DNA of 64,000 nucleotides. Source: Paenibacillus sp. Soil750 (GTDB lineage Bacteria > Bacillota > Bacilli > Paenibacillales > NBRC-103111). Location: assembly GCF_001428045.1 (NCBI RefSeq), contig NZ_LMSD01000042.1, positions 273,891-337,890 of the forward strand, read 5' to 3'. The notes under the pieces are model-generated. The model had not been told where the DNA came from. It saw only the letters and a program-made list of their open reading frames with translations, and ran no database searches. A program made the position numbers and the translations under genes. Positions 1-64,000 of the stretch are shown one piece after another (the stretch's first letter is position 1; every line of letters starts with the position of its first letter).

Positions 1-41
1 TTTCATCATAAGACTTTATTTCCTTTCACTGCTGTAATGAA

Positions 42-344
42 CTACTCGACTTCACCAATATCATGTTGGCCTACAATTAAACGAACAGGCTCCAAGAAAA
101 CACGCGTAACGGTAGGCTGCTCGATTAAATTGACTTCAATATCTTCGATCTTATAACGAATCGTCTTTCCCTCACGCTTGTCATAGACAACATCGAACTG
201 CTTCAAACCTAGTTGATGAATCAAAACGGAAGAACCAATGGAGACTGCATTCGATTCGAATTCTCCGTGTTCAAATATCACCTTGGACAAAATCTCATCA
301 TTCATATCGACAATCGTGACGTACTGGCAAAATTGGTATCTCAT
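42..344 (-). CDS. small protein of unknown function
   Basis: A 100-residue soluble protein with no membrane segment, signal peptide or motif I recognise. It is rich in valine, isoleucine and charged residues and looks like a small beta-rich domain. The start is well supported: on the minus strand a GAGGGGGAT ribosome binding site lies about 8 bases before the ATG. It stands alone at the window edge, downstream of the AEC transporter on the same strand, with about 100 bases between them. I can assign no function. Confidence 0.6.
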   Translation of the reverse strand: MRYQFCQYVTIVDMNDEILSKVIFEHGEFESNAVSIGSSVLIHQLGLKQFDVVYDKREGKTIRYKIEDIEVNLIEQPTVTRVFLEPVRLIVGQHDIGEVE

Positions 345-442
345 CGTAAAAAATCCCCCTCGAATTGGATGTATTTAGGTATATATACCCATTCGCCGAA
401 AATTGTCGATATTCCTGCTAGTTTCATGATTCCCCACAATGT

Positions 443-1363
443 TCAAATAAAATCCAACAAATAGATGACAATTGGTATCGTAAACATGCTAAATAGTGTC
501 GAAGTAAAGACTGCCTGTGAAGAAAACTCAGCCTCATTCTCATACTCAATAGCAAGGAGTACACTACTTAATGACGTAGGAACTGCGCAGGACAGAATCA
601 ACGCCTTCGCGGTCAATCCTTCAATCCCCAACATCCACACAACCAGAAAACCTAACAACGGACCTATCGCCAAGCGCAGCATATTCGACAATAATACATT
701 CGAGAACTGAAATGTCCATTTCATGGCACCAAGCTGTACGCCTAACGTCAACAACGCTGTGGCCATAAAGGCATTTGCGATGTAGTTCAACGGGATGTCG
801 ATCGAAGATGGCACAGGCACATGATAATAACGCAATAAGAGTGCTATTGGAATGGCATAAATGACAGGTAACGAAAGAATCGTTTTCATCGTCGCTTTCC
901 AAGTAGCCTTATGTGCATTTAACGTGTAAATTCCGTAAGTATTAGGGATAAGCGTCTGCATAATCATAATAACGATCTGGATAGCTAGTGTATAGGCGTT
1001 GCCGCCAAATACGGTTTGATTGAGTGGCAGCGCATAATTCGCGCTATTGTAGAAAATAACACTATTTCGCATGGCGATCCGCATGCCGCGCTGCAGCTTC
1101 TGTATGCGGATGATCACTTCAATGATTGCAAATAAAAGGCTGAAGAAAATGACAAAAAATAAAAGCACCTGCATGAGGATAGAGAGACTCATTTCGGATT
1201 CATACAGCTTTACAAAAACAAGCGCTGGCGAAAATACATAAAAGTTCAGCTTCGAGAGTGTGCGAATGTCAATTTGAAAGGCTCGATACATGGTCACACC
1301 AATCGCGATCATGATACAAATCGGAACAATATTATTAATTAAAATATACACGAAATAATTCAT
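443..1363 (-). CDS. AEC-family (auxin efflux carrier-like) permease
   Basis: A 306-residue, almost wholly hydrophobic protein with about ten predicted membrane helices, including the central GGNAYT and terminal CAVPTSLSSVLLA segments typical of the AEC family (malonate/auxin-type carriers). Family members move organic anions such as malonate or malate, but the substrate cannot be read from sequence. It begins about 40 bases after the OhrR-type regulator on the same strand, so the two are probably co-transcribed. The length matches the family. The family call is fairly sure; the substrate is unknown. Confidence 0.8.
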   Translation of the reverse strand: MNYFVYILINNIVPICIMIAIGVTMYRAFQIDIRTLSKLNFYVFSPALVFVKLYESEMSLSILMQVLLFFVIFFSLLFAIIEVIIRIQKLQRGMRIAMRNSVIFYNSANYALPLNQTVFGGNAYTLAIQIVIMIMQTLIPNTYGIYTLNAHKATWKATMKTILSLPVIYAIPIALLLRYYHVPVPSSIDIPLNYIANAFMATALLTLGVQLGAMKWTFQFSNVLLSNMLRLAIGPLLGFLVVWMLGIEGLTAKALILSCAVPTSLSSVLLAIEYENEAEFSSQAVFTSTLFSMFTIPIVIYLLDFI

Positions 1364-1403
1364 TGCAATAGCCTCAATTCATCGAGAATCCCCATGATGC
1401 TCC

Positions 1404-1844
1404 TTACATGGAGGCATTAACGCTTGTGATAATTCGTTTCAACTGCGCATTGAAATTCGCAATTTCTTCCGGTGATAAACCACTCGAAGCGAATAGTGTC
1501 TGCGGAATGCACAGCGCCTGGTCGTAGAGGGCTAGTCCGGCTTCTGTGATGCGAATAAGGACGACCCGCTCATCTTCCTGCGAACGGTTCCGAACGAGCA
1601 ATTTCTGCGCTTCCATTCTTTTCAGCATCGGGGTCAGTGTTCCGGAGTCCAGATCTAGCTTCTCACTAAGCTCCTTCACTGTGCTCTCCTTTTGCTCCCA
1701 GAGCACAAGCAGAACCAAGTATTGCGGATACGTGATACCAAGCTCCTCAAGAAAAGGGCGATACATCCGAGTGATCGCTCTGGAGCTCGCATATAGGCTG
1801 AAACAAAGCTGATTCTCCAGCTTCAAAAATTCATTACTGCTCAT
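1404..1844 (-). CDS. ohrR: OhrR-type MarR-family peroxide-sensing repressor
   Basis: A 146-residue winged-helix regulator. It carries the OhrR signature: a reactive-type cysteine at residue 14 in the NQLCFSLYASSR context, tyrosines at 28 and 39 that correspond to the partners of that cysteine in known OhrR, the recognition segment DSGTLTPMLKRME and the wing EDERV. A second cysteine at 112 could make it a two-cysteine sensor. OhrR proteins are released from DNA when organic hydroperoxides oxidise the N-terminal cysteine. No ohr peroxidase gene is next to it here; the gene downstream is an AEC transporter, so the regulon may differ from the classical one. Confidence 0.88.
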   Translation of the reverse strand: MSSNEFLKLENQLCFSLYASSRAITRMYRPFLEELGITYPQYLVLLVLWEQKESTVKELSEKLDLDSGTLTPMLKRMEAQKLLVRNRSQEDERVVLIRITEAGLALYDQALCIPQTLFASSGLSPEEIANFNAQLKRIITSVNASM

Positions 1845-1923
1845 AGTCGTTTCCTTTCCTCCGTCATATTGTGAACAATCGATTTGCTTCCAATTTAAAC
1901 AAAAAGTCTCCGACTGTCAATAC

Positions 1924-1968
1924 AAAACGCGGATGAGCACCCATCCATCGGGCACACATCCGCGTTTT
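1924..1968 (-). terminator. rho-independent terminator after the Lpl-type lipoprotein gene
   Basis: Inverted repeat AAAACGCGGATG (1924-1935) and CATCCGCGTTTT (1957-1968), with a small inner CCC/GGG pairing. Read on the minus strand the stem ends in a T run just after the stop codon of the solute-binding protein gene. The hairpin could also act on the opposite strand. Confidence 0.8.
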
Positions 1969-1977
1969 CAAGTTTAC

Positions 1978-3570
1978 TTATTTAATATTTTGACTTTTCA
2001 CATACTCCAACCATTGTTTCTTGTATTCAGCTTGGATTTTATCAAGTCCTGCTACTTTGGCTTTTTCCATAAATGTTTTCAATCCGCCTTCAACATCCGC
2101 AACGAGACCTGCTTCAAGAGGATACAGATATTGTTTCTCCACTTGCTCTAATGCCGCTCTTTCTGCTTGATAGCTCGTGTAGTCTTCTGCAAAGCCTGTG
2201 TATTTATCAGGTGTTGCAATTTTATCCAGATCAGTGAAGATCTTTTTCACGCCATCGTATCCTTTATCAAATAACATAAACTCAGGATTTCTCCATGCCC
2301 AGCCCTGCATAGCTTCTCTAGGGAAACCATTGCTGTTCGTGTCACCGATCATGGTGTAGTAACCATTATCAACGGTGTAGTTTTTGCCTAAGATACCGTA
2401 TTCAGTCAACTGATTATACGTTTTGTCTGTTACCATTTTTTCGTAAAAGGCAAGTGCACGCTCAGCGTTTTTACTGCTTTTTGGAATCGCAAAGCCATTG
2501 TGGATCGGGTGAACCGGCTCAGCATGACCTTTAATCATGGGTGCTGGGTAGTACTCAAGCTTCCAGTCTGGGTGTGTAGAAGCAATTTTCAACTTTTGAT
2601 CATTGAAGCGGCTAGGGTTATCTCCTAGATTGGCTGCTGCTTTACCGCTTGTAATCAAATCCGTCATTGCATCTTTCGTGTTCAAAACGTTCTTCGTAAT
2701 GTAGCCGGCATCCTGCCATTTTTTCATCGCTTTCAGCTCATTTAAGTGCTCAGCAGACCCCCAGTACAAGCTAACCTCTGATGGCGTTTTATATCCAATG
2801 TTTAACCCATAAGGAACGGCTCCAATGGGATCGATGGTTAAGTTTTTGTATTGATCAGATAGACTGCCTTTTACATCACTATTCGCTGCCAATGGTACCA
2901 TGTCAGGTACATTTTTCTTAATTCCAGCTAGATACGCTTCGAAATTAGCAAGGGAATCCGGTTTCGGCAAATTGAATTTCTCTCTGAGATCTTCACGCCA
3001 GATAAACCCTGTCGTTACGTATTCTTTATAAGTGGCAGGAACGGTGTAGATTTTGCCATCAATTTTGACAGCTTCCCACATGTCCTTTGGTACGAAGCTA
3101 TTCAATTTAGGCGCTGCTTTCGGAAGCAACTCATCCAGTGCTAGGAAAGCTCCTTTTTTGGCATAGGATTGGTATTGCGTCCACTCTGCTGTGAAGATCA
3201 AATCAACCGCTTGGCCGGAAGATAATAATAACTTATATTTCTGATCCCAATCCGTCCACGTTGTGAAATTGAATTTAACCGTCGCGTTCAGATCCTTCAA
3301 GGCTAGCTTATTAATTTCTTCCTCAATGACTGGAAGATCCTTCGGTGCAGGTCCTAACATATAGAATTGCAATTCTACTTTCTTCGATGTGTCTATTCCT
3401 GCTGGCTTAGCTGTAGCCGCTGCTGCTGTAGTTTCTGGTGCTTTCGTTGCTGCTGCTGCGGAAGGGCTTGGCGAACTTGTGGACGTGGAACTGCTACACC
3501 CTGCAACAACGGAACCGGCAAGCGCTAATGCCATTGACACACTGTACATCTTTTTCGCATTACTTTTCAT
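1978..3570 (-). CDS. LplA-like extracellular solute-binding lipoprotein
   Basis: A 530-residue ABC importer binding protein. Residues 1-25 form a lipoprotein signal ending in GSVVAGC, so Cys25 is the lipidated residue, followed by a low-complexity Ser/Thr/Ala/Pro linker to about residue 58. The rest is a family 1 binding-protein fold of the length usual for LplA/YtcQ-type proteins of Paenibacillus, which bind oligosaccharides, often plant polysaccharide fragments. It lies upstream of two permease genes in reverse order of translation, separated by about 80 bases. No ATPase gene is present, so a shared MsmX-type ATPase probably energises it. The substrate is unknown. Confidence 0.9.
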   Translation of the reverse strand: MKSNAKKMYSVSMALALAGSVVAGCSSSTSTSSPSPSAAAATKAPETTAAAATAKPAGIDTSKKVELQFYMLGPAPKDLPVIEEEINKLALKDLNATVKFNFTTWTDWDQKYKLLLSSGQAVDLIFTAEWTQYQSYAKKGAFLALDELLPKAAPKLNSFVPKDMWEAVKIDGKIYTVPATYKEYVTTGFIWREDLREKFNLPKPDSLANFEAYLAGIKKNVPDMVPLAANSDVKGSLSDQYKNLTIDPIGAVPYGLNIGYKTPSEVSLYWGSAEHLNELKAMKKWQDAGYITKNVLNTKDAMTDLITSGKAAANLGDNPSRFNDQKLKIASTHPDWKLEYYPAPMIKGHAEPVHPIHNGFAIPKSSKNAERALAFYEKMVTDKTYNQLTEYGILGKNYTVDNGYYTMIGDTNSNGFPREAMQGWAWRNPEFMLFDKGYDGVKKIFTDLDKIATPDKYTGFAEDYTSYQAERAALEQVEKQYLYPLEAGLVADVEGGLKTFMEKAKVAGLDKIQAEYKKQWLEYVKSQNIK

Positions 3571-3649
3571 GTAAATCCTCCCTTTATTTATGCATAATTT
3601 AATAGGTCAAACCATCTATGTTAGCTGACGGAATAACTCCGTTACAGTT

Positions 3650-4540
3650 CTAACCTTTTACAGCGCCTATGGTTAGGCCTTTAACGAAAAATCGTTGAAC
3701 GAATGGATACAGGAATAAAATCGGGCCAGTTACGATAATAGCCATTGCTAGTTTGGTAGATTCCGATGGAATGTCCTGACTCATCGTTACTCCCGTACTG
3801 ACACCCAGCTGTGAAACCGCAGCAGCCGTATTAATGATGTTATACAAGAAATACTGCAGCTCGTATTTATTCTGATCATTAATGAAGAGCGATGTCGAAA
3901 ACCAGCTGTTCCAATAATGTAAAGCCAGGAATAATCCAACAGTGGCAATCCCAGGCATAGCTAGCGGAAGAACAACACGGTAATAAATCGTGAAGTCATT
4001 CGCGCCGTCAATCTTCGAAGACTCTGTTAACTCTTCTGGAATAGATGACTTAATGAAGCTGCGCATCAATATAATAAGGAAGGGAGACATGAGCCCTGGG
4101 AAAATCAGTGCAGCGTACGTATCTGTTAACTGCAGATATTTCGTCATCATGATGTACCAAGGGACAAGGCCACCACCGAAAAGCGTAGTAAAGTAAATAT
4201 AGAAGGAAAGCTTATTCCTATATTTAAAATCTTTCCTTTGCAGCACGTAACCGGCCATCGTCATCATGAACAACCCTAGCGCCGTCCCGACCACCGTCAC
4301 AAAGATCGTAACCCCGTAAGCTGTTAATACTTTTTCAGGGAATGTTAGAACCGCCTTGTAGGCTGTCAATGAAAAGACACTCGGTATGAGGTGATATCCA
4401 TCTCGTATAATGGATTCATTATCCGTTAGTGAACCAGAAATGATGAGAAGGAAGGGAAACAAACAGATCACAGAAAATGCGATAATGACAAGATAGGCAA
4501 TAATGTTGAATGTAACGGAATCAATTCCTCTGGTACGCAA
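3650..4540 (-). CDS. carbohydrate ABC importer permease, LplC/YtcP type
   Basis: A 296-residue integral membrane protein with six predicted helices and the ATPase-contact EAA loop (ELTESSKIDGAN near residue 190). It is the MalG/LplC-side permease of the importer with the lipoprotein downstream and the LplB-type permease 13 bases upstream. The translation order is LplB type, LplC type, binding protein. Coupling by close spacing supports one transporter. The C-terminal GLTIGAVKG is typical of this family. Confidence in the type is high; the sugar is not known. Confidence 0.92.
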   Translation of the reverse strand: MRTRGIDSVTFNIIAYLVIIAFSVICLFPFLLIISGSLTDNESIIRDGYHLIPSVFSLTAYKAVLTFPEKVLTAYGVTIFVTVVGTALGLFMMTMAGYVLQRKDFKYRNKLSFYIYFTTLFGGGLVPWYIMMTKYLQLTDTYAALIFPGLMSPFLIILMRSFIKSSIPEELTESSKIDGANDFTIYYRVVLPLAMPGIATVGLFLALHYWNSWFSTSLFINDQNKYELQYFLYNIINTAAAVSQLGVSTGVTMSQDIPSESTKLAMAIIVTGPILFLYPFVQRFFVKGLTIGAVKG

Positions 4541-4553
4541 GTGCAGTCACCTC

Positions 4554-5528
4554 CTAGAAAAGTGCATATTCATCATTTGATTTTTTAATCAGATAGTTCA
4601 CAGTCATAATAAGTACAAAACCGAAGATCGACTGGAACAATCCCGCTGAAGTCGCCATCCCGATGTCAAACGTAACCTTCAAAGAGCGGAAAACGTAAGT
4701 ATCCAAGATATCGGTTGCATTGTATAAGATCCCGTTATTCCCAATTAATTGGTAGAAGAGATCGAATTGACCTTTCATAATGCTGCCTAGTGCGAATAAC
4801 AGCAATATAATGAAGGTAGGCTTTAGCATTGGAATCGTTATGTACCAAATCCGTTGAAAGATGTTCGCGCCATCAATCGTTGCCGCTTCGTAATACTCAT
4901 CACTAATGCCTGTTATCGTGGCGAGATAGATCACCATCGTGTAGCCCACATTCTTCCATACATAGAACATAATCAGCAGAAAAACCCATGAAGAAGGTGT
5001 GTTATAGATGTCTACCGGGTTAGACCCCCAGGATTTAAGTGTCGTATTTACAAAGCCAGTATCATAATTAAACATGTTGTAAGCGATTGCGTTCAGGAGA
5101 ACAAATGAAATAAAATAAGGTAAGAACATCACGGATTGCGTAAGTTTCTTGAAAAACTTCCCTGTCATTTCACTTAATAGGATGGCGCAAAAGATGGCTG
5201 TCGCATTTAAGAACACGATAAATGCCAGATTGTAAGCAACCGTATTCCGCGTTAACGTCCACAGCACACCTGATTTCCATAAGAATTCGAAATTCGCAAG
5301 TCCTACAAATGGACTTCCGAAAAGTCCCCCATTAAAATCAAACCGGGTAAATGCGAAGTAGATCCCAACCATCGGTACGTACGAATTAATAAAGAAGAAA
5401 ATCAATGTTGGCGCTATCATGAGAAACAACAATTTATTTTTGTTTAACTCATAGAAAAACCCTTTCTTCCGGATCATGCTGGTAAACCTCCCTGCGTTAA
5501 TATGTCCTGTTATCTTGTCGGTTGCCAT
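4554..5528 (-). CDS. carbohydrate ABC importer permease, LplB/YteP type
   Basis: A 324-residue protein with a cytoplasmic N-terminus, about six membrane helices and the EAA loop (EYYEAATIDGAN, near residue 210). It is the MalF-side permease and the first gene of the lplB-lplC-lplA-like operon. It is divergent from the AraC-family membrane regulator at 5748; such regulators often control the adjacent importer. The intergenic region of 219 bases should hold both promoters. Confidence 0.92.
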   Translation of the reverse strand: MATDKITGHINAGRFTSMIRKKGFFYELNKNKLLFLMIAPTLIFFFINSYVPMVGIYFAFTRFDFNGGLFGSPFVGLANFEFLWKSGVLWTLTRNTVAYNLAFIVFLNATAIFCAILLSEMTGKFFKKLTQSVMFLPYFISFVLLNAIAYNMFNYDTGFVNTTLKSWGSNPVDIYNTPSSWVFLLIMFYVWKNVGYTMVIYLATITGISDEYYEAATIDGANIFQRIWYITIPMLKPTFIILLLFALGSIMKGQFDLFYQLIGNNGILYNATDILDTYVFRSLKVTFDIGMATSAGLFQSIFGFVLIMTVNYLIKKSNDEYALF

Positions 5529-5692
5529 ACTCGAATTATAGACAGAATCGTTCCGTCAAGGATACTGAAGATCTGCTAACATTTATGAACGAACCCACCC
5601 AAAACCGTCTAAACGGCATATGCACAATGTAAACTTTCATGGAGAATTCGGCGTTTATAGTGCTTTTTCAGCCCTTGAGATCTCCGATTCCA

Positions 5693-5721
5693 TTGCAAGC
5701 CGAATAAAGTTGGGATATACT
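5693..5721 (+). promoter_or_regulatory. predicted sigma-A promoter of the AraC-family regulator
   Basis: TTGCAA (5693-5698) and TATACT (5716-5721) are separated by 17 bases, close to the sigma-A consensus. They are followed by a ribosome binding site AAGGGGGA (5732-5739) and the TTG start at 5748. The leader would be only about 20 bases. Confidence 0.6.
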
Positions 5722-5747
5722 TTTTTTACCTAAGGGGGACGGATAAC

Positions 5748-8033
5748 TTGATACTTCGAAATCAAGAGAGCAAATTTATGTATCGCAACATACTTCTCAG
5801 TATTGTTTTATCCATTGTCATTACCTTGCTTGTCTCCTCTACGATTCTTTATGTCAACTTCGACAATATTGCGCTGAAGCAAGTGTATGAATCCGACTCC
5901 AACTCCTTGCTCCAAACCAGTCAAGAAATTCGGACGATAACAGAGACTGCAACCTCCCTGTCTTTTCAAATTTATCGTGATTTCGTCATCAGTAAATTGT
6001 TGTTTTACGATAAACCAGATATTTATGATGTCCAAGGCAGCATGGCTCAATTGAATTTATATCGGCTAGCAATGCCATTTATTGATTCCATTTATGTGTA
6101 TAACGGAAACTCAGAGCTTTTCTACGTCAGCTCGAATAACTTTCAGAGCGGCATCCAAACAAAAGCCAATCTTGGCGACCCTGGCATGGTCGATATCCTC
6201 GATCATTTTCAGGATTACATTCCTTTCTTACCGATTCCAAGAACCTTCAAGTCAACTAATGTAAGCTCACTCCAAACCACAACTGTCGGGATCTATTCCT
6301 ATTTGTGCTATGATGCCATCAATTTGAATAATTCTTTGAATTCAGCCGTTGTCGTCAATATCTCAGAGTCCTTCTTCAATAAGTCATTGAAAAAAATCGC
6401 AAACAATCGGGCAAGCAACGAATTTATTATTAATAAAGAAGGCGTTCTGATCTCCACAGATGGATCCAATCCTGTACTTTCCAATTATGCAGATAAAGGC
6501 TACATCCAGAAAATTATCGCTAATGCTTCTTCACCGGGTTATTTGGTCGATAACGTCAATGAGAATAAGTCTTTGATTTCGTATACAGCTCCTGATTCTC
6601 TAGGATGGCGTTACGTTCGCACAACCCCTTACACCATTATCACAAAAGAGATCAGAGACATGCGTCTCAAAACCATTTATATCTCACTTAGCATTCTTCT
6701 ACTCGGGCTGCTCATTTCGTTCTTCATGTCCAAACGATTATTCGGTCCAATTGATAAGGTCATTCGAAGCTTAAAAACGTTAGAAATAGAAAAGCGTGAC
6801 AACCTGCAAATTTTACGACAAAATTTCCTGAGAAATATTATGTTGGGCAGAGATGCCTACCACCCTCAGGCATTGAAATCGAAATTATCCTATTTCGGAT
6901 CCAAAATCACCATTGATCATCCGGCTCTACTTCTCATGGTTAAAATTGATAAATATGAAGAAAACATTCGAACTTATAAAGATCAACTTACCTTATTACG
7001 CTATGCCATCATGAATATCGGTACCGAAATCAGCGCCTCCACCTTTCACGCGGAAGGCATCGATATGGGAGATGACCATATTTTGTTGCTTCTCTCTGCG
7101 AAAGAAACGGACTTCACATGGGAACCTGTACATTTCACTGAGTTACTTCTAAATATGCAAGCATCCATTTCTTCCTTCATTAAATTATCCGTATCGATTA
7201 CAGTAAGCCCGCTCCAAGACGAAGCGATACCGTGTTTCCAGCTCTATAAGCAACTGCTCGAGGCCTCTTACCATCGTTTATTTAGAGGACATGGCTGCAT
7301 CATTTGGTCAGATGAAATCATTGCGTACCGCACCAAGGAGTACAAATTCCCATCTCAGAAGGAAAAACAACTCGTCGATTGCCTCATGACAGGCGATTCG
7401 GAAGAGGCCGAACTGCTTTATACCGACATCGTGAATGAAACATCACTATATCCTTACACGGTCGTCCACTTGGCCATCTCCCACCTCACCTTAACCGTTA
7501 ATAATGTACTAACAACGATTAACAAGAATAATGCGCTAGCCTTCCCCCTTTATTTGGATGCTGCTGTCGCTTCTCTGACCCACGTCGAGACCATTGAAGA
7601 AATTAACGCGCAGTTCATTGACGTATTCAAGCAGCTTCAGAAAAAACTCGATGAGAAAAGAAGCTCTAAGCATGTGGAGCTGATCAAGAAAATGAACGAC
7701 ATCATTGATCGGGATTATGCGAATCAGAACTTGTCGCTTAACTCGATTGCCGATGAACTCGCGATGTCTTCCATTTATATTAGCCGGTTGTACAAACAGC
7801 ACACGATGGCTGCCATTACCGATGTGATTCAAGATGTGCGGATGAGCAAATCCAAAGATTTGCTTTTAAACTCTTCACTTTCCGTTGCTGAAATTGCGGA
7901 GAAGACAGGCTTTACGAGCGACTCTTATTTCTATCGTTTATTTAAAAAGTATAATGGGATTACACCGAATGATTTCCGCAAACAACTCAAATATGAGAAT
8001 ACGCTCCAACAGAAAGGAATTGAAGAACGATGA
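5748..8033 (+). CDS. membrane-anchored AraC-family transcriptional regulator
   Basis: A 761-residue regulator with a membrane helix near residues 13-35, an extracytoplasmic sensor region (Cache-like, about 36-305), a second helix near 308-327, a cytoplasmic linker, and an AraC-type double helix-turn-helix at the C-terminus (about 640-745, with LSLNSIADELAMSSIYISRL and AEIAEKTGFTSDSYFYRLFK). The start is TTG, supported by AAGGGGGA 8 bases upstream. Proteins of this layout in Paenibacillus sense extracellular sugars and switch on adjacent importers, which fits the divergent Lpl-type operon. Unusually, its stop codon overlaps the start of an isoprenoid-synthase-like gene by 4 bases, so the two are probably translated together. 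Confidence 0.9.
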   Translation: MILRNQESKFMYRNILLSIVLSIVITLLVSSTILYVNFDNIALKQVYESDSNSLLQTSQEIRTITETATSLSFQIYRDFVISKLLFYDKPDIYDVQGSMAQLNLYRLAMPFIDSIYVYNGNSELFYVSSNNFQSGIQTKANLGDPGMVDILDHFQDYIPFLPIPRTFKSTNVSSLQTTTVGIYSYLCYDAINLNNSLNSAVVVNISESFFNKSLKKIANNRASNEFIINKEGVLISTDGSNPVLSNYADKGYIQKIIANASSPGYLVDNVNENKSLISYTAPDSLGWRYVRTTPYTIITKEIRDMRLKTIYISLSILLLGLLISFFMSKRLFGPIDKVIRSLKTLEIEKRDNLQILRQNFLRNIMLGRDAYHPQALKSKLSYFGSKITIDHPALLLMVKIDKYEENIRTYKDQLTLLRYAIMNIGTEISASTFHAEGIDMGDDHILLLLSAKETDFTWEPVHFTELLLNMQASISSFIKLSVSITVSPLQDEAIPCFQLYKQLLEASYHRLFRGHGCIIWSDEIIAYRTKEYKFPSQKEKQLVDCLMTGDSEEAELLYTDIVNETSLYPYTVVHLAISHLTLTVNNVLTTINKNNALAFPLYLDAAVASLTHVETIEEINAQFIDVFKQLQKKLDEKRSSKHVELIKKMNDIIDRDYANQNLSLNSIADELAMSSIYISRLYKQHTMAAITDVIQDVRMSKSKDLLLNSSLSVAEIAEKTGFTSDSYFYRLFKKYNGITPNDFRKQLKYENTLQQKGIEER

Positions 8034-8968
8034 ATTGGCTCCATGATCACAAGAATCAATTACATCTTATTTTTGCAGAAGCAAAGGATGCTGTACGCCA
8101 ATTCCCTTCTCCATTGGACCAGCTAGGTCTTACCTATTTAGCTAAGTTTGATCCCACTCAAGAAGGTAGCAGCAAGAATTATATTTGTTATCTTCTTCCG
8201 TATTGGATGAAAGACATCTGCAAGCTGCCTGCAGAATCGTTTAACAAGCTTTCTCTAGCGAATATCTTTGTCATGCTGTACTATTTCATACAAGATGATA
8301 TTATGGACGCTAACAAAGGCGAACACGCAAGCAAGCTGCCACTCGCCAACTTATTCCATGTCCAATTCCTCTCGATTTATCGAGAGCTATTCCCTTCAGA
8401 TTCCCCCTTCTGGGACTATTACGAAACCTATATCCTAGAATGGTCGAAAAGTGTCACAAATGAACGACAATCCGATTATTTCCATGAGGACAAATTTCAA
8501 ATTGCCAAGAAAGCTAGTCCAGTTAAAAATGCCAGTACAGGGGCATTACTACTTGCCAACCAAGATGATCTCATCCCTGTAGTTACCAATGCCGTTGAAC
8601 AAACACTTGTAACCCTTCAAATGTTAGATGACTGGTCAGACTGGGAAGAGGATCTCGTAGATGGATCATATAATTGCTTAATCGCATCTATCCGCAAGCA
8701 ATTACAGCTTTCGACAGTAGATACACTAACGCCTGAAATGATTAAGCAGCAACTCTATGTCCATGACTTCTTCGCCGATTACGGAAAGACTGCTGACTCT
8801 CATCACGAGCACCTGCTAACCTTGTCAGTAGGCATGGAGCAACTGTTTGCCTTCCATGATTCTCTCGTGCAAAATATCCATCGGGTAGCCCAAGAAATCA
8901 AAGAGCGAAGGGCGACTTTAGTCTCTGGTGGGTTCTACTATTTTTTGTCTAATTCTGATAGATTTTGA
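8030..8968 (+). CDS. class I isoprenoid-synthase-like protein, possibly a ComQ-like peptide prenyltransferase
   Basis: A 312-residue soluble, mostly helical protein. It has two aspartate-rich motifs placed as in class I isoprenoid synthases: DDIMD (residues 89-93, helix context LYYFIQDDIMD) and DDWSDWEED (200-208, context LQMLDDWSDWEED). In this family such motifs bind magnesium and the diphosphate of a prenyl donor. The overall length and the QDDIMD motif recall ComQ, which prenylates a tryptophan of ComX. The ATG overlaps the stop of the AraC-family gene (ATGA), and an NHLP-leader peptide gene follows 74 bases later. Whether the product is a free terpenoid or a prenylated peptide is inference. 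I rate the fold likely and the peptide role plausible. Confidence 0.75.
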   Translation: MNWLHDHKNQLHLIFAEAKDAVRQFPSPLDQLGLTYLAKFDPTQEGSSKNYICYLLPYWMKDICKLPAESFNKLSLANIFVMLYYFIQDDIMDANKGEHASKLPLANLFHVQFLSIYRELFPSDSPFWDYYETYILEWSKSVTNERQSDYFHEDKFQIAKKASPVKNASTGALLLANQDDLIPVVTNAVEQTLVTLQMLDDWSDWEEDLVDGSYNCLIASIRKQLQLSTVDTLTPEMIKQQLYVHDFFADYGKTADSHHEHLLTLSVGMEQLFAFHDSLVQNIHRVAQEIKERRATLVSGGFYYFLSNSDRF

Positions 8969-8988
8969 TAGATTAATAGATATGATCG

Positions 8989-8997
8989 TGGTATACT
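8989..8997 (+). promoter_or_regulatory. extended -10 promoter candidate for the NHLP peptide gene
   Basis: The sequence TGGTATACT reads as a TGn extended -10 element just after the stop of the synthase-like gene. There is no good -35 box; the upstream bases are AT-rich with repeated GATAGATT. It would give the peptide gene its own transcript with a leader of about 40 bases, besides any read-through from 5693. Confidence 0.45.
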
Positions 8998-9042
8998 TTT
9001 ATTTGTAGGAAAAATTACCCAAATGACTAGGAGTGAATACAA

Positions 9043-9282
9043 ATGTCCACAAATGATAGCGTAAAAGCCAAAATTATTCAAAAAGCTTGGGAAGATGAAG
9101 CCTTTAAACAACAACTTCTAGCCAACCCGAAAGCAGCGCTGAAACAAGCATTTAACATTACACTCCCAGACGACATCAAAGTCAAAGCTGTTGAAGAAAC
9201 TTCGACAGAATTCGTTCTAGTAATCCCTACAAATCCATCTAAGATTCTTGTTACATCTGATGCCGTAGCAGCAGTTTGGTAA
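9043..9282 (+). CDS. NHLP-leader RiPP-type precursor peptide ending in tryptophan
   Basis: A 79-residue peptide. Residues 5-65 match the nitrile hydratase alpha-like leader (NHLP) pattern: a helical KAWEDEAFKQQLLANPKAAL, a short LPDDIKVKAVEET strand and FVLVIPTNP. NHLP leaders normally continue into an acidic helix and a Gly-Gly cleavage site before the core; here only SKILVTSDAVAAVW follows, there is no double glycine, and Trp79 is the last residue. A ribosome binding site AGGAGTG precedes the ATG. It follows a ComQ-like enzyme and ends at a terminator shared with a convergent kinase gene. I infer a secreted or signalling peptide; the modification and the cleavage site are unknown. A degenerate or regulatory NHLP protein is the alternative. 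Confidence 0.8.
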   Translation: MSTNDSVKAKIIQKAWEDEAFKQQLLANPKAALKQAFNITLPDDIKVKAVEETSTEFVLVIPTNPSKILVTSDAVAAVW

Positions 9283-9290
9283 AATAAAAT

Positions 9291-9322
9291 AAAGGTGTCC
9301 CGCCATTAGCGGAACACCTTTT
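9291..9322. terminator. bidirectional terminator between peptide gene and kinase gene
   Basis: Stem AAAGGTGT (9291-9298) with ACACCTTT (9314-9321), extended by CCG/CGG after one mismatch. It has A-rich bases before it and T-rich bases after it, so it can end transcription from both sides of this convergent pair. Confidence 0.85.
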
Positions 9323-9323
9323 C

Positions 9324-11231
9324 TTAATTTATTGTCACATTTGGGAAACGTATAATTACTTCTGTACCTAAGAATCTTTGACTTTTAAACTCAATATGCC
9401 CCTTCATAATCTCGATCAACCGAAACGTCACCATTAACCCTAGTCCCGTCCCCTTCGTCTTCGTGGAATAGTAAGGCTCGCCTAATTTTCTCAGCTGCAT
9501 GGGCTCAATTCCCTCACCATTATCCTTGATATGTATGAATACTTCTTCATTCTTCTCATAAGCCCAAATATGTATTTGCCCATCCGCTTGAAACGCTTCG
9601 ATACTATTCTTGATAATGTTAATCAAAATTTGCTTAAGCTTCGAAGAATTCCCGAAAATATGTAAATCAGAAGGAACATTGACGATAATCTGACCGCCAT
9701 TCAATGTTGCTAATGGAACAATGATTCCTTCTATTTGACCAATTTCCTTGCTGACATTCAATTCGACGATTTCATCCAGCTGCGGCTTCGCAAATGTAAG
9801 AAAGTCTGTGATAATCACCGAAGCCCGATCCAGTTCTTCGATCGCTATCGTCATATATTCCTTGTTCTTATCATCCGTTCGAGCCGCAACAAGCTGCAAA
9901 AACCCTCTTGTAACTTGTAAGGGATTCCTGACTTCATGTGCGACCGAGGCCGCTAAGGAGCTAATCATCTCCATCTTCTCTGATAGCTGCAGCTGATGAT
10001 TATAAAATTCCAATTCCTTCGAATAGTTCGACATCTGCTCCTGATTGATTGCGAAACGCCTACCCAATATCACGATGAGTGCAATAATAAATCCAACCAC
10101 ACCAAATTTCCATAGGAAGAACTGATACTTTTGATTATTACTATAGTAAAGAATAAGATCAAAGATCCCCATCAATGCAAATATAGCGAAACCTGAAGAG
10201 AAAATAACAGCCTCTCTGTTTCCTCGAATAACAAAAACAATGGACAGACTAATAATTAAAATAAACTCAAAAATCATAATCACACTTAGCATGGTCAGTG
10301 TGAAAAATAAATACGTTTCGATAAACTGAAATTGATTGACCTGATTAAATAACATCAAAATAATACAGAAAGCTGAATAGGCAATCTGAAATTTCCGGAA
10401 AATACGAATCCATTTAAATTTGCCATTGTCAAATATTTTCTCATAAAAATAAATAAGTGATGGCAAAAATATGGCTAAAGAAACATCAAAAATATTCAGA
10501 ATCAAAGCACCAAAAGGTGTGAAATTAGCATAAAGAAAAGGGGAGTAGGTAAGAAAGATCGTACCTAATGTAAGAATAATTAAACTAAGTGAAATCCAGC
10601 TTGCCCGTTGTTTCTGTTTGAGAAAGAGTGAACAAATCAGCATAATGACAGCAATGAATAGAAAAGCAAACCCGAGGATGATATTCTGCAAATCGCGAAA
10701 TATGAATGTATGTGTCAAGGAGGTATAATGATCCAATTGGATATCGGAATGTATGCCCAACCGCTCCATGCTTGTCTGAAGCTTTAAGTAAACACTCCCC
10801 CCACCGTCCTCCGCGCTTATAGGAAGCAAACTCCGTTGTTCGTCATAAGGAAAGTCAAATTTCACTTCATTAAGTAATCTACCACCTATGTAAACCGATA
10901 CCTGTTGTGCATAAATACCATCGATATACAAGCCAAAGTCCTTAGGAAGATTTTCCGGTAGTTGGATACGGACCCAAGCAGTAGAAACATCTTTTGGTTT
11001 ATCCGGCATTTCCGCTCCGCTCTCGATCGACATCCATTGATCTTTATCTGACGAAGCTATGATATCTTGAACTTTATCATCGGCCCCCCCCCACTTCATC
11101 TCCCAGTTTGGAATCGTTTTCACACCATCGGGCTGCTCCGCCATCACATGATTAGCCATAAATAATAAGCCAAACAAGAAAACTAACCCTATTTTCCATC
11201 GCAAATGATGTTTTTGAAGCCAATGCTGCAT
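9324..11231 (-). CDS. multi-span sensor histidine kinase (7TMR-DISM type)
   Basis: A 635-residue kinase: signal segment (about 10-31), an extracytoplasmic beta-rich domain like DISM extracellular domain 2 (about 40-170), seven or so membrane helices (about 183-390), a short coiled coil, then HisKA with the phosphoacceptor His432 in VAHEVRNPLQV, and HATPase with N box ILINIIKNSIEAF, G1 DNGEGIEP and G2 GTGLGLM. It should phosphorylate a response regulator, but none is adjacent. It converges on the NHLP peptide gene, which makes a peptide-sensing role like ComP thinkable; unlike ComP it is of the HisKA class. The coding strand has a run of nine G at 11084-11092 (codons for Trp47-Gly48-Gly49-Ala50). 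Confidence 0.88.
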   Translation of the reverse strand: MQHWLQKHHLRWKIGLVFLFGLLFMANHVMAEQPDGVKTIPNWEMKWGGADDKVQDIIASSDKDQWMSIESGAEMPDKPKDVSTAWVRIQLPENLPKDFGLYIDGIYAQQVSVYIGGRLLNEVKFDFPYDEQRSLLPISAEDGGGSVYLKLQTSMERLGIHSDIQLDHYTSLTHTFIFRDLQNIILGFAFLFIAVIMLICSLFLKQKQRASWISLSLIILTLGTIFLTYSPFLYANFTPFGALILNIFDVSLAIFLPSLIYFYEKIFDNGKFKWIRIFRKFQIAYSAFCIILMLFNQVNQFQFIETYLFFTLTMLSVIMIFEFILIISLSIVFVIRGNREAVIFSSGFAIFALMGIFDLILYYSNNQKYQFFLWKFGVVGFIIALIVILGRRFAINQEQMSNYSKELEFYNHQLQLSEKMEMISSLAASVAHEVRNPLQVTRGFLQLVAARTDDKNKEYMTIAIEELDRASVIITDFLTFAKPQLDEIVELNVSKEIGQIEGIIVPLATLNGGQIIVNVPSDLHIFGNSSKLKQILINIIKNSIEAFQADGQIHIWAYEKNEEVFIHIKDNGEGIEPMQLRKLGEPYYSTKTKGTGLGLMVTFRLIEIMKGHIEFKSQRFLGTEVIIRFPNVTIN

Positions 11232-11339
11232 GTATTCACCTTCCCCCGATGACTGTAAGTAATTTACATTAAATGAATTCGACGGGGTTATGTGCTTTCC
11301 TTCTTAACTAGGTAAACATTATACAAACAAAATGAAACA

Positions 11340-11362
11340 CTCGCCACATTCCAACAGGCGAG
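11340..11362 (-). terminator. weak terminator after the catabolic cluster
   Basis: CTCGCC (11340-11345) pairs with GGCGAG (11357-11362) around an 11-base loop. On the minus strand it is followed by a T-rich stretch, just beyond the stop of the CodA-like gene. The stem is short, so this is tentative. Confidence 0.45.
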
Positions 11363-11368
11363 CGCTCC

Positions 11369-12628
11369 TTAATTGTCTGTGAACCAAAACGTTTTGGCTG
11401 GCAAGGTTTCGGTAATAAGTTGACCCTGACTAACGACATTACGGCATGGAGGTTGCCCGCGAATAAGATCCATTGCCGCCTCACCAGGAAGCATAATGAA
11501 ACTAGCAGGTAGGCCTAAGCCAATACCGTAATCCTTAAGTTGTAACGTTTTGGCAGCTCGCAGGGTAATCATCCGAACGAGCTCATCTAGTTCCTGGCGC
11601 CCCGTCATATGGGCAAGATGTGCAGCCATATGAGCTGCTTGCAGCATATTTCCCGTTCCTAAGGGATAGAATGGCGTCCGAATATCATCATGAGCAATAC
11701 TTACATTGATGCCAGCCTGCCACATCTCCTTGATGCGAGCAATACCACGACCTTTGGGATTGCTGTCGAATCGCCCTTGCATAGCGCTATTGATCAGCGG
11801 ACAGCACACGATATGAATACCAGATCTGGCCACGAGGCCCAGTATTTTCTGAAAATAAGCTTCACTATAATAGGCTGTCGCATTCACATGTGCAGCAGTT
11901 ACTCGTTCTCTTAAGCCCGAACGAAGGGCTAAATGAGCAACATTTTCTAAGAACGTGGAGTGGGGATCATCCATTTCATCACAGAACACGTGAACGAAGC
12001 ATCCATGCTTTTCCGCAATTCGGAAGCAGATTTCCAAGGATGCTTCTCCTTCTGATCGCGTAGGTTCCAGATGCGGGACTGCACTTATGCCGTCAGCACC
12101 AAGCTCCAAAGCAAGCTCGAGCCGTCGTTCGTTATCTGGACAAGCACGAATCCCATCCTGCGGAAAGCCGATAACCTGCACATGCATGTAAGGCTTCACA
12201 CGCTCGCGAAGCGCGAGAATCGCTCTTAAAGCAGTCAGACTTGGATCTGATATATCCACCATCGACCGGACATGAAGGACGCCCGATGAGATTTGCATCC
12301 GAAGCACCTTCTCCGCGCGTGCCATGACGTCCTCATACGTGAGTGTCCGCTTTCGTTTCTGCCATAGATCAATCCCTTCGAATAACGTGCCACTCTCATT
12401 CCAATTAGGCTCCCCCGCAGTTAACACGGTATCTAGATGAATGTGCGACTCCACGAAAGGCGGCAACAGCAAGTGCCCAGTCCCATCAACCTCTCGCTCG
12501 CCGTGATCGGCAACTTCACCCATTGCGACAATTTTACCATTTGCCACGCCGATATCTATAGGTCCTTGGAACTCATGATCACCGAGTAAACGAATTTGAC
12601 GATAGACCATATCAAGCAAGTTAATCAC
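11369..12628 (-). CDS. codA: CodA-like cytosine deaminase / amidohydrolase
   Basis: A 419-residue amidohydrolase closely following the E. coli CodA pattern: metal motif ESHIHLDT, the loop AGEPNWNESGTLFEG, the substrate-contact Gln in IGFPQDG, the catalytic Glu in CDEMDD, and the metal Asp in AHDDI. CodA removes the amino group of cytosine. One pocket position differs: where I align CodA Trp319 (DDVFDPWYP) this protein has Phe (DDIRTPFYP), so the ring it accepts may not be cytosine. It is the last gene of a long co-directional cluster with an importer and several ring-modifying enzymes. The family is certain and the substrate is open. Confidence 0.85.
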   Translation of the reverse strand: MINLLDMVYRQIRLLGDHEFQGPIDIGVANGKIVAMGEVADHGEREVDGTGHLLLPPFVESHIHLDTVLTAGEPNWNESGTLFEGIDLWQKRKRTLTYEDVMARAEKVLRMQISSGVLHVRSMVDISDPSLTALRAILALRERVKPYMHVQVIGFPQDGIRACPDNERRLELALELGADGISAVPHLEPTRSEGEASLEICFRIAEKHGCFVHVFCDEMDDPHSTFLENVAHLALRSGLRERVTAAHVNATAYYSEAYFQKILGLVARSGIHIVCCPLINSAMQGRFDSNPKGRGIARIKEMWQAGINVSIAHDDIRTPFYPLGTGNMLQAAHMAAHLAHMTGRQELDELVRMITLRAAKTLQLKDYGIGLGLPASFIMLPGEAAMDLIRGQPPCRNVVSQGQLITETLPAKTFWFTDN

Positions 12629-12649
12629 CTCATATCTAAAGCTACGCGA

Positions 12650-13546
12650 TTAATTATCACGCTTCATTTCAGACTCATGCCAGGAGCTTAGGAGCCATTT
12701 GGCAAAGGCATTCACTAACAGGAAGAAAACAATCCCCAGCGCAGAAGCGGATAACCCGCATGCGAACAAGTATGGTGTCTTTAATCGTGCAGCTGCGTAC
12801 GTGATAGCATAGCCTAGTCCGCCTTGCCCCCCGCCAATTCCGGCAATGTATTCACCGACAATGGCGCCGACAACAGACAAGGTACAAGAAATTTTCAAAC
12901 CCGCCACAATATAAGGAAGCGCGGCCGGAATACGAAGTTTCCACATTGTTTGAAAGCCATTGGCATTATACAAATAGAACAAATTGCTCATATTTTGATC
13001 CGTCGAATTAAGTCCAATTAAGGTATTCGATAGCATCGGGAAGAACCCGATTAAGAACGTAATGATCACGATCGCATTCATACCTGCATCGAACCAGATT
13101 ACGATCAATGGTGCGATCGCAACAATGGGGATCGTTTGTAAAATAATCGCGTATGGGTACACGCTTTTCTCAATCCATTTCGAACTCGCAAGCAGAATAG
13201 CCCCCGCTATGCCTAGGATAATACTGAGAATAAATCCAAGAACAGCTTCGAAAGTAGTCGTTCGCACGGATACCCAAAGACCGCTCCTATTCTCGATAGC
13301 GGCTTTCACAATATCCGAGGGTTTAGGAACGAGATAGACTGGCGCGTGCGTCAAGGCTGCGATTAGCTCCCATCCGCCAATAAAGACTACGAACGCAACT
13401 AAAGGCGGCAGCAGCTGTTTGAGCAGCATCAACAAACGGCGACTAAACGACACGCCCTCCTCCATGCGACTCATCCAAGCTGCACGTTCACGAGCGGGAA
13501 ATATTTCATCAGGTAATATTTGTAGGTACTTCGAATCGACAGCCAT
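12650..13546 (-). CDS. ABC importer permease, SsuC/ThiX type
   Basis: A 298-residue membrane protein with a cytoplasmic N-terminal stretch of about 38 residues and six predicted helices. The EAA-type loop (YNANGFQTMWKLRIPAALPY) is typical of nitrate/sulfonate/pyrimidine-type importers. It should pair with the ATPase at 14929 and the NMT1-like binding protein at 18821; the three parts are spread through the cluster. The partners together favour a pyrimidine-like, taurine-like or other small N-compound as cargo. Confidence 0.9.
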   Translation of the reverse strand: MAVDSKYLQILPDEIFPARERAAWMSRMEEGVSFSRRLLMLLKQLLPPLVAFVVFIGGWELIAALTHAPVYLVPKPSDIVKAAIENRSGLWVSVRTTTFEAVLGFILSIILGIAGAILLASSKWIEKSVYPYAIILQTIPIVAIAPLIVIWFDAGMNAIVIITFLIGFFPMLSNTLIGLNSTDQNMSNLFYLYNANGFQTMWKLRIPAALPYIVAGLKISCTLSVVGAIVGEYIAGIGGGQGGLGYAITYAAARLKTPYLFACGLSASALGIVFFLLVNAFAKWLLSSWHESEMKRDN

Positions 13547-13564
13547 TGCACATATCCCCCTTCT

Positions 13565-14908
13565 TTATGACTTACAAATGATTTTGCCAGGATTGAGAAG
13601 CCCCTTCGGATCATTCTCCCGTTTCTTGCGTTCCATACTGCCCACTTCGCCACGTCCACCTTGGTCGAGCACCCAGGTATGTGGATCAAATATTTTGACA
13701 CCAATAGATTCGAAAAATTCGATGATTTCATATAAGCGTTCTTCCGTTGTAAACCTTACAACAGGTAGGGCTGTAGGCGTCACAGCTCCGCCACTGCGCA
13801 CCCATTCGACATGCAGATAGACTTCGTCGCTGTACTTCGATTTAATTTGTTTTATTTGTTCTAAGTAGCTATCCACTTTAAAGCCTGCTTGCAGATACGT
13901 CATCGATGCGTCTGTCTTCATCGCCCACAAAGTCGTGTGGTTCCATGTAAAGTCAGATACACCTATGGTTTTACGGTAGTTTTTGGCCTCGATCACATGA
14001 CCGACATGACCTCCAAATCGCTTCGCAAGCATATCTACTAACCGCAGTGTTTCTTCAGCAAACTCCAACATAACAGCAGCCATTTCTGGCATAATTACTT
14101 TGCTAAAGGGTACAAAATAGGAAGGAATCGGCCATTCCATCGGTGCAATGAGACGTTTGGGAATCGCTTCTTCACGAGCGAGAGCCTCACCAAACTGCAT
14201 CGCCTGCTCAAAAGCAGGAAATTGGGCTATGCCTTGTGTCCATTCAGTACGCGGTGAAAGTGGAATGGTGACCTCGGTCAAAATACCGGTAGTCCCGTAA
14301 TTGTGGATATAGTTAAACAACTCAGGACCTGTAACAACGAGGCGTTGGGGCGTTTCTTCCATCGTATAAATCACAGCCTCAAGGACATTGCCATCCCACA
14401 GGTTGCCATGCATGATCGAACCAATTCCGCCAGAGCCACCGCTCACAAAGCCTCCAACCGTCGCCTTCACATACGTACTAGGGTATATGCGAATTTCTTG
14501 CCCCACTTCACGTGCCTTTTTATCAATAATACCTAGACGAACTCCGCATTGCAGGCGCGCATAGCCAAGTCCAATCTCCAGGATTTCATCCATTCGGCTT
14601 AGATCCAGAACGATCCCTTTCTGTAAGGGAACGGCCTGACCGTAATTACCAGTCCCAGCACCGCGTACCGTCACGGGAATGCCATGGCGATATCCAAAAG
14701 CCAAAGCCTTAGCCACTTCGTCTTCATTACGGGGCAGCACGACGACATCAGCCGATGCTATTCCCTCCAGCCTACGATTAAGTACAGGAGAGTACCAGTA
14801 ATAATCTTTGGAAAGCTTATCTCTTGTTGCTTGATCAATGGATACGATTTCTTTCCCTAGTTGCTCTTCGATCTGATGAACCCAGGTAACTTCCGCTTCT
14901 GTGGACAT
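13565..14908 (-). CDS. FAD-binding oxidoreductase (PCMH/GlcD-like)
   Basis: A 447-residue protein. The N-terminal half holds a PCMH-type FAD domain (about 50-230), with NEDEVAKALAFGYRHG followed by the flavin pyrophosphate segment VRGAGTGNYGQ and a later GGFVSGGSGGIGS. The C-terminal half is like FAD-linked oxidase C domains and ends with LLNPGKIICK. Members oxidise hydroxy acids, alcohols or amines. It lies 20 bases after the ATPase gene within the cluster, so it probably acts on a pathway intermediate. No partner iron-sulfur subunit like GlcF is present, so the electron acceptor is not known. Confidence 0.85.
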   Translation of the reverse strand: MSTEAEVTWVHQIEEQLGKEIVSIDQATRDKLSKDYYWYSPVLNRRLEGIASADVVVLPRNEDEVAKALAFGYRHGIPVTVRGAGTGNYGQAVPLQKGIVLDLSRMDEILEIGLGYARLQCGVRLGIIDKKAREVGQEIRIYPSTYVKATVGGFVSGGSGGIGSIMHGNLWDGNVLEAVIYTMEETPQRLVVTGPELFNYIHNYGTTGILTEVTIPLSPRTEWTQGIAQFPAFEQAMQFGEALAREEAIPKRLIAPMEWPIPSYFVPFSKVIMPEMAAVMLEFAEETLRLVDMLAKRFGGHVGHVIEAKNYRKTIGVSDFTWNHTTLWAMKTDASMTYLQAGFKVDSYLEQIKQIKSKYSDEVYLHVEWVRSGGAVTPTALPVVRFTTEERLYEIIEFFESIGVKIFDPHTWVLDQGGRGEVGSMERKKRENDPKGLLNPGKIICKS

Positions 14909-14928
14909 GTTGTCTTCACCCTCTCGTC

Positions 14929-15741
14929 TTAATGGTCCAAAGCGTCATTCACAATGCGCACTAAATCGCTGAATTGCGTTGTCGTTCGGTACGATTCATC
15001 TCTTGGAAAAGGAACAGGTATATCAATACGTGCTGAGATTTTACCTGGTCGAGGTGTCATCACAACTACACTTGTTGATAAGAAAACCGATTCGAACACA
15101 TTATGTGTCACGAACAACACGGTCATCGATTTATCCTGCTGCCAAATATTGAGCAGCTCCATCTGCAAGGTTTGACGCGTAATTTCGTCCAACGCACCGA
15201 ACGGTTCATCCATCAGCAGCAGCTTCGGCCTCGAAATGAGCGCACGCGCGATGGATACGCGCATTTTCATACCACCAGAAAGCTGCCTAGGCAGCACTTT
15301 CATGTAATCCTTCAATCCAACAAGTTCAAGCACTCGCTCCGCTTCTTGTTGTTGGGTCTTCTTATCCACTCCACGTAATTCCAGCGGAAGCTTCACATTC
15401 GCTTCAACCGTCGACCAGGGTAAGAGCGTATGATCTTGAAACACAAAAGCGATGTCACTTTGCTTGCGCGCTTCCTTCGGAGTCGTTCCAAAGACATCCA
15501 ACGAGCCTTTGCTTGGTTTGGATAAGCCTGTAATGATTTTGAATATCGTCGATTTCCCGCAACCCGATGGACCTACAAAGCATAAGAATTCACCTTCTTG
15601 AATGGTCAGGTTGACATCCTGCAAGGCAATCGTTCCGTTCGGGTAGGTCTTGGAGAGATTCGTCATACTCACGAAAGTAGAACCTGCGGTTTGTCGGCTA
15701 GCTGTATCAATCAGAGAAGAATTTTTCGACATGGTTGTCAT
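14929..15741 (-). CDS. ABC importer ATPase, SsuB/TauB type
   Basis: A 270-residue ATPase with Walker A GPSGCGKST (about residues 58-66), Q loop VFQDHTLLPW, signature LSGGMKMRVSIARAL, Walker B LLLMDEPFGALDE and switch His in VTHNV. The Q-loop and D-loop wording is typical of nitrate/taurine/pyrimidine importers. The first 25 residues are a variable extension. It energises the permease at 12650 and the binding protein at 18821. Confidence 0.93.
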   Translation of the reverse strand: MTTMSKNSSLIDTASRQTAGSTFVSMTNLSKTYPNGTIALQDVNLTIQEGEFLCFVGPSGCGKSTIFKIITGLSKPSKGSLDVFGTTPKEARKQSDIAFVFQDHTLLPWSTVEANVKLPLELRGVDKKTQQQEAERVLELVGLKDYMKVLPRQLSGGMKMRVSIARALISRPKLLLMDEPFGALDEITRQTLQMELLNIWQQDKSMTVLFVTHNVFESVFLSTSVVVMTPRPGKISARIDIPVPFPRDESYRTTTQFSDLVRIVNDALDH

Positions 15742-15770
15742 CTCCTATACGTGTTAGTGGCTTACCAGAT

Positions 15771-16592
15771 CTACTTGCTGATTTTGAGCGATTGCATATC
15801 GAAGGCTTGGAATGCAAGCAGCGCCTCTGCGATGTAAGTCCCATATTTTTCCGTCATAGCCCTACCTTTGGCCATTGATGCCGCTGTTGCATCTCCAGAG
15901 ACGCCGGTATGAGAGAGATCATCCATCACCCAAGCGAAGGCGCGATTCCGAAGTGCCAAATAACGGGATTCCGGGTAATTCGGATACTCCGTTGGTGCTA
16001 CATCCATGTTCACCCAATGCGGCATTGCCGCCATGACGATGGATGTTTCCATATCTCCTGCATGAATGCCCGCTTGTTTCTCTAGCGGTGTTATCCATTC
16101 ATCAGCACCGCCGAGCCCGCCTGGATCTAAGCGAAACACAGCTAAACCCGTTTCGATGCGAATTTCTCTGCCCATCATGTTCAACAGATCGGTATTCCCG
16201 CCATGCGAGTTAACGAGAACGAGCTTCTGAAATCCGCTTCGCCGTAGGCTTTTGGCAATATCCATCACAACAGCCATTAACGTTGTTGCCGATAAGGTGA
16301 TGGTTCCTGCATGACCTAGATGCTCTGTGCTCTTCCCGTAGGGGATAGCTGGCAGCAACCATATATTCGCTTCATCAGGAAGCTGCTCGAAAGCTTCTGT
16401 CAATAATACTTCCGAGATTAACGTGTCAGTAAACACCGGCATATGTGGACCGTGCTGCTCAACAGCTCCGACTGGCAGTACGATTAATGCATTTTCTTTG
16501 GGAATCTCAGCCACTTGTAGTTTACTAAGGCGTGGGAAGAAGCACTGATCCCAGGCTTTCCCTTGATAGCGATTGAATGTCATGCTGAGCAC
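15771..16592 (-). CDS. creatininase-family amidohydrolase
   Basis: A 273-residue protein with the creatininase metal and substrate motifs in order: LPVGAVEQHGPHMPVFTDT (about residues 41-59), NSHGGN (about 129) and AGDMETS (about 177). The family contains creatininase, the MftE peptidase, and ArfB-type formamide hydrolases, all acting on cyclic or linear amides with divalent metals. In this cluster it is a good candidate for ring opening or amide cleavage after deamination. It starts about 90 bases after the WrbA-like gene, with a hairpin between them. The real substrate cannot be told. Confidence 0.85.
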   Translation of the reverse strand: MLSMTFNRYQGKAWDQCFFPRLSKLQVAEIPKENALIVLPVGAVEQHGPHMPVFTDTLISEVLLTEAFEQLPDEANIWLLPAIPYGKSTEHLGHAGTITLSATTLMAVVMDIAKSLRRSGFQKLVLVNSHGGNTDLLNMMGREIRIETGLAVFRLDPGGLGGADEWITPLEKQAGIHAGDMETSIVMAAMPHWVNMDVAPTEYPNYPESRYLALRNRAFAWVMDDLSHTGVSGDATAASMAKGRAMTEKYGTYIAEALLAFQAFDMQSLKISK

Positions 16593-16621
16593 CTCCTGTA
16601 AGATGGGTCATCTATTTGCGA

Positions 16622-16655
16622 AAAAAGAACCAAACTCTTCAAAGAGGGGTTCTTT
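16622..16655 (-). terminator. hairpin between upper and lower halves of the catabolic cluster
   Basis: AAAGAACC (16624-16631) and GGTTCTTT (16648-16655) form a stem, with a second CTCTT/AGAG pairing inside. On the minus strand a run of T follows. It lies after the WrbA-like gene and could end or weaken transcription before the creatininase gene. Confidence 0.65.
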
Positions 16656-16684
16656 CTGCTTTCCAATTTTAAATGATGCACGCC

Positions 16685-17407
16685 TTATGCTTTCTTGGTT
16701 TGAAACTGCTTGATTGCAGCCGCAATGTCCGCCACTCGCTCTCCTAATCGCGCTGCCATCAGCAGCTCTCTAGGATCTGGCGAAAGTGAACTATCCGGCC
16801 CAGCTAAAGTGGATGCCCCATAAGGCGAGCAGCCAATCGCATCTGCCGTTAAGTACTCCGGATTCTCCGAATACGGCAATCCCACAAAGATCATACCGAA
16901 ATGAAATAAAGGTACCATTGCGGTTAATATCGCTGCTTCATGTCCCGTATGAATGGATGCTGTACTATTAAATATGCCGGTCGGCTTGCCTTCAAGGGCA
17001 CCTTCGATGCAAAGCTCACCAGCCATCTCAAGGAACAATTTAACTTGCGCCGGCATCGAGCCGTAATACGTCGGGAAACCCCATAGGATGCCATCAGCCC
17101 AACGCAAATCATCATTTGTCGCGATTGGGATTTCTTTTTGCAGCGCTAGCGTAGCTTCGTACTTCTGATAACGATCCGTTAGACGAAATTGCTTAGATAA
17201 CGTAGAGGCGCTAGATGTCTTCTCCTGCATCGCATGGCGTCTGTCTTTATCAGGTGTGATCACACGATTCACATCCGCAGCCATTTCGGGTATACGCACA
17301 ATTCTTACAGGATGCGCACCTGATTGGCTGGCACCATCTGCAACGGCTTGCGCCATCTGATACACGTGACCAAAGGCACTGTAATAAATGACCAACAGAT
17401 TAGCCAT
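16685..17407 (-). CDS. WrbA-like flavodoxin-fold NAD(P)H oxidoreductase
   Basis: A 240-residue flavodoxin-fold protein: phosphate loop YYSAFGHVYQMAQA at the N-terminus, FMN-contact segment WGFPTYYGSMPAQVK (about 115-130), and GRPTGIFNSTASIHTG-like loop. WrbA proteins reduce quinones with NADH. It carries an insertion near residues 55-100 compared with E. coli WrbA. In this cluster it could supply electrons, perhaps to the Rieske oxygenase, whose reductase is otherwise missing here; this is inference. It lies 9 bases after the upstream amidohydrolase gene. Confidence 0.82.
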   Translation of the reverse strand: MANLLVIYYSAFGHVYQMAQAVADGASQSGAHPVRIVRIPEMAADVNRVITPDKDRRHAMQEKTSSASTLSKQFRLTDRYQKYEATLALQKEIPIATNDDLRWADGILWGFPTYYGSMPAQVKLFLEMAGELCIEGALEGKPTGIFNSTASIHTGHEAAILTAMVPLFHFGMIFVGLPYSENPEYLTADAIGCSPYGASTLAGPDSSLSPDPRELLMAARLGERVADIAAAIKQFQTKKA

Positions 17408-17416
17408 CTTGACGGT

Positions 17417-18805
17417 TCACCCTTTCGCGAATTCGGGCTTTTGGAACGATACAGCTTCACTTGCCTTTTGCCAGAACTGAGCTAAGGCATTGTTGTTCCA
17501 CGCAGCTTTCGTGCCAGGGGATCTGACGAAGCGTCCTTGGCTGTACACCCATCTGCGTTCAGGGAGCATGGTAAAAATTTCTTCGATTGAACTGCCATCT
17601 ACGATGACGAAATTGGCTGGACAACCTTCTGTAATCCCATAGGCAGAAAGTCCAAGAACCTTTGCGGGAGCTTCCGTGATCATCCGCAGCAATGTGCGAA
17701 GATCTGCGGGTCTGCCCATATGCGCAGCATAGGATGAGATCAGTGCTATTTGAAGTAAATCCCCTCGCCCGAAAGGGTGAAATGGATCATGAATATTGTC
17801 CGATGCAACTGCGATTGGAATGCCTCGCTCATGAATTTGCTTTAAGCGAGTGACGCCCCTTCTCACAGGGAATGAATCCTGTCTGCCTTGCAAATACAGA
17901 TTAACGGCAGGCAAGGAAACTGCCTTTAGTTTGGCCTCTGTCATCTTGTCGATGATGCCGCCTGCATCTTCATCAGTCATCGAGGCTAATGCACACAAGT
18001 GATCAACGGTCACTCTGCCCTCATAGCCTGTTTCTTTCGTGCACTCTGCTACATATTCAACCGTTCGCATCTGGGGATTATCGGTTTCATCACAATGTAG
18101 ATCAATTGGAACATCGTATTTCTCTGCCATTTTGAAAATAAAATCAATATCATCCTTCGGTGTTACCGATAAATGTGGTGCACCACCGATACCATCCACG
18201 CCCATCCGTAAGGCTTCCTCAATGGCTTCATTATCCAGAGACATGAAATTGTAGGGACACATCGGGAAAAGCTGCAAAGTCATGTATGGCGCTAAGGCCT
18301 CTCTGGCTTCAAGTGCGGCTTCAATTGTGCGTAAAGCGATGTCCCGTGAATATCGAAGATTGAAATCCAGATGCGTGCGAATGTGTGTGGTACCAAAAGA
18401 CAGAGCCTGCAGCGCCGATCGCATCATTCTAGCTTTAATCTCGTCTTTCGAGAACGTAGGCGATGCCGCCGAGTAGTTGCGAACCGCCTCTTCCAGCGTA
18501 CCGCTGATATTCTCCACGGTGGTTAAGGAAAACGCTTTGTCGAGATGCATATGCGAATCTACAAAGCCTGGAAGTACGATTTTACCTTGTAGATCAAGTA
18601 CTGTGATGCTGGATGTTTCTACATGTTGATCAGGATTCCATGATTCGAGCGAGGTTAAACTGGGAGCAGCGGCATCTGCTTCTTGTATGCGAATATGCGT
18701 CCAATGACCATCGCGAATCGAGAGACAATATAATTCCCCTTCATTTAATAATGGCAATCTGACGTTACATAGATCGATGTTGTTGTTAGAAGCCAATGCC
18801 GCCAC
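17417..18805 (-). CDS. cytosine deaminase-like amidohydrolase
   Basis: A 462-residue amidohydrolase of the CodA/AtzC branch: metal motif DSHMHLDKAFSL (near residue 84), catalytic segment HCDETDNPQMRT, then DHLCAL and metal Asp in ASDNIHDPFHPFG. It is clearly paralogous to the CodA-like gene at 11369 but the Gln of the IGFPQDG loop is replaced (LFPMCP), and a different ring or side chain is expected. The N-terminus has about 60 residues of beta domain. It sits 15 bases downstream of the binding-protein gene. The two paralogues may act on successive intermediates. Confidence 0.85.
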   Translation of the reverse strand: MAALASNNNIDLCNVRLPLLNEGELYCLSIRDGHWTHIRIQEADAAAPSLTSLESWNPDQHVETSSITVLDLQGKIVLPGFVDSHMHLDKAFSLTTVENISGTLEEAVRNYSAASPTFSKDEIKARMMRSALQALSFGTTHIRTHLDFNLRYSRDIALRTIEAALEAREALAPYMTLQLFPMCPYNFMSLDNEAIEEALRMGVDGIGGAPHLSVTPKDDIDFIFKMAEKYDVPIDLHCDETDNPQMRTVEYVAECTKETGYEGRVTVDHLCALASMTDEDAGGIIDKMTEAKLKAVSLPAVNLYLQGRQDSFPVRRGVTRLKQIHERGIPIAVASDNIHDPFHPFGRGDLLQIALISSYAAHMGRPADLRTLLRMITEAPAKVLGLSAYGITEGCPANFVIVDGSSIEEIFTMLPERRWVYSQGRFVRSPGTKAAWNNNALAQFWQKASEAVSFQKPEFAKG

Positions 18806-18820
18806 CTCCCGAAGTTTTGT

Positions 18821-19903
18821 TTATTTTTTAGGCAAGAATTGTGTTGTGAACACTTTATCAATATTCTCAGCAGTCTTCAGTACGCCCACTTCAACTAATT
18901 GCTTCTGCACTTCTTCCCATCTCTCTTTGGTCATAATGCCTGTGCCTTTAGTCGCTGCATCGCCACCGAATACAAAGTCCATTTCCTTCGCTGCGCTGTA
19001 TTTCATCATGTCGAGGCCCATGTCTGGGTTTTTCGTTTGAATGCTTGGATTAATCTCATCGGAATGATCTTTGTAGTAATCCCAACCCTTCACCGTCGCT
19101 TCAACGAAGGCTTTGACTTGATCCGGATGCTCTGCGATCATCTTCTCCGTTGTGAAGTACACACCTGCGTAAATTTTATAACCAGAATCGGCAACGAGCA
19201 GCGTACCGTATTCGACCTTCTGTTGATCCATCGTGAATGGCTCTGAGGTCACATAGCCTTGCGTTAGCGCCGTTTTATCACTCACAAAGTTCACTAATTG
19301 ACCTGTATATTTCATTTCTTGTGCGTTCGTTAATTTGTATTTATTTTTGATAAATTGCCAGAAGCTCGCCGTGGATGCTACATACACTTTATGACTATTT
19401 AAATCTCCGAAGTCTTTCACACCGGCATCTTTATGATAAAACAAAGCTTGTGGACTCTTTTGCATAGACGTTGCAATCGCCACTACTGGTATTCCTTCTT
19501 GTCTGGCTACCAAAATATCATCACCGTTCGCCATCCCGAATTGGGCTTTACCAGAAGCTACAATCTGTGTTGAGGATACAGAAGGACCACCAGGCATCAA
19601 TGTCATATCAAAACCAGCATCCTTGTAATAGCCTTTCGACAAAGCAGCAAAATTCCCACCATGCTCAGGCTCCGCGAACCAGTTCAAGACCACCGTTGCT
19701 GGAACAATCGGTTTGGCGGCTGGTGCCGCTGACGTTGCAGGAGAAGCCGCCGCCGCCGTTGGTGCTGCTGTTGGCGCTGACGAGGAAACGGGAGTACTGG
19801 AACTTCCACATGCGGCTAACAAACTAGAAATCATCACTAAACTAAGGGATACAGCAGCTGGGCGTTTCGTTGCAAGTGCAAGAGTACGTTGAAATCGTTT
19901 CAT
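18821..19903 (-). CDS. NMT1/THI5-like ABC importer binding lipoprotein
   Basis: A 360-residue lipoprotein. I place the start at 19903 because GGAGGGGAAG precedes that ATG; an upstream in-frame extension to 19978 lacks a site. The signal ends in SSLLAAC, making Cys32 the lipidated residue, followed by an Ala/Pro/Ser linker. The mature part opens with TVVLNWFAEPEHGGNF, typical of NMT1/THI5-like proteins that bind pyrimidines, sulfonates or similar small molecules. It should serve the permease at 12650 and the ATPase at 14929. Confidence 0.9.
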   Translation of the reverse strand: MKRFQRTLALATKRPAAVSLSLVMISSLLAACGSSSTPVSSSAPTAAPTAAAASPATSAAPAAKPIVPATVVLNWFAEPEHGGNFAALSKGYYKDAGFDMTLMPGGPSVSSTQIVASGKAQFGMANGDDILVARQEGIPVVAIATSMQKSPQALFYHKDAGVKDFGDLNSHKVYVASTASFWQFIKNKYKLTNAQEMKYTGQLVNFVSDKTALTQGYVTSEPFTMDQQKVEYGTLLVADSGYKIYAGVYFTTEKMIAEHPDQVKAFVEATVKGWDYYKDHSDEINPSIQTKNPDMGLDMMKYSAAKEMDFVFGGDAATKGTGIMTKERWEEVQKQLVEVGVLKTAENIDKVFTTQFLPKK

Positions 19904-20114
19904 GGTTAACTTCCCCTCCATATTTGGTTTTCTATGTCTACAAATCTTGTTTAACCTTGAGTCAAATATACGTTTCACAACTTGTCTCCGTCAACGAATA
20001 GACTGACGTTTTGTATTTTTACACAATAAAAGTACGGCTTTTCATTACTTTTACAACTTTAATATTATTGTAAATTGAATAATACTACTTAAACCCGAAC
20101 ATTATACCTTGGAG

Positions 20115-21119
20115 CTAAATCGTCCCAACCTCTACACCTAATTCTCTTAGCCAACGACGATATGCTATGGAGAAGCGATCTACCTTATGATTTAACTCGA
20201 CTTGCAGATCTAGAGGCAGCAGCTCAGGTTTCTGCGTCTCAATGACCCTAGCATCCTGCTCAAACACGATGTCTTGGAATTTAATGAAATTCGCATCATC
20301 AACATCGTACGCATAGTTACGTGAAACCATCATGAAGACAACACATTCTTCAGCAGCTACAGGCAGTACGGTGAGCATAATCCATAACGTTTGACCATTA
20401 CTTGGATCCGCCTTCGATAGTCTAGCTGACAATGGCCGATACACTTCCTTCATATAGACATATGTAGTACCCTCACTTTTATCTGAACCCGAATGTGCAA
20501 CAGGCTGGAAAATCGGAATATTTTCGATATAGATGCGATCCTCTTCTTTCACTACCTGGAAATCAGGAAGCTCGGCATAGTCTGGGTGACCCAGTAAATC
20601 CTGATGGACGAACATTAAGTGAGCGAAGTCTGTGAAATTTTCAATGACACGCGTCCCTGCTGCAGCAACCTTATAGGGTCCGCACGGAAGTGGGTGGTAC
20701 TCTGGATTCGCAAACTCTTCGAAATGCGGGATTGGGGCTGCGGGTTCACCAATACATACCCAGATGAAGCCATATTTCTCTTCACAAGCGTACGTCAGGG
20801 CTTTCGCGCGAAGCGGAATTTTCTCGCCTTTGGGTTGTGCAGGAATACAAACGCACTGTCCCGAGGAGTCGTACTGCCAGCCATGATACGGACAAACCAG
20901 CACATCATCCTTGACCCACCCTTTGGATAACATGGCTCCACGATGGACGCAGAGATCTTGCATGGCGTGAACGCCTCGCCTTGAGCGATAAAGAGCTACT
21001 CTTTCTCCTAAAATGATGACACCTACCGGTTGATCTTTCAGCTCCGATGCAAGGTACACCGCATGCCAATCATTTTCAAGAACGGGATCATGTAGACGTT
21101 GTAATGCCATAGAATTCAT
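20115..21119 (-). CDS. Rieske non-haem iron oxygenase, alpha subunit
   Basis: A 334-residue oxygenase. The Rieske cluster ligands are C57-x-H59 (DLCVHRGA) and C76-x2-H79 (VCPYHGWQY); the mononuclear iron site is the DFAHLMFVH segment with Asp164, His167 and His172. Size and layout resemble vanillate O-demethylase and methylxanthine N-demethylase oxygenases, which remove methyl groups or hydroxylate rings. No dedicated ferredoxin reductase is nearby; the WrbA-like protein is the only flavoprotein reductase candidate in the cluster. It is 16 bases downstream of the ATZ/TRZ amidohydrolase gene. Confidence 0.92.
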   Translation of the reverse strand: MNSMALQRLHDPVLENDWHAVYLASELKDQPVGVIILGERVALYRSRRGVHAMQDLCVHRGAMLSKGWVKDDVLVCPYHGWQYDSSGQCVCIPAQPKGEKIPLRAKALTYACEEKYGFIWVCIGEPAAPIPHFEEFANPEYHPLPCGPYKVAAAGTRVIENFTDFAHLMFVHQDLLGHPDYAELPDFQVVKEEDRIYIENIPIFQPVAHSGSDKSEGTTYVYMKEVYRPLSARLSKADPSNGQTLWIMLTVLPVAAEECVVFMMVSRNYAYDVDDANFIKFQDIVFEQDARVIETQKPELLPLDLQVELNHKVDRFSIAYRRWLRELGVEVGTI

Positions 21120-21135
21120 CCTCCTCTAATTGGAC

Positions 21136-22521
21136 CTACATTTGATTCGCAAAAATAGGATACTGCCCCGCTAACTTACTTCTAAGTACGTCAACTCTGG
21201 CTTGCGCTCTTCTCAAAATCTCCTGCTCATCAATCCATGTGCTCTTCCCATGCTCCACAACGACTTGCCCGCCTACCATCACCAAATCGACGTCATTCCC
21301 GTTAGCATTATAGACAAGGGCTGAAGAAGCGCGATGCACGGGACTTATATGGGCTTTCATCATATCAACTGTCACTAGATCTGCTTTCTTCCCTGGTTCG
21401 AGGCTGCCTAAATCCTGGCTTCGGCCAACAGCCTTTGCCCCATTCACTGTGGCCATTCGCAGGACATCCATCGGAGGCAGCAATGTGGCATCCAACTCAT
21501 TCACCTTGTGCAAGCAAGCAGTAAATTTCAGCACTTCGAGGTTATCTTGGCAGTTGTTGCTGCCAGGACCATCTGTTCCTAGCGCAACATTGATGCCCAT
21601 CCGCAGCATCTCAGGTACCCGTGCAACGCCGGAAGCTAGGTACATATTGGAAACGGGACAATGGATGACCGATGCTTGTTTTTCTTTGATGAGGTCGAGC
21701 TCTCCGTCATCCAGCCAAACACCGTGGACAATCTGTGTCTGATCGCTGAGTAAGCCCACTTCATTTAGAAGCTCCAAATTTCTAAGACCGTATCGCGCCA
21801 TCGTTGTGTCGATTTGTTCACTCGTTTCTGCGACATGTACATGAGAAATGAGCTTGCGATCTCGACTGAACACGGCTGCTTGTTCGAGATATTCTCGGGA
21901 ACAACCATATAAATTGAGTGGTCCGAGCGCTATTCGAATGCGGCCATTTCCTGCACCTTCCCACTGATCAAGCAATTGATCTGTGGCGTTGAAAATCTGC
22001 TCACCTGTCTCGCGCAAGCGAACCTCTCCTGCTAGGTCGGATCCTCCTCGTGCCAAATGTCCACGAATCCCTGAATCAATCATTGCTCTTAACACACTGG
22101 CATCATTCTCTGGGTACGTATGGATGTAGTGATGATCCATCATATAGGTAGCGCCTGATTTCAAATTCTCGATGCACCCAATCAATGCGGCCAAATAGAA
22201 ATCCTCCGGTTCCATCGCGAGACTCATCGGCCAAATGATCTCTTTCAGCCACTGGGCTAAGGGGGAGTGATCGGATACGCCTCGCATGAATGTTTGAAAC
22301 AGATGCGTGTGGCCATTCACGATGCCGGGGATTACTACTTTCCCCTCTGCGTTATAACGGTAGGAGGACTCTGTGAGAAGATGATCTAAACTGCCATCTG
22401 ATTTCCATTCGCCAACTTCACAGATAACATCATGTTCCATGTACACATAGCCTGGTTTGAACATTTGGTTCGTGGCATTCATTGTCAGGACGGTTCCGTT
22501 GTAGATGAGTTTTTTGGTCAT
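21136..22521 (-). CDS. ATZ/TRZ-family amidohydrolase
   Basis: A 461-residue metal-dependent hydrolase: metal motif NGHTHLFQTFMRG (about residues 69-81), HVHVAETSEQ, HGVWLDDGE and the metal Asp in LGTDGPGSNN. This is the triazine hydrolase/8-oxoguanine deaminase/MTA deaminase group, which displaces an amino, chloro or similar group from an N-heterocycle. It is the first gene of the cluster and lies next to the divergent Lrp-type regulator. An AGGAGG-like site precedes the ATG. With two CodA-like paralogues it makes three deaminase-type enzymes in one cluster. Confidence 0.88.
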   Translation of the reverse strand: MTKKLIYNGTVLTMNATNQMFKPGYVYMEHDVICEVGEWKSDGSLDHLLTESSYRYNAEGKVVIPGIVNGHTHLFQTFMRGVSDHSPLAQWLKEIIWPMSLAMEPEDFYLAALIGCIENLKSGATYMMDHHYIHTYPENDASVLRAMIDSGIRGHLARGGSDLAGEVRLRETGEQIFNATDQLLDQWEGAGNGRIRIALGPLNLYGCSREYLEQAAVFSRDRKLISHVHVAETSEQIDTTMARYGLRNLELLNEVGLLSDQTQIVHGVWLDDGELDLIKEKQASVIHCPVSNMYLASGVARVPEMLRMGINVALGTDGPGSNNCQDNLEVLKFTACLHKVNELDATLLPPMDVLRMATVNGAKAVGRSQDLGSLEPGKKADLVTVDMMKAHISPVHRASSALVYNANGNDVDLVMVGGQVVVEHGKSTWIDEQEILRRAQARVDVLRSKLAGQYPIFANQM

Positions 22522-22540
22522 GCGGCACCTCCTCGCTTAA

Positions 22541-22705
22541 TTTAATGTTATGTTATCTAACACTAAATTAATTCTGTTCAATTTATGTTATATTAATTAA
22601 CATGATTATATGAACACTTTCGTATATCGTCAACACTTTGTGTAAATGCATATCACAAAAATTGTTTCGTTTATTTAAAAATATTGTGATTTTTAATTAA
22701 CATTA
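22541..22705. promoter_or_regulatory. AT-rich operator region with repeated TAACA/TGTTA motifs
   Basis: Between the divergent amidohydrolase and Lrp-type genes there are three related sites: TTTAATGTTA (22541-22550) paired with TAACACTAAA (22558-22567), ATGTTA (22585-22590) paired with TAACAT (22598-22603), and TTAATTAACATTAG (22692-22705). They are plausible binding sites for the Lrp-family protein encoded at 22802, spaced for oligomeric binding. This is inference from pattern only. Confidence 0.5.
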
Positions 22706-22801
22706 GTTGTATTTCCAATGTTTTTCGTGTCGTATTTTGAAAATAGCAAGAAATACTGAGCAATTGTATATATTTTTAGATAATGAATAGGAGTGATGTT
22801 T

Positions 22802-23263
22802 ATGTTAGATTTGCACGTTCTGGACCCTGTCGATCAAGAAATTATTAAGTTGCTGCATGAGAACAGCAGAATGTCCTACGCAAAAATCGGTGAGATTCTG
22901 AATCTATCGCGTGTTGCGATTCAAAAGCGTGTTGAAAACCTTATTGACAATGAAATTATCGAAAATTTTACGATTCGCTTGAATGCAACGAAGCTAGGGA
23001 AGGTAGTTAGTGCATTCTTCGAAGTGGAAGTGGAGCCGCGCTTCGCGGAGGAAGTGGGAAACACACTTTCGGCGGACCCGAATGTGGTGTCGATCTACCA
23101 AATGACGGGAACCAGCTCCTTACACATGCACGCTTTGTTAAAGGATGATGCTGCGCTGGAGGAATTCCTCTATAAGAACATCTACAAGCTGAACGGCGTT
23201 GTGCGCGTGAACACACAAATGGTGATTAAAAGATTCAAACAAGGGACGGGTTTGGAGCTTTGA
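22802..23263 (+). CDS. Lrp/AsnC-family transcriptional regulator
   Basis: A 153-residue regulator with an N-terminal helix-turn-helix (VDQEIIKLLHENSRMSYAKI then SRVAIQKRVENL, residues 8-55) and a C-terminal RAM ligand-binding domain. I start it at the ATG at 22802 because AGGAG ends 8 bases before it; upstream in-frame GTG and ATG codons overlap that site. It is divergent from the catabolic cluster and is its likely regulator, probably sensing an amino-acid-like or pathway metabolite. Confidence 0.9.
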   Translation: MLDLHVLDPVDQEIIKLLHENSRMSYAKIGEILNLSRVAIQKRVENLIDNEIIENFTIRLNATKLGKVVSAFFEVEVEPRFAEEVGNTLSADPNVVSIYQMTGTSSLHMHALLKDDAALEEFLYKNIYKLNGVVRVNTQMVIKRFKQGTGLEL

Positions 23264-23742
23264 TTTGGACTATCTGAGGGCGACTAGGCGAGAGGATTGA
23301 TCGAGGAGAACAGATTGGCTACTATAAGTGAGCTTGTGGGTTGAGGTACTATTGATGGGATTGGAATTGGTTAGTTGGTGAGGTGGAGACTTGATAATAA
23401 TGCTGCTGAATAAGAGAATTGTGGCAGGCTTGGGTGTTGAGTAGCATCATTAATCGATTGTAAAGAGAGCCACCCGCGGAGATTTACTATTAGGTCGAGA
23501 AGTCTCGGAGGGCGTGCCCGCTCAGATTCAATTAACTGGAAAAACTCCAGCTATTTCGTAAGTTTAGGGTGAAATGTAGAGAGTAGATGGAAAAAGTACA
23601 TCTAATACTCTCGATTCTGTTGATTTCGGCGGATTCGACTGAAAACAGCTGTACTTTTTACAGTTATTTCAAATAAAGCTAAGAATGACATGAAATTAAC
23701 TACATATTTTCCATCTATTTACTTTTATATGAGCGCCTAGGC

Positions 23743-23872
23743 TGGGTCGCGGGTGCGGGTTGGGGTTCTGGTTTGGGGTTCTGGTTTGGGGGCGGGTTTG
23801 GGTGCGAGTGTGGGTGTGGGTGCGAGTGTGGGTGCGAGTGTGGGTGCGAGTGTGGGTGCAGGTGCGGCTGCG
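23743..23872 (+). repeat. G-rich minisatellite with quadruplex-type runs
   Basis: Runs of three or more G separated by one to seven bases occur from 23743 to about 23802, which fits two or more G-quadruplex motifs on the plus strand. From 23800 to 23859 a 12-base unit GGGTGCGAGTGT repeats about four times (full copies at 23800, 23818, 23830 and 23842, with a half copy between). Open frames on both strands here are low-complexity and I do not call them genes. Confidence 0.8.
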
Positions 23873-23929
23873 GGTAATAGTGGCGGCGTTGCGGTGGCAC
23901 TTAACACCAGCTACCTCCCCCAAGAACAA

Positions 23930-23971
23930 AAAGCTGTTTCCAAGTAGATCTTTCCACTTGGAAACAGCTTT
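23930..23971 (-). terminator. terminator of the yhaM gene
   Basis: A 16-bp perfect stem: AAGCTGTTTCCAAGT-type arm at 23930-23945 and its complement at 23956-23971 around a 10-base loop. On the minus strand a T run follows. It stands directly after the yhaM stop codon. Confidence 0.88.
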
Positions 23972-23977
23972 CCTCTA

Positions 23978-24934
23978 TTACAGTTTCAAGCGATACATCG
24001 CTTTGTTTTCTAACCCGCGGATCATCGGTGTCCAAGACTCGGACTCCGGTGTGACAAGCAGCGTGTCCTCGACCATTTGCAGCTTCGCATCCATGGAGTC
24101 GATGTAATGTAGAGCGATTGCCTCCGGTAGCTGCGGCAGTACAGGACTTCCCCACTCCGGCAAGTTGTGGTGGGAAAGGACAATATGCTGCAATCCAATG
24201 ACGAGGTCGGATTGAAGATCTAACCCAAGGTGCAGAGCAGCCTCTGTAATCCAGTTGGACGCCATCGAGATGTGTCCCAGCAGCTTCCCTTGTACGCTAT
24301 AGTCGGAAACGATGCCGAGTTGCGCGATCATTTCTTCCGGCTTCGCGATATCATGAAGGATAATGCCTGCTTTGATCAAGTCCGAATTGAGAAATGGGCG
24401 CTGTTTACAAATAAACTCACCAAGCTCCAGCATCCGCACGATGTGATAGGCAAGCCCTGCGAAATACGCATGATGATGCGTCTTAGCCGCTGGATAATGG
24501 TCTAACTTATCTCCGACCTTCGACACACAAAACGAGACGATAGACTGAATTGTTGGATTTGTAATACTCGCCAACACGCCATTAATCGTATGAATCAGAT
24601 CAGCTGGACTGATCGGCGCAGAACGAATAAAATCAGTGATTTGCACGCCATCTTCCGGCAATGCTTTGCGAATTTTCCCAATCTTCACTTGCAAGCGTTC
24701 ACGGTACAATTGAACAAGTCCCTGTACCTTCACTAAGGTCATTGGGAAAAAGGTTTCTTTATCCGCAGCGCTGACGTCCCACATTTTGGCGGATACTTGT
24801 CCGCTCGCATCACAGAGTACAATATCCATGAAATCTTTGGCTGGTGTTGTATTCGTCTGTTTAATTTCCAACTCTTTAATTAAGTAAAAGCCCGTAAATT
24901 CATCTGGTGCTTGTAATTGTTTAATTAATGTCAT
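23978..24934 (-). CDS. yhaM: 3'-5' exoribonuclease YhaM
   Basis: A 318-residue protein with an N-terminal OB-fold nucleic-acid domain (about 10-90) and a C-terminal HD domain: His pair in KTHHHAYFAGLAYH and the HD dyad in AGIILHDIAKPEE, with a later LSHHNLPEWG. YhaM degrades RNA and single-stranded DNA from the 3' end in Bacillota. I choose the ATG at 24934, which has GGAGG 7 bases before it; the longer frame to 24985 has no site. It is downstream of, and on the same strand as, the YesM/YesN pair but separated from it. Confidence 0.92.
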   Translation of the reverse strand: MTLIKQLQAPDEFTGFYLIKELEIKQTNTTPAKDFMDIVLCDASGQVSAKMWDVSAADKETFFPMTLVKVQGLVQLYRERLQVKIGKIRKALPEDGVQITDFIRSAPISPADLIHTINGVLASITNPTIQSIVSFCVSKVGDKLDHYPAAKTHHHAYFAGLAYHIVRMLELGEFICKQRPFLNSDLIKAGIILHDIAKPEEMIAQLGIVSDYSVQGKLLGHISMASNWITEAALHLGLDLQSDLVIGLQHIVLSHHNLPEWGSPVLPQLPEAIALHYIDSMDAKLQMVEDTLLVTPESESWTPMIRGLENKAMYRLKL

Positions 24935-25009
24935 GTATGTGCCTCCAATAATCAATAGGAACATTATACTACGAAATACGCCCAATTGATTAGTGGCCTG
25001 CCTAGAAAT

Positions 25010-26806
25010 TTATACCGTATCCATCTCCGCATCCGTTTCTGTCGCCAATCCCGCTTCTGTCTGGAAGGTAATGTCAATCACTGTGCCATATCCAACCTTA
25101 CTCCGAATGTGAAAACGATGCTTATCCCCGAACGTGAGCTGAAGCCGTTTACTTGTATTAAAGAGACCAATATGTTCGACCTGATCTTCTGCTTTCAACG
25201 TTTTCCTAAGCGCCAAAAGCTTCGCTCTGGTCATTCCAACCCCCGTGTCCAATATCGTAATCGCAATGACGGGACCGCGTGCTCTCATTCGAATTCGGAT
25301 GTAGCCGAAGTGATCACTTTCTTTGATCCCATGATAAATGGCATTCTCAACAAGTGGCTGCAGCATAAGCTTCATAACCTTATGATGGGTGATCGCCTCG
25401 TCGTATTCCCAAATGATTTGAAACTTCGATTTGTAGCGAATTTTGAGAATTTCAATATAATTGCTCGTATGATAAATCTCCTCAGCTAGCGTCACCATTT
25501 TATTCCCCTGGCTAATTGAATACTGCACAACCTCCGACAAATAGTCGATCATCTGACTCACTTCGTTATGACCACCCGTTAGGCCCATCGATTTCCAGAA
25601 AATAGTTCGCAGCGTATTCGCCAAAAAGTGGGGATTAATATTGGATTGCAGCGCCATCATTTCCATCGCTTGCAGCCTGTATTTCTTCTCTGACAGCTGA
25701 ATTTTCAAATAGCTTTGTTCAATAAAGGATTTAATCATATTTTGCAGGATAAAACTGTACTCATCTGTTATTTTAACCGTCAACTCTGGGATCGGCAGTC
25801 CCCGTTCTGCCTTGTCAATCGTAAGTAGGATCGTTACGAGATTGTTATAATTTTTCCGCGACACATAGTAAGCAAGAACGAAACCCAGGATAAGGGAGAC
25901 AATGAGCAGTGTAAACGTCACATACATAAGCTTAATGGGCAACTGATAAAAATATTTTTCCTGCGAAACGGTCACATAGGTCATCGGATATTGCGTAGAA
26001 GCAATACTCGAGATAATGTATCGCTCATTCGAAGTCGTCTTCTCATAAAAGTTTGAAGGAAGCTGACTTGCGTCCAGCAATTGACTAACATCCAGCTCAT
26101 CTTCATTCGAGCTCGCAATAACCTCACCGCCTGTGTTCAGAAGAAAAATAGCTTGATGCGGTAGGTATAAGAAATCACTCATTACCTTCTCTATATCTTC
26201 CTTCTTAATGTTCATCACAAGGCAGCCATCAGGCTTCGTGGAGCCCGGCGCGTATATTTTTTTGTAGATCGTCACGACCGGCGTTTCGGTTTTATCAAAA
26301 GAGAATCTCTTTATCGTTCTATTTTGGATAACAAGGTTACCTTCACTCGTCATAGAACTCGCCGTCCGGAACCATGACGTATCATAGAACTGGGTAATAC
26401 TCGTAATCCCCTCATTCGAGGCAAGGAAATTCCCTTTGTCATTAGAAAAGTACAGATAGATGGAATGAATATAGGGTTTAATGTTCGCTGGGGAATTCAT
26501 CATACTCATGAATGTTCCATAAGCCTCTATGTCATACGGGTTCAATTCTTCGTTACGTAAAACTGACTTCAGCTTTTGAATCAATCGCGCATTGTAGTTA
26601 AAGGTATAATGAAGCGACTCCTGCTCATTAAAAAGCAATTCAATTGTACTTTTCGTTTGTTCAAGCGTTTTGTAATTGGACGTATTGACTTCTTTTTTGA
26701 TATAGCGCTGCGTCGTAATAATCGAAAATGTCCCCAAAATGATTAATGGAATCAATAAAGGAATGATTAAACGGATTAGGCTTTTGATAAAAAACTTTTT
26801 CCTCAT
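25010..26806 (-). CDS. YesM-type sensor histidine kinase
   Basis: A 598-residue kinase: membrane helix at about 10-32, extracytoplasmic Cache-like sensor (33-290), second helix (292-314), HAMP-like linker, then the His_kinase domain with His393 in SNINPHFLANTL and HATPase (LQPLVENAIYHGIKE, then LDTGVGM and HIGLFNTSKRL). This is the LytS/YesM kinase class. Its start overlaps the stop of the response regulator gene by 4 bases. The pair sits divergent from a GH105 hydrolase, so it probably senses a pectin-type oligosaccharide. Confidence 0.92.
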   Translation of the reverse strand: MRKKFFIKSLIRLIIPLLIPLIILGTFSIITTQRYIKKEVNTSNYKTLEQTKSTIELLFNEQESLHYTFNYNARLIQKLKSVLRNEELNPYDIEAYGTFMSMMNSPANIKPYIHSIYLYFSNDKGNFLASNEGITSITQFYDTSWFRTASSMTSEGNLVIQNRTIKRFSFDKTETPVVTIYKKIYAPGSTKPDGCLVMNIKKEDIEKVMSDFLYLPHQAIFLLNTGGEVIASSNEDELDVSQLLDASQLPSNFYEKTTSNERYIISSIASTQYPMTYVTVSQEKYFYQLPIKLMYVTFTLLIVSLILGFVLAYYVSRKNYNNLVTILLTIDKAERGLPIPELTVKITDEYSFILQNMIKSFIEQSYLKIQLSEKKYRLQAMEMMALQSNINPHFLANTLRTIFWKSMGLTGGHNEVSQMIDYLSEVVQYSISQGNKMVTLAEEIYHTSNYIEILKIRYKSKFQIIWEYDEAITHHKVMKLMLQPLVENAIYHGIKESDHFGYIRIRMRARGPVIAITILDTGVGMTRAKLLALRKTLKAEDQVEHIGLFNTSKRLQLTFGDKHRFHIRSKVGYGTVIDITFQTEAGLATETDAEMDTV

Positions 26807-27561
26807 TTCAACTCCTTCTTATTGCGATAATCCCTCGGGTTCATGCCATAGTAGTTCTTGAACGCCCTCGTAAAATTGAAAGCATTGCTATAGCCGACCA
26901 TTTCGCTGATTTCATATGTTTTGTATTGAATATCATCCAGAAACTGTGCTGCTCGCTGCATACGAACCTGTGTTAAGTATTCAGAGAAAAGAATGCCTGC
27001 GTGTTTTTTGAAAAACTTACTCAAATAATCGGGGTTCAAATTTACGATTCGCGCCAGATCCTCCAAGGTCACATGCTGATAGTTCTGCTCCACGTGCTCT
27101 TTAATGGTGTGGATCATTTTGTCGGCAAAATTAGCTAGATCTTCCGGCTGACTCCTCGCTTGCAGCGGGGTTGCGGTTTGGTTCAGGTTATCCAGCTCTG
27201 TCTTAATCGTCGTGAAAACACGAACTAGTTCATTGAAATTCGTGGATTTCAAAATATATCGTTTCACACCAACTTCAATTGCCTTTTGAGCATAATCGAA
27301 ATCTTTGTAAGCACTAAAGAAGATAATATTAATCTTGGGATAATGGACACTAAGCTCTGCAGCTAGATCAACCCCTGACATGATAGGCATTTTGATATCA
27401 CACAAGACCACGTCTACTGGATGATTTCGGATAAACGTATAGGCTTCTTTCCCATTCTCCGCGCCACCCACAACCTGAAATCCAATAGAGTCCCAAGGGA
27501 AAAATTTACACAGTCCATTTCTTATTTCAACATCATCATCCACAATTAGTAATCTATACAT
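26803..27561 (-). CDS. YesN-type response regulator with AraC output domain
   Basis: A 252-residue regulator with a receiver domain at the N-terminus (LLIVDDDVEIR, phosphoacceptor Asp in VVLCDIKMPIMSG, Lys in YILKST) and a C-terminal AraC-type double helix-turn-helix (LEDLARIVNLNPDYLSKFFK, then ISEMVGYSNAFNFTRAFK). I start it at 27561, where GGAGG lies 5 bases before the ATG; longer frames to 27597 would place ATG codons inside that site. It is co-translated with the YesM-type kinase and likely controls GH105 and perhaps the ABC importer at 30518-33687. Confidence 0.92.
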   Translation of the reverse strand: MYRLLIVDDDVEIRNGLCKFFPWDSIGFQVVGGAENGKEAYTFIRNHPVDVVLCDIKMPIMSGVDLAAELSVHYPKINIIFFSAYKDFDYAQKAIEVGVKRYILKSTNFNELVRVFTTIKTELDNLNQTATPLQARSQPEDLANFADKMIHTIKEHVEQNYQHVTLEDLARIVNLNPDYLSKFFKKHAGILFSEYLTQVRMQRAAQFLDDIQYKTYEISEMVGYSNAFNFTRAFKNYYGMNPRDYRNKKELK

Positions 27562-27866
27562 AGCAACCTCCATGCCTAGCCCGTCATCTCTTACCACGCT
27601 TCAGATTGAAGCGCTTCCATAACTGTAAATATCCCCCTACTAACTGCCGTACATGCCGGACATAGCCATTGAAAAGACTATACAGCATGCTTTCCCCTCT
27701 CGTCCATATCCTCAAAAGACATGATTATACGCATCATCCGACATCCCCTTCAAAGCGCTCTACAATTGATAGTTTATGTCTGACCAGATGAATTTTTAAA
27801 TCGCAAAAGTATTGCTATCATTGTTGCATATCATTTCCATCCTATCTTGGTGAAGGGGTTGCCTCC
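27562..27866. promoter_or_regulatory. divergent control region between yesN-type and GH105 genes
   Basis: About 305 bases with no gene. It contains a palindrome GAAGCGCTTC (27608-27617) and a second AAAGCGCT core (27752-27759). Both resemble CcpA cre sites but match the consensus poorly. I could not pick a convincing -35/-10 pair for GH105. A site GAAGGGG precedes the GH105 start. Confidence 0.4.
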
Positions 27867-30023
27867 ATGCAGACGTACTTTGAATGTCAAGAAAGTATTC
27901 ACTATCGACAAGGCCATCATGTTCCTACAATCATCGAAACCATTGCCAATAAGTATATTAGCACGAATCCTCCTAGCGGTTTTACCTTCCGAACGATCCA
28001 TCCAGATACCTGTAAGCAAATGGAAGATGGACGCAGCGATTTGAATTTGAATACCAGCTTCCCGGAAAGCCCGCTTGGCAGCTATGGTTATGCCTACGCT
28101 ATGGTGTATAGCAACCAGGAAACCGTGACAGAAATGTCCTTAAGCTGTTACGGTCCAGCTAGAATTTTCGTGAATGGTAGCTTATTCTACCGATCGACGA
28201 TGGCCGACGATGTCAATGTGAACCATCATAAACTACTGAATGTCCCGTTAAAAAGAGGCTGGAATGCCTTTTTCATCACGTTAATCAAAACTTCATCCGG
28301 ATTCGGCTGCCGCTTCGGCTCCAGCAATAGCAAATGGTTTCCGATCCATTTCCTCTCTCCATTTCAAGAACGAACCGGCATGGGAGGCTGGGTATACGCA
28401 TTAGGGAATGTACCACACGACTACACGGATGGGACCCTGCCAGCTGTAGATAGCCTAGAGGCGGAAACTGGTCTCGATTGGCTCCCACGTTTGCAGGAAT
28501 CAACATCTAACAGCTCCCTCTCTACGTTATTTGGCGCACATTCTGGGAAACTAGCGTATGCGTGGAGCTCTGTCTACTTGGACGAAGATAGCGATAACCT
28601 GTTACATCTGCAAGGAACTTCCGACAGCACGATCCAACTATGGGTGGATCATGAGCTTGTCGTTACATCAGAGCATGGCGCTTTTGATGTTACGCTAACG
28701 CTCTCTGCTGGCAAGCACGACATCGTTATCGAATCTACCTGTTCCGAGAAATCATGGAACTATCACGTATTCGCTGAAATGAATAGCACCTCGCTTGACT
28801 TCCGTTTACCCGTAGATATCAAGGGAACGCGATCACCCTGGCTTTATCTCGGTCCTCTTGATGAAGCGATCGAGAAGCCTGCAAGTATACGCACCCTCTA
28901 TCGTTTTGAACCGCAAGAGAATGTGTATTGGAAATCTGCGGAAGGATACAGCGTACGACCCTATTTGGAAAATGAGCTGTTCGCCAAATGGAACTACCCG
29001 CTAGGCGTAACCTTATATGGACTGCTCCAGGCAGGCCGAGAGCTTGGTCGAGCGGATATCCTTTCTTATGTCACCCGTCATATCGATGCGTGCACACAGC
29101 TCTACGCGTATGCCAAATGGGATAGAGATACCTACGGATACCCTGCTATTAATCATCAGCTCGTCGAATTAAACATGCTCGATGATTGCGGTTCATTCGG
29201 CTCAGCTATGTTAGAAGCTTATGCGACCAACAAAAACCCCACCTATTTAACAATTGCACATACCATCGCAGACTACATCATGAATACCCAAGAAAGGAAA
29301 GAAAATGGCGCCTTCTATCGTCAGCGAGATGGTGAATACCAGACTAATACCTTGTGGGCAGATGATTTGTACATGAGCACACCCTTCTTGACCCGATATT
29401 ATAAACATACTGGTGACATCCGTTGTGTGGACGAGGCCGCCAGACAGTTCCTCCTGTTCAAACCCTATTTGTACATACCAGAGCTACAAGCCATGTCACA
29501 CGTATACGATTTCAAATATGAAACCGCCACCTATGTACCATGGGGACGTGGGAATGGATGGGTCATTTTCTCACTTTCCGAGCTGCTTGCTGTACTCCCA
29601 CAAGATCACAGTAAGCGACCGGAGCTCATTCAGTTCTTCCAACAGCTGGCTGAGGGATACCTGAAGCTGCAAGGTGTTAATGGACTTTGGCATCAGGTGC
29701 TGACAGATCCCACCTCCTATGAAGAAACTTCATGCACCGCTATGTTCATCTACGCCTTTAGCCGAGGGATTCGATACGGTTGGCTCGATGAAATCACACC
29801 TTACAAGAAGGCCGTCACCTTCGGTTGGGAAGCACTCACCAAGGTCGCCATCGATGCCACCGGCAATATTTATGGCGTATGCAGAGGATCCGGCTATTCC
29901 TTTACACCCGCTTATTACAAAGAGGAGCTAGGCTGGATTCTTAATGACACACACGGCATCGGGATCGTGATGCTAAGTGGCATTGAATTTTTGAAATTGC
30001 AGACGAGACATTCGTACAAGTGA
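27867..30023 (+). CDS. GH105-type unsaturated uronyl hydrolase with long N-terminal region
   Basis: A 718-residue protein. The C-terminal half (about 370-715) is a (alpha/alpha)6 barrel of family GH105, with the catalytic-type Asp in NTLWADDLYMS (Asp499/Asp500) and the segment WGRGNGWVIFSL. These enzymes remove the unsaturated galacturonyl or glucuronyl residue left by pectate or rhamnogalacturonan lyases. The N-terminal 350 residues are beta-sandwich-like and seem to be two jelly-roll-type domains, which make it nearly twice the length of YteR. There is no signal peptide, so it is cytosolic and works on imported oligosaccharides. Confidence 0.85.
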   Translation: MQTYFECQESIHYRQGHHVPTIIETIANKYISTNPPSGFTFRTIHPDTCKQMEDGRSDLNLNTSFPESPLGSYGYAYAMVYSNQETVTEMSLSCYGPARIFVNGSLFYRSTMADDVNVNHHKLLNVPLKRGWNAFFITLIKTSSGFGCRFGSSNSKWFPIHFLSPFQERTGMGGWVYALGNVPHDYTDGTLPAVDSLEAETGLDWLPRLQESTSNSSLSTLFGAHSGKLAYAWSSVYLDEDSDNLLHLQGTSDSTIQLWVDHELVVTSEHGAFDVTLTLSAGKHDIVIESTCSEKSWNYHVFAEMNSTSLDFRLPVDIKGTRSPWLYLGPLDEAIEKPASIRTLYRFEPQENVYWKSAEGYSVRPYLENELFAKWNYPLGVTLYGLLQAGRELGRADILSYVTRHIDACTQLYAYAKWDRDTYGYPAINHQLVELNMLDDCGSFGSAMLEAYATNKNPTYLTIAHTIADYIMNTQERKENGAFYRQRDGEYQTNTLWADDLYMSTPFLTRYYKHTGDIRCVDEAARQFLLFKPYLYIPELQAMSHVYDFKYETATYVPWGRGNGWVIFSLSELLAVLPQDHSKRPELIQFFQQLAEGYLKLQGVNGLWHQVLTDPTSYEETSCTAMFIYAFSRGIRYGWLDEITPYKKAVTFGWEALTKVAIDATGNIYGVCRGSGYSFTPAYYKEELGWILNDTHGIGIVMLSGIEFLKLQTRHSYK

Positions 30024-30041
30024 AAAAAAATGAAAGAAGTG

Positions 30042-30068
30042 AAAACCCTGCAGAATTTGCAGGGTTTT
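30042..30068 (+). terminator. terminator of the GH105 gene
   Basis: Perfect stem AAAACCCTGCA (30042-30052) with TGCAGGGTTTT (30058-30068), five-base loop and trailing T residues, 18 bases after the stop codon. Confidence 0.9.
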
Positions 30069-30205
30069 GTTCTTAAACGCTCACAGCGTATATTCACTCG
30101 CAGTTTTTACTCTATTATAGTAAACATTCCCTGATCTTTGTACACCAGAATAACCAGAAAAGGTTCAATATCTCCAGAATCTCATGTTAAATCTGTGGAG
30201 ACTTA

Positions 30206-30450
30206 GATTTCGCTGGAGTTAGTCGATTTTGGCGACTAACTCGGGGGCTCAGACCTTGATTTCGCTAGAGTTAGTCGGTTTTATCGACTAACTCGGGGCT
30301 ACGGACTTTGATTTCACTGTAGTTAGTCGGTTTTATCGACTAACTCGGGGCTACGGACTTTGATTTCACTGGAGTTAGTCGATTTTGACGACTAACTCGG
30401 GCTCAGACCTTGATTTCGCTAGAGTTAGTCGGTTTTAGCGACTAACTTCA
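30206..30450. repeat. five tandem copies of a 52-base palindromic unit
   Basis: Units begin with GATTTC at 30206, 30258, 30310, 30362 and 30412, a period of 52, 52, 52 and 50 bases. Each has an inverted repeat GTTAGTCG - about 7 bases - CGACTAAC, then CTCGGGGCT and a joining segment. Differences between units are a few bases, mostly in loop and joint. The array fills most of the 494-base gap between GH105 and the convergent importer operon. It holds no open frame I would call. Confidence 0.9.
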
Positions 30451-30463
30451 CGATGTCGAACAA

Positions 30464-30503
30464 GGGATGCAGCGCCAAGTATTCTAACTTGGTGCTGCAT
30501 CCC
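30464..30503 (-). terminator. terminator of the second sugar importer operon
   Basis: A 17-bp stem: GGGATGCAGCGCCAAGT (30464-30480) and ACTTGGTGCTGCATCCC (30487-30503), with one G-U type pair and a six-base loop. It lies 15 bases after the stop of the last permease gene. There is no strong T run, so its action may be partial. Confidence 0.75.
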
Positions 30504-30517
30504 CTACATCCCAAACC

Positions 30518-31363
30518 TTAACCTTTCAAACCGGTTGTCGCAATGCCTTCCACGAAGTATTTTTGAGCAAAGAAAAAGATCATGACACAAGGTACAATCG
30601 CCACGATGGACATCGCCATCACTTCATTCCACATTGCGGCTGAGCTGACATCCAGCGACATGCGGAGCCCGAGCGCCAGGGTAAACTTTTTCACACTATT
30701 GATGTAAATTAAAGAATTAAAGAAGTCATTCCATGTCCAGATAAACTGAAATATCGCTGCTGAGAATAACGCGGGCTTACATAATGGGAGTAGAATTCGG
30801 GTCAGAATCGAGAAAGAATTACACCCATCTATCGTCGCTGACTCGTCTAATTCCCTCGGAAGACCTCTGAAAAATTGCACGAGCATAAAAATAAAAAACG
30901 GATAGCAAGCGAAGAGAGCTGGGATCGTAAAGGGTAAATAGCTATTCAACCAGCCAAATTCTTTAAACAAAATATAGCGCGGAATAATGATAACCGCATT
31001 GGGAAGCATGAGCGTCGAGATCATAATCGCGAACAACACGTTCTTCAGTGGGAAGTTGAATCGTGCGAAGCCGTAGGCCACAACGGTGCTGGAAAGCAAT
31101 GTAAACAGTACGACAGGGACAACCATTTTGATCGTATTAAATAGAAACACACCAAATGTAAATTGCCCGCTTCCCTGCCAACCCTTGGCATATGAATTCC
31201 AGACGACATGTTTAGGAAAAAGACTAAGCGTTCCAAAAATCTCATTATTCGCTTTGAACGAGGCAAAGAACAGCCAAATGAGCGGATACACCATGATCAA
31301 TCCGAAAATCGTGAGGAAAGCAATGTTGAGAACATGTTTTATTCTTACGCCTGCTAGCGTCAT
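30518..31363 (-). CDS. carbohydrate ABC importer permease, MalG/AraQ type
   Basis: A 281-residue membrane protein with six predicted helices and the EAA loop (ELDESATIDGCNSFSILTRI near residue 180). It ends in GIATTGLKG, a usual C-terminus of this family. Its start overlaps the stop of the upstream permease by 4 bases. It is the last gene of the binding protein-permease-permease operon and has no ATPase gene beside it. Confidence 0.92.
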   Translation of the reverse strand: MTLAGVRIKHVLNIAFLTIFGLIMVYPLIWLFFASFKANNEIFGTLSLFPKHVVWNSYAKGWQGSGQFTFGVFLFNTIKMVVPVVLFTLLSSTVVAYGFARFNFPLKNVLFAIMISTLMLPNAVIIIPRYILFKEFGWLNSYLPFTIPALFACYPFFIFMLVQFFRGLPRELDESATIDGCNSFSILTRILLPLCKPALFSAAIFQFIWTWNDFFNSLIYINSVKKFTLALGLRMSLDVSSAAMWNEVMAMSIVAIVPCVMIFFFAQKYFVEGIATTGLKG

Positions 31364-32259
31364 TTCCGGTCACCTCCATCCTCATAATACGTCCAATGCT
31401 TGGAGGACTTGAACGTTACCAATGTCACAATCAAAATGATAATGAATAGGATCCATGAGAGCGCGGAGGCATAGCCCATTTTATAAAATTTAAAGCCTTC
31501 GTCATACAGCTTGAGTGCAAACAAATACGTTGAATTCATTGGCCCGCCATTGGTTACGACAAATGCTCCCGTGAAATCTTGGAAAGCATTGACCATTTGC
31601 ATGATGACATTAAAGAAAATAATTGGCGAGATCAGCGGCAGCGTTATCGTGAAAAACATTCTAAATTTAGTTGCACCATCCACCCTACAAGCTTCATAGA
31701 GTTCATTGGGAACTTGTTTTAAGCCTGCTAGAAAGAGAACCATGGAGGAACCAAACTGCCAAACGGACAGCAAACTTAAGGTGAATAGCGCCATATTGGG
31801 ACTTCCAAGCCAATCAACAGGTGGGATATGCATCGCGTTCAGGATGCCGTTCACCATCCCCTCCTTCATGAACAAAAATCGCCACAAGATGGAGACAGCC
31901 ACACTCCCCCCAAGAATGGATGGTAGATAATAGACAGTCCGATAAAAGTTAATGAATTTCATATTCGTGTTCAGCATGAGAGCCACAAGCAAGGCAAAAA
32001 CCAGCTTCATCGGAACAGAAATAACGACATACAGAAGAGTGATGATCAAGGAGTGATAGAAGGCTGTATCCTTCGTAAACATCGTGATATAGTTCTTGAA
32101 CCCAACAAAACTAGGTGTATTCGTAATGCTGTAATCCGTAAAGGAATAGATGAAGGACGACGCAAAAGGGTACAGCTGAAAAATCAAGAAACCAATTAAC
32201 CAAGGTGCGATATAGACGAGACCAATATTCTTTTTAGTCAATTTAAGAAAGCTACTCAT
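31360..32259 (-). CDS. carbohydrate ABC importer permease, MalF/UgpA type
   Basis: A 299-residue membrane protein with six helices and EAA loop (ELYEACRVDGATKFRMFFTI). I start it at 32259, where AGGTGAAA lies about 8 bases upstream; the frame can be extended to 32319 but that part overlaps the intergenic hairpin. It partners the permease at 30518 and the lipoprotein at 32329. Confidence 0.9.
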   Translation of the reverse strand: MSSFLKLTKKNIGLVYIAPWLIGFLIFQLYPFASSFIYSFTDYSITNTPSFVGFKNYITMFTKDTAFYHSLIITLLYVVISVPMKLVFALLVALMLNTNMKFINFYRTVYYLPSILGGSVAVSILWRFLFMKEGMVNGILNAMHIPPVDWLGSPNMALFTLSLLSVWQFGSSMVLFLAGLKQVPNELYEACRVDGATKFRMFFTITLPLISPIIFFNVIMQMVNAFQDFTGAFVVTNGGPMNSTYLFALKLYDEGFKFYKMGYASALSWILFIIILIVTLVTFKSSKHWTYYEDGGDRK

Positions 32260-32290
32260 TCCGATTTCACCTGACTTTATGTGGAATAGA

Positions 32291-32324
32291 ATAGGGTGAT
32301 GTCTCGACTGGCCCATCACCCTAT
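32291..32324 (-). terminator. intercistronic hairpin after the binding-protein gene
   Basis: ATAGGGTGATG (32291-32301) and CATCACCCTAT (32314-32324) form a perfect 11-bp stem between the binding-protein stop and the first permease start. In such operons a hairpin here usually keeps the binding-protein mRNA more abundant than the permease part. There is no T run, so stabilisation or attenuation rather than full termination is likely. Confidence 0.65.
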
Positions 32325-32328
32325 CGGT

Positions 32329-33687
32329 TTATTTCAAGTCTTTGAATTTATCTTGTACACGTTGGATCAGCTGTTCCGCACCTTTATCAGGGGTCAGACT
32401 GCCATAGACAACCTTCTCACAAATATCGCGGATGATATCGGCAACTTCTGGATTGTTCTGAACAATCGGCGGTGGTGACGTCGGGTTCTTCACAGCATTG
32501 TCCACCATTTTGGCAACACTTGGATCAATTTTATTTGCTTCGACCAACGTTTTCTTAGCAATTTCAGAAGTCGGTACAGAACGTGTATCCAAAAGGATGA
32601 GTGCAGCTTCCTTGCTATTCAGTAACCAGTTACTGAACTTCACTGCTTCTGCCGTGTTCGGTGATTTTTTGTTAACTGAAAGGATCATCGACGGTTTCGT
32701 CTTCACGCCTTGCGCCTTACCGTCCTTGGCAAATATCGGCATCCCCACGGCGAATTTACCTTCGCCTGCAGCCGTTTTATACTTACCAACCGTTGAAGAC
32801 CAATCGGATGTCATTCCGATTTCCGCATTGACCCACTTCGGGTTTTGTTCCATTTTACCGCTGAACAGAGCCGCATCACCCAATGGCTGCGCAGCGCCGC
32901 TGTCGAATAGCTTTTTCATCATCGTCAATGCCTCGGAGATATCTTCCTTGGGTGCTGTAATCGCAGGTTTATCAGATACCCAGTATGTACCATTTTTGGA
33001 ATATAGGTATTCCCCTAAAATGAACTCACCTAACCCACCCGTTGTCGTACCTGGCTCCAGTGCGAAAAGATAGTTCCCTTTGTTGGTTTGACTAATTTTC
33101 TGACCTGCCTCAATGAGTTTATCCCACGTCCAGACCGTGTCTGTGGAAAGACCATTTTTATCGAAAAAGGCTTTATTAATCATTGTCCCAAAACCATTCG
33201 TTCCCATCGGCAATGAAACAAGTTTGCCATTTACGGAATCGTATTCATCCAGAATTTTCTTCGGAAATTGGCTAAGATCAATCACTGATTCTTTGCTCAA
33301 ATCCACGAAAATATCACCTTGTGCAGAAAGACTTGGCAGCCACGGGTAATCCAATTGCATCAGATCAGGAGCAGAGTTGCCAGCAATTTGCGTCATAATC
33401 TTCTGTTGGTAACCTTCATAACCTTGGTACTCGCCTTCGATTTTCACATTCGGATTCAATTTGGTGTAAGCCTCAATTGCCGTTAAAGTTGCTTTATGTC
33501 TGGCATCAGACCCCCACCAAGCAAACCGTAGCGTAACAGGTTTTGCTTGCGCTTTAGGTGTCTCTGTACTTTGCGCTGGCTTCGTCGTCTCTACCGCTGC
33601 CTTCTCACTACTACATCCAACAACTGCGGAGACAAGTACCGTCATAATCCCCACACTGCCGAGCATTTTACCCCATTTTTTGTTCAT
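32329..33687 (-). CDS. extracellular sugar-binding lipoprotein, family 1
   Basis: A 452-residue binding protein. The signal ends in SAVVGC with Cys25 lipidated, then a Thr/Pro/Ala/Lys linker. The mature part begins VTLRFAWWGSDARH, the usual opening of family 1 sugar-binding proteins, and contains GTNGFGTMINKAFFDKNG. It is the first gene of the importer operon that ends at 30518. Proximity to GH105 and YesMN favours uptake of pectin-derived or related oligosaccharides. Confidence 0.92.
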   Translation of the reverse strand: MNKKWGKMLGSVGIMTVLVSAVVGCSSEKAAVETTKPAQSTETPKAQAKPVTLRFAWWGSDARHKATLTAIEAYTKLNPNVKIEGEYQGYEGYQQKIMTQIAGNSAPDLMQLDYPWLPSLSAQGDIFVDLSKESVIDLSQFPKKILDEYDSVNGKLVSLPMGTNGFGTMINKAFFDKNGLSTDTVWTWDKLIEAGQKISQTNKGNYLFALEPGTTTGGLGEFILGEYLYSKNGTYWVSDKPAITAPKEDISEALTMMKKLFDSGAAQPLGDAALFSGKMEQNPKWVNAEIGMTSDWSSTVGKYKTAAGEGKFAVGMPIFAKDGKAQGVKTKPSMILSVNKKSPNTAEAVKFSNWLLNSKEAALILLDTRSVPTSEIAKKTLVEANKIDPSVAKMVDNAVKNPTSPPPIVQNNPEVADIIRDICEKVVYGSLTPDKGAEQLIQRVQDKFKDLK

Positions 33688-33975
33688 ATCCGCTTCCTCC
33701 TGAATGGTTTGTTCTAATGATTGTGTGCCTTGTTCTTTCCTATTAAGAGAATATCATCCTGCACCTGGGAAATATAGGACGCTGCCTTGATAAAAACTAT
33801 CACAAATGAAGCGTTTACAGATGCATATCCATTATTGATAGGAACGAGCGCTGAAGGAGATAGGTTTCCCGATGAGGGAAGTTGATATAGCTGTGCAGGG
33901 CTTGTCCATCTGTCAATCAGCCAAGCACCTCCAAATCCTCCGAACACAGGAATCAAGGCACCTAAACATAACCTT

Positions 33976-34596
33976 TTACATGACATACTCACGAAAAATC
34001 TCATTCAAATACACATATTTACTCGTTGGATATTTGAACCCGAGGAAAAAGCCAGAGAAATCAATTTGAACAGAAACAAGTCTCCGACTCGTCACTGTAC
34101 TTCGTATCAAATGATGCAACAAGGTCTCATTCTGCGTATTGATTGCCTTCACGATCATCGCCGCGTAACTCGGATTGCAAATTATTTCCCGATATAAGGG
34201 AATGACTGCCTTCGCGATCGCACGATTAATCGTGGAACTGAACGTGAACTGCACTTGACCTGGACGAATCGTTGTCCCATTCGTGATCACAAGCAGCGGT
34301 TTCGGCAGCGACAAATCGACGAACCACCCCACGCCATTCGACGCTAAGGCCGAAAGTGGCTCTGAACCGATGACGGAGCGCAGCAGCTTATTCATGCGTG
34401 CAATATCGGCCTCCCGCACGGCCTTCGCCCACTGGACGGAGTACGTACGGCTGCTCGCCAACTTGCGGTAGAAAGGCAACATCACCGTAGCGACTTTGCG
34501 GATCGCATACACGCGTTGTTGGATTGGCTTTGCCACGTGCAAGCTAGCTTTTCTTTTGATTTTGACGAGTCGCTTACTCGTTCCGTATCTATTCAT
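33976..34596 (-). CDS. unknown protein with an internal duplication
   Basis: About 206 residues, basic N-terminus, no signal peptide or clear membrane helix. Two stretches align with each other: the first begins VMLPFYRKLASS and runs to VDLSLPKP, the second begins AVIPLYREIICN and runs to LGFKYPTS. Both have the pattern PxYR, a mid-segment LLRSVIGS/LIRSTVTS, and a final aromatic Gly-Phe strand, so this is a tandem repeat of a roughly 60-residue domain. The ATG at 34596 is preceded by GGGAG about 11 bases away; a TTG at 34614 is the alternative. I do not recognise the family. No neighbour suggests a role. Confidence 0.6.
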   Translation of the reverse strand: MNRYGTSKRLVKIKRKASLHVAKPIQQRVYAIRKVATVMLPFYRKLASSRTYSVQWAKAVREADIARMNKLLRSVIGSEPLSALASNGVGWFVDLSLPKPLLVITNGTTIRPGQVQFTFSSTINRAIAKAVIPLYREIICNPSYAAMIVKAINTQNETLLHHLIRSTVTSRRLVSVQIDFSGFFLGFKYPTSKYVYLNEIFREYVM

Positions 34597-34683
34597 CTGT
34601 GTACACACTCCCAATCACCATATAAAGTAGACTATTGCTTATGGCGGGAGATGGTGTGGGCATAGGGAAACATTGGAAACTAA

Positions 34684-34720
34684 AAAATCTGCCCCTCTCC
34701 ATTGGAGAAGTGCAGATTTT
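34684..34720 (-). terminator. terminator of the chemoreceptor gene
   Basis: AAAATCTGC and GCAGATTTT form the outer stem with CTCC/GGAG inside (34684-34720). T-rich on the minus strand, 20 bases past the stop of the chemoreceptor gene. Confidence 0.85.
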
Positions 34721-34739
34721 TATTTTTCTGAAGCACGGG

Positions 34740-36209
34740 TTATCCCTCCTCCATCCACTCGGTCACTAAGTCCATCGTCTTCTTAAAGCAGATTCTTCCT
34801 CTGGTAATTAATGATTGCTTCGCGTTATCATATTCCCCTTCCAACATCCATTTCGCATTTTGGTCTTTAATGTCACCAAATTCTTTCCAAGCTGCACACA
34901 ACGCCTCAAAATAATGACGATCCTTTTCTGTTTTCACTTTTGCTGAAATAGTAGTAAAGCAAACCTCTAAATGAGCCTCATTCGTCTCCTTTTTTCGATG
35001 CCATGCTTTTATCTTCTCAAGCTCACGCGATTCAATCATGGAAACCATCACAGCACGAATAGCCATAGCACATTCAATCCAACGATTCATTTCAATTTGA
35101 AGGGGATGACTGTCATGCCCCGAGGGTAGTCTGAATTGGGAAACCGACGAACGGAGTGACAAGCTTTTTAGAGCCGATTCCTGAATATTTTCATTAATCT
35201 CCAACAGGTTTTGTTGTTGAATTTCAACGGATGCCAATACTTCTTCACTACCGGCAGCTACTTGCTGGATCATCGCGGAAGTTTGATTGACAGAATCCGT
35301 AATCGATAAAGTACTGCCAGTTATCCCCTCTAGTCTTCCGTCAACTTCTCTCATTTCGCCAACGATTTGCACAAGAAACATTTCCACCTTTTTATATTTG
35401 TCAACAGCAGTTTCCAGCGTATGTACACCGGTTCCAATTGTAACATCTATCTTATTGATAGACGCTCCCAATACATCAGCACTTTGGGTCACAGTCCCAA
35501 TTAGTTCTTGGATGCCTAAGGTCCCCTGCTTGGTTTGAACCGCTAACTTGGTAATTTCCTTAGCGACAACCGCAAATCCCTTTCCTTGTTCCCCTGCACG
35601 AGCTGCTTCAATATTCGCATTTAATGCGAGCAATTGGGTTTGACTGCTGATTTCTTCAATTAACCTTGTAATATCGGCGATTTTCTCAATTACCTTTCCA
35701 AGACGTTTCATCCGTTCTTGCACCTGAACGCTTTCACCGGAAATATAGCGCATTTGTTCCATTGCGGAAGACATTTCCCTTTTTCCCAAAGAAACAGCTT
35801 CTGACAATCCTTCAGACGAATCCACAATAGATCCGTTCTTCCCCTTAACTTCTTGAAGGAAGTGATGAATTCGATTCATTTCTTCAGCAATGTCAGAAAC
35901 ATGCTCCGATGCGTCCTGCATGCCAACTGCAATATCGCGGATCGTAGAGGTAACTCCTTCCACCTGTTCAGAAATCATCGCAGATTTGTCGCTCGTGTCC
36001 TCCATCTTAATATGGAGTTCTCTGGAAGAATGGTCGACCACCCGCACGAGTGATTTTAAACTTCGGATTGTTCTCTTCAAGATAGGCATCATGGTAGATC
36101 TCTCTTTGACAGCCGCTCCGTCATTATTCACACGGAAGTCGCCGTCCGCCAATTTGCTTAGACTGCTTTCAATCTGATTATACTCGGCTAAGTGCAATAG
36201 CTTGATCAT
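34740..36209 (-). CDS. soluble methyl-accepting chemotaxis protein with C-terminal helical domain
   Basis: A 489-residue chemoreceptor with no membrane segment. Residues about 1-50 are a HAMP-like remnant, 60-350 the long coiled-coil signalling domain, with the conserved hairpin tip around residues 190-225 ([20 protein letters not shown]). After it comes an extra domain of about 110 residues (375-489) made of four amphipathic helices with [13 protein letters not shown] and a final DLVTEW. The pattern resembles a four-helix-bundle sensor placed at the C-terminus instead of the N-terminus; this comparison is by eye. It should signal to CheA/CheW from the cytoplasm. A long structured leader precedes it. 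Confidence 0.85.
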
Positions 36210-36254
36210 GGGCTAAACCTCCATTATTGTAATTCATCTATTCAAAATTGTGAA

Positions 36255-36365
36255 AACACAAAAAGCCACAAGACACCCTTTTGAATAAGATGTCAGCGCG
36301 GCTTCTTTGCCGATTTAGCACGATAATGTGCTAGAGGAGATTACAATTACACTCCTGTTGTAAGA
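36255..36365 (-). promoter_or_regulatory. structured 5' leader with terminator hairpin before the chemoreceptor gene
   Basis: On the minus strand the leader shows, in order: an AGGAG/CTCCT hairpin, the perfect hairpin TAGCAC-6-GTGCTA (36316-36333), GGCAAAGAAGCC, and a hairpin pairing AAGCC/GGCTT and GACA/TGTC (36263-36304) that is followed by five T. GGCAAAGAAGCC uses the same GCC as the last hairpin, so the two structures could exclude one another. This has the form of a riboswitch or attenuator. It does not match any class I can recall. Confidence 0.6.
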
Positions 36366-36367
36366 AC

Positions 36368-36397
36368 ATTATAGTCGACACATGATTTTAATGTCAA
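36368..36397 (-). promoter_or_regulatory. consensus sigma-A promoter of the chemoreceptor gene
   Basis: On the minus strand TTGACA (36397-36392) and TATAAT (36373-36368) are separated by 18 bases, both hexamers perfect. It would start a transcript near 36361 with a leader of about 150 bases. The gap 36210-36580 holds this promoter, the leader and the terminator of the FAD enzyme gene. Confidence 0.8.
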
Positions 36398-36527
36398 CAT
36401 ATGTAACATTATATTGATTTAATCGTCATTTGTTATCTATTTAGATTGAAAAAAGTCGTTTAATGTCAATTTATGTCACATTATTTCTACCTAGCTCCAC
36501 AGGTGTTTAAGAAGGAATAAAGAAAAA

Positions 36528-36552
36528 CCGTCAGGAAAGTTCATCCTGACGG
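36528..36552 (-). terminator. terminator of the FAD oxidoreductase gene
   Basis: CCGTCAGGA (36528-36536) with TCCTGACGG (36544-36552), seven-base loop, and on the minus strand TTTTTC afterwards. Confidence 0.88.
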
Positions 36553-36580
36553 GCATTTTTAGATTGACCATTTCCCCTTC

Positions 36581-38452
36581 TCATAACCGCCTCACAATCA
36601 CCTCGTCACGAGACTCATTCCAATCCCAATGGTAGCCTAGTTCTTCCGCAAGTTTCGCCCAGCTTACGAGCACGAAATTGTTCAGCACTTGTACGTCTGC
36701 CGAAGGAATCGTTCCATTCCTTCCCATAAACGTGTAGTGAATACGTCGATTTTCTTCATCGTATGTAGCATCACCTTGGCCTAGCTTCTCAAACGTTTGA
36801 CTGAGTGGCACCCAGGGTATGCCTCCAATGACAATTGGCTTGATCCCGTTATAAGTGATTGCTTGACCTTCCAGTTTGATTCGGATAAAAGGCAAATGAT
36901 GTGCGATTTTGTTGCCTTTCAGCAATGTAATCCTTCCATTGTCCAACTCTGACCGCTCCACCTCTGAGAGATGAGTAATTTTGTCCTTCGCTACTTGGTC
37001 ATACAGCTTGATCTGATAAGTCTTCTCCATCCGCTTATGAAGGCGAGCGATCTCCTCTGGGGTCGTCGCTTTCAGGCTCCTCCCCTGCATTTGCGCCATC
37101 AATACGCCTATGGTCTCTCCAGCCATTGCCCCGTTCGGTTGTATTCTTGCGCTCCCGTAAGCCACAGCGGTTGCACCAACCAGCTTCCCCGCGGTGACAA
37201 CGTTGTCGTAATCATGAAGCAAATAGCTTCGTAGAGGCATCCCATATTTATCCGGACGCCCAATAGCCAGTCCCTCCCGATTCGAGCGTGAGCCTTGAAT
37301 GTCCATGAAATACCCACCGACGCTAACGTTATCCCAGAACATCCGGCCGCTCATTAAATCCGATGCCTGCAGCACATATTCTGTTGGGTAATGATTAAAC
37401 TCTCGAATATACAATTCGTTCGGCTCTCCAGCTAGCTCCAACTCCTCGAAGCCAGCCATATGTTTGCGAAGATGATCGCGTATGAATGGCATTTCTTCTT
37501 TGGCGAGCTGCATCCCTCGTTCGATCGTTTCCTTGCGGCTTGGATCGATACCGTATACCTGAAGCGCGTTAATCATGATTTCTCCATTACCTTGATTAAG
37601 AATGTTCAATCCTCGGAGATTAAGCTCGTTCTTGTTGTGCAGTTCATAGGTCGATACGATTGGCGGAAACCCATAAGCGATGTGCGAATTCACATAGCTT
37701 TCAGGTCCGAATGTATGAGCACGCTCGATCTTCGTCATTTTCCAAAACTGAGTTTGAAACTTATCCCAATCGACTCCCTTAAATTTCATCATGTACGTAC
37801 CACTCATATATTCGCGTTCCTTACTTCCATATAGCGCTTCTAACCCAGGAAGCGGTTTCACATTGAGCTTGCGAATCAACGCAGCGTCATCCGAATTATC
37901 AACCAGATAGGAAGGCTTCACCATCCGCTTTTTCCCATCACCGTCTTGATAGGCGAGAGAAATGACCTTATTGCCTGTCACTTTCAAGTCTTCAAGCACG
38001 ATATTTTTCTCAACGGGTATGCCTTCAATAAGTTTGTGAAAATAATGGGCAAAATCCGTTTTTGTACGGATACTTCCTTGTGTGTACGCTTGGAAAAGCT
38101 CCTTCATGCCGCCTTGCATGAGCAATGTGCCTTCATCATCGTAGGTTCCATCGAGATAGAGCATCTCACCTTGAATGAGTTGCCCGCCTAATCGACCTTT
38201 CGTTTCGAGGATTAATACGTCGAGACCTTCCTTCTTTGCCTTTTGAGCAAGATACATGCCCTCTAATTCTGTTCCCATGACAACCACATCTGGCTGAAAG
38301 GTCGAATGCGTATGTAGGGTAAATCCCCCGTCACTGTCTCGGAGCAGTCCGAAGTAGCCTAAAACTCCGCCAGCTATCGTAATAAATACGAGAATACCGA
38401 AAATCAATGTCGATTTCATATTACTAGCTAGCCAATTTTTCAAAAAGTTCAT
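36581..38452 (-). CDS. membrane-anchored FAD-dependent oxidoreductase with stalk domain
   Basis: A 623-residue protein. It has an N-terminal membrane helix (about 13-36), a FAD-binding oxidoreductase domain (about 53-480; VVVMGTELEG, then LETKGRLGGQLIQG and the C-terminal flavin segment NVVTAGKLVGATAVAYGSAR), and a C-terminal copper amine oxidase N-terminal-type stalk domain (about 525-623). The dinucleotide loop reads G-T-E-L-E-G, with Glu where GxGxxG has its second Gly. The active part would face outside the cell, where FAD enzymes are unusual unless secreted folded or loaded there. The start is ATG 38452; a GTG one codon earlier is possible. The substrate is unknown. Confidence 0.8.
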   Translation of the reverse strand: MNFLKNWLASNMKSTLIFGILVFITIAGGVLGYFGLLRDSDGGFTLHTHSTFQPDVVVMGTELEGMYLAQKAKKEGLDVLILETKGRLGGQLIQGEMLYLDGTYDDEGTLLMQGGMKELFQAYTQGSIRTKTDFAHYFHKLIEGIPVEKNIVLEDLKVTGNKVISLAYQDGDGKKRMVKPSYLVDNSDDAALIRKLNVKPLPGLEALYGSKEREYMSGTYMMKFKGVDWDKFQTQFWKMTKIERAHTFGPESYVNSHIAYGFPPIVSTYELHNKNELNLRGLNILNQGNGEIMINALQVYGIDPSRKETIERGMQLAKEEMPFIRDHLRKHMAGFEELELAGEPNELYIREFNHYPTEYVLQASDLMSGRMFWDNVSVGGYFMDIQGSRSNREGLAIGRPDKYGMPLRSYLLHDYDNVVTAGKLVGATAVAYGSARIQPNGAMAGETIGVLMAQMQGRSLKATTPEEIARLHKRMEKTYQIKLYDQVAKDKITHLSEVERSELDNGRITLLKGNKIAHHLPFIRIKLEGQAITYNGIKPIVIGGIPWVPLSQTFEKLGQGDATYDEENRRIHYTFMGRNGTIPSADVQVLNNFVLVSWAKLAEELGYHWDWNESRDEVIVRRL

Positions 38453-38574
38453 CACCCTGCTGCATCGAATAAGTGCTTTCCCTTATTGTATGCATATTGC
38501 AGAAAAAAACCAACAGGAAAATGACCAAAGAAGGACTATCCAATCTCGCAGCGAAAATTGAGAAAAAAGCAACT

Positions 38575-38632
38575 AAAAAGCCTGCCTTATCTCCCATGCG
38601 CAGCCACGGGAGATTAGAGACAGACTTTCGTG
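38575..38632. repeat. terminator-like hairpin repeat, copy A
   Basis: One of three related copies (others at 39615 and 47792). Pattern: AAAAAG-CCTG, ATCTCC, a GCGCAGCC joint, GGGAGAT, then CAGACTTT, so outer and inner arms pair into a long interrupted hairpin. It lies just after the stop of the FhuF-like gene on the minus strand and probably acts as its terminator. Confidence 0.75.
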
Positions 38633-38671
38633 AAACTCTTGCAATTATTCCAATACACGCGTATGCGTACG

Positions 38672-39505
38672 TTAGTTCACAGCAATTTTAGCGGCTGCTT
38701 CTTGGGCGAATTGAACTCGCAATTGTTCTTTGCGCTCATCGCGCTCTTGCGGCTTCATCCGGGGACACGTATAACAATATTGCCTGCCTTCTGTTCGGTA
38801 GTACATACAACAGGCGGTCTTCAGTTTAATTTTCGTGTCGGGCTCGCCTGGATAACCCGGGTAATCCACAGTCACAACCTTGGCATACAAGGGATTCCGA
38901 AGTCGGCCGAATACTTCACCTTTCAATTCCTTCGTTACAAATATATGGTCCTCAGCATAACGAGCATGCCACTCTTCTGACGTATTCACTTGTTTCCATT
39001 GTTCGAAAATAAAACGAAGGCGCATCGGTATAATTTTCCACAAATGATGAATGTCCATATCGGCGGCAACGGCGATTGCTTCGACAATTGGCCGAATAGT
39101 CCCAGCATACCAGTGGGATAAGTGTTCTTCACGCCATTCACTTCGATGTCCGCACTCTGGACCACTAAGTTTTCTTAATTCTTGAAGCATAATACGGAAC
39201 TCAACGAACCCCTTCTCACTTCGATACAATTGCAGCGACCATAACTCCGGAGACAGATCAAATAATTCATCATGTGTAACCATATACTGCATCGCCGCAT
39301 TCAGACCCCCGAGACGGCTAATTAAATAGGCACCAGCCGCTGCAGGTTCGAGTGCTTTCATCAAGGGCGAGTAAGCAGCTAAGAACTCTTGCATCCCTTT
39401 TTCCGTTAAAAGCTGCTGTCCTGCCATCGTAAAAAGCGGGTCCGGATGGGACTCCATCCGAACTCCGTAATTTTCCGCTATATAAGCCTGAACCGATGTG
39501 CTCAT
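38672..39505 (-). CDS. FhuF-like ferric-siderophore reductase
   Basis: A 277-residue soluble protein. The C-terminus carries the FhuF-type [2Fe-2S] ligand pattern C-C-x10-C-x2-C: Cys232, Cys233, Cys244 and Cys247 (TACCMYYRT then YCYTCPRM). FhuF proteins reduce ferric hydroxamate siderophores to release iron in the cytosol. The N-terminal 200 residues are helical and fit the family's alpha-rich domain. No siderophore importer or Fur box is evident nearby, so the partner system lies elsewhere. Confidence 0.85.
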   Translation of the reverse strand: MSTSVQAYIAENYGVRMESHPDPLFTMAGQQLLTEKGMQEFLAAYSPLMKALEPAAAGAYLISRLGGLNAAMQYMVTHDELFDLSPELWSLQLYRSEKGFVEFRIMLQELRKLSGPECGHRSEWREEHLSHWYAGTIRPIVEAIAVAADMDIHHLWKIIPMRLRFIFEQWKQVNTSEEWHARYAEDHIFVTKELKGEVFGRLRNPLYAKVVTVDYPGYPGEPDTKIKLKTACCMYYRTEGRQYCYTCPRMKPQERDERKEQLRVQFAQEAAAKIAVN

Positions 39506-39614
39506 ATTCCCCTCTCCTTGTCGTTAGCGTATTTCACCCATCTTCATCCTTTTGGGAACTAGTATACCATTTCGTTCCAATTTTGAAGACTCCGATGTTC
39601 TCAATTGCACTGTT

Positions 39615-39669
39615 AAAAAGTCTGCCTGATCTCCGATGCAGGGTCGCAGGAGATTAGACAGACTTTTGT
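39615..39669. repeat. terminator-like hairpin repeat, copy B
   Basis: AAAAAGTCTG, GATCTCC, GATGCAGGGTCGC, GGAGATTAG and CAGACTTTT, the same order and arms as copies at 38575 and 47792. The outer AAAAGTCTG/CAGACTTTT and inner ATCTCC/GGAGAT pair. It is about 300 bases beyond the jetC stop. Confidence 0.8.
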
Positions 39670-39720
39670 GGTTTAATGGGGCAATTATTTTTCGCCAGGA
39701 AATAAAGCCAATCCAGTGTT

Positions 39721-39903
39721 TAACGGACGCAGGGAACGTTATTAAGCGACAAAGTAGCCATTACAAATTCTAAAGGACAACATGGCCGTTATTCTCCTGT
39801 TTGGGGCACAATTTTGCCTCCAAAACAGTAAATAACGTCGCTGGTGTCCGTTACACGAGGAAACTGTCTGCTTTATTAGAAATAGCGTCGCTCATGTCCA
39901 TTA
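39721..39903. repeat. 50-base-spaced repeats, two in each orientation
   Basis: TAACGGACGCAGGGAACGTT-type units occur at 39721-39743 and, in a degenerate form ending CATGGCCGTTATT, at 39771-39793, 50 bases apart. Inverted units AATAACGTCGCTGGTGTCCG (39831-39853) and AATAGCGTCGCTCATGTCCA (39881-39903) follow, again 50 bases apart. The whole can fold as one large hairpin with its centre near 39812. Confidence 0.75.
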
Positions 39904-39977
39904 AACGGGGAACATACTATCGTTGTTAGGTACGCAATGCAGCAGATACTCCCGTTTGGTTCACGAAACATACCACC

Positions 39978-42900
39978 CTAAATAAACAACTCAATCTGCT
40001 TAACGTCCCCTAATCTTTCCAGCGAAATCGGCGCATGATCACGGAAATAAGCTTGATTAATTTCCTTCTCCTTGGTCATGACCAGCTTACTTCCATTGGC
40101 TGCCTGTCTGAGCCTACAGCTAAAGACAACTGGGAAATAGTCCTTGAGGAATTTGCCTTCCGCATGCGCTGTCAGTGCAATGATCTGGAAGCCAAGCTGC
40201 TCAGCGATAAAAAACACAGGACTTAGCACGTGGTCACTCGATGCCTTCCCGAAGGGATTGTCAAGGATCACGGTGCGATGCCGCTTCATGTTCGCTTGAA
40301 TATGCTGCCGTTTTTCGGCGACATAGTTAAGTAAGCCTAAGAATAATGTCATATTTTTGCTCCATTTTTCCCCGCCAGACCAATTGTTCGACTGTTCCCA
40401 TGAGAAGGAAGCCTTCGTTACATTATTCTCATTGGTGACTTTACGGCAGGAAACTTTCATGACTTTTTCTTGCAAAACAATCTGTAGAAGCTGCTTGGTA
40501 TCCAACCATTTTTCGAGCTCCTTGCGAACCGTTGATTTCACTTCTTGATCGTTCTCATCACGGTAATGGCCTTTTTCTAGTTCGGTCAAAACCCATTCCA
40601 AATGCTTGCGCAAATGATCTTTCGCCTCAAGTTCATCCCATTCAGGAATGAGAAAGGAGAAAATATGCTTCCACTGATCTTCAACTTTAACTCTCGTTTT
40701 ATTGGGAATATCTCGAAGTTCAGACGCGATCAGCTTCAAATGGCTGTGCACATGAATGATATACTGTTCAAGCTGCTGATTGTGTGTGCGCATCGTCTCT
40801 TCCGCGACATGATTGACGCGTTCAATGCGGCTGTGCATTTTATGCTGAAATTGTGTCAGCTCCACATAGTTGTCTTTGTTCTCGACACCTTGCTCAGCCA
40901 TATCTCTCATTTTGACATCCTTAATTTGTTTCCGGCAAAAATCAATAAAATGCAGCCTGGCCTTTTTCACCGTCGACTCTTCCACTTCTAGTTCTTTCAT
41001 CAAGGCGATTAGCGACGCCACAGATTTCCGCACCCATTTCATGCGGTCATTCAGAAACTCCGCTTTCTGCTCCTGTGTAATAAAAGCTGCTTGAATGAGT
41101 GGATTTTCAAACCCATGCAAAATTTTGTATTGATTTAAGTAATCGATCACATCTCCGATTTTACTTAATTGCGCCTGGATTTGCGTGTGTTGCTGCTGTA
41201 AGCCCAATTTCTGCTGTTGCAGACGTGCATCCTCACTCTGGACTTGGGCATCCACTACGCTCAGCGACTCCGTAAAGGTTAGTGGCCGCTCGCCCTCGTG
41301 TAAACCACTATACTGCTCAATCAGTAATTTAATTCGCGCTGTCAATTCATTAAATTGTTTGTCGACCCGCACCAATTCTTCCTTATCGCGCATTAGCCGT
41401 GATTCGTGTTCCTTGAGCTCGGACAATAGCTGTGACATCTGATCTTCACCCGTCACAGAGAAAGCAAGCTCCTCGTTCAAGTTCAGATCCGCTTGTTCCA
41501 AGCGAAGCTTGTTCATCTCTCGCTCCAACGTTGTTCTGCTAGCCTGAGCATGCTTCAATTCCGTTTCAAGTTGCTGGCGCCCTTGGGATATATGATTGAG
41601 CTTGAGATGCAAATCTTTTCTCTCTGTTTTCAACCAATCTAAGCTATGCTTCGCTTCAATGGGCTGCACATCCGCTAGTTCAATATATAGATCTTGGCTT
41701 AGCAGACTCGCTTTCTCCGTTCTCAAAACGCTCATTCTGCCCTTCACGGACTCGCTCTGCAGCTTCGCTAGCTCCATTGAGCGCCTTCTACCTTCCAGCT
41801 TATGCTGCTGATCGTTAGACTGCTGGTCAAGCTGGTCGATCGCCCCGTTCAACGTCATGATTTCTTTGCCCAGCTCGATATACTTCCGCCCTTTTTCAAT
41901 CCACTGCCCGAGCCGAATCATTTCCTCTTTTTGCTCATCAAGGACGGCATTATGCTGCTGAATCACCTGCTCTGCCTGACGAATGGATCTCTTGATGGCA
42001 TCCTCTTGGCCTTCTAGCTCACGCACAGAATCGCGCGCAAGTCCTACTCCCCTTTCCATTTCTTGCACAACCTCAAGCGGATATTGCAAGAGGAACCGGC
42101 TAAACGCAGCTTGAAGCTCAGAGGTACGCTGCAGATCACGCTCCTTTTCTTTGCGCGCTGTTCGAACTTCTTCTCCTTTTTGTGTGATCGCATGTTTCCA
42201 GTTGATGAATTCCGCCGCCTCCGCATTATCACGCCAATGCTGCGGTTCAACCCACGCGCTACCCTCCGCTGCTGCCGGTGTATCACTACCCGCTAGACGC
42301 GCCGCTTCCTGAGAAGAGATTACCTGGATCGGGTACTGCATATCTTCTGCATACTGCTGCAGCTTGCTTGTAACTAACCCAACTTCGCCTTCTGTCGTAA
42401 TCAACGTGATGGACCATAGCGGTTGCGTCATCGCCCGCTCGGTTAACTTCAAACTCTGCAAATATTGAATACCTGTCTCTAGTAACGTGAACTGGTTTCT
42501 CCACTTGTCCACCAAGCCAGCCACATAGACATCGGCAAAAAATATGGGTTGAGAGCTATAATCATCAATATAGCGAAAAGCAAGACGCTCTTTCAGCAAG
42601 TAAGCTTCTTTCTCGAGCAGGAGCTTTGCCGTATCCTCGCTAAGTCGTTCTTCAATCGAACTCTGCTTCTCATATACAGACGAGAGTCTTCCCCATGAAG
42701 ACCTGTACAAAGCGATTTCTTCAAGCATGGATTGCTGCTCTTTTTTAAATGATTCGAGCTTATGCTCTATATTGGCACGCTCCACGAAGGCAGTCTTGAG
42801 GCTTTCACTCACGCTTGCCAGTTGTCTCTCACTTTCCTCTTTACTCAATGCCAAATCCTTGTTCTTCTCCACCAGCTGAACGTTACTGTCATCCAACTTC

Positions 42901-44408
42901 TGATAACGTTGACTCCAGTCCGCCATGCTGCCTTCCATGCTCTCGACTGCCGGATTGACCAAAATATTAGCCCTCAGCTCATCTCTATCTTTCTCGCGGG
43001 CTTGTACAAGGGATCTATGTTCAATGAGTTGCTTGTTTAATAGCTCTAGTTCACTTGAGAGATCACGCAGAATCGTTTCCTCTAGGTTCAACCTATTCTG
43101 ATGAGCAGCTTCTTCCTGACTGAGCTTCTCTTGTTCTACCTGCCACTCGTGCTCCATCTTGCTGAAAATACCGCGAATTTGCCCGCCATTCTGGCTCCAC
43201 GCGTTCCGTAAAACATCCTCTTCTTGGGTGTGACCGAATTGTTCAAGTTCCCGCTGCACATAGTTCATACGCTCCTCGGCAGAAGTCCATTGCTGCTTGT
43301 AATCGGCCAAACGCAACGAATAGTAGCTCTCTCTTGCACTTCGGACAAGCTTTTCTTTGAACTCAACGTCGTCTTCAACTAATCTAAGCTTTGTTTCCAA
43401 CACGGATTGCTCCTGCATCTGCTTTGCAATATGCAGCGATTCCTTCTTCCGAGCCAATACAAGCAATTGCTCATCACAAGTCGACATCATCTGATGCCAC
43501 CCCGAGAGCTTGGCGGTTTCCTCATTCTTCTGCTCATTGACGAGCAGCCAATAGGCCTTTGTTTCAGCTTGTGCAGCCGCATAAGCCACCTGCTTCGTAT
43601 CCATCGTGGCATAACGATGCACATACTGGTCCAATTCCACGAGGATTTTTTTGTTTTCTTCGATTTTTTCTTTTAATTCTTTATATTTTTTGAAGCTGTC
43701 CCTATGCATTTCAAAATTATTCGCGAACTCGCCTTGTTCATAGCCAGCCATCGCATCTTCTACCGTCGGGATCAACAAACGATCAAACAACTGGCCAGTC
43801 GTTTTGCATTCGTCAAAGAAGCTCTCAACCCCGCCCTCCGAGCTATTGATCTTAGCAATCCGTTCCCATTCTGAAGCTATTATATGGTAATCATTTTCCA
43901 ATATTTTTCTGTATTCTTTCATCGTCGCTGGCAGCTTCGCATTCATTCTCTTCACCGTCATTTGGTGGTAATAATCATGAATTTCACCTTTATCCGCTGC
44001 TCGCAGATGACCGACACTTTCCTTAACAAAAGGAATCCGATCAATCGCGTCGGGATCAAGCACTGGATAGTCATACACATACCGATACGAATCAATCCCT
44101 GTAGCCGTCAGAAATAAGCTGATGCAGGTCACTACATATCGTCGAGGCCGTTCACTTAAAATCCACTCGATCGCGATGTGCGCAGGACCATTTTCGAGAC
44201 TTAATGTATCTTTGATTTTACGCCCAGCTAGTTCCTCATGAGGCAAAATGGCTTGAATAGCAGACTGGATGAAAACCGTCTTGCCTCCTCCATTTTCCAA
44301 CAGAATCGCGCCATTATGCCCATCGAAATGAAACAACTCGTCGTTGTAACGCTTATTTCCGTCCTCATAGACGACATTCGTAAATCGTATTCTAGAGATC
44401 GCTGGCAT
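39978..44408 (-). CDS. jetC: Wadjet JetC, SMC/MukB-like ATPase
   Basis: A 1476-residue SMC-like ATPase. Walker A is ENGGGKT near residues 38-44; long coiled coils run from about 230 to 1300; near the C-terminus are the signature WSGGEKWSKN and the Walker B and D-loop region TVILDNPFGKASSDHV, with a later ALTAHAEG. JetC is the motor that extrudes DNA loops in the Wadjet complex, leading to cleavage of small circular plasmids by JetD. The start is the ATG at 44408, with GGGAGGGAAG ahead of it; it overlaps the end of jetB by 17 bases. The longer frame to 44465 is not supported. Confidence 0.92.
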   Translation of the reverse strand: MPAISRIRFTNVVYEDGNKRYNDELFHFDGHNGAILLENGGGKTVFIQSAIQAILPHEELAGRKIKDTLSLENGPAHIAIEWILSERPRRYVVTCISLFLTATGIDSYRYVYDYPVLDPDAIDRIPFVKESVGHLRAADKGEIHDYYHQMTVKRMNAKLPATMKEYRKILENDYHIIASEWERIAKINSSEGGVESFFDECKTTGQLFDRLLIPTVEDAMAGYEQGEFANNFEMHRDSFKKYKELKEKIEENKKILVELDQYVHRYATMDTKQVAYAAAQAETKAYWLLVNEQKNEETAKLSGWHQMMSTCDEQLLVLARKKESLHIAKQMQEQSVLETKLRLVEDDVEFKEKLVRSARESYYSLRLADYKQQWTSAEERMNYVQRELEQFGHTQEEDVLRNAWSQNGGQIRGIFSKMEHEWQVEQEKLSQEEAAHQNRLNLEETILRDLSSELELLNKQLIEHRSLVQAREKDRDELRANILVNPAVESMEGSMADWSQRYQKLDDSNVQLVEKNKDLALSKEESERQLASVSESLKTAFVERANIEHKLESFKKEQQSMLEEIALYRSSWGRLSSVYEKQSSIEERLSEDTAKLLLEKEAYLLKERLAFRYIDDYSSQPIFFADVYVAGLVDKWRNQFTLLETGIQYLQSLKLTERAMTQPLWSITLITTEGEVGLVTSKLQQYAEDMQYPIQVISSQEAARLAGSDTPAAAEGSAWVEPQHWRDNAEAAEFINWKHAITQKGEEVRTARKEKERDLQRTSELQAAFSRFLLQYPLEVVQEMERGVGLARDSVRELEGQEDAIKRSIRQAEQVIQQHNAVLDEQKEEMIRLGQWIEKGRKYIELGKEIMTLNGAIDQLDQQSNDQQHKLEGRRRSMELAKLQSESVKGRMSVLRTEKASLLSQDLYIELADVQPIEAKHSLDWLKTERKDLHLKLNHISQGRQQLETELKHAQASRTTLEREMNKLRLEQADLNLNEELAFSVTGEDQMSQLLSELKEHESRLMRDKEELVRVDKQFNELTARIKLLIEQYSGLHEGERPLTFTESLSVVDAQVQSEDARLQQQKLGLQQQHTQIQAQLSKIGDVIDYLNQYKILHGFENPLIQAAFITQEQKAEFLNDRMKWVRKSVASLIALMKELEVEESTVKKARLHFIDFCRKQIKDVKMRDMAEQGVENKDNYVELTQFQHKMHSRIERVNHVAEETMRTHNQQLEQYIIHVHSHLKLIASELRDIPNKTRVKVEDQWKHIFSFLIPEWDELEAKDHLRKHLEWVLTELEKGHYRDENDQEVKSTVRKELEKWLDTKQLLQIVLQEKVMKVSCRKVTNENNVTKASFSWEQSNNWSGGEKWSKNMTLFLGLLNYVAEKRQHIQANMKRHRTVILDNPFGKASSDHVLSPVFFIAEQLGFQIIALTAHAEGKFLKDYFPVVFSCRLRQAANGSKLVMTKEKEINQAYFRDHAPISLERLGDVKQIELFI

Positions 44409-45153
44409 GTTCGCTTCCCTCCCCCTCAAATGCATGGCTTTGATATAAAAACTCCAAAATACCACGGTTATACTCTAGTTCCATAAAATAGCGCTGCACA
44501 ACCACTTTAGCCTTTTCGGTCAACGAAATTTCCTGATTGCCAATATCGATCACCAATTCTTGCGCGATGAGAAACTTGCGGACAGAATCCATGAAACTAA
44601 CCCGGCTGATCGTATTCCCGCTTTGCCTCGCGGCCGTCTCCTTGATATCGTCCATGGCACTCCATTTTTCGATCAAGGCTGTCCAGTTATAGGAGAATTC
44701 CTTCTCCATCTCTTTTAATTCCGCTTCCGGATGAGTCTTCAATAAGGCAATTCGCTCATTCACAAGCGCTGTCCATTCTTCAATCCCGATAAAACTTCTC
44801 GTAGGCTCCATCGTTTGATAGCTATCATAGAAAGCGCCAATAAGCACAATAATGCTGACATACATCAAATAAAGATCCGCATTCACAGCATTCGCCCGTA
44901 GATAAGTGCGTTTAATCACTTCGTTATTCATATGAAAAGGCGATAGCCTTGTCTCCGGAATCATATACAGTTGTTCGCCAGCAATGATCGTTACGCAATC
45001 GACTTCTCGCGCAAATTGATCCACAAGTCCGCGTACCACGTCGTCCGCCATGTAGGCTTGAAGCCACTCTTTCCCCACCTCGTTATCGCGAGCGAGCAAC
45101 GTATAGATCCGAAAAGCTTTCATTACTGTTCCATTTTCAAGTCCGATTGTCAT
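44392..45153 (-). CDS. jetB: Wadjet JetB, MukE-like subunit
   Basis: A 253-residue protein with winged-helix-like character in its C-terminal half (FMDSVRKFLIAQELVIDIGN), placed between jetA and jetC. JetB is the KITE-type subunit that binds JetA and regulates the JetC heads. Sequence alone would not show this; the call rests on gene order and size. GGGGAG precedes the ATG by 6 bases, and the gene overlaps both neighbours by 17 bases. Confidence 0.82.
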   Translation of the reverse strand: MTIGLENGTVMKAFRIYTLLARDNEVGKEWLQAYMADDVVRGLVDQFAREVDCVTIIAGEQLYMIPETRLSPFHMNNEVIKRTYLRANAVNADLYLMYVSIIVLIGAFYDSYQTMEPTRSFIGIEEWTALVNERIALLKTHPEAELKEMEKEFSYNWTALIEKWSAMDDIKETAARQSGNTISRVSFMDSVRKFLIAQELVIDIGNQEISLTEKAKVVVQRYFMELEYNRGILEFLYQSHAFEGEGSEHASDL

Positions 45154-46663
45154 CCTGTTCTCCCCATGAAATCAACATATTCTGTATGCTAAACCTGTCA
45201 TTCACCTGAATGATGTCCTGTTGTTCAATTACGACCAAACAGCGGCTTCCCAGAAGCGCATACATATCTTCCATTAATGTCGCCTGCTCCTCATTCTGCT
45301 GCTGATCCATATCCACCGCCCGCAAGGGGCTTCTCTGATGCAGATAAATCCAAAAATCATAGAATGCTCTCTCGCTCAGCAATCTGGCATCTTCACGTAT
45401 TTCGAACTGTTCGATGAAAAGTTTCACTTCAACTTGGCCCTGCTCTTCCATCATCTGCAGAAGGAGCTCCATCAGATGCTTGTACAACTTTTTCTGCATC
45501 GTCTGGTATCGGTATTCATCGCTGTCTCCGCCAATTTCAAGAAACGTATCCTCACGCTCCTGTCCAGTGCTGTCTTCTAGTAAATTTTGCTCAGCCCACA
45601 CCGTCAACAGCGACCACATCTTCGTCTCTTGCACAGGTAAGAACGGGGCTATCACACCTTTCATCGTCTCCGGAGGCAGTGGCGTACTAAAGATAAGAGA
45701 TGCAATATCCTGATCGAAATTAAAGGAATCGAGTCCCGTATAATACAAAGATTCTTGCGCTGCGCCCAAGGCATGTGATTTCAACACCATACTCTGATGG
45801 AAAAGAACGGAATGCTCGCCATGTACCTTCTCCAGCTCATTGGATATCCGTAAAATTAACTCATAAGGTCGTTGATCCACCTGTCTAACGGTCTGTGCCT
45901 GAACGCGATCCTTGGTCTCTTTGACAAATTGGCGTAATTCCTCAAACTCCTCATTCTCCATTTGTAATCGCAAATAAATATCTTCTAACAGACCTTTATA
46001 ACGTCCGAATGTTTCCTCCGACACAATGTTTCTTTTCAACTCGTGCTCGAGCTTAATCATCCGTTCCTGCAAAGCTTCCACGTCGATCCGCATTTCGTTA
46101 ATTTGTCGCAGAGCGCCTTCAAACTCACCCTTTTCCAACTGTTTGCGCAATACCAACTGATGAATGGACAATTGAAATTCGGTGTAAAATTCCTTGGTCG
46201 CAAAAATAAGCTCCAACCCATCCTCGTCGAGCGTGTAGTACTGCGTATTCGTTTTTAAATCGAAAGCATTCGCTTTCAGAATCGATATGTAAATATGTTC
46301 CTGCACCCCAGATTCCCAGTTCATAAACGTAAAATCCCGCTTCTTCCCTGTCGTCGGGCGAAACACTTGCGTGATCTGTCTAGCTAGATCCTCAAATCCC
46401 GCTTCATCTAAATCAATGAAGATTCCCGTCACTTTGAGTAGAAACTCGGCTAAGTCCTTGACACCTGCCTTATTGTTTCGCATCAACTTCTGCTCGAAAA
46501 AGTAAAGCAGCGTTAGCAGCCCGAGTTCCATAAAATCAATGGGTTTGTTCTGTCGATCTGTTTGACGTTTTCTCTGCAGCTCATAGAGCGGATCAAAAAG
46601 TGCCAGCTTGGTCATTCGTTCCCGAAACCCGGAAATCACCTGACCAATTTCTAGGTAGTCCAT
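45137..46663 (-). CDS. jetA: Wadjet JetA, MukF-like kleisin subunit
   Basis: A 508-residue, largely helical protein. It has an N-terminal winged-helix-type region, a central helical rod (about 200-290) rich in Glu and Arg, and a C-terminal winged helix, which is the kleisin layout. The start is at 46663: GGAGG lies 8 bases before this ATG, whereas the frame to 46741 runs into jetD without a site. Overlap with jetD is 13 bases and with jetB 17 bases, so all four genes are coupled. Confidence 0.84.
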   Translation of the reverse strand: MDYLEIGQVISGFRERMTKLALFDPLYELQRKRQTDRQNKPIDFMELGLLTLLYFFEQKLMRNNKAGVKDLAEFLLKVTGIFIDLDEAGFEDLARQITQVFRPTTGKKRDFTFMNWESGVQEHIYISILKANAFDLKTNTQYYTLDEDGLELIFATKEFYTEFQLSIHQLVLRKQLEKGEFEGALRQINEMRIDVEALQERMIKLEHELKRNIVSEETFGRYKGLLEDIYLRLQMENEEFEELRQFVKETKDRVQAQTVRQVDQRPYELILRISNELEKVHGEHSVLFHQSMVLKSHALGAAQESLYYTGLDSFNFDQDIASLIFSTPLPPETMKGVIAPFLPVQETKMWSLLTVWAEQNLLEDSTGQEREDTFLEIGGDSDEYRYQTMQKKLYKHLMELLLQMMEEQGQVEVKLFIEQFEIREDARLLSERAFYDFWIYLHQRSPLRAVDMDQQQNEEQATLMEDMYALLGSRCLVVIEQQDIIQVNDRFSIQNMLISWGEQDDNRT

Positions 46664-47697
46664 GCTGTGTGCCTCCAAATCTTGCAAAGCTCGTGTGTTG
46701 ATACTATTTCTTGGGGAAAATAGCCCCCCGTTGCTAGACACTGGTTAATAATTTCCTGTTCTTCCACAGTGAAATGAGAGAGAAAATCTTGCAATGCTTG
46801 CTCATGGCCACGTTGGTTTTCTTTTCCGTATGCAAACTCTAGGCTCAGACATGCTCTGTAAAAGGGAAGGGCTAGATTAGCTGGTCTACCAAAAAGCGCA
46901 AGTACCCGCTCATTAAATAGATGCCAAATATGGATGCCTACTCTATCGATATCGCCAAAATAGTAGAATTCGTGCGTTGCATCCCTGAGCGGGAGCTGCA
47001 ACGGCAGCAACTCAATGCTTCTCGTAATGCGATAGCCGCCGCCAAAAATAAGCGTAGCAAACGGAACATCCGGCAATGCCTGCAGCAGCGCTTGATACGT
47101 TGTTTTATTTTCAACGATTAGATGCCTATGAACTACACTCGTTAAACTATATGGATTCACAGCAAACATCAAGGGGTCTTCTACAGGAATAATTAATAGT
47201 TTGTCCCACATACCGATTCGGGTCAGCAGCTCTTTCCCTTGCTTCTCTGTTATCCATTTCTCATCTGCGACTAGCTCAAAGCTGCGCTCCGGTGCCGGTA
47301 CCGGGGTGGTTGGAAGCTTCCCCCGCTTCAAATAGGCGTCAATCCGTTCCAAATAGGGCCTGTCTTGCTCCCAAACTTCCGCTCCTACTGAATAGTAAGT
47401 ATCCAGTTGAATATCAGGATGCAGCAGCATCCTGGCCTGATGGATGTCCTTATGCGTATCTACTTTTAACCGATTCTTCTGCACGCTATATTGATAGGCA
47501 AGGGATGGTCGCTTACCCGTTCTCCCTTTGCTCTGAACCATCTGAATGATCTCCTCAGCTTCAAGCTCAAGTACCGACTGAGCGAATTGTTCGTAGGTAC
47601 ATGGCTGGCCTTGAAATAAAGCTTCTAATTCGTGAAGAGAGACTTTGGCTTTCTTTACTTTTTGCAAATATGTACGAATGATAGAGTTGGGATTCAT
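46651..47697 (-). CDS. jetD: Wadjet JetD, toprim-type nuclease subunit
   Basis: A 348-residue protein. The C-terminal half is a toprim-like domain: acidic residue in LIVENKTTYQ (about residue 192) and the D-x-D pair in YFGDIDRVGIH (about 248), as in topoisomerase VI A-type nucleases. The N-terminal half includes a winged-helix-like part. JetD cuts plasmid DNA held by the JetABC loop extruder. It is the first gene of the operon; the order jetD-jetA-jetB-jetC is one of the known Wadjet arrangements (type III as I recall it). Confidence 0.9.
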   Translation of the reverse strand: MNPNSIIRTYLQKVKKAKVSLHELEALFQGQPCTYEQFAQSVLELEAEEIIQMVQSKGRTGKRPSLAYQYSVQKNRLKVDTHKDIHQARMLLHPDIQLDTYYSVGAEVWEQDRPYLERIDAYLKRGKLPTTPVPAPERSFELVADEKWITEKQGKELLTRIGMWDKLLIIPVEDPLMFAVNPYSLTSVVHRHLIVENKTTYQALLQALPDVPFATLIFGGGYRITRSIELLPLQLPLRDATHEFYYFGDIDRVGIHIWHLFNERVLALFGRPANLALPFYRACLSLEFAYGKENQRGHEQALQDFLSHFTVEEQEIINQCLATGGYFPQEIVSTHELCKIWRHTAWTT

Positions 47698-47791
47698 GAA
47701 CGCATGCTCCTGTTTGAGAATATATCCACCTTACATCATAACCGATTGTGATCGTTCAAACCATTGATCTTTGACCGATTCCAGAAATAAG

Positions 47792-47847
47792 AAAAAAGTC
47801 TGCTTGATCTCCGATGCGTGGCCGCGGGAGAATCAACAGACTTTGTT
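47792..47847. repeat. terminator-like hairpin repeat, copy C
   Basis: AAAAAAGTCTGCTTGATCTC at its left end, a GATGCGTGGCCGC joint, GGGAGAATCAA and CAGACTTTG at the right. Same family as copies at 38575 and 39615. It stands just after the Uma2 stop codon and ahead of jetD, so it probably ends the Uma2 transcript. Confidence 0.8.
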
Positions 47848-47859
47848 TTATGTTGAAAA

Positions 47860-48423
47860 TTACGCCTGGAATATTCCTTCTAATTCAAAGACACAGTCAG
47901 AAAAAGCAAATGAACGCAACTTGTCCTCTCTTCCAAAAACTTCTCGCTTTTGAAACGAACCCTCTTGTAGTCCATATACCTCAACCGTTTGATGTGCAGG
48001 GTCAACAATCCAATATTCCAAAACACCAAACTTTTCATATGTTTTAAATTTTTGGTTTCTATCTTTTATCGCAGTAGCCGGAGATAGTATCTCAACAATG
48101 AGCTTGGGAGCGCCTTTTGCTCCTCGATCATCGATTTGAGAGGGATTACATATGACAGATAGATCTGGCTGACAGACTGTATCTGGATTATCGTATTCTT
48201 CAGTTTCACTTAATCTCACATCAAATGGAGCGATAAACACCTCGCAAAATGAGCCCTGCAGAAATGTGTGAAGTTCAAGAAAAATACTTCTTAAGATCCG
48301 TTGATGTGTCGTAGAGGGAGCAGGCGTCATGCTAAATGGCTCTCCATGAATTAATTCCCATCTGCCTTCCCATTCTAACAGATCTTGAAATTTATAACGA
48401 TGATCCTGTTCAGGCATTTTCAT
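47860..48423 (-). CDS. Uma2-family putative endonuclease
   Basis: A 187-residue protein of the Uma2 (DUF820) family with a PD-(D/E)xK-like core: ETEEYDNPDTVCQPDLSVIC supplies the Asp, KLIVEILSP the Glu, followed by KFKTYEKFGVLEYWIVDP. The exact biological role of Uma2 proteins is not settled; they are common in multiple copies in cyanobacteria and some Bacillota. GAGGT precedes the ATG by 7 bases. A second, broken copy lies at 51239-51513. Confidence 0.85.
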   Translation of the reverse strand: MKMPEQDHRYKFQDLLEWEGRWELIHGEPFSMTPAPSTTHQRILRSIFLELHTFLQGSFCEVFIAPFDVRLSETEEYDNPDTVCQPDLSVICNPSQIDDRGAKGAPKLIVEILSPATAIKDRNQKFKTYEKFGVLEYWIVDPAHQTVEVYGLQEGSFQKREVFGREDKLRSFAFSDCVFELEGIFQA

Positions 48424-48608
48424 GGAAAGTACCTCGCTCTCTACAATATTTCCCTTATTTTAACACAATCAGTTGAAAAGTCGAAGTCGATGAGAAAATC
48501 CTCCCACCACCACATATCCCCCACATACTTGAATATATTTAATAACAAGCTTTATTCCCTATGTCTGATTAGCGTTCTGCTTATCATAAACGCCAAGGAG
48601 GTGTCCCC

Positions 48609-49766
48609 ATGACAGAGCCCTTATTTATCGTTTCCAAAGAGGATTGGTCACTCCACCGCAAAGGATACCAAGATCAAACCAGACATCAAGAGAAGGTCAA
48701 AGATGCGATTAAACAGAACCTTCCTGATTTGGTTACAGACGAAAGCATTGTCATGTCCAATGGTAAACAAGTCGTGAAGGTACCGATAAAAAGCTTAGAC
48801 GAATATCGCTTCCGATACAACTTCAACAAAGGCAAGCATGTCGGTCAAGGCGACGGTGATTCACAGGTTGGTGATGTACTTGGAACAGACCCGCAGCCTG
48901 CCCAAGGTCCAGGCAAAGGTGAAGGCGCTGGCGATCAAGCTGGCGAGGATTATTACGAAGCCGAAGTGAGTATGGAAGAGCTGCAAGCGATGCTGTTCTC
49001 CGAGCTCGAGCTGCCGAATTTGCAGCAAAAAGAGAAGCGGAATATGACATCCACCGAAGTTATTTTCAATGATATTCGTAAAAAAGGGATCATGTCCAAC
49101 ATCGACAAGAAACGGACGATCCTCGAAAATATGCGCCGCAATTCGCGAGGCAGCTCGCCGGGTATCCATCATATTTCACCAGATGATTTGCGTTTCAAAA
49201 CATGGGAAGAAATCGAAAAACCGCACTCCAATGCGCTCATCATTGCCATGATGGATACCTCTGGTTCCATGGGCTCCTTCGAGAAGTACATAGCCCGCAG
49301 CTTCTTTTTCTGGATGACCCGCTTCTTGCGCACGAAATACGAGAACGTTGAGATTGTGTTCATCGCGCATCATACCGAAGCCAAAGAGGTGACAGAGGAA
49401 GAGTTTTTCACGAAAGGCGAAAGTGGGGGCACGATCTGCTCCTCAGCTTATCAAACTGCCATTGATATTATTGATAAAAGGTACCCCCCTTCTCAGTTCA
49501 ATATTTATCCCTTCCATTTCTCGGACGGAGATAATTTAACTTCCGATAACGAGCGCTGTGTGAAGCTGATTACACAATTAATGGAGCGTTCGAACATGTT
49601 TGGCTACGGGGAAGTGAATCAATATAACCGCAGTTCAACGCTGATGTCCGCTTTCCGCCATATCAACAATCCGAAATTCTTGCATTATGTCATCCGTGAA
49701 AAAGGTGAAGTGTATAAAGCGTTGAAAACCTTTTTTACCAAACAGGAAGGAGTGCCTGCACAGTGA
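48609..49766 (+). CDS. yhbH: sporulation protein YhbH (UPF0229)
   Basis: A 385-residue protein opening with [23 protein letters not shown], with a Gly/Asp/Gln-rich linker (about 78-115) and a C-terminal von Willebrand A-type domain containing the metal-binding [10 protein letters not shown] (about 215-224) and the loop [10 protein letters not shown]. YhbH acts with PrkA kinase and SpoVR in the sporulation and starvation response. An AAGGAGGTG site precedes the ATG. PrkA is not next to it; spoVR overlaps its end by 4 bases. Confidence 0.93.
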
Positions 49767-51196
49767 GTAAATCCGAAATCCAAAAGCTGGAATATGCTAT
49801 TGATGAAATCACGGAGATCGCGAAAGGCTTTGGGCTCGACTTCTTTCCCATGCGGTACGAAATCTGTCCGGCAGAAATTATTTACACCTTCGGTGCCTAT
49901 GGGATGCCGACACGCTACAGTCACTGGAGCTTTGGTAAAAATTTTCATCGCATGAAAACGCAGTACGATTTTGGACTTAGTAAAATTTACGAATTGGTCA
50001 TCAATTCGGACCCGTGCTACGCCTTCCTTTTAGACGGAAATTCGCTGATTCAGAATAAGCTCATTGTCGCGCACGTGCTTGCCCACTGCGACTTTTTCAA
50101 AAATAACGCACGCTTCTCCAAAACAAATCGCAACATGGTCGAGAGCATGTCCGCTACGGCTGAACGCATCCGCCAATATGAAATAGAGCATGGAATCGAT
50201 GAGGTCGAACAATTCATAGATGCCGTTCTCGCCATCCAAGAGCACATTGACCCTGTACTAACGCTAACGTATGGTCAGACTCGCAAACGCCAAGAAAATA
50301 ACAAGGCAGCTACACCAACCGTTCGAGGCGAAGCCACATACGGGTATGAGGATTTATGGGACTTAGATAGTCGAAACAAGCCTATTGTCTCCTTGGATAA
50401 AGAAGATACGAAGCGTTTTCCACCGAAGCCGGAGAAGGATCTCCTTCTTTTTATAGAGGAAAATGCCCCTTATATGGAAGAATGGCAACGAGATATCCTG
50501 ACCATGCTGCGTGATGAAATGCTCTACTTCTGGCCGCAGCTCGAAACCAAAATCATGAACGAAGGCTGGGCCTCCTACTGGCATCAACATATCCTACGTG
50601 AGTTGGATTTGACCGAGGAAGAAACGATCGAGTACTCCAAGCTGAACTCCTCCGTCGTCGTTCCTTCTCGCCATTCCTTAAATCCTTATTATCTGGGTGT
50701 CAAAATATTTGAAGACATCGAAAAGCATTGGGATGCTCCAACCGATGAAGAAATCCGCAGATTCGGGCGGAAGCCTGGGCAAGGCAGGAAGAAAATCTTC
50801 GAAGTTCGTGAATATGAATCTGATACCTCGTTTATCCGCAACTATTTGAATAAACCACTTGTTGAAGAGTTAGATCTGTACGTATTTGAGAAGAAAGGCC
50901 CTGAGTGGAAAATCACAGACAAAACATGGGAAAATACGCGGGATCAGCTCATTTACTCCAGAGTAAATGGAGGATTCCCTTACATCGTTGTTGAGGATGG
51001 CGACTACCAGCGCAACGGGGAGTTGTATCTGAAGCATGCTTTTGAAGGTGTGGAGCTGGATCTGAAATATGTCGAGCGGACGCTGCCGTATATTTATAAG
51101 CTGTGGGGTAAGACCATTCATATGCATACGATGGTAGAAGATAAGCCGGTGTTGTTTAGCTTTGATGGGAAAAAGCATCATCGGAGGTTTCTATAA
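49763..51196 (+). CDS. spoVR: SpoVR-family protein
   Basis: A 477-residue protein with the SpoVR pattern: [20 protein letters not shown], the [20 protein letters not shown] segment, [14 protein letters not shown], and [16 protein letters not shown]. SpoVR is needed for spore cortex formation in Bacillus subtilis; its molecular activity is not known. The start is GTG at 49763, overlapping the yhbH stop, with AGGAAGGA upstream. yhbH and spoVR are therefore one translationally coupled unit. Confidence 0.94.
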
Positions 51197-51200
51197 GAGA

Positions 51201-51226
51201 AAGCCCAACCCCGAGGGGTTGGGCTT
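51201..51226 (+). terminator. terminator of yhbH-spoVR
   Basis: A 12-bp perfect stem AAGCCCAACCCC (51201-51212) with GGGGTTGGGCTT (51215-51226) and a following T pair, 4 bases after the spoVR stop. Confidence 0.93.
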
Positions 51227-51238
51227 TTGGTTGTGCAT

Positions 51239-51513
51239 TTATTCTAAATTAAATTCATTTAATGCGGTAGAAGCGGATAGCACTTCAATGATTATTGTTG
51301 GAGCACCTTGGTAGCCACTTTTTGAAATCTGATCCTTCGAGCAAACCACCGAGAGATCGGGTTGGGTGACGTGATCGGGCGACTCGTAATCTTCAGTTTC
51401 ACTAAAAAACACATCAAATGGAGCCACGAAAACAAAGCAATTCCGATTATGTAAAAAAGTCCTGAGAGCATAATAAAGCTCTCCCACAATAATGATGTCG
51501 GAGTCGGGTACAT
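51239..51513 (-). pseudogene. truncated, frameshifted Uma2-family remnant
   Basis: The frame ending at 51239 contains FVFVAPFDVFFSETEDYESP and TQPDLSVVC, then TIIIEVLSASTAL, which align with the middle of the intact Uma2 protein at 47860. A stop comes soon after, so about the last 50 residues are gone. The expected N-terminal segment MYPTPTS is found in another frame at 51494-51513, so there is also a frameshift near 51490. No N-terminal 30 residues are left. It cannot make a working protein. Confidence 0.8.
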
Positions 51514-51596
51514 GTTACACTAGCCATGTATAAACCAACGAACTAAGACTAACATTAACGAAGTTACTTTACCTCAACCCCAAAGGAGACTTCGTC

Positions 51597-52235
51597 ATGC
51601 AACAGGAAATACAGCCCAATTATCAAACGCAAACTACGCCGAACACAAACCACGGCGGTCATGAGCTTTTCGATTTACATGAAGTGTTGGCCTGTACCAT
51701 CAATGTGCTGGACCAATTCATGATGTTTAGACAGTTTGTACAAGACAGCGAACTGTTGGACATTCTGGATCGTCAATACCAGTTCACACTTGCCCAGTAC
51801 AATTTAACCGCTGAGTGTTTCACAACCGGGCTTAAGCCAAGCCAAGAAACGTCCACGTATATGATTAGGCAATTATCGGAGCCAATCTACGGCATTAAGC
51901 CAACGGTGCCGAAAAAGCCTAACCAATCGCTCGCTGATGTGAAGGATGCCGGAATAAGCGGGCATATGCTAGGTCTGATCAAAACGCATGCGTCGTTGCT
52001 AACCATGACAGCCGTGGAAGTGACGAATCCCGTTGTTCGGCGTGTATTAGCCTCTCAGGTACAAAATTTCATAGAAATGGCTTACGAAATCTTCCTTTAT
52101 CAAAATAGACTTGCTTACTACCAGGTGCCACAATTAGAAGCGTCCGATATGCAAAGCATGTTAACAGCATTCGTCCCCGCAACCGCGGCGCCACAAATGC
52201 CGCCCAATAACAGAGCAGCAACGTCTGTGCACTAG
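51597..52235 (+). CDS. CotF-like spore coat protein
   Basis: A 212-residue protein with a Gln/Asn/Thr/Pro-rich N-terminus (1-22) and a helical ferritin-like core: LHEVLACTINVLDQFMMFRQ, a second helix pair around 55-80, and FIEMAYEIFLYQNRLAYYQVP near the C-terminus. This follows the CotF and CotF-like pattern of spore coat proteins in Bacillota. AAAGGAGAC precedes the ATG. It follows the yhbH-spoVR unit and has its own terminator. Confidence 0.82.
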   Translation: MQQEIQPNYQTQTTPNTNHGGHELFDLHEVLACTINVLDQFMMFRQFVQDSELLDILDRQYQFTLAQYNLTAECFTTGLKPSQETSTYMIRQLSEPIYGIKPTVPKKPNQSLADVKDAGISGHMLGLIKTHASLLTMTAVEVTNPVVRRVLASQVQNFIEMAYEIFLYQNRLAYYQVPQLEASDMQSMLTAFVPATAAPQMPPNNRAATSVH

Positions 52236-52248
52236 CTTGCAGCTTGAA

Positions 52249-52287
52249 TAGCCCAGCATCGGCCCAACGGCCGCTGTTTGGGCTTTC
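52249..52287 (+). terminator. terminator of the CotF-like gene
   Basis: AGCCCA (52250-52255) pairs with TGGGCT (52279-52284), and GGCC/GGCC pair inside around CAA. T-rich bases follow. Confidence 0.8.
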
Positions 52288-52323
52288 TCATCTTTTAGCG
52301 AGGAATATGGAGGTCAATCACTT

Positions 52324-53658
52324 ATGGTGACTTTGCGGCATATGAACAATGACGACAACACGAACAAGCTATCCTGGTGGCAGTTAACTTTATTTGGAAT
52401 TGGCTGCACCATTGGAACAGGTTTCTTCCTAGGTTCTGGCATCGCCATTCAGAAGAGTGGGTTTCTGGTTGTCGTCATATTTTTATTGGCAGCACTAGCC
52501 ACCTTATTTGTATATGATGACTTAGCACAGATGACGGCTGCCAACCCTGAAAAGGGGTCTTTTCGAAATTATGTGAGGGAAGCATATGGCCGCTGGGCAG
52601 GATTTGGCGTGGGATGGTTATATTGGTCCTCAGAAATGCTCATTCTCGGCAGTTCCTTAACGGCAATAGGAATTTTCACACAATTCTGGTTTCCTAACCT
52701 GCCACTCTGGTTGTTGACCGCTATCTACTCATTCCTTGCCCTCCTCGTTGTTATCCTTGGTTCGAAAGGAATTAACAAAACTGAGAATATATGCGCTATC
52801 GTTAAAATGGGAGCCGTATTTCTATTCATCGCCATTGCAGGCATCGTTTTCTTCAAAGGAAGCCATGGCATAAACACCATTCAAGGCAGCACGACCCATT
52901 GGTTTAGTTCAGGTTGGACAGGCGCATGGAAAGGACTTTTGTATGCGTTTTATGCGTTTAGCGGTATAGAAGTCATGGGCTTTATGGCTATCCATTTGCA
53001 AAATCCCAAAGAAGCCTCTAAGGCTGGAAGAGTTATGCTGCTTACGATCACGGTCCTCTATGTGTTATCTCTTACTTTAGCGCTTCTTTTTATGACCAAA
53101 GAGCAGTTAACACCTGATATAAGCCCCCTGCTTCTCGCTCTGAACATCATGGGATTGCCTATTCTCGAGCACTTGATGAATGGCGTTCTGATTATTGCAG
53201 GATTTTCTATTCTCGTTGCCTCGCTATACGGCGTATCTACGATGCTGGTTGCTTTAGCGGAAGGCGGTGATGCCCCGCCATGGCTAGCCAATAGGAAAGG
53301 CAAAAAGCAATTACCACTGTATGCACTAGGTGTGAATACGATCGGGCTATCTGTTTCTATCGTCTTAGCACTAGTGATGCCAAGCCAAATCTTTGAACAT
53401 ATAACCACAGCTGGGGGCTTGGTGCTCCTATATACGTGGTTACTAATCGTCGCATCCTATCTGAAACAACTTCGGCCGAGACTTAGCGGACAACTAAAAT
53501 CTTGGACCGCTATCCTTCTAATCATGGCAGCAATAACGGGTTCACTCTTGGAGAAATCCGGTAGACCGGGGTTCTGGACTAGCCTTCTTATCGTCATGGT
53601 GATTATCCTAATTACATGGTGGACGAAGCATAGATCTGAACGAAGAGAGCCTGCGTAA
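52324..53658 (+). CDS. APC-superfamily amino acid permease
   Basis: A 444-residue membrane protein with about twelve helices. The first helix carries GIGCTIGTGFFLGSG, the substrate-binding motif of amino acid permeases; YAFYAFSGIEVMGF in helix 6 is also typical. Length fits single-domain AAT/APC transporters. AGGAATATGGAGG-type sequence precedes the ATG. It ends 8 bases before the convergent YqcI/GntA-like gene. The substrate is not predictable. Confidence 0.88.
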   Translation: MVTLRHMNNDDNTNKLSWWQLTLFGIGCTIGTGFFLGSGIAIQKSGFLVVVIFLLAALATLFVYDDLAQMTAANPEKGSFRNYVREAYGRWAGFGVGWLYWSSEMLILGSSLTAIGIFTQFWFPNLPLWLLTAIYSFLALLVVILGSKGINKTENICAIVKMGAVFLFIAIAGIVFFKGSHGINTIQGSTTHWFSSGWTGAWKGLLYAFYAFSGIEVMGFMAIHLQNPKEASKAGRVMLLTITVLYVLSLTLALLFMTKEQLTPDISPLLLALNIMGLPILEHLMNGVLIIAGFSILVASLYGVSTMLVALAEGGDAPPWLANRKGKKQLPLYALGVNTIGLSVSIVLALVMPSQIFEHITTAGGLVLLYTWLLIVASYLKQLRPRLSGQLKSWTAILLIMAAITGSLLEKSGRPGFWTSLLIVMVIILITWWTKHRSERREPA

Positions 53659-53665
53659 CGATATC

Positions 53666-54439
53666 CTATTTATGAAATAGTACGCCTACGGCTTTTAGTT
53701 TATTTTTCATAAACGTGTACGGACATTTAGAAGGGACGCTTTCGTCATCACGCAAGAAGTATTGCTTCCATTCTTGGTTATCTTCTTGCCCGTACCATTT
53801 CAGAGAAGGATGTGCGGGGATACCGTCATAGGCCTCTAACTTTTGGCGAATGCGCTTTTTCATATTGCGTCCAAAAGGGGTAGAATCGTTGATTTCTTCA
53901 AAGACCCATCGCGGCTGGAAAGCAATGAGGAAATGTGGGAACATTCGGCTCTTTCTATCCACATGGGCAGGTGTTCCGCAAAAAGAGAAATAAGGCTGCC
54001 CATCACAACAAAACTCCCATGAATGGTGTGATGGATCCTTTGATATATGTTCAGGCCATGGTGCCGTGTCATTGGCGCTAACCCTACTTAGAACAGACCA
54101 AAATAGCTCCTCGTAGTCTTCTACCGAGAAGCTATTCAGCATGTCTGCTGGTGTGTGGAAAAAGATAACGAGCGAGGCGAATTTCCCTGTCTCCTGTGAG
54201 CATCGGCCATAAGCTTGCAGGAGCTGGACGACGTCAAGGGCAGCTTGCTCTGATCTCGGATCTGCCGCAAAGCCAAAGCGAAGGTTATTGGTAAGGAAGC
54301 CTTGACGGCCGGGAATACAAGGGTACGTATTGCTTGGATCTGCAATCATATTGCCGAATTGGCGGAAGGCATCCTGTTGCCATGCGGCAAGGGTAGTCAT
54401 ATGTGTATCAAGCCAGTTTTTGGCATATAAAACACCCAT
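53666..54439 (-). CDS. YqcI/YcgG (GntA-like) family protein, putative haem-dependent N-hydroxylase
   Basis: A 257-residue soluble protein of the YqcI/YcgG family: DPSNTYPCIPGRQGFLTNN (about 34-53), RFGFAADPRS and the WEFCCDGQPYFSFCGTPAHV core, ending SKCPYTFM. A characterised relative, GntA, is a haem enzyme that N-hydroxylates a guanidino substrate in guanitoxin biosynthesis. I start it at 54439, with GAAGGAGG about 10 bases upstream; the frame to 54472 is less likely. It follows a LysE-type exporter gene and a DUF1989 gene on the same strand. Confidence 0.82.
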   Translation of the reverse strand: MGVLYAKNWLDTHMTTLAAWQQDAFRQFGNMIADPSNTYPCIPGRQGFLTNNLRFGFAADPRSEQAALDVVQLLQAYGRCSQETGKFASLVIFFHTPADMLNSFSVEDYEELFWSVLSRVSANDTAPWPEHISKDPSHHSWEFCCDGQPYFSFCGTPAHVDRKSRMFPHFLIAFQPRWVFEEINDSTPFGRNMKKRIRQKLEAYDGIPAHPSLKWYGQEDNQEWKQYFLRDDESVPSKCPYTFMKNKLKAVGVLFHK

Positions 54440-54540
54440 GTCGTAATAACCTCCTTCGTAAGTACGAAGCATACTATGCGAAGGAAATTAGATAGGTGAG
54501 TATCCCGGTAGGAGGTATATTGGACTAGGCAAACCTCTGA

Positions 54541-55167
54541 CTAACTCAATAATTGCTTATAGGCTTGATAGCCAAAGTAAATACCGAAGCCAATGAGAGA
54601 AAGTCCAGCTATGACAGAAATAATTTGCAAGACTGTGCGATTCCCGAACTTGTGAAAGGAGCTGGCGAGCGTAGCCATAGCAACATCCCACAGAAGAATA
54701 CCTGCAAAGATACCGGAGGTATGCCAAAGCACCTGGGTAAGGCCATAATTTTGTACGCTTTCGGCTAAAATAGAGCCATAAATGCCTAGCCAAAATAAGA
54801 TATTTAGCGGATTGGTAAGAGCCATAATAAATCCGGAACGGAAGGAACTTACGCTGGATTGGGCCTCGCGGGGGCTGGCTTCCTTGGTTATCTTCACGTT
54901 TCTTAGCGTATCCACGCCTGTGTAGATAAGTACAAAACAGCCAAACAACCATAGAAATGTTTTCATAAACGGAGTGGTTAAGAAATGGGCCAAACCAAAA
55001 TAAATCAGCAGCATATACAACAAATCGGCACACATCGCGCCCAATCCGATCAACCACGCCGCAGTAAAGCCAAATCTGGCTCCCTTGTCGAGTTGAGCAG
55101 CGTTAATTGGACCGATTGGAGCCGATAACGAAATGCCAAGAAACAGATAAGTAATAAAAGCATCCAT
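54541..55167 (-). CDS. LysE-family amino acid exporter
   Basis: A 208-residue membrane protein with six helices and the LysE/RhtB N-terminal signature GISLSAPIGPINAAQLDKG. Members export lysine, arginine, threonine or similar solutes. The start is the ATG at 55167, preceded by AGGGGGGCGAAG. The longer frame to 55203 would have to begin inside the 22-bp palindrome and lacks a site. Gene neighbours (YqcI/GntA-like, DUF1989) favour a guanidino or amino-compound cargo. Confidence 0.87.
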   Translation of the reverse strand: MDAFITYLFLGISLSAPIGPINAAQLDKGARFGFTAAWLIGLGAMCADLLYMLLIYFGLAHFLTTPFMKTFLWLFGCFVLIYTGVDTLRNVKITKEASPREAQSSVSSFRSGFIMALTNPLNILFWLGIYGSILAESVQNYGLTQVLWHTSGIFAGILLWDVAMATLASSFHKFGNRTVLQIISVIAGLSLIGFGIYFGYQAYKQLLS

Positions 55168-55188
55168 AGACTTCGCCCCCCTGAATAG

Positions 55189-55210
55189 CACTAACTTGTA
55201 CAAGTTAGTG
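55189..55210. promoter_or_regulatory. perfect 22-bp palindrome upstream of the LysE-type gene
   Basis: The half-site CACTAACTTGT (55189-55199) is followed directly by its reverse complement, with no spacer. It lies 22 bases upstream of the exporter start and 27 bases past the DUF1989 stop. It looks like an operator for a dimeric repressor such as TetR or MarR type. There is no T run, so a terminator is unlikely. No regulator gene is adjacent. Confidence 0.7.
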
Positions 55211-55237
55211 TATGAGAGACGCTAGTCCATTAGAAGA

Positions 55238-55828
55238 TCAAATGATGTCAACGCGAATAGGTGTACATTTGTATCCATTGCAGAGACTTTCTGCGCAGGG
55301 ACAAGCAGATATAGCCACAACCAGATCCATTTCTGCACGAAGCTCGATATAATCTCCGGCTTTAGATAGAGGCTTCTCAACACTAATTTGTCCAGATGGC
55401 TGAATGATGGTGTTCATAAATATATTAAAGGGATAATGCTGATCTGGGGCAGGGATCTCAAATGGGGCCAGAGCTGCATTTAAGTTCATATAACAGCTGG
55501 TGTGGTCTCGCTTATTGTAAAGCAGCTCATACATTTCAGGCCGACAGGCCGAGTTAATCCAATCATGCTGTCCTACCGTATCCCTAATAATCGTGAGCAT
55601 AGGGGTATATTTATTAGAGTAGATCATATCGCCGGGTTTCACTTTCATTGCATGTAAAGCGTCCATCGTAACGCTAGGGTCAAGCCGCTCGCTGATATCA
55701 TCCTCACGATAAGCCACAAAGTCGGCAACTTGTTCTCCCTCTACATCGGTAACTCGAATCACTTGGCCCTTCTTGAGCTGGAAACCGTGACCCTCTGTAG
55801 CTGGAATTTGCCATTGCTGTTTACTCAT
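55238..55828 (-). CDS. DUF1989 / urea carboxylase-associated family protein
   Basis: A 196-residue protein of the DUF1989 family: DVEGEQVADFVAYREDD, a central HDWINSACRPEMYEL, DQHYPFNIFMNT and the C-terminal metal-ligand-type CPCAESLCNGYKCTPI. Relatives are carboxyguanidine deiminase subunits in guanidine and urea carboxylase operons. AGGAGG precedes the ATG. Here it is a single copy; those deiminases usually have two paralogous subunits. With the LysE exporter and GntA-like protein it makes a small guanidino-related set. Confidence 0.87.
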   Translation of the reverse strand: MSKQQWQIPATEGHGFQLKKGQVIRVTDVEGEQVADFVAYREDDISERLDPSVTMDALHAMKVKPGDMIYSNKYTPMLTIIRDTVGQHDWINSACRPEMYELLYNKRDHTSCYMNLNAALAPFEIPAPDQHYPFNIFMNTIIQPSGQISVEKPLSKAGDYIELRAEMDLVVAISACPCAESLCNGYKCTPIRVDII

Positions 55829-55917
55829 TCAAGTCCTCCTGCTTATAGGTAAGTTCCCCTTACAGTATGGCTTATCGTTTATGGATTTATGATAAATTTT
55901 GCTATTACTCCCAGCAA

Positions 55918-55946
55918 AAAGCCCAATCTCAGAGAGATTGGGCTTT
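55918..55946 (-). terminator. terminator of the ABC-2 exporter operon
   Basis: AAAGCCCAATCTC (55918-55930) and GAGATTGGGCTTT (55934-55946), 13-bp perfect stem with a three-base loop, T-rich on the minus strand, 8 bases after the permease stop. Confidence 0.92.
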
Positions 55947-55953
55947 CAGTTAG

Positions 55954-57057
55954 CTACTCCCACTTAAACGTAAACGTCGCCACAATAAACGATACGACCA
56001 GCCAGATGGCCAGCATCAGCCCTTCCTGCCACAGATCCCCGATGCCTGCGCCCACATTCATAATCTGCCGAAGAGCAGTGCTGAGTTGAGTGATCGGGAT
56101 CGATTTCACGATCGGCTGCAAGAACTCCGGCATGCTGGACACGGAGAAGAACACGCCGCCCAAGAACATCAGCGGGAAAGAGATTAAACCAGAAATCGGC
56201 CCTACGCTTTCTGGGGTTTTGGCCAAACCAGCGATAATGAAGCCGATCGACATGAACGTCAACGTTCCCATGACAACGAACAGCAAAAGCAGCCACCATG
56301 AGCCGTTCACCTGCGTTCCAAAAATTAAAGCACCGACAAGAAGTACGATCAAGGCCTGCGCCGTGTTCATCACAAGGCGTGCAGTAATCTGCGCAGCGAT
56401 GAACGTCGACGCTTTCAGCGGTGTACTTTGCATGCGTCGCAGCACACCTCGCTCACGCCATGAAGCAATTTGTCCCGAAACGCCATTTAGATTGTTGGTC
56501 ATGATCATCATCGCCAGAATACCCGGTACAAGGAAATCGATGTAGCGAAGCTGCAAAGCTTGCACGCCAACCGGTTCAATTTTAACAATCGGCATATAGT
56601 TGGACATTTGCTTGGAAACGCCATCCGCCACTTGACCTACTGTTTGCAAACCGATCTGTGCACTCTGTTGGTTCGTTTGATCATAATAAACCTGAAGGAA
56701 GCTGGCCTTCGAGCTATCTGCTCCTTTCAGCCCAACTGCTTGCCCGTAATTTTTCTGAATAACGACGACTAACTTCTGATCCCCATGCTTCAGCTGCTCT
56801 AACGACTTATCCATGTCATCCGCGGGCTTTAGTTTCAAAATACTATTTGCTTGCAGCGCCTCCACCATGATCCTGGATTCTGCACTTTGATCCTGATCAA
56901 TGACAACGCCATCGACGATGATATCATTTCCCTTTCCGAGAAAGGAACCGAGCATAATCATGAAGAAAAGTGGCATGAACAAGGTGAATATGAGTACTTG
57001 TCGATTCCGGACAAAAAACCGAAGCTGGCTTAGCGTCAATTGGATATAAGCATTCAT
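55954..57057 (-). CDS. ABC-2 type exporter permease
   Basis: A 367-residue protein: one N-terminal membrane helix (about 20-40), an extracytoplasmic region of about 140 residues, then five C-terminal helices with the SWRERGVLRRMQSTPL coupling segment. It is the membrane half of a drug- or polymer-export ABC system. The start at 57057 overlaps the ATPase stop as ATGA; the frame to 57141 is inside the ATPase gene and not used. Cargo is unknown. Confidence 0.9.
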   Translation of the reverse strand: MNAYIQLTLSQLRFFVRNRQVLIFTLFMPLFFMIMLGSFLGKGNDIIVDGVVIDQDQSAESRIMVEALQANSILKLKPADDMDKSLEQLKHGDQKLVVVIQKNYGQAVGLKGADSSKASFLQVYYDQTNQQSAQIGLQTVGQVADGVSKQMSNYMPIVKIEPVGVQALQLRYIDFLVPGILAMMIMTNNLNGVSGQIASWRERGVLRRMQSTPLKASTFIAAQITARLVMNTAQALIVLLVGALIFGTQVNGSWWLLLLFVVMGTLTFMSIGFIIAGLAKTPESVGPISGLISFPLMFLGGVFFSVSSMPEFLQPIVKSIPITQLSTALRQIMNVGAGIGDLWQEGLMLAIWLVVSFIVATFTFKWE

Positions 57058-58001
57058 TCTTCTTTCAAGCTCCTTCCGGTCATGGAAATAAACACGTCTT
57101 CCAGCGTAGCCGTTCGCGTCTGCAAGTCTGCCAATTGCCATCTGCCGCCAGCGCTTTTCTCTACAAGATCAATGAGCGATTCCTGTAGCTTATCTGTATA
57201 AAGGACGAACACATCCTTACGTACGTCGATGCCCTTGACTTCACGAATATCGTGAAGCTCCTCGACAACCGATTCTTTGTCCGCTTCCGCCAAATCTTGC
57301 AGTCTAAACTCAATCGCGCTATCTGATTGCAAACTGCACACAAGATTACGGGGTGTATCTAATGCGACGACTTTCCCTTGATCCATTAAACAAATACGAT
57401 CACAAAGCACGTGCGCTTCCTCCATATAATGCGTGGACAGCACAATCGTTTTGCCTCGCTCTTTCAGCTTCAAAATGATCTCCCACAGCGTTCGTCTGGC
57501 TGTCGGATCTAACCCTGTCGTAGGCTCATCTAAGAAGATGACCTTGGGATCATTCAAAAGCGCTAGACCAATGGCTAGCCGTTGTTTTTGCCCACCGGAC
57601 AGATGCTTGACACGGCCGTTCTTTTTATCAACCAACGTCATATCTTCTAAAAGCGGTCCAATAGGAACAGAACTCGGATAGAAGCTGGCATACATCCTCA
57701 TAATTTCCTCTACGGTCAACAACTCGAATAACGAAGTTGATTGCAATTGAACACCAATGACTTCCTTGACCTTACCCAAATCCTTCTGTGTATCAAATCC
57801 AGCCACAATAGCACGTCCGCCGTCAGGCTTCCGCAGCCCTTCGATCATTTCCATCGTTGTCGTTTTTCCGGCACCATTAGGACCAAGCAAACCAAATACC
57901 TCGCCTTGATAGACCTGGAAATTAACGCCTCGCACAGCTTGGAAGGACCCATAATTTTTAATTAAGCCATCCGCTTCAATAACAATGTGTGAAGACTCCA
58001 T
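57054..58001 (-). CDS. ABC-2 exporter ATPase subunit
   Basis: A 315-residue ATPase: Walker A GPNGAGKTT (about 42-50), Q loop GVQLQSTSL, signature LSGGQKQRLAIGLAL, Walker B VIFLDEPTTGLDP and switch STHYMEE, then a C-terminal DrrA-like domain. GGAGGGGG precedes the ATG at 58001. It is translationally coupled to the permease. Confidence 0.93.
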   Translation of the reverse strand: MESSHIVIEADGLIKNYGSFQAVRGVNFQVYQGEVFGLLGPNGAGKTTTMEMIEGLRKPDGGRAIVAGFDTQKDLGKVKEVIGVQLQSTSLFELLTVEEIMRMYASFYPSSVPIGPLLEDMTLVDKKNGRVKHLSGGQKQRLAIGLALLNDPKVIFLDEPTTGLDPTARRTLWEIILKLKERGKTIVLSTHYMEEAHVLCDRICLMDQGKVVALDTPRNLVCSLQSDSAIEFRLQDLAEADKESVVEELHDIREVKGIDVRKDVFVLYTDKLQESLIDLVEKSAGGRWQLADLQTRTATLEDVFISMTGRSLKEE

Positions 58002-58203
58002 AAAGCTAGCCCCCTCCGTTTCCAAATTTTACGTAACTCCCCCTATCATACAAAATAAACAGATACGCCGTCCAACACCACTATGAAATATCTACTGACA
58101 GAACTAGTGGAATTCCGACAACGCCAATCGACGAACTTATTGAGAAAGATATGATAATCTTAATATCTACTTAGCAAACAAAATCAGAAGGAGATGTGTT
58201 GAA

Positions 58204-58416
58204 GTGAGAATGAATATTTTATTTAATAAGAAGCCGATTTCCGTTAATTTCGTCGGCACGGACCATAAGTTAATTCCCTCTTTGATCAACGCACTTCGCC
58301 ATAACAAATTCACCACCATGAATTTAGTTAATTCGTTAGAGCGTGTAGATTTATTTAGTTCAGAAGCCATTTTATATGCTACAGATGGGAATAAGGCGCG
58401 CATACCTATTTTCTAA
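58204..58416 (+). CDS. small protein of unknown function
   Basis: A 70-residue frame beginning GTG at 58204, with AGAAGGAG about 9 bases upstream, and closed by a strong terminator. Residues 20-50 form amphipathic helices (LIPSLINALRHN, MNLVNSLERVDLF) with a short C-terminal strand. No motif is recognised. The site, the terminator and the isolated position together make it a probable gene. Confidence 0.6.
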   Translation: MRMNILFNKKPISVNFVGTDHKLIPSLINALRHNKFTTMNLVNSLERVDLFSSEAILYATDGNKARIPIF

Positions 58417-58445
58417 TTCTTGTCGCTACATAGATGTTTCAGAAA

Positions 58446-58487
58446 AAACGCCTACGAATGGTAGATTCCTTCGTAAGCGTTTTTTTT
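58446..58487 (+). terminator. terminator of the small gene
   Basis: AAAAACGC and ACGAA pair with TTCGT and GCGTTTTTT across a central loop (58446-58487), followed by a long T run. Confidence 0.88.
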
Positions 58488-58572
58488 CGTAGATAAATAG
58501 GCATAACTCTCCTACTCTTTTCATAGACTAATAGAAATGAAGGAAGCTACTACAGCTGGGATGGAGAAATCT

Positions 58573-59364
58573 ATGTACCTTATTCGCCTTTTCAAAGCGC
58601 ATGCTGCTCAGCTACTAATCTATCTACTTATCGTGATTATCAGTTTCGTATGGACCTTAATTTGGGGCCTTCACACTACCTCACAACCGCCTCCAAAAGC
58701 AAGTGCCGAGTATAGCATTAAGCCTGCGACGAACGGTGTCCTTCTGCACGTCATTCAAACTACTCCTGAAAACATAGGACTCAAAGCCATTACAGCGAAT
58801 GTGACCGATCGGCAGGACAATGGGATTAATGGCGGATTTTTCTGGCAGGGGTATCTGCTAAGCATCGCAGTGACCAATGATCAGCCTGTTAAGGGGCAAC
58901 CTGGCGACTACGGCTCAGGCTGGTACAATACGGATCGCAAACGAGGTACACTTGTGTGGGATGAGAAGGCGCAGACCTTTACCGTCCAAATTGTCGAAAA
59001 TGCAAGTGAGTTACATGTGCTGGATCGCACCCGATATTGGGCGCAGGGAGGCGTAAGCATGGGGCTTACGAATCCAATGGGATGGGCCGAGCAAGCCATT
59101 TCAGAAGAAATGCCTGTCATTAACGAGAAGCGCATGCGATCTGGTATTGTGTATGATCGAATGAACAACGTGTATCTGGTGGTTGCGCCTACCCCTTGTA
59201 CGGGCGAAGAGTTCCGTACAGCCGTACAAGAGCAAGTAGGGGAGAAGCAGTTGGTCGATGGGCTTTTTCTTGACGGCGATGGTTCCTCTCAACTGAAAGT
59301 CGCGAATTTCTTACTGCCAGGTGACCACCGCGAGGTGTATCAGATGATAGCTTTGTTGAAATAA
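58573..59364 (+). CDS. phosphodiester glycosidase family protein (NAGPA-like)
   Basis: A 263-residue protein with an N-terminal membrane anchor (about 11-32), then a NAGPA/DUF2233-type domain: TDRQDNGINGGFF (near residues 79-91) and GLFLDGDGSSQLK (near 232-244) form its active-site loops. The family removes alpha-N-acetylglucosamine from phosphodiesters; in bacteria it is thought to act on cell-wall glycans. I prefer the ATG at 58573, which follows GGAG by 6 bases. The upstream ATG at 58537 has no site. It is anchored outside the membrane. Confidence 0.8.
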   Translation: MYLIRLFKAHAAQLLIYLLIVIISFVWTLIWGLHTTSQPPPKASAEYSIKPATNGVLLHVIQTTPENIGLKAITANVTDRQDNGINGGFFWQGYLLSIAVTNDQPVKGQPGDYGSGWYNTDRKRGTLVWDEKAQTFTVQIVENASELHVLDRTRYWAQGGVSMGLTNPMGWAEQAISEEMPVINEKRMRSGIVYDRMNNVYLVVAPTPCTGEEFRTAVQEQVGEKQLVDGLFLDGDGSSQLKVANFLLPGDHREVYQMIALLK

Positions 59365-59386
59365 GCGGAGGGAGGATCAAACAAAA

Positions 59387-59420
59387 AAGAGGAAACCCCG
59401 TACAATCAGGAGCTTCCTCT
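59387..59420. terminator. bidirectional terminator
   Basis: AGAGGAA and TTCCTCT arms (59388-59394 and 59413-59419), with a CCCC/GGAG-type inner pair, A-rich before and T-rich after. It serves both the glycosidase-like gene and the convergent aldo/keto reductase gene. Confidence 0.8.
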
Positions 59421-59437
59421 TCCTCTATGGAATCAAA

Positions 59438-60277
59438 CTAGAACGTCACATGATCCGGATCTGGACCGATACGCTTGTTGACATTCAAAGCATCCACCAA
59501 AGCCATATCCTCAGCACTCAGCTCAAAATCGAAAATGTCCGCATTCTCTCGAATACGATGCTCTGTCACAGACTTCGGAATCGTTACGACACCATGCTGG
59601 ATATCCCAACGCAACACAATTTGTGCTGCTGATTTGCCGTATTTAGTCGCAAGCTGCGCCAATTCAGGCTGGTTCAACTTGCCCTGCATAAGCGGGCTCC
59701 ACGCTTCCAATTGGATGCCGTGTTCACGGGTATACGTGAGCAGCTCCTTTTGCGACAGTTCCGGATGATATTCAACTTGATTAACCGCAGGCACTACGCC
59801 GGTATCATCGATGACATGCTCCAAATGAGAGATTTGGAAATTACTCACGCCAATCGCACGAACATGCCCTTCGTTGTAAAGATGGACCAGCGCTTTCCAC
59901 GTTTCGCGGTACGTTGCGGAGACGGCCCAGTGCACCAAATACAAATCAATCGTCTCCAAACCAAGTCGTTTGCGGCTCGCTTCAAACGCTTGCAGCGTAG
60001 ACTCGTAACCTTGATCCGCGTTCCACACCTTCGTGGTTACGAAAATCTCATCACGCGGTACACCGCTTTGACGCAGACCTTGGCCAACACCTTCTTCGTT
60101 GCGATAAACCGCTGCCGTATCAATGCTTCTATAGCCTAATTGCAAAGCGGTCTGAACCGCTCCGATGACCTCTTGACCTTCCTTGCTTTTATAAACGCCG
60201 AGACCCAGCCAAGGCATATGTACACCATTATTGAGTGTAACTCCTGCTGTAAATGCTTGATTCGCTTTCGTAGACAT
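59438..60277 (-). CDS. aldo/keto reductase
   Basis: A 279-residue AKR5-type enzyme. The tetrad is visible: Asp and Tyr in SIDTAAVYRNEEGVG, Lys in VTTKVWN and His in LYLVHWAV; ending with the NADPH-binding IPKSVTEHRIREN. Relatives include YvgN and YtbE, which reduce methylglyoxal and other aldehydes. It stands alone with its own terminator. Confidence 0.92.
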   Translation of the reverse strand: MSTKANQAFTAGVTLNNGVHMPWLGLGVYKSKEGQEVIGAVQTALQLGYRSIDTAAVYRNEEGVGQGLRQSGVPRDEIFVTTKVWNADQGYESTLQAFEASRKRLGLETIDLYLVHWAVSATYRETWKALVHLYNEGHVRAIGVSNFQISHLEHVIDDTGVVPAVNQVEYHPELSQKELLTYTREHGIQLEAWSPLMQGKLNQPELAQLATKYGKSAAQIVLRWDIQHGVVTIPKSVTEHRIRENADIFDFELSAEDMALVDALNVNKRIGPDPDHVTF

Positions 60278-60384
60278 TCGTCATAACCTCCATCGGAATA
60301 AGATTAGAATGAGCGCATCTTTACCGTGTAGCTCCTATTAATCATACCACCGAAGTCGGATATTCCAAAATCCTGCGTTTGATG

Positions 60385-60410
60385 GCATCAAGACTCCTTA
60401 GTCCTGATGC
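60385..60410 (-). terminator. hairpin at the end of pncB
   Basis: GCATCAAGACT (60385-60395) and AGTCCTGATGC (60400-60410) pair with one mismatch; the hairpin overlaps the pncB stop. T richness after it is weak, so it is tentative. Confidence 0.5.
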
Positions 60411-61858
60411 GCATGAATTAAATCCATTTTCAGCTGCCACAAGGCAGCGCTCAAATTAACGCGATATACCTCGGGATTCAGCATCCGTAAATATTGCGGC
60501 CAAACGGTCTGCATTTGCTCAGCATGGTAGTCACGAATACGATCCAAGGTTGGCAATTCATAGACTAGCTCACCCGCTTCGAAGATTGGCTTCAAAAGCG
60601 GAACGGCCTCATAATTCTCGATATATTTGAACAGATACGGATGGATGGGGTCGAATAGCTTAATTCGCTGCCCTTCCCGAATATCCACCTCGTCCTGTAA
60701 TGCCAAATAGTCAGCTTCCGCTTTGCCCGTCGCCAAGTTCATAATCCGGTAGGCTTCCTTGAAGCCCGGATTCGTCACCTTCTCTGGGTTGCCCGAAATC
60801 TTAATGACCGGCACGAGCGCGCCATCCTTCTCACGGGCAACAAGCTTATACACCCCGCCCAGCGCCGGCTGGTCGGCTGCCGTAATCAGCTGGGTGCCGA
60901 TGCCCCAGCTGTCGATCTTAGCCCCTTGGGCTTTCAGCCCGGCGATGATGTGCTCATCCAAGTCATTGGATGCCACAATCTTCACCTCCGGAAAGCCCGC
61001 CTCATCCAGCATGCGCCGCGCCTGCTGGGATAGATACGCCAAATCGCCGCTGTCGAGGCGAATGGCGTTCAAGCGCTTGCCGCGGCTCGCGAGCTGCCGC
61101 GCCGTCGCAATCGCATTCGGCACGCCGCTACGCAGCGTGTCGTAGGTATCTACGAGCAGCGTGACCTGCTCGGGCAGGGCCTCGGCATACGCACGGAAGG
61201 CGTCCGCTTCCGTGTCGTGGGCCTGCACCCACGCGTGTGCGTGCGTGCCCTTGGTTGGGATGCCGAACAGCATCCCAGCTCTTAGGTTCGATGTCGCGTG
61301 GAACCCCGCGATATAAGCGGCTCTTGCGCCCCAGATGGCGGCGTCAGCCTCCTGGGCGCGGCGCGTACCGAACTCCATCAGCACATCGTGCGGAGCAACG
61401 CCTTTCATGCGCGAGGCTTTCGTCGCGATGAGCGTCTGGAAGTTCACGAAGTTGAGGATCGTCGTCTCAACCAATTGCGCTTCGAATATGCTTCCGATCA
61501 CCCGAACAAGCGGCACATTCGGGAAGACAAGCGTTCCCTCGGGAACGGCTTGGATATCGCCTTTGAACGAAAAGGCCCTCAACGCTTCTAGAAACTCTTC
61601 CTTGTAGTTCTCCTCTTGCTCACGCAAATAAGCAATTTCTTCCTCGCCGAAATGCAAATTTTGCACATAATGAATCACCCGCTCCAGCCCCGCGAAGACC
61701 GCATAACCCCCATCAAAAGGCAGCTTGCGGAAGTACACCTCGAACACAGCTCTCTCCGTATGTGTCCCTTGTAACCAGTGGGCGTACATCATGTTAATTT
61801 GATATTTATCGGTATGCAGCGTTAAGTTATTCATCGCATTCATGGTTTGCCAATTCAT
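60398..61858 (-). CDS. pncB: nicotinate phosphoribosyltransferase
   Basis: A 486-residue protein with the NAPRTase pattern: LTLHTDKYQINMMYAHW, the VYFRKLPFDGGYAVFAGLE segment, LMEFGTRRAQEADAA, LVDTYDTLRSGVPNAI, and IRLDSGDLAYLS. It makes nicotinate mononucleotide from nicotinate and PRPP in NAD salvage. I start it at 61858, where GGGGAGG lies 9 bases upstream; other in-frame ATGs extend to 61897. Bases about 60.8-61.4 kb are clearly richer in G and C, especially at codon third positions, than the rest of the window. Confidence 0.92.
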   Translation of the reverse strand: MNWQTMNAMNNLTLHTDKYQINMMYAHWLQGTHTERAVFEVYFRKLPFDGGYAVFAGLERVIHYVQNLHFGEEEIAYLREQEENYKEEFLEALRAFSFKGDIQAVPEGTLVFPNVPLVRVIGSIFEAQLVETTILNFVNFQTLIATKASRMKGVAPHDVLMEFGTRRAQEADAAIWGARAAYIAGFHATSNLRAGMLFGIPTKGTHAHAWVQAHDTEADAFRAYAEALPEQVTLLVDTYDTLRSGVPNAIATARQLASRGKRLNAIRLDSGDLAYLSQQARRMLDEAGFPEVKIVASNDLDEHIIAGLKAQGAKIDSWGIGTQLITAADQPALGGVYKLVAREKDGALVPVIKISGNPEKVTNPGFKEAYRIMNLATGKAEADYLALQDEVDIREGQRIKLFDPIHPYLFKYIENYEAVPLLKPIFEAGELVYELPTLDRIRDYHAEQMQTVWPQYLRMLNPEVYRVNLSAALWQLKMDLIHAHQD

Positions 61859-61910
61859 TGCCTTCATCCTCCCCATCCTACATCCATTCATCTCCACAAT
61901 CTCATTTTAC

Positions 61911-62459
61911 TTAATTTTTCCAACCATGAACAACTTTAGCCCCTAGCGTCTTTTCAAAATGTCTCAATGCCCACGCATGGCCTTCTGCATCAAAGCTGGC
62001 AACCGCATCCTCATGAATGACGAGGGAGAAACCTTTATTATACGCATCCACCGCTGTATGTAAGACACAGATATCTGTACATACACCAGCCAGGTGAAGC
62101 TCCTGAATACCTCTAGCTCTCAGCTGCAGTTCTAGATCTGTTCCACAGAACGCGCTGTATCTCGTTTTGTCCATCCAATAGATCGCAGCGCTGTGAGCTT
62201 CATGCACTTCTTTTAAACCACCGAAGAGCTCCCTGCCATCTGTATCACGTATATTATGAGGTGGAAACAAGGCCGTCTCAGGATGGAACGGATCTCCTTC
62301 CTCATGCAAATCAACAGCCATAACGACAAAGTCCTTTTCCATAACAAAACTTTTGGTCAACTCACATAGTCGAGCTTCTATGGCAATAGCGGGATCCCCG
62401 CAAGGCAGCTTGCCTACTACGAAATCCACCGTATAATCAATCAGAATGAAGGCTTTCAT
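61911..62459 (-). CDS. pncA: nicotinamidase-like cysteine hydrolase
   Basis: A 182-residue isochorismatase-fold amidohydrolase with the triad Asp (IDYTVDF, residue 8), Lys (MDKTRYSAF) and Cys (GVCTDICVLHT). PncA converts nicotinamide to nicotinate, the substrate of the pncB gene that follows 53 bases later; the pair forms a salvage operon. The start is the ATG at 62459 with AAGGAG 8 bases upstream. The substrate assignment rests on the neighbour. Confidence 0.85.
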   Translation of the reverse strand: MKAFILIDYTVDFVVGKLPCGDPAIAIEARLCELTKSFVMEKDFVVMAVDLHEEGDPFHPETALFPPHNIRDTDGRELFGGLKEVHEAHSAAIYWMDKTRYSAFCGTDLELQLRARGIQELHLAGVCTDICVLHTAVDAYNKGFSLVIHEDAVASFDAEGHAWALRHFEKTLGAKVVHGWKN

Positions 62460-62653
62460 ATTCACCACTCCTTATAATGTATATTTAATATTATTATAAC
62501 GACTTTATCAACTAGTAAAAAGAGAAGCCTAACTGTAGAACAACAGCTAAGGCATTTGATCTTTACATATTTCTTTCCGTGTTTCATATTGTCGTTTCGA
62601 TAAATTCATTATGACATAATTAAATTCACATATCAATAGGTATTTCAAGAAAT

Positions 62654-62974
62654 CTATTGTGAATCTGGGTACAAATTAGCGTAATTAATGAGAATCGTCA
62701 TAAACCCAAGTGCAACGAAAGAGAAAAAAGCCATGAAAGATAGGTGATACACATTTGGGAATACGATAAAAACGACACCACTGCCGACACAAACCCAGTT
62801 CTGCCACATATGCTTCCCCGTTTTCCCTAAAGCTAGCATAGAACTTACGAATTGAAGACTTCCGAACAGTGCACAGGTGAAAAGCGCATTGGTTACATCT
62901 CCAAATCCAAACACCCAAGGAGTCATCAGAAACCAGAGACCCATGAGTGCTGACAAACTATTTTTGAGATACAT
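62654..62974 (-). CDS. SPW repeat membrane protein
   Basis: A 106-residue protein with four hydrophobic helices and the SPW-type motif GLWFLMTPWVFGF near residues 13-25, with a second, weaker repeat later. Its role is unknown. I use the ATG at 62974, since GGAGG lies 10 bases upstream; a GTG at 62983 is too close to that site. Confidence 0.75.
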   Translation of the reverse strand: MYLKNSLSALMGLWFLMTPWVFGFGDVTNALFTCALFGSLQFVSSMLALGKTGKHMWQNWVCVGSGVVFIVFPNVYHLSFMAFFSFVALGFMTILINYANLYPDSQ

Positions 62975-63112
62975 ACCGATCACACCTCCTACATGCGGGA
63001 TGTTCTAGTATATGCAAACGCTTACAACAACGTGTTAGTTAAAAAAGCCTCCAGATCACCTAAATCGGCAACTGAAGGCTTATTTTACTGATTATTCATG
63101 TTTCCCACTCAA

Positions 63113-64000
63113 TTACTGTGCGATATGAATACCTTTCGAATCAATAGTCACATCGGCCTTTAAAATGTCTGACACAAATTTAGTAGGCACATAAAGGGTA
63201 TCGTTTAGAATGACCGGAGCCGCTCCTAGCGCAACTGGCGCCATTTTGGCAAAGAAATAGCTATCTTTCCCCACACTCACACTCGTCCACTGCGCACCTT
63301 TCGATAGTTCAGCCGCATACGTATCTTGATTCCATTTCACGGTGTAGCCCAAACCTTCAGCTACTTTACGGAAAGGAACAAGTGTAACACCATCCTCATT
63401 CTGTTCCACATCAACAGGAGCCAAATCCACTTTCACTTTGTCGGTAACAGGCAGCGGAGTAGGGTTCGGTTTAATTGTCAGATCGTTAGGCAAGATGAAA
63501 CGGAATTCTGGACTTCCAGCGACACCAGCTGCAATCGCATATTTCGGGAATACAACAACCGCTGCCCCTTTTTCTACATAAAAGCCTTGCTCGGAGGAGA
63601 TCCCTTTAAATTGATCTTTAAAGAAATATTGCGGTTCCTCCTCCATCTTGGCAATAACACCTGCATCAACCGTTGCCTTGTAGTCTGCGCCAAGCAGATC
63701 CTGCAGCGTTACACGTTGAGCAGCTGCTGCATTCAGCACATTATACGTATCCACTCTCGGCATGCCAGTGCCGCCCGTTTCTCCGTACGTAGTAACGGTA
63801 AGAGAAACAACACCTGATGGATTTCCTTTGCCATCCGATTTCAAAGTGTAGACAATCGTAAGGCCATAAGGACGATACGTATATCCCTTATCTTTGGCTG
63901 CTGCAGCTGCCTCCGCAGCATCCTTTTCCCAGCTTGCTAAATCTTTGTTCGCATGTGAGAGAATAATGTCATTTAGTTCGTCTTGGTATTTCGTATCCAA
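63113..64000 (-). CDS. DUF3298-type protein with copper amine oxidase stalk domain, cut by window edge
   Basis: At least 295 residues; the true N-terminus lies beyond the window. The first part has a DUF4163/DUF3298-type layout (VLNAAAAQRVTLQDLL, then VEKGAAVVVFPKYAIAAGVAGSPEF), like the extracytoplasmic domain of RsiV-type anti-sigma factors. After a Pro-rich linker, the last 90 residues form a copper amine oxidase N-terminal-type domain (VTLVPFRKVAEGLGYTVKWN, TLYVPTKFVSDIL), used as a cell-surface stalk. The protein is probably secreted or surface-attached. Confidence 0.8.
   Translation of the reverse strand: MDTKYQDELNDIILSHANKDLASWEKDAAEAAAAAKDKGYTYRPYGLTIVYTLKSDGKGNPSGVVSLTVTTYGETGGTGMPRVDTYNVLNAAAAQRVTLQDLLGADYKATVDAGVIAKMEEEPQYFFKDQFKGISSEQGFYVEKGAAVVVFPKYAIAAGVAGSPEFRFILPNDLTIKPNPTPLPVTDKVKVDLAPVDVEQNEDGVTLVPFRKVAEGLGYTVKWNQDTYAAELSKGAQWTSVSVGKDSYFFAKMAPVALGAAPVILNDTLYVPTKFVSDILKADVTIDSKGIHIAQ

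Follow-up and report, generated by a model that had tools for sequence, protein, structure and literature searches.

A PalQXP prenyl-peptide locus of Paenibacillus sp. Soil750 and its KinB-like orphan kinase, possibly linked to the Spo0 phosphorelay

The locus at positions 8030 to 11231 of the window, the 64,000-nucleotide stretch of Paenibacillus sp. Soil750 DNA analysed here, is a copy of the PalQ-PalX-PalP (PalQXP) cluster published for P. alvei by Miyata, Ito and Fujinami in December 2023 (PMC10853753). We lean towards a reading in which PalQXP signals by a prenylated peptide much as ComQXP does, with the Spo0F/Spo0A phosphorelay taking the place of ComA. Judged from sequence, the identity of the enzyme and of the peptide is firm; sensing of the peptide by PalP is likely, and we infer the Spo0 link of PalP. 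The original prediction had described the combination as possibly new, which the published cluster contradicts. New beyond that publication are the conservation of the trio and its order-wide spread, a class of peptides with a near-terminal Trp, a KinB-like orphan PalP with a sigma-H-like promoter, and PalP genes without a nearby PalQ. The accessible text of PMC10853753 names PalP once, and we found in it no account of what PalP does, of how the locus is regulated, of paralogous loci or of natural PalX peptides whose Trp is not terminal.

All three predicted open reading frames were recovered at their coordinates. The palQ homologue (8030–8968, plus strand) encodes a 312-residue putative Trp prenyltransferase of isoprenoid-synthase fold, palX (9043–9282, plus strand) a 79-residue NHLP-leader precursor with a variable carboxy-terminus ending in SDAVAAVW, and palP (9324–11231, minus strand) an orphan histidine kinase of 635 residues with HisKA and HATPase_c domains, assigned from profile matches and a structural model. 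The gene for the kinase thus lies on the strand opposite to palQ and palX in a convergent arrangement, with a terminator-like inverted repeat in between (9282–9330, no strand assigned; 22-nt arms, 82% complementary, 5-nt spacer). The P. alvei cluster likewise comprises the same three genes, with an NHLP leader, a C-terminal Trp and a cluster histidine kinase (PMC10853753). An Rfam search of the window returned zero matches. The stop codon of an AraC regulator gene overlaps the palQ start at 8030–8033; this regulator and the sugar ABC genes were rejected as members of the system, the AraC cluster being present at only 17 of 48 family loci.

The Pfam matches of PalP to HisKA and HATPase_c lie above the cut-offs and that to 7TMR-DISM_7TM below. 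The model (mean pLDDT 79.7, pTM 0.59) places an amino-terminal helix, a beta-rich part (42–168), about seven long helices and the kinase core, and the predicted multi-span character rests on this model together with hydrophobicity read by eye. The putative phospho-acceptor His432 (9936–9938, minus strand) lies within AHEVRNPLQVTRGFLQL, an H-box near-invariant among PalPs. The nearest solved sequence is the sporulation kinase KinB (3d36) with 181 bits, the next one reaching 97 bits; in Foldseek, ZraS is just ahead of KinB, and in NCBIfam AtoS scores above KinD, with no cut-off passed among the best 25 matches. PalP shares with KinB its orphan state and the GFQL residues, and differs from KinB and the other orphan sporulation kinases in the modelled beta-rich amino-terminal part followed by about seven long helices. 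The sporulation-kinase signature is described as orphan status plus a PAS domain, and the kinase domains of sporulation kinases as not markedly nearer to each other than to other kinases (PMC6136694). Pfam detected no PAS domain in PalP; KinB and KinD are also unmarked for PAS in Table 1 of PMC6136694. Five kinases have been reported in P. polymyxa (Kin99, Kin689, Kin1038, Kin1377 and Kin3851; PMC7538429, PMC6429003), of which Kin1377 brought back sporulation when expressed in a B. subtilis kinA kinB strain (PMC6429003).

In the window's genome palP is an orphan, with no receiver gene in its flanks, and across the 48 family loci the receivers beside palP amounted to four genes and one 64-residue piece, one to a locus. 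Among the best 30 of the 66 kinase matches in this genome, each of the first 13 is over 7.7 kb away from every listed receiver domain, and 14 of the 17 that follow have one within 2.5 kb, a division into 13 and 17 that was chosen after the scores were seen; by direct scan of the flanks a receiver is absent for 12 of the 13 and present for all 17.

In ComQXPA of Bacillus subtilis, the gene of the membrane histidine kinase adjoins those of the prenyltransferase-like enzyme and the peptide, and this kinase, ComP, is paired with ComA. The Pal locus resembles it in the class I prenyltransferase-like enzyme, the prenylated peptide Trp and the adjacent membrane histidine kinase, but palP has no regulator kept alongside. 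No ComA-type partner is retained beside palP, and the evidence points to the Spo0F phosphorelay instead. Output of PalP through the Spo0 phosphorelay would make this a ComQXP-like system with its output rewired from ComA.

Upstream of palP we identified a putative sigma-H-like promoter, GAAGGAAAG-N11-GTCGAATTC (11275–11303, minus strand), 43 nt before the start codon, scoring 16 of 18 against the Bacillus consensus RNAGGAWWW/RNNGAATWW. With this consensus, sites of at least 17 of 18 precede 25 of 48 family palP genes versus 5 of 483 controls, and sites of at least 16 precede palP at 25 of 47 non-overlapping named loci versus 20 of 275 controls. The controls, stretches before other long open reading frames, are lenient because many may sit inside operons, and the locus counts are not independent because the loci are related. 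An anchor GTC[GA]AA precedes palP at 46 of the 48 family loci, 44 of which also have a G 17 nt ahead of the anchor, and the composite site occurs 18 times in the window's genome versus once for the reversed control, spo0A being among its targets. At some loci (e.g. L040, L053 and L057) the best-scoring sigma-H-like site differs from the aligned one. The form GTCGAA precedes palP at 45 of 48 family loci compared with 14 of 50 non-overlapping named loci, and is also found upstream of 17 of 57 palX genes; with only 14 of 50 named loci carrying it, GTCGAA was dropped as a universal Spo0A box of palP. By these counts, the looser predicted sigma-H-like shape is more general before palP than GTCGAA.

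The specificity residues read QVGFQL in 94 of 98 PalPs and QVGFQV in three, compared with TVGFQL in KinB and TAGFQL in KinA (PMC6136694); the window protein thereby matches KinB at five of six positions, the first being Gln and not Thr. This position, His+7, which is Thr in KinA to KinE, is Gln in all 97 PalPs with the H-box read, and the substitution could insulate PalP from Spo0F. The system may then be one of prenyl-peptide signalling in which PalP addresses a dedicated, unlinked response regulator, to which we assign a minor yet appreciable probability: the near-constant QVGFQL in place of T-x-GFQL speaks for it, whereas agreement with KinB at the other five positions and a sigma-H-like promoter, which suits a stationary-phase role, speak against it. 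Among the literature matches listed, we found no experiment tying PalP to PalX or Spo0F.

The peptide passes the NCBIfam model TIGR03793 (leader_NHLP) with 74.6 bits versus a cut-off of 50.9. This leader sets it apart from ComX, which is not known to carry one. The Trp of ComX is moreover internal (PMC10853753). Trp79 (9277–9279, plus strand) is the predicted prenylation site. Among 108 PalX peptides of at least 70 residues, a Trp falls within the last three residues in 107 and is the very last in 80, with one or two residues beyond it in 27 and one record lacking a Trp there; divergent PalX sequences have up to four residues beyond it. One outcome that the original prediction had named as refuting it, homologues without the terminal Trp, was therefore observed in part. 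The part up to the Trp is more variable than the leader (mean pairwise distance 0.74 for the last seven letters to Trp versus 0.41 at 90 loci), and 94 of 107 last-eight strings are distinct. By analogy with P. alvei, where leader cleavage was seen with cell lysate, the core of the window peptide would be DAVAAVW or SDAVAAVW, differing from DNVRRFFW of P. alvei (PMC10853753). A putative −10 element of a vegetative palX promoter, TATACT (8992–8997, plus strand), was seen by eye, as were TATAAT or TATACT in seven of the 12 upstream stretches inspected.

The complete trio, for which we required PalQ, a full-length PalP and one or more NHLP peptides carrying a Trp near the C-terminus, is found at 48 of 48 loci from 42 family genomes, and the arrangement is therefore not due to chance. 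At the 80 named loci, PalP and PalX are each present in 78, so that the linked occurrence by which the original prediction was to be checked is borne out. PalQ is found in 272 of 392 sampled Paenibacillales genomes, and a PalP-sensor match of at least 199 bits in 42 of 42 PalQ-positive versus two of 62 PalQ-negative family genomes. PalP also occurs with PalX without PalQ nearby, and alone in stretches from three genomes. Covariation of ligand and receptor was weak and not specific (partial Mantel, 90 loci with one PalX): the partial r of the PalX core was about 0.1 with the sensor, 0.13 with the leader and 0.26 with the kinase domain.

NHLP leaders are frequent on RiPP natural products. PalX might accordingly be an antimicrobial or surface-active prenylated RiPP whose production PalP controls in the style of lantibiotic autoinduction, and antiSMASH found the cluster as a RiPP cluster (PMC10853753). 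We regard this as distinctly unlikely: across genera, the trio has no conserved companion among transporter, immunity, protease or response regulator genes at the 48 loci, where, counting neighbours of at least 110 residues, no other cluster exceeds 23 of 48, the commonest being a Mem_trans transporter gene about 6–7 kb away in the window. Furthermore, PalP is an orphan of KinB-like sequence.

PalQ of the window shares 44% identity with the P. alvei DSM 29 enzyme over query residues 1–309. The anticipated Asp-rich motifs DDIMD (residues 89–93; 8294–8308) and DDWSDWEED (200–208; 8627–8653) are both present on the plus strand. Two alignments, one of 48 and one of 54 sequences, show no variation at D89, D93, Q197 (8618–8620, plus strand), D200, D201, D204 or N215; both include the window sequence, and they share some genomes. 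D89/D93, Q197 and D200/D204 have identical residue numbers in P. alvei PalQ, where Q197 is the proposed holder of the indole NH and D200A/D204A retained activity in an endpoint assay (PMC10853753). In vitro, that homologue prenylated the C-terminal Trp of PalX with +68, +136 and +204 Da products, the site being indole C3 as determined for P. alvei only (PMC10853753); prenylation of the terminal Trp by the synthase-like enzyme, as first proposed, is thereby supported. The notion that the peptide replaces the ComX precursor found no support, PalQ and ComQ of Bacillus subtilis being remote relatives of at most 25% identity (PMC10853753). Among the matches listed, PMC10853753 was the only literature on a PalQ-type enzyme, the others being off-topic by title and abstract start. 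PalQ has no family name: DUF5685 alone was matched, below the cut-off for the window protein and at E up to 0.01 by 14 of 54 members, and a sequence search of solved structures gave none at E 0.01. The AlphaFold2 model (mean pLDDT 91.3) has prenyl diphosphate synthases as its top Foldseek matches (probability 1.00, best E 2.7e-3), with zero matches at E ≤ 0.001 and identities of 9–17% among the best 50. Synthesis of a free terpene or a polyprenyl diphosphate by the enzyme, with peptide and kinase as bystanders, would fit these fold matches, but is very improbable, being largely refuted by the peptide prenylation of the P. alvei homologue (PMC10853753) and opposed by the retention of the trio while neighbourhoods change.

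In the favoured Spo0-linked reading, PalQ would, by homology, attach an isoprenyl group to the C-terminal Trp of PalX at indole C3, and removal of the NHLP leader would yield a prenylated peptide of about 7–8 residues that exits the cell. The amino-terminal or membrane part of PalP would sense it, as the conserved trio suggests, and PalP would most likely phosphorylate Spo0F, providing a density or kin input to the stationary-phase Spo0A decision. Weighing against this reading are the Gln at His+7, the higher-ranking AtoS and ZraS matches, the weak covariation of PalX core and sensor, the PalP genes that stand alone, and the absence of any linked exporter or protease. More tentatively, and with a probability we place somewhat below even, this may be quorum sensing across the order Paenibacillales, in which a peptide with a prenylated Trp at or near its C-terminus directly tunes Spo0F-Spo0A through a KinB-like receptor. 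In some genomes, tandem PalX copies whose Trp is followed by one residue would then serve as second channels, or receptors that lack a nearby enzyme or peptide of their own would hear a shared or foreign signal.

PalP resembles a sporulation kinase, and the peptide may therefore be a cell-to-cell signal into the sporulation decision. The trigger of sporulation in P. polymyxa has been called unclear (PMC7538429). A non-terminal-Trp class of PalX would widen the specificity known for PalQ-type enzymes and be useful for peptide lipidation. Should PalP prove to be a Spo0F kinase, the decision to sporulate would have an extracellular signal of defined chemistry, a prenylated peptide, and PalQXP would be an independently assembled counterpart of ComQXP.

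The three reading frames of the original prediction were recovered in the window as palQ (8030–8968, plus strand, 312 aa), palX (9043–9282, plus strand, 79 aa), which starts 74 bp after palQ, and palP (9324–11231, minus strand, 635 aa), which is convergent with palQ and palX and separated from palX by an inverted repeat at 9282–9330. PalX passed the TIGR03793 NHLP-leader model with 74.6 bits (cut-off 50.9), and no Pfam or NCBIfam family passed for PalQ. The AlphaFold2 model of PalQ is all-helical with a mean pLDDT of 91.3, and its top Foldseek matches were prenyl diphosphate synthases (probability 1.00, best E 2.7e-3, none at E 0.001 or less), with TM-scores of ~0.5–0.7 and 9–17% identity among the 50 matches listed. 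Between the putative palX −10 element and the ribosome site, the stretch 9002–9020 (TTTGTAGGAAAAATTACCC), which may be an operator or a 5′ UTR element, looks by eye conserved in close genus relatives. Elsewhere in the window, four overlapping minus-strand ORFs of 1495, 253, 534 and 348 aa (39978–47697) lie near a DUF444 gene (48609–49766); the 1495-aa and 534-aa proteins matched no Pfam family at E 1e-5.

The combination had been thought undescribed; it is in fact already published as PalQXP of P. alvei by Miyata, Ito and Fujinami, comprising the histidine kinase PalP, the NHLP precursor PalX and the prenyltransferase PalQ (PMC10853753). Our literature search for PalQ together with PalX returned nothing besides this paper, the main text of which names PalP once. 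According to that article, P. alvei PalQ is specific for a C-terminal Trp and attaches C5, C10 and C15 chains to PalX (+68, +136 and +204), the core octapeptide bearing a C5 chain proved by NMR to be a C3-prenylated pyrroloindole, and an alanine added after Trp abolished prenylation of the core. Trp prenylation has thus been demonstrated for a homologue, and by analogy may be expected here. P. alvei PalQ, from the contig used in that study, is 44% identical to the window PalQ over query residues 1–309, and D89, D93, D200, D204 and Q197 carry identical residue numbers in the two proteins. The palX ORF in the P. alvei DSM 29 record (L167, 5412–5792) departs from the published core after DNVRRF.

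PalQ relatives were present in 27/30 genomes of the genus, 42/104 of the family and 272/392 sampled genomes of the order, covering 23/49 genera. The proposed linkage of enzyme, peptide and kinase was borne out in relatives, with the trio complete in all 48 family loci, that is, in all family PalQ matches retrieved. In 47 of these, PalQ and PalX lie on one strand and PalP runs towards them on the other, the exception being L073, where PalQ is turned. Clustering of neighbouring proteins of 110 aa or more placed PalQ and PalP clusters in 47 loci each under the rules used, and no other cluster occurred in more than 23 of the 48. Within ~4.5 kb on each side of the best 80 of 207 confirmed loci from named genomes (28/80 overlapping the family loci), PalP and PalX were each found in 78/80. 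Two loci, L157 and L208, had neither within this span, and the PalP of L195 was a weak match with the H-box motif absent. Matches to the PalP sensor reached at least 199 bits in 42/42 PalQ-positive versus 2/62 PalQ-negative family genomes; of the latter two, G046 has an intact copy and G028 a broken piece, and no other match in a PalQ-negative genome exceeded 79.1 bits.

The Trp of PalX is nearly invariant. As to the question whether Trp79 is invariant, the residue is conserved yet not strictly terminal, since among 108 PalX of 70 aa or more from non-overlapping locus sets it ends the peptide in 80, has one residue after it in 26 and has two after it in 1; the remaining peptide is the P. alvei record, whose ORF reads on past DNVRRF. 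Thirteen PalX from 13 further genomes, picked so as to include divergent ones, had Trp last in 6 and followed by one, two, three or four residues in 3, 1, 2 and 1, respectively. Divergent peptides with 2–4 residues beyond Trp (PWRD and PWRSF in L218, L221 and L224; MWGTGS in L220) are nearer to the ComX arrangement. On the PalQ tree (110 rows), a quick FastTree with several weak forks and long branches, the terminal or inner state changes at least 8 times. Because the added alanine abolished prenylation of the P. alvei core, the non-terminal-Trp class implies a different enzyme specificity or trimming beforehand. The core is much more variable than the leader, with mean pairwise distances of 0.74 vs 0.41 (90 loci), and the last eight residues formed 94 distinct strings among 107.

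PalP is an orphan kinase of KinB-like sequence. Among solved sequences, its kinase domain best matches sporulation kinase B of Geobacillus, at 181 bits compared with 97 for the runner-up; Foldseek placed KinB just below ZraS, at 44% vs 28% identity, and AtoS (160 bits) and KinD (142 bits) led the NCBIfam matches, neither exceeding its cut-off. The window's own genome gave 66 kinase matches, of which the best 30 were examined; the 13 highest-scoring kinases, comprising PalP, its paralogue and 11 more, all lay >7.7 kb from the receiver domains listed (150 of 233 candidates), whereas 14 of the next 17 lay within 2.5 kb of one. A scan of 1.5-kb flanks found no receiver for 12/13 versus one for 17/17, some of them hybrids. 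In the sole exception, L112, the receiver match falls on the kinase's own ORF, a possible hybrid or false match. Among the family loci, a receiver gene lay within 3 kb of palP in 4/48, none of the four in a shared neighbour cluster, and one more had a 64-aa receiver piece; 2/80 named loci (L144, L162) were flagged with a receiver.

Verified sporulation kinases are described in PMC6136694 as orphans with a common specificity set TxGFQL/I. At positions His+7, 8, 11, 12, 14 and 15 by our own mapping, PalP reads QVGFQL in 94/98 and QVGFQV in 3/98, the motif being absent in one (L195); 10/11 of the other orphans of the genome read T[SAT]GF[QK][LM], and L115 reads TVGYDL. Gln is the one consistent departure of PalP from this set. 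Two points from that source count against a sporulation-kinase reading: it finds sporulation-kinase domains not markedly more alike than they are to other kinases, and it includes a PAS domain in the signature, its table marking none for KinB and KinD; Pfam found no PAS domain in PalP.

A putative sigma-H-like promoter precedes palP at 11275–11303 on the minus strand (GAAGGAAAG-N11-GTCGAATTC). Scored against the consensus RNAGGAWWW/RNNGAATWW given in PMC8510167, 25/48 family palP genes reached 17 or more of 18, compared with 5/483 upstream stretches of other ORFs, and 42/48 versus 61/483 reached 16 or more. With a narrower spacer, the non-overlapping named set gave 25/47 versus 20/275 at 16 or more. 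GTCGAA, part of the 0A box TGTCGAA, a string that appears among the Spo0A papers listed, lies upstream of 45/48 family palP versus 14/483 other ORFs, and of palP at 14/50 loci of the non-overlapping named set. In the family set, GTCGAA is likewise present in the 150 bp preceding 17/57 palX genes, and upstream of 2/48 palQ genes. The composite AGGAWW-N11-13-GTCGAAWW, derived from the palP sites themselves, occurs 18 times in the own genome versus once for the reversed pattern; it precedes both palP genes and spo0A (TIGR02875, 420.7 bits; cut-off 200), and 5/18 sites, including that of the second palP, were flagged inside a longer ORF.

In the signalling reading, PalX would be cleaved and exported, PalP would sense the peptide, and phosphotransfer would run from PalP to Spo0F. 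Phosphorelay members are well conserved in Paenibacillus, according to PMC12826061, and therefore the proposed Spo0 output exists. Partial correlations between peptide core and sensor were ~0.1, below those of core with leader (0.13) and with kinase domain (0.26), and the covariation test therefore gives the signalling reading no help.

Six genomes, including the window's own, carry a second PalQXP locus whose PalQ is 28–32% identical to the window PalQ. Between two and four palX copies stand in tandem at these loci if the shortened ORFs of L081 and L084 are included, and all second-locus peptides belong to the non-terminal-Trp class. The divergent second locus of the window's genome (G000:C40:416711–420515; L080, 5126–8930) encodes a PalQ of 30% identity, two PalX copies whose C-termini read TWN and AWS, and a PalP that carries QVGFQL. 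Three PalPs occur in each of the genomes G009 and G024: one in a full PalQXP, one in a PalX-PalP pair lacking PalQ in the stretch examined (L228, L230) and one solitary in its stretch. G046 likewise has PalP alone, and the solitary copies of the three genomes are L229, L231 and L232. These extra PalPs may equally be relics or, if the signalling reading is right, would represent second channels or listeners.
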